The notes under the pieces are model-generated. The model ran no database searches and had not been told where the DNA came from. It saw nothing but the letters and a program-made list of their open reading frames with translations. A stretch of DNA of 37,526 nt, taken from Anaerolineales bacterium (GTDB taxonomy: Bacteria > Chloroflexota > Anaerolineae > Anaerolineales > E44-bin32). The stretch is from assembly GCA_004376465.1 (NCBI GenBank), contig SOJU01000153.1, positions 1 through 37,526 of the forward strand. The letters are read 5' to 3'. Shown here piece after piece: positions 1 to 37,526 of the stretch (its first letter is position 1; every line of letters begins with the position of its first letter). The position numbers and the translations under genes were made by a program.

Positions 1-21
1 TCGAAAGGAGGTAAGCGGCTC

Positions 22-47
22 CTCCCCACCGCAAGCAGTGGGGTTTC
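22..47 (-). ncRNA. Hairpin resembling the TnpB omegaRNA/right-end hairpins found elsewhere in the window (possible relic)
   Basis: Minus-strand GAAACCCCACTGCTTGCGGTGGGGAG aligns with GAAGCCCCGTCGCTTGCGGCGGGGAG downstream of the TnpB at 12237-13346, including a compensatory G-C to A-T stem pair. No TnpB ORF is adjacent inside the window. Confidence 0.4.
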
Positions 48-54
48 CGCCGCT

Positions 55-378
55 ATGATTCTCATGAAATGATATGCACGTCAATTCTTCCATTTCATCT
101 TGCCGATCAATTTTCATTTTAATATATACTTCGTGACCTAAAATCTCTTTTCCAAAAACCCATATTCACCAGGAAAATCTCGATCTGGTTCAGGTCCTTT
201 AGAATATTCTTCCACATGTTAGGCTTAATAACTCCTGCCTAGAACCTTCCATAGTCAGACCAATGTCAACAATGTCTTGTAGATTTATCGACCGCTTGGC
301 GAAAATCACTCTCCCATAAGCAATCAGGGATTTTGCGGCTTTCAAGAACTTTGCGACTTCTTCCTTGCTTGCAATCAT
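55..378 (-). pseudogene. Frameshifted MqsR-like type II toxin remnant
   Basis: Manual minus-strand translation gives MIASKEEVAKFLKAAKSLIAYGRVIFAKRSINLQDIVDIGLTMEGSRQELLSLT / VEEYSKGPEPDRDFPGEY / WVFGKEILGHEVYIKMKIDRQDEMEELTCISFHE. The pieces are collinear in three frames, so at least two frameshifts are present. Confidence 0.65.
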
Positions 379-558
379 ACATATACTCCGTCCCCTCGGG
401 CGCCATAGTGACCTCCTTTTAATATCACTAGATATAGGACCTAGGATATATATATCATATGATATGCTTATTGGTCAAATAAAAACGGTTCGTTTCCTAT
501 CTGTTGGCTTTGTTCCATTAGATAAAGTTTTACCGAGCAGCAATGGAAGCGCAGGCTA

Positions 559-2658
559 TCATTCACCCATACGCAGGCGGACATCGATCGCCTGCGCGCC
601 ACTTCCCACCGCCTGTACACGGAGAGGGTTAATTTCGAGCTCTATCACTTGAGGGTTCTCTAGCGCTAGTTGACTGATTCGGAGGAGGCTTTCGATCACC
701 GCTTCTCGATCTACGGCTGGAGTGCTTCGATAGCCTCGCAAGCGTCGACCAGCCCAAGTCTGATCAACCATTTCTTCCGCCTCGGTACGGCTCAGCGGAG
801 CGAGGGCGAAAGAGACATCTTTCAACGCCTCGACTTCCGTACCCCCGGCACCGAACATCAATAGAGGCCCAAATTGCGGGTCGCGCACAAAACCGACGAT
901 CACATCTTGCCCCGTCGGGACATAAGCCTGCACCATTACTCCCTGCACCTCGACTCGCGGAACCGAACTGCGCACGCGACGCAAAACGGAACGATATGCA
1001 TCCTCCACTTCTGAAACATCTTCTAAATCCAGTGAGACTGCTCCAGCATCGGATTTATGGGTGAGGTCATACGAATCCGCTTTGAGCGCCACAGGGAAAC
1101 CTATCTCCTTAGCGGCACTCGCAGCATCCTCAGCGCTGGTCACTTCCTGATGTTTAGGAATAAGAATCCTATAAGCGTTGACGATCCTCGCGGCGACATC
1201 CGCAGTCACGAACCCTTCCGCTCCAGAACTGGCTTCTTGCAAAGTGGACTCTACTACCCCCTGCTTGACATCATCGAACACGACCACATTTTCGGTTGGC
1301 TTTATTAGCTGGTTTGAGCGTTCGTAGAGCACACGCAAGGCAGAGGCTGCACGCTCCGGGAATCGATAATCGGGAATGCGTGCGCCCCTGAAGAGCCGGG
1401 CGGCATGTGCGATAAGTTCCTCGCCCATTAACGCGATCAATACAGGTTTCGTCGCTGTCTGGATCACAGGGATGATTGCGCCTGCGACTTCTGCTGCAGT
1501 CGTCACCGGTGGAGGCGGCAGAATCACGATGATTCCATCTACGCCATCATCTGTTAGCAATTGGCGCAAGCTGTCGGCGTACTCGCGCGGCCCAGCCCCC
1601 GCCAGCATGTCGACGGGATTATTCAAACTAGCCGCACTTGGAAGGAACTCACCCAATTCCCCCCTGGTATGGTCAGTCAGTTTCGCTAGCCTTAAACCGT
1701 TATCATCCAGCGCATCGGCGGCGATAACGCCCGGTCCACCAGCGTTGGTGAGCACAGCCATGTTTGGACCAGAAGGCGGTTGACACCATGCTAGAGCTCT
1801 CGCCCAATCGAACATCTCTTCACTATGCCGGGCCCTGATCACTCCTGCTTTACGAAATGCCGCGTCGAAGGCGACATCTCGCCCGGCAAGCGCGCCGGTG
1901 TGAGACACTACCGCTGCACGTCCCCCCTCAGAGCGTCCGACTTTAATCGCCACGACCGGCACATCCAACGCGACCTTCCGCGCTTGCTTGATGAAGTTTT
2001 CTCCGTCCCCAACCCCCTCAAGATACATTGCGATTACGCGTGTATTCGGATCAGCCGCAGTCGGCGCCAGGAGATCTCCCTCATTCAAATCCATCTGGTT
2101 GCCCAAACTCAATAATCGGGACAATCCAAAGCCTTGACCACGCGCCCAGTCGATCACCGCTTCGCAAATAGCTCCCGAGTGGGACAGAAAGGCGATATCG
2201 CCCTTAATAGGTCCTGGAAGCGGCAGGAAACTCGTATCAATCGGAAGATGGGTATCCAGATAGCCGATACAGTTCGGCCCTAAAACACGGATGCCGTAGG
2301 ACTGGGCGATCTCCATGCACTGTTGCTCGAGGCGAATTCCTTTCTCGCCTGTTTCACTAAACCCGCCCGATCCCACGATCGCAAAGCCAATCCCCCGCTT
2401 ACCGCAGGCTTCCAACACTTCTGGCACCGACCGTGCAGGGATCATGATCACAGCCAGGTCCACCGGATCAGGAACGCTTCCAACATCGGGATGTAGCGGT
2501 CGGTCAAAAAGGTACCCGCCGCTGGGATTCACGAAGTGAATCGCGCCGGGGTATCCTGAAACAACCAGGTTGCGAGCGACTCCATAGCCCAATTTATTTG
2601 GATTCTGGGAGGCACCGATAACAGCGACCCCTCTGGGAGATAAGAGACCCTCAAACAT
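559..2658 (-). CDS. Acetate--CoA ligase (ADP-forming) / acyl-CoA synthetase family, fused CoA-binding and ATP-grasp domains
   Basis: 699 aa; N-terminal GVAVIGASQNPNKLGYGV CoA-binding motif, VVSHTGALAG catalytic His region, C-terminal ATP-grasp (GFPVALKADSYDLTHKSDAGAV). Confidence 0.9.
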   Translation of the reverse strand: MFEGLLSPRGVAVIGASQNPNKLGYGVARNLVVSGYPGAIHFVNPSGGYLFDRPLHPDVGSVPDPVDLAVIMIPARSVPEVLEACGKRGIGFAIVGSGGFSETGEKGIRLEQQCMEIAQSYGIRVLGPNCIGYLDTHLPIDTSFLPLPGPIKGDIAFLSHSGAICEAVIDWARGQGFGLSRLLSLGNQMDLNEGDLLAPTAADPNTRVIAMYLEGVGDGENFIKQARKVALDVPVVAIKVGRSEGGRAAVVSHTGALAGRDVAFDAAFRKAGVIRARHSEEMFDWARALAWCQPPSGPNMAVLTNAGGPGVIAADALDDNGLRLAKLTDHTRGELGEFLPSAASLNNPVDMLAGAGPREYADSLRQLLTDDGVDGIIVILPPPPVTTAAEVAGAIIPVIQTATKPVLIALMGEELIAHAARLFRGARIPDYRFPERAASALRVLYERSNQLIKPTENVVVFDDVKQGVVESTLQEASSGAEGFVTADVAARIVNAYRILIPKHQEVTSAEDAASAAKEIGFPVALKADSYDLTHKSDAGAVSLDLEDVSEVEDAYRSVLRRVRSSVPRVEVQGVMVQAYVPTGQDVIVGFVRDPQFGPLLMFGAGGTEVEALKDVSFALAPLSRTEAEEMVDQTWAGRRLRGYRSTPAVDREAVIESLLRISQLALENPQVIELEINPLRVQAVGSGAQAIDVRLRMGE

Positions 2659-2763
2659 TTATAAACTCCGTCTGTCCTTGGTAATGGAATTCCACATACA
2701 ATCTTAGCAGACCTCATCGACAAAGACACCTTCGCGATGCACGTGTTCAATATCTACCCATGT

Positions 2764-2769
2764 TATAAT
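2764..2769 (+). promoter_or_regulatory. Extended -10 promoter element (TGTTATAAT)
   Basis: TGTTATAAT upstream of the bifunctional nuclease ORF; no good -35 seen. Confidence 0.4.
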
Positions 2770-2786
2770 CGCTTCATCCATGAGAA

Positions 2787-3332
2787 ATGGTGGATTTGGA
2801 GGCTTGGTGGATGGTTGAAGTCGAGATAGACAGCATTCGAGTTAGCCTGATGTCTCAACAGCGGATCGTTATCCTGAAGGAGCGAAATTCCGAGCGATTC
2901 CTGCCCATCTGGATCGGCCCCTACGAAGCTGAGGCAATCACGCTCAGCCTACAGGAAGTTGAAGTCACCCGGCCCTTAACGCATGATCTGCTTCGCAACA
3001 TCCTGCAAGAACTTGGCGCAGAAATCATTCAAGTTAATATCACCGCTCTCCGTGATGATGTCTTTTACGCTCGAATTATCGTAACCATTAATGGCCGTGA
3101 AATCTCAATCGATTCGCGCCCTTCAGACGCCCTCGCTCTCGCGGTTCGCTCTCACGTTCCCGTTTTCATCGCTGAAGACGTCATGAACGAAGCCGCATCC
3201 ATTCCCGAAGAAAACATCGAAGGGGAAGAGATCGAGGGGGAACCCGATGAACGCTTGGACGTATTTAAGGATTTTGTTGAGACGCTTAACCTCGATGATC
3301 TCGAAACTACCGAAGATGACGATAAGGAATAA
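2787..3332 (+). CDS. Bifunctional nuclease family protein (DUF151)
   Basis: Motifs VILKERNSERFLPIWIGPYEAEAI and ISIDSRPSDALALAVRSHVPVFIAEDV. The exact start is uncertain. Confidence 0.88.
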   Translation: MVDLEAWWMVEVEIDSIRVSLMSQQRIVILKERNSERFLPIWIGPYEAEAITLSLQEVEVTRPLTHDLLRNILQELGAEIIQVNITALRDDVFYARIIVTINGREISIDSRPSDALALAVRSHVPVFIAEDVMNEAASIPEENIEGEEIEGEPDERLDVFKDFVETLNLDDLETTEDDDKE

Positions 3333-3431
3333 ACCAATTCATCGACTTTAAGTGCGCTCGGTCCAACTTTTCACTACTGCGCATCAGGCATCAGAGCGCA
3401 ATCGAAATCTCTCCATGATGTTCACGAGAAT

Positions 3432-4838
3432 TTGTCAAAAAATATGAGTGATCAACCACAACCTCCTAAAAGCATCTCTCCATCCGGTGATGGCCGTCCG
3501 ACTCAGGAAATGCCGCACGACCGCCAAGCAGAAGAAGCTGTGCTCGGATCTGTGTTGGTGAACCCGGAGGTTTATTTCGACGTCGCTCATTTTCTTTCAG
3601 TTGAAGATTTCTTCCTTCATCGCAACCAGTGGATATGGGAAGCGTTCACCAGCCTGCAAGAACAGCGCCTCCCGGTCGACATCCTTACAGCATCCGAGGA
3701 GTTGGAGCGCCAGGGACGCTTGGACGAGGTCGGGGGTCCAGCATACCTGACAACGCTTATTAACAACGTTCCATCCTCCCTGCATGCCGAGGCATACGCA
3801 CGTGTGGTGGAAGAGACCGCCACCCGGCGCCGGCTCCTGGGCGCCGCGGCTCAAATCGCGCGTCTTGCATATCAAAGCGGGACGACTATTGAGGATGTCG
3901 TTAACGAATCAGAGCAATCGATTTTCGGAGTGAGCGAACGTCGCCTCGCTCACCATTTGCAGCCGATCAAACGGGTTCTTAGTTCTTATTACGACCGCAT
4001 CGATTACCTCGCCCGACACCAGGATGAGACCATCGGTGTGCCGACCGGCTTCATAGACCTGGATCGTCTTCTGGGCGGCATGCAGTCGAGCGACTTGTTG
4101 ATCATCGCCGGCCGACCAGGGCAAGGGAAATCAGGCTTCTGCATATCGGCAGCGAAGAACGCCAGCCAGATCCACAAGAAACATGTTGCTTTGTTCTCGC
4201 TGGAAATGTCAAACGAGCAGCTCGTTCAGCGACTGCTCTCTCAGGAAACCTCGATCGATTCACAGCGATTGCGTATGGCAAACCTACGTGATGACGAATG
4301 GCCCCTCTTTACACAAGCCGTAAGCGCGCTAAGCGACACGCACATTTATCTGGACGATACCCCGGCCATCACACCTCTGCAGTTGAGGACCAAGTGCCGC
4401 AGGTTGCATATGGAAATCGGGCTAGACCTGATAATCGTGGATTATCTCCAGTTAATGACGGGAGATTCCAGGATTGACAATCGCGTTCAGGAGGTCTCCT
4501 ACATCTCACGGAACTTAAAAGGTCTGGCCCGTGAGCTGAACGTGCCCGTACTAGCAGCCGCGCAATTATCAAGGGCTGTAGAATCCCGGCGTCCGCCTCG
4601 CCCAATCCTTTCCGACCTGCGCGAATCCGGGAGCCTCGAACAGGATGCCGATGTCGTGATGTTTATATACCGTCCCGATCAATACGAGGAAGATACGTTA
4701 AAACAGAACATCGCCGAGATTATCGTTGCCAAGCATCGTAACGGACCAGTCGGCAGCGTGGAACTCGTATTCCGTCAGTCATTGGCGAAGTTCGAAAACG
4801 CGGCGACACGCCAGGTCGACCTGGCCGCAGGCACGTGA
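3432..4838 (+). CDS. dnaB: Replicative DNA helicase DnaB
   Basis: MPHDRQAEEAVLGSVL N-domain; Walker A AGRPGQGKSGF; IIVDYLQLM; DLRESGSLEQDADVVMFIYR. Confidence 0.97.
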   Translation: MSKNMSDQPQPPKSISPSGDGRPTQEMPHDRQAEEAVLGSVLVNPEVYFDVAHFLSVEDFFLHRNQWIWEAFTSLQEQRLPVDILTASEELERQGRLDEVGGPAYLTTLINNVPSSLHAEAYARVVEETATRRRLLGAAAQIARLAYQSGTTIEDVVNESEQSIFGVSERRLAHHLQPIKRVLSSYYDRIDYLARHQDETIGVPTGFIDLDRLLGGMQSSDLLIIAGRPGQGKSGFCISAAKNASQIHKKHVALFSLEMSNEQLVQRLLSQETSIDSQRLRMANLRDDEWPLFTQAVSALSDTHIYLDDTPAITPLQLRTKCRRLHMEIGLDLIIVDYLQLMTGDSRIDNRVQEVSYISRNLKGLARELNVPVLAAAQLSRAVESRRPPRPILSDLRESGSLEQDADVVMFIYRPDQYEEDTLKQNIAEIIVAKHRNGPVGSVELVFRQSLAKFENAATRQVDLAAGT

Positions 4839-4875
4839 GTGGGCAGAGTCATCCCTGATCCTAAAAACGATATCG

Positions 4876-5604
4876 ATGAATAAAACCGAAAGTTTCACTG
4901 GGTTTCCAGAGGGGAAACTTCCCCTCACCCCTATTCCCAATACCTTCTTTAGCGAACTCCTCCCGAGGATCGATCACCTCGGCGAGTTCAAGGTCACTAT
5001 TTACGCTTTCTGGGCTCTGACCCAGAAGGAAGGGCGTTATCGATACATCAGCCTGGAGGAGATGGCTGCCGACCAGTTGCTGATGGAGGGGTTCAAGCCG
5101 GAGACAATGACACCGCTGGAAATGTTGATCGATGCACTGGAGCGGGCTGTCTCTCGCGGAACCTTCCTGAAGGTGAATGTCGAATTCGATCAGGGAGAGG
5201 ACAGCTATTTCTTTCTCAACAGTCCCAAAGGGCGAGCAGCGATCGCTTCAATCGAAGCAGGAGATTGGCAGCCCACAGGGGATCCAGAAGCGCCTATCTC
5301 TCTAGCCCTCGAGAGGCCCAACATCTATACTCTCTACGAACAGAACATCGGCCCGCTGACGCCGATGATCGCCGAGCAGCTCCGCGAAGCGGAAAACGAG
5401 TACCCGCCTGATTGGATTGAAGAGGCTGTCCTTATCGCGGTGACGAACAACGTCCGTAAGTGGCGTTATATCGAAGCTATCTTGGAAGATTGGCAGAATA
5501 GAGGCAAGGATGAGCGAAAAGATCGAGGAGACTCTGAAAAGGCTCGCCGCCGCTACGTCGAAGGAAAATTCGCTGACTTCTGGGACACAGCAGCAGACGA
5601 GTAA
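4876..5604 (+). CDS. DnaD domain-containing replication protein
   Basis: C-terminal DnaD-like motif LTPMIAEQLREAENEYPPDWIEEAVLIAVTNNVRKWRYIEAILEDWQNRG. Start chosen at 4876 because the longer ORF (4726) overlaps dnaB. Confidence 0.8.
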   Translation: MNKTESFTGFPEGKLPLTPIPNTFFSELLPRIDHLGEFKVTIYAFWALTQKEGRYRYISLEEMAADQLLMEGFKPETMTPLEMLIDALERAVSRGTFLKVNVEFDQGEDSYFFLNSPKGRAAIASIEAGDWQPTGDPEAPISLALERPNIYTLYEQNIGPLTPMIAEQLREAENEYPPDWIEEAVLIAVTNNVRKWRYIEAILEDWQNRGKDERKDRGDSEKARRRYVEGKFADFWDTAADE

Positions 5605-6934
5605 CCACATGGATTCATCACAGCCAAAGCACTTGATAGGTGACCCGGATTGCCCTCACTGCCAAGGTCAGGGTTATTTGCGCGCAGATCTCCCCATTGA
5701 TCATCCGGATTTTGGCCACCTCCAGATTTGCACTTGCAGACAAGTAGATGTGCACGAGCGAATGCATGCGCGTCTGTTCCGCATGAGTCAACTCGACGAG
5801 CTCCAGCACCTCACTTTCGATTCTTTCAACCCGCATGGTCGGGTGGGGCTTGGTCCTCAACAGCAGGAATCGCTTGAGAGAGCATTCAACCAGGCTCATA
5901 CATTCTCAGAACAGGTAGAAGGATGGCTTCTGATCCAGGGCGGGTTCGGATGTGGGAAGACACATCTGGCCGCGGCGATCGCCAATAACGCCGTGGGGAA
6001 CGGCATTCCTACGCTCTTCCTGACGGTACCGGACCTGCTCGATCAACTTCGTTATTCTTACTCGGACGAAGAAGTCACGTTTGAAGACCGCTTCGAGCAA
6101 ATCCGCTCTGCTCCGCTTCTTATCCTGGATGATTTCGGGACGCAAAGCGCAACCCCGTGGGCGCGAGAGAAGCTCTTCCAAATCTTGAACTTCCGCTATA
6201 TCAACCAACTGCCCTTGGTTGTGACGACGAATCTCGCTATAGAGGAGATTGAGGGGAGAATGCGCTCACGTCTCTCCGACCCGGAGATTGTCACCTATGT
6301 GCGCATTTACGCTCCAGATCATCGCCGCCCGTTCGACGATACGGGTCAACACGAACTCTCATCTCTCTCCATCCATGGCCATCAAACCTTCGGCACTTTC
6401 AATCTGAGGAAGGATGAAAAGCTCCCCGCGAAGGATTTAAAAACCCTCGATCAAGCGTTTAAAGCAGCACAGACATTCGCCGAAGAACCCAAAGGCTGGC
6501 TTGTCCTCATGGGAACTTACGGATGCGGTAAGACACACCTGGCCGCATCTATTGCTAACTACCGTGCTAGCCACGGTTTTCCCGTCATGTTCGTTGTCGT
6601 GCCCGACATGCTCGATCACCTTCGGGCTACATTCAGTCCTGATAGCATGATTTCGTACGATCGACGATTCGATGAAATCCGAACTGCGGATCTGCTCGTC
6701 TTAGACGACCTGGGAACGCAGTCGATGAAGCCCTGGGTGCGCGAGAAGTTGTACCAACTCTTTAATTACCGGTACAACGCGAGCCTTCCGACAGTCATAA
6801 CGACCGCAGATGCTCTTGAAGAGATTGATCCCAGGCTTCGTGCCCGAATGGGTGATCGCCGGTTGGTGACCGGAGTTGGTATCACCACGCCCTCCTACAA
6901 GGGAAAAACAACCAGGAGACGTCCTAAGCGTTGA
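5510..6934 (+). CDS. DnaC/DnaI-like helicase-loader ATPase with two tandem AAA+ domains
   Basis: N-terminal CPHC...CTC putative zinc site; two P-loops (GGFGCGKTHL, GTYGCGKTHL) and two Walker B motifs (LLILDDFG, LLVLDDLG). Alternative in-frame start at 5609. Confidence 0.87.
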   Translation: MSEKIEETLKRLAAATSKENSLTSGTQQQTSNHMDSSQPKHLIGDPDCPHCQGQGYLRADLPIDHPDFGHLQICTCRQVDVHERMHARLFRMSQLDELQHLTFDSFNPHGRVGLGPQQQESLERAFNQAHTFSEQVEGWLLIQGGFGCGKTHLAAAIANNAVGNGIPTLFLTVPDLLDQLRYSYSDEEVTFEDRFEQIRSAPLLILDDFGTQSATPWAREKLFQILNFRYINQLPLVVTTNLAIEEIEGRMRSRLSDPEIVTYVRIYAPDHRRPFDDTGQHELSSLSIHGHQTFGTFNLRKDEKLPAKDLKTLDQAFKAAQTFAEEPKGWLVLMGTYGCGKTHLAASIANYRASHGFPVMFVVVPDMLDHLRATFSPDSMISYDRRFDEIRTADLLVLDDLGTQSMKPWVREKLYQLFNYRYNASLPTVITTADALEEIDPRLRARMGDRRLVTGVGITTPSYKGKTTRRRPKR

Positions 6935-6970
6935 CCGCTATCTCTCGTGAATGGTACAATGCGGCTCGAT

Positions 6971-7046
6971 GCCCCCATCGTCTAGGGGACCAGGACGTAG
7001 CCCTTTCAAGGCTAAGACCGGGGTTCGAATCCCCGTGGGGGCACCA
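6971..7046 (+). tRNA. tRNA-Glu (anticodon TTC), CCA encoded
   Basis: Cloverleaf: acceptor GCCCCCA/TGGGGGC, anticodon arm TAGCC-CTTTCAA-GGCTA, T-arm CGGGGTTCGAATCCCCG, then ACCA. Confidence 0.96.
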
Positions 7047-7059
7047 GGCATCACTCCTT

Positions 7060-7088
7060 GCACTCGAAACTGATCTCGAGTGCTTTTT
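7060..7088 (+). terminator. Rho-independent terminator after tRNA-Glu
   Basis: GCACTCGA-AACTGATC-TCGAGTGC followed by TTTTT. Confidence 0.75.
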
Positions 7089-7213
7089 GGCCTCTATACA
7101 ATCACCGATTCGAAGCGAGCATCTCTCAACCCCTCGCCCAAACCCACGAATACTCCATGAACAATCGCCAATCACGATTTGAACAAGGTAAAAACACCTT
7201 CCCTTGTTAAATA

Positions 7214-7251
7214 GGAAATGGGGCTGTCCACACTTTTGACAGCCCCATTCC
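7214..7251. terminator. Strong inverted repeat, likely terminator for the minus-strand response regulator
   Basis: GGAAATGGGGCTGTC ... GACAGCCCCATTCC, just downstream of the 7273-7668 minus-strand ORF. Confidence 0.6.
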
Positions 7252-7272
7252 TAAATTCAACAATAAACTAAT

Positions 7273-7668
7273 TTACTTTTTTGCACACCGCTCGATCATA
7301 CGGATTAATTCTACCGAGTCGATGTCTTTCATCATATAGCAAATCGCGCCAGCGCGCAGTGAAGCATCCTCTTCCCATTTTGTCGGGTAGCTCGTCAATA
7401 CGGCTATTCGCGGGGAACCATCCATCGCTACAATCGAACGGAGGATTTCCAACCCCATCCCATCCTTCCGCTTGACCTCGAGCAGTACGATGTCGGGCAT
7501 CTTCTCTCCGACATCTTGCATTGCCTCTTCAACATCTCCCGCATGGCCGATGACGCGTAGGTCCGCCGCCTGGTCTAAACGTTCTGCCAGCGCTGATCGT
7601 ACTGTGACGTGTTCGTCAATAATATAAAGCCTAGCTTCAGACAATTCTATCCTCAAGCCACCCTTCAA
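7273..7668 (-). CDS. Stand-alone response-regulator receiver-like protein (atypical)
   Basis: Receiver fold pattern (LYIIDEHVTVRSALAERL ... PDIVLLEVKRKDGMGLEIL ... AVLTSYP ... YMMKD); no output domain; Glu at the phospho-acceptor position. Confidence 0.82.
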   Translation of the reverse strand: MKGGLRIELSEARLYIIDEHVTVRSALAERLDQAADLRVIGHAGDVEEAMQDVGEKMPDIVLLEVKRKDGMGLEILRSIVAMDGSPRIAVLTSYPTKWEEDASLRAGAICYMMKDIDSVELIRMIERCAKK

Positions 7669-7777
7669 GCGCTAGTATAGAACGGCATCAAGGACTCGAT
7701 AAGTGATACCTTTCCTGATGTATTTTGCAACCTGTCACGCAAAAAAGGAATGTCGTCTTTAGAGAGGATGCGTTAAG

Positions 7778-9529
7778 TCACTCATACTGCGTTGTCGAGC
7801 GAGGGGTTGTGCTGGTGAGCCGGTCTTGAGGAATTCGCACAGTGACGGTGGTTCCCTCTCCAGGACTCGAGACAACTTCGAGCTCACCGCCGAGCTGCCT
7901 GGCCCGCTCCTGCATATTCGACAGCCCGTGACCGAGAAGATCAGGTTGAGATTCAACTTCGAAGCCATGGCCATTATCGATAATCTGCAAAGTTAGATCG
8001 CTCTTCGAAGATTGACGCAGGCTCACTAAAACTCTCGAGGCGCGCGCATGTTTGGCCGTATTAGCCAACGCTTCCTGGGCAATGTGGAATAGGACTTCGG
8101 CTGGTTGATCCTGGATATATTCAAGTGCATCCTCATCAATCTTCAACTCCACATCTACCAGCGTGTTAGCTTTGAACTCCCGGACCAGTCGTCCCAGCGC
8201 TTCTGGTAGATCGTCGGTGCGAATCCTGCTGGGTTGTAAATCGAGGATATAGGTTCGAATGTCCCTGATCACCTTGTTCAATCCATCGATCGCCTGCTCT
8301 ATGCGGCCAGCAACCTCTGGCGCCTTATCCTCAAAGGTAAGTCGAGCGTATTCCATACTCAAACCAATGGCATAGATCGATTGGATGATCCCATCGTGCA
8401 AATCCATACCAATGCGCTCGCGTTCCTCGAGCACAGCAACCCTGCGTGCTCTTCGGTATAGCCTGGCGTTCTCGACTGCGATTCCCACGCCGGCGCCAAC
8501 TGCTCCAAGCAAACCTACCTCGCGATCTTCGACCGGCCTTGGCCCTTTGAAAGCCAGGCTGAGCACACCTGTTACTTTTCCAGGAGCAATCAATGGTGCG
8601 CAGACCAACGTTTTATACCCGCTGTCCACGACCGCTTTGCGCAAAAAGTGATCATCCTCGCTAATATTTTCCGTCCACTTTGGACTACCCGTAAGCGCCA
8701 CTTGGCCAATAACCCCTTCGCCAATCCGAAATCGATCGCTCTCCCAGAAAGCGTCTGACGCCCCACCAAGATGGATCGCCTTCCGGTATACACCTTCAGA
8801 TTCTTCCAGCAGAAACATCTCGCCCGCATCCGCGTGGAAGATGTTCATCACCCTGCCCAGCATCACTTCTAACAGACGATCCAGATCCATGGAAGAACTG
8901 ACGGCCGTAGCCATGGAATACATCAGGCCTAATTCTTCATTCCTCTCCGCCAGCTGACTTTCATTTCCAAGGACTTGTTGATACAGGCGTGCGTTTTCGA
9001 TTGCGGCAGCAGCATGCGCGGCAAGCATCTCAATCAAACGTTGATCCTCAGCGGTGAATTCGGATTCGCCGATCTTTTCGGTGAGATAGATCTGTCCAAT
9101 CGAGCGGCCATAAGCTTTGATTGGGACACCGAGGAAGGAGTTCATCACAGGGTGGCCTTCTGGAAAACCAACTGACTTAGGGTGGTCGGCAATATTCGCC
9201 AGGCGGATGCTCTCCCCGGTGCGCAACATTTCTCCGATGATGCCATGCCCTTGCGGTTGATGGGAAATGCGATCGTGCTCCTCCGCGGATAGCCCTTCCG
9301 TGATGAAGGTGCTTAACTCGCCATCCCCGGTAGGAATCCCAAGAGCAGCATATTTTGCATTGGAGAGATCACGTGCTGCATGAATAACGCGGCGAAGAAC
9401 CCCGTCGAGTGAGAGGTCGGAGACCAAGCTCAGCGTTGCCTGATGAAGTGCCTGAAGTTCCGAGTCGGGGGTTGCGACTTCGTCGGTGGATTCTTCAGCT
9501 ACTGTGCGGATGTTTTTTCCGTGGCTCAC
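7778..9529 (-). CDS. GAF-domain sensor histidine kinase, NarX/DegS-type (HisKA_3 + HATPase)
   Basis: Two GAF-like regions; ERERIGMDLHDGIIQSIYAIGL H-box; IIDNGHGF ... GHGLSNMQERARQLGG ATPase motifs. Confidence 0.93.
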   Translation of the reverse strand: MSHGKNIRTVAEESTDEVATPDSELQALHQATLSLVSDLSLDGVLRRVIHAARDLSNAKYAALGIPTGDGELSTFITEGLSAEEHDRISHQPQGHGIIGEMLRTGESIRLANIADHPKSVGFPEGHPVMNSFLGVPIKAYGRSIGQIYLTEKIGESEFTAEDQRLIEMLAAHAAAAIENARLYQQVLGNESQLAERNEELGLMYSMATAVSSSMDLDRLLEVMLGRVMNIFHADAGEMFLLEESEGVYRKAIHLGGASDAFWESDRFRIGEGVIGQVALTGSPKWTENISEDDHFLRKAVVDSGYKTLVCAPLIAPGKVTGVLSLAFKGPRPVEDREVGLLGAVGAGVGIAVENARLYRRARRVAVLEERERIGMDLHDGIIQSIYAIGLSMEYARLTFEDKAPEVAGRIEQAIDGLNKVIRDIRTYILDLQPSRIRTDDLPEALGRLVREFKANTLVDVELKIDEDALEYIQDQPAEVLFHIAQEALANTAKHARASRVLVSLRQSSKSDLTLQIIDNGHGFEVESQPDLLGHGLSNMQERARQLGGELEVVSSPGEGTTVTVRIPQDRLTSTTPRSTTQYE

Positions 9530-9767
9530 AAATATTTAACCTTGTATGGGATTGTACCCCACACCAATACCAAGGTAAAACCCATCCATAGGATGATGCA
9601 ATTAACAATTTGATCGGGTGTGTATTTTACATAACTACATTCGTCAGCTAATCTTGAAGGGCAAATCGGGTGGAAATCCAAGTTCCCTGCATGTAAAAAG
9701 AACCTGATAGTTTTTGCCAGCCCGCAGCGTGTATTAATCTCGCTCAGTTCGATACGACATAATTAAA

Positions 9768-11066
9768 ATGATGACATCTACTCAAACTTCACGACTCCCT
9801 GGTTTTTATAAACTAACCATCGATGAGCGGTTAGAACGCGCCGCTGCAGTTGCGGGTCTGGATGCAAAGACCAAAGCTGCTTTTGAGAGGCTCGGTGGGC
9901 TGGAAGCGGATCAAGCCGATCATATGGTCGAAAACGTGATCGGTGTATTCGGACTCCCATTGGGTGTGGCAACCAACTTCCTGATCAATGACCGAGAAAT
10001 TCTCGTTCCAATGGCGATCGAGGAGCCTTCGGTCATCGCCGGCGCATCATTCATGGCCAAGCTCGCGAGGGGTGGTGGCGGTTTTCACGCGGAGACCACA
10101 GAGCCGCTCATGATCGGTCAGATACAGATCATGGATGTGCCTGATCTCGAAGCAGCGAAGGCCAAGATACTCGAACACCGCGATGAGATCCTCGCCGAAG
10201 TAGATCGAGTTGACCCAATGATCCTCTCCTTAGGCGGCGGTGCTCGCGACCTTGAAATTCGTATCCTTACTGAGACACCCGCAGGCCCGATGTTGATCGT
10301 CCATTTAATCTACGACACTCGAGACGCAATGGGAGCGAATGCGATCAACACCGCCGCAGAACGCCTCAGCCCAATGCTCGAATCGCTAAGCCAGGGAAGA
10401 GTACATTTAAAGATTTTGTCTAACCTGGCGGACCGTCGTCTGGCGAAAGTCACATGCACCATCCCAACGGCTGCCCTGGCTTTCGAAACATTTTCTGGCC
10501 CGAGCGTTCGCGACGGCATCATCGAAGCCTGGGCTTTCGCTGAAGCCGATCCGTATCGGGCTGCCACACACAACAAAGGGATCATGAACGGCGTGGACGC
10601 GGTAGTCATCGCCACAGGCAATGATTGGCGGGCGGTGGAAGCTGGCGCACATGCATACGCAGCGCGCTCGGGTCGGTACACATCCTTGAGCAAGTGGGGT
10701 GCGGACGAGGCTGGAAATTTGGAAGGATCCCTCGAGCTCCCTCTTGCCGTCGGTACTGTCGGCGGGGCAACGCGTGTGCATCCACTTGCAAAAGCCTGCC
10801 TGGCCCTTATGGGAGTCGAAAATGCACGCGAGCTCGCACAGGTGATCGCAGCCGTAGGACTGGCACAAAATCTCGCTGCGCTGCGTGCACTAGCAAGCGA
10901 AGGAATTCAGCGAGGCCATATGTCCTTGCACGCTCGTCAAATCGCCATCGCCGCAGGCGCCGAGGGGGATCAGATCGATCGCATTGCTGCTAAGATGATT
11001 GCCCAGGGAACGATTCATATTAAACACGCCCACGAGTTAGTGGATCAAGATCAAAACCAATCGTAA
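9768..11066 (+). CDS. mvaA: Hydroxymethylglutaryl-CoA reductase, class II/degradative type
   Basis: MVENVIGVFGLPLGVATNFLINDREILVPMAIEEPSVIAGASFMAKLAR; NKGIMNGVDAVVIATGNDWRAVEAGAHAYAAR; GTVGGATRVHPLA. Confidence 0.95.
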   Translation: MMTSTQTSRLPGFYKLTIDERLERAAAVAGLDAKTKAAFERLGGLEADQADHMVENVIGVFGLPLGVATNFLINDREILVPMAIEEPSVIAGASFMAKLARGGGGFHAETTEPLMIGQIQIMDVPDLEAAKAKILEHRDEILAEVDRVDPMILSLGGGARDLEIRILTETPAGPMLIVHLIYDTRDAMGANAINTAAERLSPMLESLSQGRVHLKILSNLADRRLAKVTCTIPTAALAFETFSGPSVRDGIIEAWAFAEADPYRAATHNKGIMNGVDAVVIATGNDWRAVEAGAHAYAARSGRYTSLSKWGADEAGNLEGSLELPLAVGTVGGATRVHPLAKACLALMGVENARELAQVIAAVGLAQNLAALRALASEGIQRGHMSLHARQIAIAAGAEGDQIDRIAAKMIAQGTIHIKHAHELVDQDQNQS

Positions 11067-11137
11067 AACTTCTTGCCAAGGGACGAAGCGGGGATACCCG
11101 CTCGTCGAAACAGAAAGTAGCATAAGAAAGGAATTCA

Positions 11138-12208
11138 ATGACTGAGGAACGCGATGAAAGGATTATGCAGCCAAAAAACCCCATCGGCTTTGTGGGGTAT
11201 GGCGCATATATCCCCCGCTACAGGCTTCCAGCTACAGAAGTAGCTAGGATATGGAAAGGTGGAGCAGCGGGAACCCCCATTGACGAAAAAGCTGTTGCCG
11301 GGCTAGATGAAGACGTCATCACGATGTCGATCGAGGCAGCCCGCAATGCTCTTGCCCGAGCGCGGATCAACCCCTCAGACATACGCGCCGTTTGGGTGGG
11401 ATCCGAATCACATCCTTATTCTGTCAAACCCACATCAACAGTCGTCGCAGAGGCAATCGGTGCAACACCACACACCCTCGCCGCGGACTGGGAGTTTGCC
11501 TGCAAGGCTGGCACGGAAGCGGTTCAGGCCGCAATTGGGTTTACGGGTTCAGGGATGGCAAGGTATGCGATGGCTATTGGGATGGACACCGCGCAGGGCC
11601 GACCTGGAGACCCACTTGAGTACACTGCGGGCGCAGGCGGTGCGGCGTATATCCTCGGCCCAGCGGATGAGTCTCTCGCCGTGGTTGAGGGATCTTATTC
11701 CTACACAACCGATACCCCCGATTTCTGGCGTCGCGCAGATGAGAAATATCCCTCACATGGTGAACGTTTCACCGGTGAGCCAGCTTACTTCCACCACATT
11801 ACATCTTCAGCTCAGGAGCTGATGAAGGCGTTGGGGACCAAGCCGGCAGATTACACGTTCGTTGTCTTCCATCAACCCAACACAAAATTCCCTCAAAGGG
11901 TTGCCAAGACCCTGGGCTTTACACCCGAGCAATTGGAAGCCGGCCTTCTTGTACCTCGCATCGGCAATGTCTACGCTGGTTCCGCCCTGGTTGGATTGAC
12001 AGCCATCCTGGACGCAGCCAAGCCAGGTGATCGGATTTTACTCGTCTCCTACGGTTCTGGCGCCGGCTCAGATGCGATGAGCCTGCATGTCACCGAGCGC
12101 ATTCTCGAAAGCCAGGAGCTCGCACCGCGCACGGAAGATTACATCAACCGTCGAACCGAGATCGATTATGCAACCTATGCCCGCTTTCGCGGAAAACTGA
12201 GCCAGTGA
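11138..12208 (+). CDS. Hydroxymethylglutaryl-CoA synthase, archaeal/bacterial type
   Basis: [46 protein letters not shown] (Cys); [20 protein letters not shown] (His). The start may be 11165. Confidence 0.93.
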
Positions 12209-12239
12209 ATACTCCCCGCCGCAAGCGACGGGGCTTCTA
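12205..12239 (-). ncRNA. Predicted 3' end of omegaRNA scaffold / right end of TnpB element A
   Basis: TAGAAGCCCCGTCGCTTGCGGCGGGGAGTATTCAC; same length (35 nt) and architecture as element B. Confidence 0.55.
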
Positions 12240-13346
12240 GGCTAAAGCCAGAGATTGTATTCCCAATCTCAAAATATTGATGGCTGCGTTCTCATCCCTA
12301 TCGAGGACTAACCCGCAAAAGGGGCATTTGTGAATACGGACAGACAAATCTTTTTCGACCAATCTGCCACAGCAAGAGCACATTTTTGTAGTGTTATGAG
12401 AATCAACCTGTACGAAATTGCGACCAGCATCTTCCGCTTTGTACGCAACAAACTGTACGAATTGTTTCCATGCGACATCAGAAATGCTTTTGTTCATGCT
12501 CCGCCAGTTGCCATCCGTCATGTCTTGAATGTCCAGCTTTTCAAAAGCAATTACGCCAAAGTTGTTCACCAATTGACGGCTGAGTTTATGGGCAAAATCT
12601 CGACGCTTGTTGGCAATGCGCCTGTGAATATGCGCTACCACTTTACGTCGTTTTGCTCGCTCGGGAGTGCCCTTATCAGCTTTGCTCAATCTTCGTTGCT
12701 CTTTTGCCAATTCGTTTTCTTCCCTACGGAAAAACCGTGGATTGTCAATCTTCTCACCGTTGGAATATGTGGCGAAACTGGTAAGACCAACATCCACACC
12801 GACAACTGTATCTATCTGCGGGAGCCGCTTTTTATCGACTCTGCACGAAAAACAAGCATACCAGTTTCCGACTCCGTCTCTCCTGATGGTCAGATTCTTG
12901 ATTTTTCCACCCATCGGTCTATGCAGTTTGATTTTCAATTCCCCAATTGTGGACAGACGAAGCCTTTTCTTATCAAGAAGAACATAACCGCTTTGAGGGT
13001 AGGTGAAACTATCGTAACGTTCTTTTCCTCGAAAACGAGGATAGCCAGGCTTTTGCCCTTTCTTTGCACGACGAAAAAAGGCCTTGAATGCAAGGTCAAC
13101 TCTGGTGCACGTTTCCTGCAAACACTGGGAGTAAGCATTTTTCAAAATGCCATGCTCCTGTTTCCAGATGGGAAGCATCTTAATCGTATCGTAGCGAGAC
13201 ACCGCTTTTTGTTCTTGCTCCCAGGCATCTTTACGAACAGCAAGAGCCTGATTGTAAACCCATCGACAGGCATCAAGCGACTTTTGCAGAGCAGATTGCT
13301 GTGCCTTTGTAGGATATAGCCGATACTTGTAAGTTCTCTTATGCAT
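12237..13346 (-). CDS. tnpB: RNA-guided endonuclease TnpB family (IS605 OrfB)
   Basis: RuvC motifs GVDVGL, FEKLDIQDM, LDRDENAAINI; zinc finger CSCCG...HKCPFCG; N-terminal YKYRLYPTKAQQ. Confidence 0.95.
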   Translation of the reverse strand: MHKRTYKYRLYPTKAQQSALQKSLDACRWVYNQALAVRKDAWEQEQKAVSRYDTIKMLPIWKQEHGILKNAYSQCLQETCTRVDLAFKAFFRRAKKGQKPGYPRFRGKERYDSFTYPQSGYVLLDKKRLRLSTIGELKIKLHRPMGGKIKNLTIRRDGVGNWYACFSCRVDKKRLPQIDTVVGVDVGLTSFATYSNGEKIDNPRFFRREENELAKEQRRLSKADKGTPERAKRRKVVAHIHRRIANKRRDFAHKLSRQLVNNFGVIAFEKLDIQDMTDGNWRSMNKSISDVAWKQFVQFVAYKAEDAGRNFVQVDSHNTTKMCSCCGRLVEKDLSVRIHKCPFCGLVLDRDENAAINILRLGIQSLALA

Positions 13347-13451
13347 AAGACAACTATAAGTCAGTATGGCATGAAGGGTAATTCATCCCCACCCCACACC
13401 GTCCTGGTGTCTTAGGAAGGGTTGGGGTTTTCTAGCAAGGAGATTCATAAA

Positions 13452-14645
13452 ATGATGGCAAATAAAAACCAAAAAACCAATAACGATGTATTTATCATCG
13501 GCGTCGGGATGACACCGGTGGGAGAACACTGGGACCGCTCACTGCGCGCCCTTGCGCTTGAGGCGATGACTGCTGCGCGCGAGGAGACCGGAGCAATGCG
13601 GCCCGAGGCAATTTATGTTGCCAATATGCTCGCTCCAGCACTTTCACGCCAGTCTCACCTGGGAGCTCTTCTTGCGGATTTTTCAGGAATGCGGGGGATT
13701 GAAGCAGTCGCTATCGAAGCCGCTGGAGCTTCTGGCGGTATGGCGCTGCGGCAGGCTTATTTAGCGCTTGCTTCAGGCATGGTCAACACCGCATTGGTAG
13801 TGGGCGTGGAGAAGATCACTGAACGCGTAACTGCAGAGGTTGAAGCTGCCCTGATTACATCAAGCGATGCCGATTACGAATCGATCCACGGATTGACACA
13901 AACCGCATTGGCGGCGATGCTCATGCGGCGTTATGAGTTCGAATTCAACATCCCCGAGTACGCTTTTGCTGGTTTCAGCATCACAGCACACGCTAACGGT
14001 GCAAAGAACCCCAACGCGATGTTTCGACGACCGATCAAGGTGGAAACTTACCAAAGAGCAGCCATCCTCAGCGATCCGATAAATATGTTCGACGCCGCCC
14101 CAGTGGCTGACGGCGCTGCCGCCATCTTCCTGGCCCGCGGTGATATTCTCCCCTCAAATCTGCCTTTCCCGCCGGTTCGGATCGACGCCTCCGCCGCAGC
14201 TGTATCTACCGTCGCGGTTCACGATCGTCCAAACCCTTTGTCCTTCGCTGCAGCTGAAAAAGCGGTCAAGGTAGTCCTAGATCGAGCAAAGATCAACTTA
14301 GATCAGATTGACTTCTTTGAGGTTCATGATCGCTACTCTATCTTCGCCGCACTATCACTAGAGGCCGCAGGGTTTGCCGCCCTGGGCGAGGGTTGGAAAC
14401 TCGCTGAGAGCGGCGCGATCGCACTAAACGGACAGATCCCGATCTGCACTTTTGGTGGCTCGAAAGCCCGTGGAGATACAGGGGGCGCCACCGGCGTTTA
14501 CCAAGCCGCCGAGGCAGCGCTGCAATTGCAGGGGCGAGCCGGTGAGATACAAGTCGCGGATGCCAGGATCGGTCTGATTCAAAGCCTTGGCGGGATCGGT
14601 TCGACAGCCGCCACACACGTTCTTTCTGCCGTCGAGACCCTTTGA
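13452..14645 (+). CDS. Thiolase-like protein (archaeal/SCP2 thiolase superfamily), catalytic Cys and GHP His absent
   Basis: FIIGVGMTPVGEHWDRSLRALALEA; IEAAGASGGMALRQAYLALASG; FFEVHDRYSIFAAL; GGSKARGDTGGATG; GLIQSLGGIGSTAATHVL. Preceded by AAGGAG at 13437-13442. Confidence 0.88.
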   Translation: MMANKNQKTNNDVFIIGVGMTPVGEHWDRSLRALALEAMTAAREETGAMRPEAIYVANMLAPALSRQSHLGALLADFSGMRGIEAVAIEAAGASGGMALRQAYLALASGMVNTALVVGVEKITERVTAEVEAALITSSDADYESIHGLTQTALAAMLMRRYEFEFNIPEYAFAGFSITAHANGAKNPNAMFRRPIKVETYQRAAILSDPINMFDAAPVADGAAAIFLARGDILPSNLPFPPVRIDASAAAVSTVAVHDRPNPLSFAAAEKAVKVVLDRAKINLDQIDFFEVHDRYSIFAALSLEAAGFAALGEGWKLAESGAIALNGQIPICTFGGSKARGDTGGATGVYQAAEAALQLQGRAGEIQVADARIGLIQSLGGIGSTAATHVLSAVETL

Positions 14646-14724
14646 GAGCGAGTTGATAGTTCCTGAGAGTCCAGATTGCATACACTGGACCGTGGTTGGA
14701 TATCAACCCCAGAGGTGAAGCATT

Positions 14725-15126
14725 ATGGAAATAACCAGTCATTGGAGAATTAAAAAACAACGCTACGCACTGGTAGGCGAGGTGTGCCCACACTGCTCAG
14801 CGAAGATTTTCCCGCCGCGGGACATCTGCCCCGAATGCGGCGACGAGGCGAAGGATCACTACCAGTTCAGCGGACGAGGCGAAGTCTACTCGTATACCAC
14901 CCTCTATAATGCCCCTGCTGGTTATGAGGAACAGGCACCCTACACCGTCGCCATGGTTCAACTTGAGGAAGGTCCACTCGTCACCGCTCAGCTCACCGAC
15001 ATCGACGTGAAAGAACCAGAAGTGGGCATGCCCGTTGAAATGGTCACCCGCAAATTGGGTTCAGAAGGTGATCGAGGCATTCTGATTTACGGCTATAAAT
15101 TCCGCCCAGTCCTAGAGACTGCCTGA
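14725..15126 (+). CDS. Zn-ribbon/OB-fold DUF35 protein
   Basis: GEVCPHCSAKIFPPRDICPECGDE four-Cys rubredoxin-like ribbon, GRGEVYSYTTLYNAPAGYEEQAPYTVAMVQLEEGPLVTAQL OB fold; directly downstream of the thiolase-like gene. Confidence 0.9.
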   Translation: MEITSHWRIKKQRYALVGEVCPHCSAKIFPPRDICPECGDEAKDHYQFSGRGEVYSYTTLYNAPAGYEEQAPYTVAMVQLEEGPLVTAQLTDIDVKEPEVGMPVEMVTRKLGSEGDRGILIYGYKFRPVLETA

Positions 15127-15150
15127 CTCCCCTAACGTTCACAAACATCT

Positions 15151-15186
15151 CCAGACCCTGGCATAAGCCAGGGTCTGGCTTATTAT
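15151..15186 (+). terminator. Terminator-like hairpin after the DUF35 gene
   Basis: CCAGACCCTGGC-ATAA-GCCAGGGTCTGG then CTTATTAT. Confidence 0.6.
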
Positions 15187-15329
15187 AGTCCCAATGTCCT
15201 TCGGGATTTCTTCCTTCGACCCCTGGAACTGACGGGGGTGAGACACCAAGACAGTTTGCTGTGGGGATGAGTGCCGCACTATTCCTTTATGTAGATGCCA
15301 TTCCAGCATAAATATGCTATTATCCGAGT

Positions 15330-16436
15330 ATGCGCAAGACATTTAGGTATCGACTTTTCCCGACCAAGGCACAACAAACGTCGATGCAAAAATCGTTGGA
15401 CGCCTGTCGTTGGGTATACAACAAGACGCTTGAGGTTCGCCGCGATGCATGGCAGCAAAGACAAGAATCTTTGTCCCGGTACGACACAATCAGAATGTTG
15501 CCAGGCTGGAAGGCAGAGCATTCTTTGCTCAGTGATGCATACTCTCAATGTTTGCAAGAAGCCTGCACCCGTGTCGATCTGGCTTTTCAGCACTTCTTTC
15601 GCCGCGTGAAAGCAGGAGAAAAACCTGGCTATCCGCGCTTCAAAGGTGACAGGTACAAATCTTTTACATATCCGCAGAGCGGTTTCAACCTTTCGGACAA
15701 TGGTAGTCTTCGCCTTTCCAAAATCGGCAAGGTCAGGATCAAAATCCACCGACCCATCAAAGGCGAGGTCAAAGCGCTGACTATCCGGCGTGATGTCTTA
15801 GGTAACTGGTACGCCTGCTTCTCTTGTGTTGTTGAACCTCAATTCCTATCTCCCTGCCACAGGGTGATAGGTGTCGATGTAGGGCTGAGTCATTTTGCTA
15901 CGCTGTCTAGCGGTGAGCACATTCCCAATCCGCGCTTTTTCCGTCAAGATGAAAAGGCGCTTGCGAAAGCCCAAGGCTGTCTGAGCAAATGTGAGAAAGG
16001 CACGCCTGAATATCGCAAATGCAAGCGAGTTGTCCAACATATTCATCATCGTGTTGCCGGTCGCCGTCACAATTTTGCTCATCAATTGAGTAGGCGATTG
16101 GTTAATGAGTATCAAATCATCGCCATGGAGGACTTGAACATCCAGGATATGCAAAACGGCAATTGGCGCAGCATAAACAAGAGCATCGCCGATGCTGCAT
16201 GGCGTCAATTCATAGACTTCACGGCCTATAAAGCTGAGAACGCTGGTAGGCTGTCTCCGCGAATTGATCCGGGTGGCACTACGCAAGATTGTTCCGGATG
16301 CGGTGGAATTGTCCCAAAGGACTTATCTGTCCGTATTCACAATTGTCCTCACTGCGGTCTCATTCTCGACAGAGACCACAACGCCGCTATAAACATACTT
16401 GCTCGTGGGATGGCGAGCATCCGGCTCGACCGGTAG
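15330..16436 (+). CDS. tnpB: RNA-guided endonuclease TnpB family (IS605 OrfB), second divergent copy
   Basis: RuvC motifs GVDVGL, MEDLNIQDM, LDRDHNAAINI; zinc finger CSGCG...HNCPHCG; clearly homologous to the 12237-13346 protein. Confidence 0.95.
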   Translation: MRKTFRYRLFPTKAQQTSMQKSLDACRWVYNKTLEVRRDAWQQRQESLSRYDTIRMLPGWKAEHSLLSDAYSQCLQEACTRVDLAFQHFFRRVKAGEKPGYPRFKGDRYKSFTYPQSGFNLSDNGSLRLSKIGKVRIKIHRPIKGEVKALTIRRDVLGNWYACFSCVVEPQFLSPCHRVIGVDVGLSHFATLSSGEHIPNPRFFRQDEKALAKAQGCLSKCEKGTPEYRKCKRVVQHIHHRVAGRRHNFAHQLSRRLVNEYQIIAMEDLNIQDMQNGNWRSINKSIADAAWRQFIDFTAYKAENAGRLSPRIDPGGTTQDCSGCGGIVPKDLSVRIHNCPHCGLILDRDHNAAINILARGMASIRLDR

Positions 16437-16468
16437 AAGCCTCGCCCCTTGGGGCGGGGAGCATTCAC
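16434..16468 (+). ncRNA. Predicted 3' end of omegaRNA scaffold / right end of TnpB element B
   Basis: TAGAAGCCTCGCCCCTTGGGGCGGGGAGCATTCAC; 35 nt from the stop codon to TTCAC, as in element A. Confidence 0.55.
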
Positions 16469-16642
16469 GTAAAGTTGCATGGCTTTCGTTTATCCATCAA
16501 AATAAAGCATCGTAAGATGCTCTCGGTGTCGTCGGAAATGGACCACCTTCTGTCAACACATTGCTTTAAATGAGCGTAAAGGACTGGAAAAACCATTAAG
16601 AAAAACCCAACCCTAGATAGGGGTTTTATCTAGCGAAGCCGC

Positions 16643-16671
16643 TTGACGCGCCCAAACACCTGTGCTACTAT
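16643..16671 (+). promoter_or_regulatory. Sigma70-type promoter upstream of the LysM lipoprotein
   Basis: TTGACG, 17-nt spacer, TACTAT. Confidence 0.6.
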
Positions 16672-16729
16672 GCGCGCTTGAAGGTCATCTGAAGGTGGAT
16701 TCCCGCCCGGATCACCGCAGGAGGAGCCC

Positions 16730-17371
16730 ATGACTAACATGAGCCGAATGAGATTGACGATCGTTGTTTTAATCATCCTTACACTCGTATTAACCGCATG
16801 CACACGATCTGCCTCTACACCTCCACCGGAAACGGATGAAGGATTGCCATCAGGTGCACAATCGGAGACTCAAGCGACGATGGATGCCGTTCGCTCGGCA
16901 ATCCTCACACAAACCGCGCAGGCGCTTGGGGACCCCATCTCAACAAGTACACCCTTGCCGGTGAGCGACCCGCTCGTATCCCCGACACCGGATCCGGATC
17001 AGCCAACGGCAACTCCCGAGATACAAGTCACAACCTACGTCGTCGTATCTGGAGATTGGATTTTCAAGATCGCCCGCGAATTCAACGTGGATCCACAAGC
17101 CATCATCGACCTTAATGAAGAACTCGCTAACTCAGGCGCGCTTGTGGTCGGGATGGTGTTGAAGATCCCGGCGTCAGATAGCGCACCTCCAGCTACAGAC
17201 GATGGTACGGGGACGCCGATCGAAGGCGGAACGATTCACGTTGTGCAATCCGGGGAGTGGATCTGGTCGATCGCACGTTTGTATGGAATCGACCCGCAAG
17301 TGATCATCGATGCTAATAACCTAACATCACCAGCCACGATTTACCCGGGAGAGGAACTCATCATCCCCTAA
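16730..17371 (+). CDS. Putative lipoprotein with two LysM domains
   Basis: Signal/lipobox LILTLVLTACTR; TYVVVSGDWIFKIAREFNVDPQAIIDLN and IHVVQSGEWIWSIARLYGIDPQVIIDANN...IYPGEELIIP. Confidence 0.9.
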   Translation: MTNMSRMRLTIVVLIILTLVLTACTRSASTPPPETDEGLPSGAQSETQATMDAVRSAILTQTAQALGDPISTSTPLPVSDPLVSPTPDPDQPTATPEIQVTTYVVVSGDWIFKIAREFNVDPQAIIDLNEELANSGALVVGMVLKIPASDSAPPATDDGTGTPIEGGTIHVVQSGEWIWSIARLYGIDPQVIIDANNLTSPATIYPGEELIIP

Positions 17372-17396
17372 CTCCCTCCTGATCTAGGTTCCGTAC

Positions 17397-17425
17397 GGGG
17401 CGGCCATCAGGTCGCCCCGTTTTAA
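17397..17425 (+). terminator. Rho-independent terminator
   Basis: CGGGGCG-GCCATCAGGT-CGCCCCG followed by TTTTAAT. Confidence 0.7.
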
Positions 17426-17440
17426 TGTGGAGATACGAGC

Positions 17441-17977
17441 ATGGACTACAAGGTTCGTGAATCCCGGCGAGCTTTCGATGGCAAAGCATTCAATGTTCGC
17501 GTCGACTTGCTGGATGGGCCGGCAGGCACTGCATCCCGCGTCGACATCGTCGAACACCCTGGCGCAATCGCGCTTATACCCATCGACGAACAGGATCGAG
17601 TGTGGCTTGTCCGTCAATACCGCCACCCTGCTGGAGAAGAACTCCTCGAATTGCCTGCAGGAACATTAGAACCAGGCGAGTCTGCCGAAGCATGCGCCGC
17701 TCGTGAGAGCCGCGAAGAGATCGGCATGGCGCCAGGAGAGCTTACCCATCTCGGTGGAACCTTCCTTGCCCCCGGGTATTCAACAGAATTCCTGCACTTC
17801 TTCCTCGCTCGAGGACTAATCCCAGCCCCCCTTCCTCCAGATCCTGGTGAAGTTCTCCAACTCGAGAAGATCCCCTGGGAGAAGCTGTGGGATCTGATTG
17901 CCAATGGGGGTATCCGCGACGCTAAAACCATCGCTGGCCTTACGCTAGCCCGGCTCTGGTTGGAGAACACAGAATAA
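17441..17977 (+). CDS. NUDIX hydrolase (ADP-ribose pyrophosphatase-like)
   Basis: Nudix box GTLEPGESAEACAARESREEIGM. Confidence 0.9.
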   Translation: MDYKVRESRRAFDGKAFNVRVDLLDGPAGTASRVDIVEHPGAIALIPIDEQDRVWLVRQYRHPAGEELLELPAGTLEPGESAEACAARESREEIGMAPGELTHLGGTFLAPGYSTEFLHFFLARGLIPAPLPPDPGEVLQLEKIPWEKLWDLIANGGIRDAKTIAGLTLARLWLENTE

Positions 17978-18118
17978 GCGGTTTCTGTCACCGTCTGCCG
18001 GAATGACGCCCACAAATGCGGCCTGGACCGCAATAAACGGGATGTGGTATACTTTCGTTTCCGCCGCCCAGCTTGAACGGGCGGTCGGTCATGTGTAAAA
18101 GCTAAGTATGAAGGATGG

Positions 18119-18475
18119 ATGAAAGCGATGAGTGACCTGATAAAGGCTGTCGAGGCGCCTGAAAACACAAACTTACCTGAATTGAACCCTGGAGATTCTG
18201 TTTCAGTCCATTTCCGCATTCGGGAGGGGGAACGTGAGCGGGTTCAGGAGTTTAAAGGTGTTGTGATCCGTATCCGCAAGGGAGGAAATAACGCCAATAT
18301 CACGGTCCGCCGGACAGCCTCTCATGGAATAGGCGTAGAACGGACCTTCCCTCTGCGCTCACCCCGAATCGATAAAATTGAAATTCAGCGTCGGGCGCAT
18401 GTTCGCAGATCGAAACTTTACTATTTGCGAGATCGCACCGGAAAACGTGCTCGATTGAAAGAGAAACGTCACTAA
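18119..18475 (+). CDS. rplS: 50S ribosomal protein L19
   Basis: [35 protein letters not shown]...[50 protein letters not shown]. Confidence 0.97.
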
Positions 18476-18488
18476 ACGCTTATAAGAG

Positions 18489-18517
18489 AGTGCAGTGAAA
18501 ACTGCACTTTTTTTATT
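18489..18517 (+). terminator. Rho-independent terminator after rplS
   Basis: AGTGCAGT-GAAA-ACTGCACT followed by a run of T. Confidence 0.9.
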
Positions 18518-18710
18518 CCCACGCTGCGGAGTGCTTCTAGCAGGTTTTGCTCTCTTAAGCTCACCTCACCTGCGCTCTGTCGTAATTTCCTCAAACTCGT
18601 ATCCAAAACTGCACATTCATTCAGCCCCGTGGATAGCTTTTCCTCCATACTTAAGCAATTGGCTTGAATCAGGATACGTTATACTGAGACGAGAAGCCTG
18701 CGGTTAAACT

Positions 18711-19583
18711 ATGGCTGAACAGGAAATCCACCGTGATGCCCTCCAACCGGGAAGCAGCTCAATGAACAACCAACCCATCGGTATCTTCGATTCTGGTGTC
18801 GGCGGTTTGTCGATCTTGCGTGAAATCCGGAACCTGCTGCCGCATGAGGATCTGCATTATTTCGCGGATCAGGCACATGTTCCCTACGGAGCGCGTTCTC
18901 TTGAAGAAGTTCGGAGCTATTGCGAAGAAATAACATCTTTCCTGCTCGGCCAAGGCGCTAAACTCATCGTAGTCGCCTGTAACACAGCGTCAGCCGCGAG
19001 CTTATACTACCTTCGAAATCACTTTCCGGATCTGCTCTTTGTCGGCATGGAACCCGCTGTAAAGCCCGCCGCGGAATTAACACTTAATGGCGTTGTGGGG
19101 GTATTAGCCACTCCAGCGACGTTTCAGGGGGAACTTTTCGCCTCAGTTGTGGAACGATTTGCAGAAGATGTTACCGTTCTCCCACAAACGATCCCCGATC
19201 TAGTAGAACGGATTGAAGCCGGCGAGATAGACACTCCAGAGACCCGGAGTATTTTGAGCCGCGCCATCCAACCTTTACTGGATTCGGGCGCCGACACCCT
19301 GGTGTTGGGCTGTACACATTATCCCTTCATCATCCCTATCTTGCAGGAGCTTGCAGGCGAAGGTGTAAAGGTGATCAACCCCTCCCCTGCCATCGCGCGT
19401 CAGGCCCTCCGACTCCTAACCAGCAACAATCTCCTCGCCTCGAAAAACGAGGCGGGTGAAGTGGTGTGCTACACAAGCTCTGACCCCCGGTCTCTAACCA
19501 CAATGCTGCCGCTCGTAGATCTTGCATCAGCAAAAATCCTTCGGGTGGAGTGGCTCGGGAATTCCATCAGCATCATCGATTGA
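18711..19583 (+). CDS. murI: Glutamate racemase
   Basis: IGIFDSGVGGLSILREI; VVACNTASA; LVLGCTHYPFI. The start may be 18762. Confidence 0.95.
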   Translation: MAEQEIHRDALQPGSSSMNNQPIGIFDSGVGGLSILREIRNLLPHEDLHYFADQAHVPYGARSLEEVRSYCEEITSFLLGQGAKLIVVACNTASAASLYYLRNHFPDLLFVGMEPAVKPAAELTLNGVVGVLATPATFQGELFASVVERFAEDVTVLPQTIPDLVERIEAGEIDTPETRSILSRAIQPLLDSGADTLVLGCTHYPFIIPILQELAGEGVKVINPSPAIARQALRLLTSNNLLASKNEAGEVVCYTSSDPRSLTTMLPLVDLASAKILRVEWLGNSISIID

Positions 19584-19955
19584 TCGCTTACTGATCCTCG
19601 CACTTTGTTTGACACGCATCTGTAAGTTCTGCTACCGGTCGCAATGACAAGGAGGGCTTTACACCACCAAATGTCATTTCAAACCCTTCAATTTCACTCC
19701 CCACCCCCTTTGGTCGGGGACTTCGCCCCCCACGGAACGGGGGATTTCGTAGGCTAAACTCCGTGAGCATCTCGTTCTTTGAACAGAATTCTGCTCCTTG
19801 CCGTGAACGAGATTCTTCGTCGCTATGCTCCTAAGAATGACATTGGCCAGGAACCTGTCATATAGAGTTATGCGAGAAATCCTTAGGATGATTCTCTTGA
19901 GAGTTCCATCAGCGGGAACGAGCTCCAACCCCTTGCGTGATGAGATCCACGCGTA

Positions 19956-19986
19956 AACCTCCCGCAGGTTTTAAACCTGCGGGAGG
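19956..19986. repeat. Dispersed palindromic intergenic repeat, copy 1
   Basis: AACCTCCCGCAGGTTTTAAACCTGCGGGAGG; near-identical to the copy at 26345-26378. Confidence 0.8.
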
Positions 19987-20063
19987 ATGGGGGGAACAGG
20001 TTGCATGAGCATGTCGGGGCGACACACGGGTCGACCCCTACAATTTACATATGCTGTGGATCG

Positions 20064-22535
20064 TTACTCTTCTACGCCTGCTTGCTTGAGCTCTTTGGCT
20101 GAAATGATGGCGACGGCGCCGACCGTCTCGCCTTTCTTCAGGTTAACAACGCGCACACCCATTGTCGATCGGCTGGCGCGCTTGATCTGCCCCATCTTGG
20201 TCCGCAGTACGATGCCGCCGCTGGAGATGATCGTTAAATCATCATCATCGTTCACAACTCGTGCCGCCGCGATCTTGCCTGTGACGGAGCGTTTCTTGCG
20301 ATCGATTGTGACGACACCCAACCCTCCACGGTTCTGATTCTTATACTCACTCACTGGCGTTCGCTTCCCTAACCCCTTAACGGTCACAACGAGCAGGTCT
20401 TCACCCTGGCTGACGACATTCATCCCTGCCACTGCATCCCTCTTCCGCAATCGGATCGCTCTAACCCCCATCGCCGGTCGACCCATGGACCGGACTTGAG
20501 TTTCGTGGAAACGCAGCGCTTGCCCCCCCTCCGTTACGAGTATGATTTCATCATCGCCGCTTGTCAGGCGAACCCAACCGAGCACATCTTTCTTCTCAAG
20601 GCCGATAGCAATTAATCCAGAAGGTCGTACGGAAGCGAATTTTGATAATTCGACTCGCTTCATCTTCCCTTTCTTTGTCGCCATCGAACAAAAACTTGCT
20701 GCCTTAAAATCCGGCACGACGACTGCCGCGGTGATATTCTCCTCTGCATCCAACGCGAGGATATTCACCATGGGAATACCACGGGCGGTCCTGTCGGCAT
20801 CCGGAATCTGGTAGGCTTTCTCGGAATAGACCTTCCCGCGGTCGGAGAAGAAGAGGACCGTATCGAGCGTCCTGGCAGGGATCAACATAAGGACCTCGTC
20901 CTCTTCCTTGATTGAATGCCCCTGGACACCTCGCCCCCCCCGGCCTTGCTGGCGATATGTTTTGGCGAGTACGCGCTTGACGTAACCGCGTTGGGTGATG
21001 CTGATCAGAACAGCTTCGTCTGCAACCAGATCCTCCTCGCTTAAGTCGCCAGTGGCTTCCGCAGCGATGTGAGTGCGGCGAGGGTCTCCGAATTTTTCCG
21101 CAAGTTCGGTTAGGTCTTCCTTGATGAGCCCCAAGATCTTCTTTGGATGCGCGAGCAGATCCTCGAGATATTTAATGAGCTTCTGAATTTCCTTATGTTC
21201 TTGTTTAATTTTCTTCTGCTCGAGCGCAGCCAGACGTCGAAGCTGCAAGTCGAGGATCGCCTGAGCTTGGACATCGCTAAGTTTAAATCGCTCCATCAGG
21301 TTTGCTTTTGCTTTTTCCGCATCTGGTGATTTCTTGATCGTTTCGATCACCTCATCTAACTTTGCTAATGCGGTCAACAACCCTTTCAGGATATGCGCTC
21401 GAGCGCGCGCCTTATCAAGGTTAAATTCGGAGCGGCGGGTGATGACTACACGCCGGTGTTCAATATATGCAACCAGAGCCCGTTTCAAAGAAAGCAAACG
21501 CGGCTCGTTTTCGATCAATGCCAAGAGCTGTACACCGAACGTAGTCTGGAGCGTCGTAAATTTGTAAAGCTGATTGAGAACTTTCTTCGGTTGAGCACCC
21601 CGCTTCAGTTCTATGACGATGCTCAAACCGCGCCGGTCTGACTCATCTCGTAAATCTGAAATACCCCCGATTCGGCCTCCCCGAACCAACGCGGCAATGC
21701 GTTCGATCATTACGGTTTTATTAACTTGGTAGGGGATCTCGGTAACCACGATACGGTGGCGGTTGGTTCCCATCTCCTCAATGTGCGCCGCGCCCCGAAC
21801 TACGATCCGGCCCCTTCCAGTGCTGTACGCCTGCTTGATCCCCTCATTCCCGACAATAATTCCGCCGGTTGGGAAATCCGGGCCAGGGACGAAGGACATC
21901 AGCTCATCGATGGGGATGTCCTCGACCCGATCATAGTTGTCCAACATATAGTTGAGGGCTTGAACCAGCTCCCCGAGATTGTGGGGCGGTATATTTGTCG
22001 CCATACCTACCGCAATGCCCGAGGCTCCATTCAGGAGCAAATTTGGCAGTCTGGCCGGCAGGACAGTTGGCTCCTGCAATGAGGAGTCAAAGTTATCGGC
22101 GAAATCGACAGTTCCTTTATCAATGTCGACCAATAGCTCCGCAGCCATTGGCCCCGTCCTGGCCTCCGTATAACGCATCGCTGCGGGGGGATCGCCGTCT
22201 ATCGAGCCGAAGTTCCCTTGGCCATCAACCAGCATGTAGCGCATGGAAAAATCCTGCGCCATACGAGCCATAGCCTCGTAGATGGAAGAATCGCCATGCG
22301 GGTGGAACTTCCCCATAACCTCTCCCACGATCCGGGCCGATTTACGATAGGCGGAGTTCGGGCGAATGCCCATTTCATGCATAGCGTAAAGGATCCGTCG
22401 ATGGACGGGTTTTAATCCATCCCGTGCATCGGGCAATGCGCGCGCTACGATCACACTCATAGCGTAATCCAGATACGCGCCGCGCATTTGATCGTCGATA
22501 TCAACCTGATGAACGGTGCCAATTTCCATAATCAC
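20064..22535 (-). CDS. gyrA: DNA gyrase subunit A
   Basis: [92 protein letters not shown] GyrA-box variant. Confidence 0.97.
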
Positions 22536-22846
22536 TCACACTTTTTGAATAGAATCTATCGAAAACCCGCCGGCGGCGGGTCGCTACAGTATTATACCTC
22601 GCCAGGTCATCAAAGGGTATCCGGATAGTCTCCCCAGATACCCCAAAAAGGCATCTCTGTTGCTCCCCACGCATGCTTCTGCCCTTTCTATGACATACCC
22701 CAACTATTACGAATTCCACTGCCGCAGACGCCGTAATACGCACCTGGAAACATCTTAAAACATGGCTTGAACAAGCCCAACGATTAATTGCCGGCAGGTT
22801 CACCGGAATTGAGTTGATGTTTGATTTACAAGTAATTTGGATCGAA

Positions 22847-23644
22847 TCAGGGGATGGGAGAGAGGATTACCTGGATTTCAATTAACTCTGGGTCCAGAGG
22901 GAGCAGGTGAGACAGTAATACTGCGAGCTGCGCCTCATGAATCGAAACGTTTGCGTGATCTGGCAACAAGGCAAGGAGAAGATCCAAGTCGGGATTAGCC
23001 CCGAGTTTTTGAACCTGGGGAATTAACCCCTGGATGATATTCGCCTGCAAGCTGACCAGGCTGTCCGGGTCAGAGGCAAAAACAGTGTGGAGAGCTAGAA
23101 CTTGCTGACCCGTCAGGTGGTGATCATCCAGAGGCAAGCCGAGATCACCCTCTAGAGGCAGCCCGCCCAGGTAGTCCACCATGCTCGTGAAGGCATATTC
23201 GTCCATCACGACGACGATGTCGACTTCGACTCGCAACGCCCGTTCAATCGCTTCGAGGAACGGAGGCGCGACGACTTCATCAGGCGTCCAGGCGAAAAAT
23301 GATTCTAAGGTGACATTTGCACCTTCGACGAGATCCAAGTTCGTAGGAACCCCATAAAGGAGCACATTCTTTTCAGGAGGCTGAACTGTGAGAAGCCAGA
23401 TTGCCACGAGTTCGGGATCAGGTCGATCGAAACGATCGATGCCCAGTATGAGAACCGTCGTCTTAGATGAGCGCTCCGGGTTTAGCAGAGGCGCTAAACC
23501 GCCCTCGGGGAAAAACCGAATAATGGAGCTTAACGGGGACGCCGTGGTCTGCTCGCCAAGGAGAACCGTCCCGAGGCCGATGCAGAAACATAACGAAACG
23601 AAGATGAGGATGATCGCAGATCTCGACTTCATCGCCCGATCCAT
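22847..23644 (-). CDS. LytR-CpsA-Psr (LCP)-like extracytoplasmic protein, divergent
   Basis: N-terminal TM segment; TVLILGIDRFDRPDPELVAIWLLTVQPPEKNVLLYGVPTNLDL resembles the LCP core; MVDYLGGLPLEGD. Confidence 0.6.
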   Translation of the reverse strand: MDRAMKSRSAIILIFVSLCFCIGLGTVLLGEQTTASPLSSIIRFFPEGGLAPLLNPERSSKTTVLILGIDRFDRPDPELVAIWLLTVQPPEKNVLLYGVPTNLDLVEGANVTLESFFAWTPDEVVAPPFLEAIERALRVEVDIVVVMDEYAFTSMVDYLGGLPLEGDLGLPLDDHHLTGQQVLALHTVFASDPDSLVSLQANIIQGLIPQVQKLGANPDLDLLLALLPDHANVSIHEAQLAVLLSHLLPLDPELIEIQVILSPIP

Positions 23645-23861
23645 AACTCCATAAACGAAAACACGGACAAGCGGGGCTCGTTACCCATACTAATCAAGTT
23701 ACCGCTGTAATCATTATACATACCACATCCAGCTAAGTGAATAAGAAATTGGGCCAATCCCATTTTACCTCCCCGATATACGGTCGCCACTCATCCTCGG
23801 AATTGACTTCCATTTCCATTGATGCTAAAACCAGCGTCATATTCGCCATCTGGAGGAAAAG

Positions 23862-26291
23862 GTGTCTATCCGTATTCCACGCGTGTTGGGTATTACAGTC
23901 TCAGTTCTTCTTATCCTTCTTATCCTTGTCGGCATCATCGGGGTGGTGCTCGTTAGACGTCCATTTCCACAAACGAAAGGGACTCTCCGCCTCCCCGGCC
24001 TTCTTGAACAAGTGGATGTCTTCCGTGATTCTTACGGCGTCCCCCACATCTACGCCGCGAATGCGCATGACCTTTTCATGGCCCAGGGCTTCGTTCACGC
24101 ACAGGATCGCTTCTGGCAAATGGAGTTCTGGCGCCGTTCTGGTTCTGGTACGCTGTCCGAGATTCTCGGTCCTTCGGCGTTAGATAGTGATCGTTTCATC
24201 CGCACAGTGGGCTGGCATCGAACGGCGGCCCAGGAGCTTGAACTATACAACGAAGTGGAACTCGATGTATTGGATGCCTACGCTGAAGGAGTCAACGCGT
24301 ATATCGAACAGAATAGTGGTCGTCTTGGCCTGGAATTCACCGTTCTCGGTCTTACAGGAGTTAGTTTTGATCCCGAACCGTGGACACCACTGAACACCCT
24401 TACCTACGCAAAATTGATGGCCTGGGATCTGGGTGGCAACCGCAGTGCCGAATTAACACGCGCTCAAATTGCTGCTCGCCTGGGAACGGAGTCGGTAAAT
24501 GAATTAATGCCTCCTTATCAAGACGGCTTCCCAACCATCATCGCTGATGCGGTGCACGAGGCCTCCCTCGCGGCTGTCCCGGAAGACGCCTTCGATCTGA
24601 ACTTCCTAGGATTTGGCGAAGGGATCGGCAGTAATAACTGGGTAATCAGCGGCGAACGAACGGAGAGTGGTAAACCGATCCTCGCTGATGACACCCACCT
24701 CGGCATCCAGATGCCTTCAATTTGGTATGAAGTCGGTTTACACTGCGAACCCATCGGCCCCGAATGCCCATTTAACGTCGTTGGCTTCTCCTTCGCCAGC
24801 AGTCCGGGCGTTATCATCGGTCATAACGACCACATCGCCTGGGGCGTGACAAATCTCGGACCCGACGTCCAGGACCTGTTCATCGAGAAGATCAACCCGG
24901 AGGATCCGAATCAGTATGAGTTCAAAGGACGCTGGGAGGACATGGAGGTCATCCGTGAGGAGATCACCGTGGCCGGTCAGGACGACGCTGAGGTTGTCAA
25001 CGTCCGCATCACCCGCCACGGCCCAATCATCAACGACGTAATCGGCGGGGTGGAAGAAGAGTGGTCCTATGGCTGGCAACCGCTAGCGTTCTCCTGGACT
25101 GCACTCCAACCAGGGACACTTTTCAAGAGCATTTTGATGATCAATACCGCTTCGAATTGGGATGAATTCCGCGCTGCGCTCTCCTATTGGGATGTTCCCA
25201 GCCAGAATTTCGTCTATGCCGATGTTGAGGGGAACATTGGCTATCAAGCACCCGGTCGGATCCCGATTCGGGCTGCTGGAGACGGCACGATGCCCGTTCC
25301 CGGTTGGACCGGGGCGTACGAATGGGTCGGCTTCATCCCCTTCGATTCACTTCCGCGAGCCTTCAACCCTGCAGCGGGCTATATTGCCACCGCCAATAAC
25401 GCCGTCGTTGGCACGGATTACCCGTATTTCATCTCCGCCGATTGGGCAGAAGGGTATCGCGCCCGACGCATTGTCGAGATGATCGAGGCCGATGAATCCA
25501 TCACGGTCGAGGACGTGATGACGATGCATGGGGATAACGTCGTCGTCTATGCCCAGGATATTCTGCCCTTCCTGCTTCAACTCCCAACAACAGATCCCAA
25601 ACAAGCCCAAGCTCTCGACTACCTGCGAGATTGGGATTTTAACGCCGAGCGGGAGAGCGTGCCGGCGGCAATCTTCGAGTCGCTTCGCATCCACCTGGTA
25701 GATCGTGTATACGGCGATGAACTCGGAGAGCAGCTCCTTCGGCGCTCGCGCAGCGATTTATCTGTCGCGCTAAGCAGGATTCTCCCTGAAGCGGAGAACC
25801 ATTGGTTTGACGACGTGACCACTCCTGAGGTGGAGAGCCGTGACGAGATCTTGCTCTTAGCGCTGGGGGACACCATCGATGAATTGTCGGAGACGCTCGG
25901 CGAGGATATGTCCAGCTGGAAATGGGGTGATCTACACACAGCAACCTTCCGCAACCAGAGCCTGGGGAGCAGTGGAATTGGCATCATCGAGGCGATTTTC
26001 AACCGCGGACCGGTTGCCGTCGACGGCACCGGCGGCGCAGTGAATGCGACCTCCTTTAGCATGTCGGATCCATATACTGTCATTGCGGTGCCATCCCAGC
26101 GCCAGATCGTGGACCTCGAGTATTTCGAGCGTTCGCTCACGATGCATACAACCGGCCAGTCTGGTCATCCCTTCCACCGCCATTACGACGACATGATTGA
26201 CCCCTGGCGGAACATCCAGTATCACCCGATGCTCTGGACGCGCGGCCAGGTGGAAGCCGACGCCGAAGCACAGCTTACGCTCACGCCATAA
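23862..26291 (+). CDS. Penicillin acylase family protein (Ntn-hydrolase)
   Basis: VDVFRDSYGVPHIYAANAHDLFMAQGFVHAQDRFWQMEFWRR; GIGSNNWVISGERTESGKPILADDTHLGIQMPSIWYE; GTGGAVNATSFSM. Confidence 0.95.
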   Translation: MSIRIPRVLGITVSVLLILLILVGIIGVVLVRRPFPQTKGTLRLPGLLEQVDVFRDSYGVPHIYAANAHDLFMAQGFVHAQDRFWQMEFWRRSGSGTLSEILGPSALDSDRFIRTVGWHRTAAQELELYNEVELDVLDAYAEGVNAYIEQNSGRLGLEFTVLGLTGVSFDPEPWTPLNTLTYAKLMAWDLGGNRSAELTRAQIAARLGTESVNELMPPYQDGFPTIIADAVHEASLAAVPEDAFDLNFLGFGEGIGSNNWVISGERTESGKPILADDTHLGIQMPSIWYEVGLHCEPIGPECPFNVVGFSFASSPGVIIGHNDHIAWGVTNLGPDVQDLFIEKINPEDPNQYEFKGRWEDMEVIREEITVAGQDDAEVVNVRITRHGPIINDVIGGVEEEWSYGWQPLAFSWTALQPGTLFKSILMINTASNWDEFRAALSYWDVPSQNFVYADVEGNIGYQAPGRIPIRAAGDGTMPVPGWTGAYEWVGFIPFDSLPRAFNPAAGYIATANNAVVGTDYPYFISADWAEGYRARRIVEMIEADESITVEDVMTMHGDNVVVYAQDILPFLLQLPTTDPKQAQALDYLRDWDFNAERESVPAAIFESLRIHLVDRVYGDELGEQLLRRSRSDLSVALSRILPEAENHWFDDVTTPEVESRDEILLLALGDTIDELSETLGEDMSSWKWGDLHTATFRNQSLGSSGIGIIEAIFNRGPVAVDGTGGAVNATSFSMSDPYTVIAVPSQRQIVDLEYFERSLTMHTTGQSGHPFHRHYDDMIDPWRNIQYHPMLWTRGQVEADAEAQLTLTP

Positions 26292-26344
26292 GTGCTGCGC
26301 CGAGGAGAATAACGCCTCGGAGCTGGCCCAAGTGTCGACCCGCC

Positions 26345-26378
26345 AACCTCCCGCAGGTTTCGAACTTGCGGGAGGTTT
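26345..26378. repeat. Dispersed palindromic intergenic repeat, copy 2
   Basis: AACCTCCCGCAGGTTTCGAACTTGCGGGAGGTTT, same core as 19956-19986. Confidence 0.8.
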
Positions 26379-26562
26379 AACGTACGGACATTAAAGCGCA
26401 GGCTACGCCTGCGACCGGAAGTAGAGCTTCGTGCCTCCACAAAAACCCATGGTAGATTAACCAGATGAAGTCACAGTTGCGGTATACCACCCTGCTTAAC
26501 CCAGTTCAAGGTAAATTGAAATTCATGCGCACATATGAGTACGGTTGTTTAAAATAACGTAA

Positions 26563-26587
26563 GGGGCTGCCCTTATGGGACAGCCCC
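26563..26587. terminator. Inverted repeat, likely terminator of the minus-strand small ORF
   Basis: GGGGCTGCCCTTATGGGACAGCCCC downstream of the 26617-26838 minus-strand ORF. Confidence 0.5.
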
Positions 26588-26616
26588 ATCTTTATTACGA
26601 CATGAAGGATGGTCTA

Positions 26617-26838
26617 TCAGATCATAACTTTCTGTGTGACCATTAGACACATGGCCCCCATGATGATGACCGTTCCCAAGAGAAGGAGGGAGATGAGGAA
26701 GCGCTGTGCCGGCGTCATCCCAAGAAAATAGCCTCGTCTGGGTCCAACGTCTTCCACATCAAACGAGAGTTCCGCCGGCTCTTCAAACATGGAACCATCT
26801 TCTTCTTCATCTATTCCACGCAGATCATCAAACATCAT
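26617..26838 (-). CDS. Small single-TM hypothetical protein
   Basis: 73 aa with a C-terminal hydrophobic helix (FLISLLLLGTVIIMGAMCLMV); AGGAGGT-like RBS upstream on the minus strand; flanked by an inverted repeat. Confidence 0.6.
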   Translation of the reverse strand: MMFDDLRGIDEEEDGSMFEEPAELSFDVEDVGPRRGYFLGMTPAQRFLISLLLLGTVIIMGAMCLMVTQKVMI

Positions 26839-26903
26839 TCACCTCCTGCAGGTCAGCCTTTCTCCACTGATCCTGCCAGTTATTTCCGCTTGTTGTTCAG
26901 TGC

Positions 26904-27797
26904 TCAGTTCAGTGTAGCCCAATCCCTGTTCATGTCAACGGGGCGGACTTGCATGTCCTCCCCGCCTAATATGATGACCTCCCCGGCAGGAAGAACAATC
27001 CGCAATCTGCAATTTGGGGTCAGCCCTTGAAGCACCCCCGATAACTCCATATCCGTACCGGAAATCTTCACCGGCTGACCTCTAAATGCAAGAAAGTCTT
27101 CAAATGCTGAATGCAACTGCTCTGAATCCAGCATGCTAAGCCAACTCCCGATCCGCCCAACGATATCCACCAACAATCCAATCCGGCTTACTTTGCCTTC
27201 AATCCCCTCTTCCACACAAGCGGCTGGATAATCGACCTCTTCCCCGTCGGGGACGGATTTAGGGCTCACGTTTACACCGATCCCCAGGACAGCATATTCA
27301 AGATCTTCCCCCATCCAAACGCCCTCCGTGAGCACTCCAGCGACTTTGCCTCCCGAAGTGATGGCGTCGTTGGGCCATTTTATCCGCGCTTCCAAACCGA
27401 TCGTCGCTAAAGATTCTACGACTGCCAGCGCACCGAGCATATTCAGTCTTGCTAACGCCATCTGGGTGATATCTTCAGGTCGCAAGATCAAGCTGAGCGC
27501 CAGGGCACTTCGAGGTGGTGTTGACCAACTTCGTTGAAAACGACCCCGGCCTGCAGTTTGTTCATCGGCAACAACCAGCGTGCCGTGTGCCGCACCTTCC
27601 TGAGCCAGTGCCTGCGCTCGATCGTTCGTAGAAGCAACCGACTTATAGAAATGAAGCGGTTCTCCCAGACCTCTTACCGGCAGGCTCGACTTCAGGCGCT
27701 TTTCGCTGAACATGATTGGATTGTACTCGTCCATGCACAATTTGTGCCACAGGACGATTTCACCGGGGCATTCGCAGCAAGTGGACCTTACCGCCAA
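26904..27797 (-). CDS. birA: Biotin--[acetyl-CoA-carboxylase] ligase (BirA type without N-terminal HTH)
   Basis: LHFYKSVASTNDRAQALAQEGAAHGTLVVADEQTAGRGRFQRSWSTP; IKWPNDAITSGGKVAGVLTEGVW; VLGIGVNVS. The start is uncertain. Confidence 0.92.
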   Translation of the reverse strand: MAVRSTCCECPGEIVLWHKLCMDEYNPIMFSEKRLKSSLPVRGLGEPLHFYKSVASTNDRAQALAQEGAAHGTLVVADEQTAGRGRFQRSWSTPPRSALALSLILRPEDITQMALARLNMLGALAVVESLATIGLEARIKWPNDAITSGGKVAGVLTEGVWMGEDLEYAVLGIGVNVSPKSVPDGEEVDYPAACVEEGIEGKVSRIGLLVDIVGRIGSWLSMLDSEQLHSAFEDFLAFRGQPVKISGTDMELSGVLQGLTPNCRLRIVLPAGEVIILGGEDMQVRPVDMNRDWATLN

Positions 27798-27992
27798 TCA
27801 TTTCTCCTTCCAACAGATAAGCAAGAACTCATCCTGCTTGCGAACAGGTCGATTACGGGGGACCGCAAAACAGCCAAAGGACGACGATAATCATCAATTT
27901 TCACGCATACTTACGTCAGGATGCATAGACTTTCAAGAGCAATTTCACTATTTCCTACCGCTTGACTCTGCTACAATCGAAGGATCATCCAC

Positions 27993-28490
27993 ATGAAGCA
28001 CCTTTGGGCTCCCTGGCGTATGGACTATATTCAAGAAAGCTCCCATGAAGAGGGCTGTCTATTTTGCAGCTTACTTGCTCAGGAAGACGGTCCTGGCAAC
28101 CTCATCCTTCATCGCGGCCAAAATGTATTCGTCGTGCTCAACCGCTATCCATATACCAACGGCCATATGATGGTCGTTCCCTTTACACACGAACATTCTC
28201 TGGAAGGTCTTGACGACAAAACACTGCTTGAGATGCTCTCTCTCGCCAGCGATGCTTTAGGCGTGCTCCGTGATGCTTACAACGCGGATGGCTTTAACCT
28301 TGGTGCTAATATTGGCGAAGCCGCTGGCGCCGGTGTTAAAGAGCATGTCCACCTTCATGTTGTCCCCCGCTGGACTGGAGATACGAACTTCATGGCGACA
28401 ACAGCAGAAACTCGCGTCCTGCCCGAGGCCCTCGAAGTGACCTATCAGGCTCTTCGTGGACTCTGGCTATCACGGTTCGACAACGGATAA
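27993..28490 (+). CDS. HIT family protein (Ap4A phosphorylase/hydrolase-like)
   Basis: CLFCSLLAQEDGPGNLILHRGQNVFVVLNRYPYTNGHMMVVP; EHVHLHVVPRWTGDTNFM. Confidence 0.93.
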   Translation: MKHLWAPWRMDYIQESSHEEGCLFCSLLAQEDGPGNLILHRGQNVFVVLNRYPYTNGHMMVVPFTHEHSLEGLDDKTLLEMLSLASDALGVLRDAYNADGFNLGANIGEAAGAGVKEHVHLHVVPRWTGDTNFMATTAETRVLPEALEVTYQALRGLWLSRFDNG

Positions 28491-28549
28491 GCAATCCACG
28501 AGAAGGACCCATCACCCACCCGCATCACATCAACTAAAAGAGGATCAAC

Positions 28550-29755
28550 ATGACCAATAACGCAAGAGAAGCGGTAATACTCAGCGCTGCAAGAACACCT
28601 AGCGGACGTTTTCGGGGCGCACTCAGCCCCCTCAGCGCCACCCAACTTGGCGCTGCCGTGATCAAGGCGGCGGTCGAACGCGCTGGACTGAAGAACCTGG
28701 AGGACATCGACGAAACCCTGATGGGTAATGTTGTCTCTGCTGGTCTCGGGCAAGCACCTGCACGCCAAGCATCCATTTCCGCAGGCATCCCGCCCACAGT
28801 CGGTGCGACGACTGTGAATAAGGTCTGCGGTTCAGGGCTAAAAACAGGAATGATGGCCTCTCAGGCGATTAAAGCCGGAGACGGCGATCTTTTCGTTTGC
28901 GGTGGAATGGAGAGCATGAGCAAAGCTCCGTTTCTTATATGGGCGCGTGGAGGAGAGCTGCGTTACGGGCATGGGCAGATGACGGATGCTCTACTCTTGG
29001 ACGGGCTTTGGGATTCGTTTGAGGATTGGGCCATGGGCATGGCTGCGGAATGGGTCGCCGATGAATACCAGGTCACACGCGAGGCGATGGATCAATGGGC
29101 GCTCGATAGCCACTTGAAGGCGATCAAAGCGATCGATGAAGGCAAATTCAAAGCCGAAATCATCCCTTTGGAGGTGCCCGGTCGCAAGGGGAAAATCACC
29201 CTGGTTGAAGAGGACGAAACCCCGCGTCGTGATACCTCGCTCGAGATGTTAGCCAAACTTAAGCCTGTCTTTACAGCGGACGGGAAGGTGACCGCGGGGA
29301 ATTCCCCAGGCCTTAATGACGGTGCCGCAGCAGTGGTCATTTCCAGCCGAGAAAAAGCGGATGCTCTTGGAATCAAACCGATGGCTCGCATCGTTGGCTA
29401 TGCACAGGCAGCCGTTCCCCCGAAGGAATTGTTTACAGCGCCGGCTTTCGCCATCCCCAAGCTGTTAGAGAAGGTCGGTTGGGCTTTACAGGACATCGAT
29501 CTGGTCGAACTCAATGAAGCCTTTGCCGCCCAGGTTCTCGCTAACGGTTACGCGCTCGCCGATAAAGGCTGGGATTGGGACAAGGTAAATGTGAACGGCG
29601 GCGGTGTCGCCCTCGGCCACCCTATCGGAGCGTCGGGTGCAAGGGTGCTCACAACATTGCTCTATGCGCTTAGGGATCGCGGCGGCAAGCGCGGCATCGC
29701 TTCCCTGTGTCTTGGAGGTGGCGAAGCTGTCGCCATGGCCATCGAGATGGAATGA
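28550..29755 (+). CDS. Acetyl-CoA C-acetyltransferase (thiolase)
   Basis: ILSAARTPSGRFRGALSPLSATQLG; VNKVCGSGLKTGMMASQAI (nucleophilic Cys); NVNGGGVALGHPIGASGARVLTTLL; CLGGGEAVAMAIE. Confidence 0.96.
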   Translation: MTNNAREAVILSAARTPSGRFRGALSPLSATQLGAAVIKAAVERAGLKNLEDIDETLMGNVVSAGLGQAPARQASISAGIPPTVGATTVNKVCGSGLKTGMMASQAIKAGDGDLFVCGGMESMSKAPFLIWARGGELRYGHGQMTDALLLDGLWDSFEDWAMGMAAEWVADEYQVTREAMDQWALDSHLKAIKAIDEGKFKAEIIPLEVPGRKGKITLVEEDETPRRDTSLEMLAKLKPVFTADGKVTAGNSPGLNDGAAAVVISSREKADALGIKPMARIVGYAQAAVPPKELFTAPAFAIPKLLEKVGWALQDIDLVELNEAFAAQVLANGYALADKGWDWDKVNVNGGGVALGHPIGASGARVLTTLLYALRDRGGKRGIASLCLGGGEAVAMAIEME

Positions 29756-29863
29756 ACGATCCCGAGTTTGCCAACTGCGAGCACAAATGACAAGAAACAA
29801 ACCAAGCTGGTTGTTTTATACCTAGCATAATCTTGAAACGAACAGACTCAGAGGAGCGAATCG

Positions 29864-30715
29864 ATGGATGTCAAAAAAATATTGGTTGTTGGTGCGGGAA
29901 CAATGGGCAACGGCATCGCCCAGACCGCCTCGATCTCTGGTTACAACGTCACCATGACGGATGTCTCGCCCGAGATCCTGGAGCGCGCAACAGCTGTGAT
30001 CGCAAAATCAGTCGAGAAATTAGCAACCAAGGGTGTAATCGACGAAGCCCAGAAAGAGGCTGCCCTGCAGATAACCACTGCTCTCGACCTTGAAGCGGCT
30101 CGAGAAGCAGATCTTGTGGTTGAAGCAGCTACAGAGAATCCAGAATTGAAGTTGAAGCTATTTGCCGACCTGGATGGAATGGCTCCTGAGAAGACCATCC
30201 TCGCCTCGAACACATCGTCCATCTCCTTGACCAAGATCGGTGCTGCCACAAAACGCCCCGATAAAGTCATCGGGATGCATTTCTTTAACCCTGTCCCCTT
30301 GATGAAGCTGCTTGAGGTTGTCCGCGGACTTGCGACATCCGATGAGACGACTAAAGCAGTCGTTGAGGTCGGACGAAAGATGGGCAAGGAACCGGTGGAA
30401 GCCATGGATTCCCCTGGTTTCATCTCCAACCGCATTCTGTGCCCGATGATCAATGAGGCGGTGTTTGCTCTCCAGGAAGGCATCGGCACCGCTGAGGCGA
30501 TCGACACTGTGATGAAACTCGGTATGAACCACCCGATGGGCCCGCTTGCTCTGGCCGATCTGATCGGGCTGGACGTCGTTCTGTTCGTGCTAGAAGTCCT
30601 GCACCGCGATCTGGGTGAGGACAAATACCGGCCCTGCCCATTGCTGCGGAAGATGGTTGATGCTAGTTATCTTGGCCGCAAGACCGGCAGGGGTTTCTAC
30701 GACTACAGTAAATAA
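29864..30715 (+). CDS. 3-hydroxybutyryl-CoA dehydrogenase
   Basis: [78 protein letters not shown]. Confidence 0.96.
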
Positions 30716-31044
30716 GAGGAAGTTTCGCTTTACCTCATCAATAATTTGAAAACGTTACTGGGCGGCCCATGTGTCAGCCCTTACGCGCAGAAGAGAATAG
30801 TTGGGCTTCTCTTCGCTATCTAATCGGAGATTTCATCGCTTACGATTTCGTCCAATAAAACACAATCCCGAGGTACTGCCGATCGTTTTACCCTCTGAAA
30901 TTTTGTTGTTTAGATTTTAATGAGATAATGGATACAACATCACGATAGGATGAACGGTTCTATTGCGTTGAAGACGAATCTGTACTATCTTCTAACCCAT
31001 GGTCCTGCCATAAAATTAAGGGTTGGATTCAGGAGGAATGCATA

Positions 31045-31341
31045 ATGTCATCAGTAATTTTCCCGATCTGGTTCATACTCGCTGCAATTTTCGCCTATCT
31101 GGCTTATATGCAATGGCGACTCTCAGGAGAGCCCCTGCGAACGTTTGCTTTTAGGGATCGCGATCGAGAACCGGGCGAAGCCGAATCGGATGAGATCACT
31201 AAGAAAACCATTGAGGATTTCAACAACTACCTGGAGATGGTCAACTTCCGCAACCAGAAGCACCACCAGATGGCTGCGATTGGATTCTTCGTGGCGGTCT
31301 TCCTTTCGCTCGTCTCGATGTTCTTGGTCTTCGGAGGCTAA
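31045..31341 (+). CDS. Small membrane protein of unknown function, two predicted TM helices
   Basis: 98 aa; hydrophobic N- and C-terminal segments; AGGAGG RBS at about 31031. Confidence 0.65.
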   Translation: MSSVIFPIWFILAAIFAYLAYMQWRLSGEPLRTFAFRDRDREPGEAESDEITKKTIEDFNNYLEMVNFRNQKHHQMAAIGFFVAVFLSLVSMFLVFGG

Positions 31342-31403
31342 TAGCAATAATCCTTACGTAAGACTTAAAACCATATTTCGCTTTCGTCGTTTATAGCCCG
31401 GAT

Positions 31404-31440
31404 ACCGGCAGTGGAGATCTTCCCTGCCGGTTGTTTTTTT
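31404..31440 (+). terminator. Rho-independent terminator
   Basis: ACCGGCAG-TGGAGATCTTCC-CTGCCGGT followed by TGTTTTTTT. Confidence 0.8.
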
Positions 31441-31681
31441 AAGAATCAGGATTACCTACCGGTCGCTCTGCTCCTCAGCCCTTCCTGCGAAGTCCCACTC
31501 GGTTTGTGGGACGCAGTCCCCCGCTTTTTGGGGGGCGCAGTCCCCCGCTTTCGCTATGCGTCCCCGAAGTGAAGCGGAGTGAGGTTGGGAGCGAATTTGA
31601 AGGATCTTCATCTCCCCACCCGAAAGGGGGAGCTTACTTCACCGAAGTTTCGTCTGAATAAACCGCATGGAGGCCACACTG

Positions 31682-33124
31682 CTAATCCCCGGTGAGCATC
31701 TCCCCTAGAAGTTCCTGGACTAGCTGGGGATTCGCTTTGCCCTTTGTCTCGCGCATGACCTGCCCCACAAACCAGCCGATCACCGATTCCTTTCCGGCGC
31801 GATACGTTTTCACCTGATCAGGGTTGCCAGCGATTACATCTACAATCACCTGACGCAAAGCGCCTTCATCGGACACCTGCGCCAGGTTCTCGCGTTCAAC
31901 GATTTCTATGGGGGGATTTCCTGTCTCCTCGACCTGGTCCAGGACCGACTTTGCTGTGTTCGTCGTTATTTTCTTCTCGTCGACCATGCGGATGATTTCT
32001 ACTAAATGGTGAGGTTGTAATTGGAGCCCGCCCGCCTTGATTCCTTTACTGCGAATGATGCGCAGCACATCATTCATCAACCAGTTCGAAACCGTCTTCG
32101 GCTCGCCGTCATACACATCAACCGCCTTTTCAAAATAATCCGCCAGGCTGCGTTCCTCGGTGAGAATCTCAGCATCGTAGATTGGGATGTCGTACTGTTT
32201 AGCGATGCGCGCCCGTCGTTCTAGTGGTAATTCAGGGAGGGCGGATAGAATCTCGCCCCGCCAGGTCTCATCGAGCTCGATCGGAAGTAAATCTGGTTCA
32301 CGGAAATACCGGTAATCCGCTTCGGTTTCCTTGACGCGCATCTTACGAAGAGTCCCGCTGTCCTCATCCCAATCCAATGTCCAGGCTTCAATGGTGCGGC
32401 CTGCCTTTACTTCGCGGATCTGGCGCTTAATCTCAGCCTGGATGGCATCGCGCACATTCTCAATTGAGTTTACGTTCTTGGTTTCTGTCTTTGGATTAAG
32501 CACATCCGAACCTTGGATGCGAATGGATACATTGGCATCGCAGCGAAGATGGCCGCGCTCCATATCCGCATCGGAGATCCCCAGCCAGCGCAAGAGCTGC
32601 CGCAAACGAATGAGATACTGCGCTGCCTCATCAGCCGACCGCAAATCTGGACCCGTGACCATCTCAACCAGTGGAACTCCGCAGCGGTTGAAATCAATCA
32701 ACCTGCGTCCCGCTTCTAAGACTGTCTTCCCGGCATCCTCCTCCATATGAAGCTTGGTGATCGTAACCCGACGCTGATCACCCTCTGGAAGCGGCACATC
32801 CATGAATCCCCCCAGCGCCAGCGGTTCGTTATACTGGCTGATCTGATACCCTTTGGGAAGGTCAGGGTAAAAGTAGTTCTTGCGGGCGAAGTACGAACGC
32901 GATTGAATCGAATCGGCGCGCATCGCAGAAGCCAGCAGCACTGCCTTCTCAACAACAGATCGATTGAGCACGGGCAAAACACCTGGCAATCCGGTGCAAA
33001 CAGGGCAGATATTCGTATTGGGCGGGTCAGCCCAAGAATCCGCTTTACACCCGCAGAAGATCTTCGAATTGGTATTCAGTTGAATGTGCGTCTCGAGACC
33101 GATGACGGCTTCGTAATCTGACAT
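31682..33124 (-). CDS. gatB: Asp-tRNA(Asn)/Glu-tRNA(Gln) amidotransferase subunit B
   Basis: MSDYEAVIGLETHIQLNTNSKIFCGC; CPVCTGLPGVLPVLN; FNRCGVPLVEMVTGPDLRSADEA; RCDANVSIR. Start set to 33124 by homology pattern. Confidence 0.97.
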   Translation of the reverse strand: MSDYEAVIGLETHIQLNTNSKIFCGCKADSWADPPNTNICPVCTGLPGVLPVLNRSVVEKAVLLASAMRADSIQSRSYFARKNYFYPDLPKGYQISQYNEPLALGGFMDVPLPEGDQRRVTITKLHMEEDAGKTVLEAGRRLIDFNRCGVPLVEMVTGPDLRSADEAAQYLIRLRQLLRWLGISDADMERGHLRCDANVSIRIQGSDVLNPKTETKNVNSIENVRDAIQAEIKRQIREVKAGRTIEAWTLDWDEDSGTLRKMRVKETEADYRYFREPDLLPIELDETWRGEILSALPELPLERRARIAKQYDIPIYDAEILTEERSLADYFEKAVDVYDGEPKTVSNWLMNDVLRIIRSKGIKAGGLQLQPHHLVEIIRMVDEKKITTNTAKSVLDQVEETGNPPIEIVERENLAQVSDEGALRQVIVDVIAGNPDQVKTYRAGKESVIGWFVGQVMRETKGKANPQLVQELLGEMLTGD

Positions 33125-33155
33125 CGATGGTGCCCCATTTCCCAAAGGATGATCC

Positions 33156-34391
33156 TTACTTACTATCGACTGTGATACGGATGATCTGATCCTCAATCGT
33201 GAGCGCCTCAGCTACTTCGAACCCATCGGTTACATATCCAAAAATCGTGAAGAATTCCTCCATTCCCGGAAGGTCATCAAGGGCGATGAAGATCTGGCTG
33301 CCACTGGAAGCCAGCACATCCGAGCGAAACCAATATCCAAGGGCGCCCGTGGTGGCGGGGTTCCCATTCTCAGATGGAAGCGTATAACCGATATCACTAT
33401 CAGGTCGACCGCCGGGGGAACCCGTTACGAAGTAGGAGTCAGGCTCTGCGTTGCTGATCGGGAAATCATCCCAATACCCAAGATTAGCCAGGACGATGAA
33501 ATTGTTCACACTCACCGGAGCTGAAAGCGGTTCGAGCTCGACTTGAATTGCACCCTTAGATGTTTCGATTGTTGCCGTATACTCCTTGTCCAAATCGATG
33601 ACCATCTCGGGCATTCCATTAAAAAGATTTTCTCTCTCCGCAAATGGGATTTCCGCGAGTGGACGTCCGTCCTCAGGCACAGGAATCACTGCATCGGGCA
33701 TCGGTGTTGGTGTGGGCAGCTGACTGTGTTCAACAACCTCGATCTCGACCCGGATCAGACGATCGCCCGGAAAATCCGGAGCTTCTGACGGATCACGCGG
33801 CGTTAATGCATTGACAATATCCATACCCTCGATGACTTTCCCAAAGATGGTATGCAGGCCATTGAGGTGGGGGGTTGCACCATAGGTAATGAAAAATTGG
33901 CTGCCGTTGGTGCCAGGTCCACCGTTCGCCATCGCCAGCAGTCCTTCCTGGTTGAACGTAACCCCGTGGATGATCTCATCCGCAAATTGATAACCCGGTC
34001 CCCCGCTGCCAGTGCCGGTGGGATCACCACCTTGAGCCATAAACCCCGGCAGCACCCGGTGGAACGTCGTTTCATCATAGAAACCCTGTTCAGCGAGAAA
34101 CACGAAGTTGTTGACGGTTATCGGAGCGCCCTGTGAGAATAGCTCAACGCTCACATCGCCCTTCTCCGTGACGAGGGTGGCGATATAAACCTTCTCGAGG
34201 TCTAGGGTGAGCTCAGGAGGGGAATCCCACTGCAGTTCTTCCCCCTCGCCCACCTCCTCCCCGGTCTCCTCTGTTTCCTGGAAATCTGGAGAAACTTCGG
34301 CTTGGAGCCCGCAAGCCGCAAGAAGCGTGACAAGCAGAAAAAGGACCAAGACCCAAAGACTGAGTCCGTATAAACGTTTTATTCCAACCAT
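33156..34391 (-). CDS. Lipoprotein with tandem cyclophilin-type peptidyl-prolyl isomerase domains
   Basis: Lipobox LLAAC; domain 1 FHRVLPGFMAQGGDPTGTGSGGPGYQF...GSQFFITYGATPHLNGLHTIFGKV; domain 2 is homologous but degenerate. Confidence 0.93.
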   Translation of the reverse strand: MVGIKRLYGLSLWVLVLFLLVTLLAACGLQAEVSPDFQETEETGEEVGEGEELQWDSPPELTLDLEKVYIATLVTEKGDVSVELFSQGAPITVNNFVFLAEQGFYDETTFHRVLPGFMAQGGDPTGTGSGGPGYQFADEIIHGVTFNQEGLLAMANGGPGTNGSQFFITYGATPHLNGLHTIFGKVIEGMDIVNALTPRDPSEAPDFPGDRLIRVEIEVVEHSQLPTPTPMPDAVIPVPEDGRPLAEIPFAERENLFNGMPEMVIDLDKEYTATIETSKGAIQVELEPLSAPVSVNNFIVLANLGYWDDFPISNAEPDSYFVTGSPGGRPDSDIGYTLPSENGNPATTGALGYWFRSDVLASSGSQIFIALDDLPGMEEFFTIFGYVTDGFEVAEALTIEDQIIRITVDSK

Positions 34392-34431
34392 TCGTATTCA
34401 CTCCATTTCGAAATTGCCATTGAATTGAACC

Positions 34432-36030
34432 CTACAGAGCTCCGATAACCTTTGGCTGCAAGGCGCGCCACGCCTCTCCTTCGGTTGCCATCTCGTAAGA
34501 ACGGCCTGCGCGCAGCAATGTCGCTTCAGAGAAATCTGGACCGAGGAATTGGATTCCTATCGGCAAGCCATTCTCTCCAAATCCCGCAGGGATCGATAGC
34601 CCAGGAACACCGGCGTGATTAGCTGGGACAGTCAACAAGTCTGCGTACTGCATGAGCACCGAATCACCGTAGACCGCACCGAGCTTGAATGCGGTTGTCG
34701 GCGTCGTCGCCGTGAGCAGGCAGTCCAGTTTATAGGAACCGCCTGGGTCAAAGGCGCGCTCAAAATCGTCGCGGATTAGCGTGCGCACCCGCAACGCACG
34801 TTCGTAATGCCCTTTCTCATATTGCTCTGCGGAGACATACATCCCCATTAATATTCGTAATTTGGGTTGTATCCCGAATCCCCGGCCACGCGTTTTCTTG
34901 TAAAGCTCACGGAGATTCTCCTCTTCGTCTGGAAAACGGTAGCCGTACTTAACGCCGTCATATCGATGCAGATTAGAAGCCGCCTCGACACGGGAGATTA
35001 CGAAATAGACCGGTATGCCGTGGTGTGTGTTTGGCATTGGGACTTCTTCGATGATTTCGGCGCCCATTTCGGCGAAGGTCTGGGCTGCCGCCAGGACTGC
35101 ACTCTCGATCTCCGGCGAGATCGGTTGCTCGATAAGTTCTCCAGTCTCCGGATCGGGGTACTTCAGTTTGAAATAATCAGGCGATAAACCGATGCGCAGC
35201 CCCTTCACGCCCTCCGTCAAGCCCTTGCAATAATCCGGCACGGGAGCGTTCGCAGCGGTCGCATCGCGCGGGTCAGGTCCGGCGATGGCATTCATCATCA
35301 GGGCTGTATCGGTGACATTTCTAGCGACAGGACCCGGACAGTCTAATGAAGAGGCGAAGGCAATTAATCCATAGCGTGAAACCCGTCCGTAGGTTGGTTT
35401 CATGCCGACGACACCGCAAAAAGCAGCCGGTTGCCGAATCGAGCCAGCCGTGTCCGTCCCCAACGAAATTGCCGCTTCACCTGCGGCAACCGCGGCTGTG
35501 CTGCCTCCCGAGGATCCGCCAGGGACATAGGTGGGATCCCAGGGATTCCCTACCGGTGGTAAAAACGCGGATGACTCGTTCGAAGAACCAAAAGTGAATT
35601 CGTCCAGGTTGACCTTCCCTACAACAACGGCGCCAGCTTCTTCTAAATGCTTCACAGGTGTAGCGCTGTAGGGAGAGATAAAGTTTTCCAATATCTTTGA
35701 ACCTGCGGTGGAGGGGGTGTCCTTCACGCAGAAGATATCCTTCACAGCCAGCGGTACGCCAGCCAGTGGTCCCGGATCTTCACCCGCGGCGATCTTCTGG
35801 TCAATAGACTCCGCCTGGGCCTGGGCGCGCTCGCGAGTCACGGTAATAAAGGCGTGCACTTTTTCCAAGTCCGTGGGATTTGGAGTGTAGGATTCGGTCC
35901 TAGCTTGGCGGCCTTCAACAGCATCGACCCGTTCGAGTGTCGATTTCAAGAGCTCAACAGCCGAGATCTCCCCACCTTTAATCCGCCGAACCTGCTCATG
36001 AGCGGGCAGATCACACAAATGTTCCGTCAT
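34432..36030 (-). CDS. gatA: Asp-tRNA(Asn)/Glu-tRNA(Gln) amidotransferase subunit A
   Basis: PLAVKDIFCVKDTPSTAGSKILENF; GGSSGGSTAAVAAGEAAISLGTDTAGSIRQPAAFCGVVGMKPTYGRVSRYG. Confidence 0.97.
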   Translation of the reverse strand: MTEHLCDLPAHEQVRRIKGGEISAVELLKSTLERVDAVEGRQARTESYTPNPTDLEKVHAFITVTRERAQAQAESIDQKIAAGEDPGPLAGVPLAVKDIFCVKDTPSTAGSKILENFISPYSATPVKHLEEAGAVVVGKVNLDEFTFGSSNESSAFLPPVGNPWDPTYVPGGSSGGSTAAVAAGEAAISLGTDTAGSIRQPAAFCGVVGMKPTYGRVSRYGLIAFASSLDCPGPVARNVTDTALMMNAIAGPDPRDATAANAPVPDYCKGLTEGVKGLRIGLSPDYFKLKYPDPETGELIEQPISPEIESAVLAAAQTFAEMGAEIIEEVPMPNTHHGIPVYFVISRVEAASNLHRYDGVKYGYRFPDEEENLRELYKKTRGRGFGIQPKLRILMGMYVSAEQYEKGHYERALRVRTLIRDDFERAFDPGGSYKLDCLLTATTPTTAFKLGAVYGDSVLMQYADLLTVPANHAGVPGLSIPAGFGENGLPIGIQFLGPDFSEATLLRAGRSYEMATEGEAWRALQPKVIGAL

Positions 36031-36383
36031 TCCAGCGCCTCTGAGGGGATGTCTGGCACGACGATGTAGCGCTCTTCCACCTCTGGTGCCTGTTCGAGGA
36101 TGTCGTCTGCTTCAGGGCAGATCTCAATGATGTCTTCCCGCAGGGAGGGCATGATCGCCGCTGAATAGGGGACGCCATGGGAGGTGATGGGAATGTCTTC
36201 AGAGACTTCGATGGCCTCCAACTCGCGGATCGCCCGAAGTTGTTCGTTCAATTCTTTACGCAGGTATTCCCCTTCCTCGGACGGCATTTCCAACGCGGCG
36301 AGGTCAACGAGATGGTTGAAGATCTCCACCGTAATCGCCTGTTCGGCTTTGCCTTTTGCTTTCGTCGGCACCTTCACCTCCAC
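36027..36383 (-). CDS. gatC: Asp-tRNA(Asn)/Glu-tRNA(Gln) amidotransferase subunit C
   Basis: VEIFNHLVDLAALEMPSEEGEYLRKELNEQLRAIRELEAIEVSEDIPITSHGVP; 4-nt overlap with gatA. The start may be slightly further in. Confidence 0.92.
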   Translation of the reverse strand: MEVKVPTKAKGKAEQAITVEIFNHLVDLAALEMPSEEGEYLRKELNEQLRAIRELEAIEVSEDIPITSHGVPYSAAIMPSLREDIIEICPEADDILEQAPEVEERYIVVPDIPSEALE

Positions 36384-36654
36384 GAAACGAGAATGGGGTC
36401 ATTGTACCCGTTGCAGAAAGCACGGTCAAAGCATCCAACCCAGGATACCAACACGCGCCCTGGGCTGGAATTGGGATTTTTTCCAACGGTATAGGAATTG
36501 CATCCCCCAACCATAAAGACAGCAGAAAAAGCAGCCGCCTTTCGGCCACCTTACGTTAGGTGTTCGCAAGGTTAAACGGTCATTTTCTTTGATACGATCC
36601 GAGTAGAAACAAAGTCTTGTCGAAGACGACAAATAACCATTTAGGAGGTTTATT

Positions 36655-37029
36655 ATGAAATCAATTCTTCGACCCCGCAGCTTCGGAATGCTCATACTTG
36701 CACTCATCCTCGCTGCATCCGTGTACGGCTTTGCTGCTGCGAATACCTTCCCCGACGGCGACACATACGCCGGTGAAGGGTCAACCAATATCCTTGGATA
36801 TGCTGTATCCAACGTGACCTACGGTCTCACAAGTGCAGACACAGATCCTTCGAATATTGATCAAGTAACATTTACGTTAGACGCAGCTGCGAGTTCCGCT
36901 TATGTATCCTTCGATGGTGGCACGAATTGGTACTCATGTGTAATAAGTGGTGGGACGAGTGTAACGTGTGCTGGACTGAATGTTGCAGTTTTAGGTGCCA
37001 ACAGCCTTGGCGTCATCGCTGTGGATTAG
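36655..37029 (+). CDS. Small secreted protein with signal peptide, candidate SipW-type substrate
   Basis: MKSILRPRSFGMLILALILAASVYGFAAANTF signal region; strong RBS AGGAGG at about 36642; followed by a signal peptidase gene. Confidence 0.75.
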   Translation: MKSILRPRSFGMLILALILAASVYGFAAANTFPDGDTYAGEGSTNILGYAVSNVTYGLTSADTDPSNIDQVTFTLDAAASSAYVSFDGGTNWYSCVISGGTSVTCAGLNVAVLGANSLGVIAVD

Positions 37030-37066
37030 GTTACGCCCTCACCAATTTATAAGTTTGTGTCATATC

Positions 37067-37099
37067 GGGGCACTCTCACTGTTGCAGTGATTGTGCCCC
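37067..37099 (+). promoter_or_regulatory. Intercistronic hairpin between the secreted protein and signal peptidase genes
   Basis: GGGGCAC-TC-TCACT-GTTGC-AGTGA-TT-GTGCCCC; no long T tract. Confidence 0.6.
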
Positions 37100-37109
37100 C
37101 TGGTCCAAA

Positions 37110-37526
37110 ATGGATATGAAGCTGAATACACGACTCTCACAATCACTTCTCTCGGCGATGATCCTGGTGCTCATGGCGGCGCTGTGGTTCACATTCTCGC
37201 AGGTTCAATTTGGGGGGCAATCTTCATATATTATGATCGCCGGTGCGAGCATGGAACCCAGCCTGCACTATGGAGATTTGATTGTTGCCCACGAAGAACA
37301 AACATATGCGGTTGGAGATGTCGTGACGTATCGCCACCCAATAATTGGTCCGGTCATCCATCGAATTATCGATCGAACAGGGGAGACATACACGTTCAAG
37401 GGCGACAACAACGACTGGGTCGATTCCTACGAGCCGACATCGGCGGAGCTAATTGGCAAATCCTGGATCCACATCCCCGGTGCAGCGAAACTCCTCCAGA
37501 AATTACGCTCGTCTTCGGGAATCATC
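37110..37526 (+). CDS. Signal peptidase I, S26B/SipW-like (3' truncated by window end)
   Basis: Open frame from ATG at 37110 to the window end: MDMKLNTRLSQSLLSAMILVLMAALWFTFSQVQFGGQSSYIMIAGASMEPSLHYGDLIVAHEEQTYAVGDVVTYRHPIIGPVIHRIIDRTGETYTFKGDNNDWVDSYEP. Contains GASMEP Ser and VIHRII with His. Not in the ORF track because it has no stop. Confidence 0.88.
   Translation, partial: MDMKLNTRLSQSLLSAMILVLMAALWFTFSQVQFGGQSSYIMIAGASMEPSLHYGDLIVAHEEQTYAVGDVVTYRHPIIGPVIHRIIDRTGETYTFKGDNNDWVDSYEPTSAELIGKSWIHIPGAAKLLQKLRSSSGII

Follow-up and report, generated by a model that had tools for sequence, protein, structure and literature searches.

An old, conserved thiolase-like protein without catalytic residues in the HMG-CoA synthase gene cluster of Chloroflexota, probably part of a new form of the archaeal-type thiolase/DUF35/HMG-CoA synthase complex

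The archaeal complex of acetoacetyl-CoA thiolase, a DUF35 protein and HMG-CoA synthase is explained by channelling, in which HMG-CoA synthase pulls the unfavourable thiolase step via a shared CoA site. The complex was reportedly described by Voegeli et al. in 2018 (PNAS 115:3380) with structures deposited as PDB 6ESQ and 6ET9. In the Methanothermococcus complex, whose structure has been solved, each of the three proteins contributes residues that bind CoA at their interface (PMC6392133; PMC12329534). In PhlABC of Pseudomonas protegens (PDB 5M3K and 5MG5), the HMG-CoA synthase-like PhlA is without the Cys and Glu, and functional enzyme was obtained only upon expression of the whole operon (PMC6392133).

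The window, the whole stretch of 37,526 nucleotides analysed here (contig SOJU01000153.1 of an Anaerolineales bacterium), encodes HMG-CoA reductase, HMG-CoA synthase, a thiolase-like protein and a DUF35 protein in that order. The thiolase, DUF35 and HMG-CoA synthase genes of the complex are thus together in this genome. The thiolase-like protein is without catalytic residues and is referred to as the pseudothiolase. The features are as follows.

9768 to 11066, plus strand: HMG-CoA reductase, first gene of the cluster (TIGR00532, 415 bits against a cut-off of 259.95)
11138 to 12208, plus strand: archaeal-type HMG-CoA synthase (TIGR00748, 530 against 353.35 bits)
12237 to 13346, minus strand: TnpB/OrfB (IS605), between HMG-CoA synthase and the pseudothiolase (Pfam PF01385, PF07282 and PF12323)
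13452 to 14645, plus strand: pseudothiolase, a thiolase fold without catalytic residues (translation, Thiolase_C_1 at 129 bits, AlphaFold2 model, structure match)
13725 to 13727, plus strand: GGA codon of Gly92, at the nucleophile Cys position of thiolases (translation)
14325 to 14336, plus strand: HDRY, the HDxF motif, residues 292-295 (among the Cys-less relatives the His is variable and the Asp invariant)
14475 to 14480, plus strand: GATACA, encoding Asp342-Thr343 in place of the His-Pro of the GHP loop (translation)
14583 to 14600, plus strand: SLGGIG, replacing the fourth active-site loop NIGGSG (comparison at the Asn378 position)
14725 to 15126, plus strand: DUF35 protein with rubredoxin-like Zn ribbon and OB fold, presumed bridge (PF01796, PF12172)
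28550 to 29755, plus strand: classical Cys-dependent acetyl-CoA acetyltransferase, presumed source of acetoacetyl-CoA (TIGR01930, 445 bits against 240.55)

Translation of the neighbouring HMG-CoA synthase revealed the catalytic Glu (GSES), Cys (FACKAG) and His (FHQPN), in accord with the original prediction, made from the window alone, that its Cys and His are kept. Comparison of loci showed that the order of genes in the HMG cluster is the same across families. The TnpB/OrfB gene at 12237-13346 is an insertion outside the HMG system; since only a few bp separate HMG-CoA synthase from the pseudothiolase in four congeners, the HMG operon may be interrupted in this genome. A second TnpB/OrfB (IS605) gene at 15330-16436 on the plus strand flanks the pseudothiolase-DUF35 pair on the other side.

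By translation and alignment, the pseudothiolase is a full-length protein of 397 residues that aligns collinearly with archaeal-type thiolases. The nucleophile motif reads EAAGASGG where thiolases read EAACASGG, the translation around Gly92 being IEAAGASGGMALRQ. Asp342-Thr343 lies within CTFGGSKARGDTGGATG, and the stretch of the GHP loop reads GGSKARGDTGGATG where thiolases read GGLKARGHPVGATG. QSLGGIG stands at QNIGGSG, placing Ser378 at the position of the loop Asn. In the alignment, the solved thiolases 7yvy (Pyrococcus) and 6esq (Methanothermococcus) have the Cys and GHP or GHA at the matching positions. The replacements of Cys by Gly and of GHP by GDT, and the reading HDRY, had all been claimed from the nucleotide sequence and were reproduced by translation at the coordinates given there. 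The decisive losses concern the nucleophile Cys, the His of the GHP loop and the NIGGSG-loop Asn, all absent from the pseudothiolase in translation and alignment, while the HDxF His is kept here. The AlphaFold2 model had a mean pLDDT of 91.7, and the nearest solved structures were 7yvy and the thiolase chains of 6et9 and 6esq with TM scores of 0.91-0.92 by query length. The protein therefore has the SCP2/archaeal-type fold and the overall sequence of archaeal-type acetoacetyl-CoA thiolases, but its scores do not reach the curated NCBIfam cut-offs (368.9 against 420 for PRK06064 and 298.7 against 600 for NF053570).

Since the assembly is fragmented, missing catalytic residues could point to a decaying pseudogene or a sequencing error. 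The same residue changes are present in four congeners with 91-94% identity to the pseudothiolase, and the Cys is absent in 77 of 80 named relatives from public genomes, nearly all of them adjoining HMG-CoA synthase. The changes are thus conserved in related genomes, and the outcome that was to count against the original prediction, close relatives all retaining the Cys, did not hold. The 80 named loci belong to Anaerolineae or other Chloroflexota assemblies and include that of an isolate, Leptolinea tardivitalis YMTK-2, which has the Cys-less form. Among congeners the pseudothiolase had a dN/dS of 0.10-0.18, while HMG-CoA synthase and the reductase had values of 0.05-0.09 and about 0.10-0.11, respectively; the pseudothiolase gene is under purifying selection. 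These values rule out pseudogene decay, and the congeners together with the named relatives that have the same losses rule out sequencing error or recent mutation. With full-length frames as well, and one old clade across many families, a pseudogene or error has next to no chance of being the explanation. With catalytic residues gone and fold and selection retained, the protein at 13452-14645 is predicted to be a pseudoenzyme.

In total, 134 distinct Cys-less proteins of HMG clusters were collected that span several Anaerolineae orders and Chloroflexia-looking genomes; in genomes outside Anaerolineae, proteins of this kind have SDPH or TDPH together with GDV or GDI loops. All 134 formed one group (SH-aLRT 93) in a tree of 189 rows from which the motif columns had been left out, and in a more careful 82-row tree a single branch (bootstrap 89, SH-aLRT 70) set the Cys-less proteins apart, as did 86% of the bootstrap trees. 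The Cys-bearing cluster members outside this pseudothiolase clade are from other Anaerolineae orders and from family f2. A single old loss of the Cys is the simplest account, short of proof, with moderate support from the trees; many independent losses are not needed, one clade fitting at that same moderate support. One member of the clade (L231) is extremely diverged, with a branch of 2.3 and GGGNSGRGYPTGAA, and still adjoins the genes for HMG-CoA reductase, HMG-CoA synthase and DUF35 (genome G232).

The nucleophile position in the clade (n = 134) is occupied by Gly in 108 proteins, Asp in 14, Glu in 5, Gln in 3, Ser in 2 and Asn in 2. The position of the GHP His is Phe in 54, Asn in 44, Asp in 26, Glu in 4, Tyr in 3, His in 2 and another residue in one, the His being absent in 132 of the 134. 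The His of HDxF is retained in 92 members and position x varies widely. The Cys, GHP His and HD His are invariant in all 39 close Cys-bearing relatives, and Asn378 is retained in 12% of the clade versus 97% of these relatives. Fourteen positions invariant in the Cys-bearing proteins are mostly lost in the clade, among them the Cys, the GHP and NIGGSG loops and the x of HDxF. Positions invariant in the Cys-bearing proteins were conserved in at least 90% of the clade at 50 of 73 sites outside the catalytic motifs versus 13 of 26 inside. The variation at catalytic positions together with retention elsewhere matches what a structural role predicts. Two members with Asp at the Cys position have GHP (L054/L199 of genome G051, and L232 of G256); the motif is missing in their nearest relatives, and a reversion of the His is possible.

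The original prediction had offered two roles, a scaffold channelling acetoacetyl-CoA or a repurposed lyase or aldolase. An enzyme with a C-C lyase activity like that of Ltp2 or Sal, or with another Cys-independent reaction on a CoA thioester, would be in keeping with the continued conservation of Asp293, Glu120, Lys121 and His180 in the clade, and both Ltp2 and Sal are aldolases of the thiolase fold that have a DUF35 partner (PMC12329534). However, the Tyr required by Ltp2 at the HD-His position is present in only 9 of the 134 proteins, and two residues on, where Sal also needs a Cys, the x of HDxF is mostly Ala, Ser, Thr, Arg, Gln or Val. The Ltp2/Sal motif, YDHF or YDC(F/Y), is absent from the pseudothiolase itself, which reads HDRY. 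In a repurposed enzyme, invariant polar residues new to the active site would also be expected. The clade has no clear example, the only near-invariant residues specific to it being Ala93, Thr149 and Trp315 (92%). Moreover, the conserved neighbours are genes of the HMG-CoA pathway and not hydratases. Such a repurposing is thus quite unlikely; the lyase or aldolase half of the prediction found no support, the Ltp2 and Sal residues being absent or unconserved and the nucleophile position ranging over Gly, Asp, Glu, Gln, Ser and Asn. That the old loss of the Cys marked a change to new CoA-thioester chemistry, giving the mevalonate pathway of these bacteria an unrecognised catalytic or proofreading step in which the subunit would act on acetoacetyl-CoA, HMG-CoA or a related thioester via the conserved Asp293, Glu120 and His180, is very unlikely.

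Archaeal-type HMG-CoA synthase was found in 65 of 301 Chloroflexota genomes. A full-strength match to the thiolase family, normally adjoining, was present in all 65 genomes with HMG-CoA synthase and in none of the 236 without, a count obtained by comparing two listings by eye with only matches above about 415 bits considered. The Cys-less form is present in about 54 of the 65, genome G317 being presumed to have the Cys-bearing type. Genome G052, outside the 301-genome sample, has the reductase, HMG-CoA synthase and DUF35 genes with the pseudothiolase absent and a Cys-bearing copy only elsewhere, indicating that the pseudothiolase is replaceable; G057 looks similar. Comparison of distance matrices gave values of 0.71 for thiolase with HMG-CoA synthase and 0.63 for thiolase with DUF35 beyond the reductase, and 0.42 for thiolase with reductase given HMG-CoA synthase; these correlations with HMG-CoA synthase and DUF35 are suggestive only, as genome pairs are not independent.

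The canonical thiolase that the original prediction placed at 28550-29755 is real by its TIGR01930 score, and it is the sole TIGR01930 thiolase found in this genome (81% complete). A classical TIGR01930 thiolase was found in 81 of 82 genomes whose cluster motif was read as the Cys-less form, the lone exception being 75% complete. Where the cluster thiolase has its Cys, 5 of 12 genomes (G027, G041, G054, G095 and G193) are without a classical one. The association had a Fisher p of 8e-5, uncorrected for ancestry and resting on perhaps three lineages (f2, f16 and f19), in one of which, f16, a congener does have a classical thiolase. The distribution fits the cluster thiolase having become dispensable as an enzyme once another thiolase supplied acetoacetyl-CoA. 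The near-universal classical enzyme also bears on whether the pseudothiolase could itself be a thiolase of unusual mechanism, with a nucleophile from another residue or subunit. Fold and operon position are those of a thiolase; nonetheless the Cys, GHP His and NIGGSG Asn were lost together with varied replacements, and with a separate thiolase in 81 of 82 genomes we regard such a mechanism as highly improbable.

Alternatively, the pseudothiolase could pair with a Cys-bearing paralogue in a mixed, heteromeric thiolase and serve as its regulatory or inactive half. Many genomes hold both forms, the Cys-bearing paralogue being elsewhere in the genome, and one cluster (L059 of G011) is composed of HMG-CoA synthase, the Cys-less thiolase, DUF35 and a Cys-bearing thiolase. 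In L059 and in L062 (G021) the Cys-bearing thiolase follows DUF35, with the Cys-less protein preceding it in L059. In genomes with both forms the Cys-less protein might need an active partner; G011, and probably G021, have the paralogue in the operon itself. Against a general pairing, no close Cys-bearing paralogue was found in the pseudothiolase's own genome (assembly 81% complete) or in the Chloroflexia-like genomes, and Cys-bearing copies are usually elsewhere without DUF35, making a mixed enzyme unlikely. The solitary Cys-bearing copies had no shared theme of genomic context in two loci inspected. Two further homologues of archaeal-type thiolases in this genome (G000:C152:2982-4148 and G000:C174:14780-15973; L002-L004) are also without the Cys, reading ENGPASGG and EGGGATGG, but retain GHP.

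The probable explanation is that the pseudothiolase is a catalytically dead, structural and CoA-binding subunit of an archaeal-type thiolase/DUF35/HMG-CoA synthase complex that acts early in isoprenoid synthesis, and that acetoacetyl-CoA comes from the classical thiolase. The pseudothiolase would descend from the acetoacetyl-CoA thiolase subunit of such a complex, with decay of the active-site loops and retention of the thiolase fold, and HMG-CoA synthase and DUF35 would need it as a structural partner. Because three proteins share the CoA site, removal of the thiolase would take away part of the site of HMG-CoA synthase; loss of the protein would be harmful to that site and loss of the chemistry alone would not. 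Acetoacetyl-CoA would be made by the separate classical thiolase, here that at 28550-29755, and enter the complex from solution. The scaffold half of the original prediction is thus favoured by the ancient and conserved loss, purifying selection, co-occurrence and adjacency with HMG-CoA synthase, and the separate classical thiolase. Its wording, that the protein channels between DUF35 and HMG-CoA synthase, needs revision since DUF35 is itself presumably a bridge, and completion of the shared CoA site at the three-protein interface is the likelier role.

Overall, the protein is a real, old and conserved pseudothiolase, and it most likely belongs to a new form of the archaeal-type complex. No earlier report of such a pseudothiolase in HMG clusters was found in the open-access literature searched. 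In a large bacterial group, the genes have stayed together even though the thiolase no longer has its catalytic residues. If the proposed role is correct, the thiolase subunit has a second duty that can be separated from catalysis, either to build the CoA site or to hold HMG-CoA synthase, and this duty is strong enough to preserve it after loss of catalysis; channelling would not be the sole reason for the complex. Annotation of these genes as acetyl-CoA acetyltransferase would then be wrong, affecting pathway reconstruction and the use of the operons for isoprenoid production.

Among described proteins, the closest solved structure is the Pyrococcus furiosus thiolase PFC_04095 (PDB 7YVY; 43-44% identity), which differs in having the Cys, HDAF and GHP. 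The thiolase-like ST0096 of Sulfolobus tokodaii (PDB 4YZO) shares the archaeal-type fold and has Ser at the Cys position, but it keeps GHP and is only 27-28% identical. A second clade of Cys-less thiolase-like proteins (L070-L074, L093, L094, L211 and L224) carries Thr or Met in place of the Cys with HDAF and GHP kept; both loci checked adjoin genes for molybdenum-hydroxylase FAD subunits, one also having a CoA-transferase and the other XdhC, and altered chemistry fits this pattern better than a scaffold. The steroid aldolases Ltp2-ChsH2 and Sal-Shy (PDB 6OK1 and 9MYR; PMC12329534) also combine a thiolase fold without canonical thiolase chemistry with a DUF35 partner, but their replacement catalytic residues are unconserved in the pseudothiolase and the gene context differs. 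The archaeal complex has the same three gene families side by side and the same fold, the pseudothiolase model having a TM score of 0.92 and 34% identity to 6esq_A; it differs in that the pseudothiolase is without the Cys, GHP His and NIGGSG Asn, and acetoacetyl-CoA would have to come from elsewhere. The proposed complex would share its architecture with PhlABC, in which one of the pair of condensing-enzyme subunits is needed although it has no catalytic activity. The two would be mirror images: in PhlABC the thiolase-like PhlC is the working subunit and the HMG-CoA synthase-like PhlA the silent one, whereas here the thiolase-like subunit is predicted to be silent and HMG-CoA synthase retains its catalytic residues.
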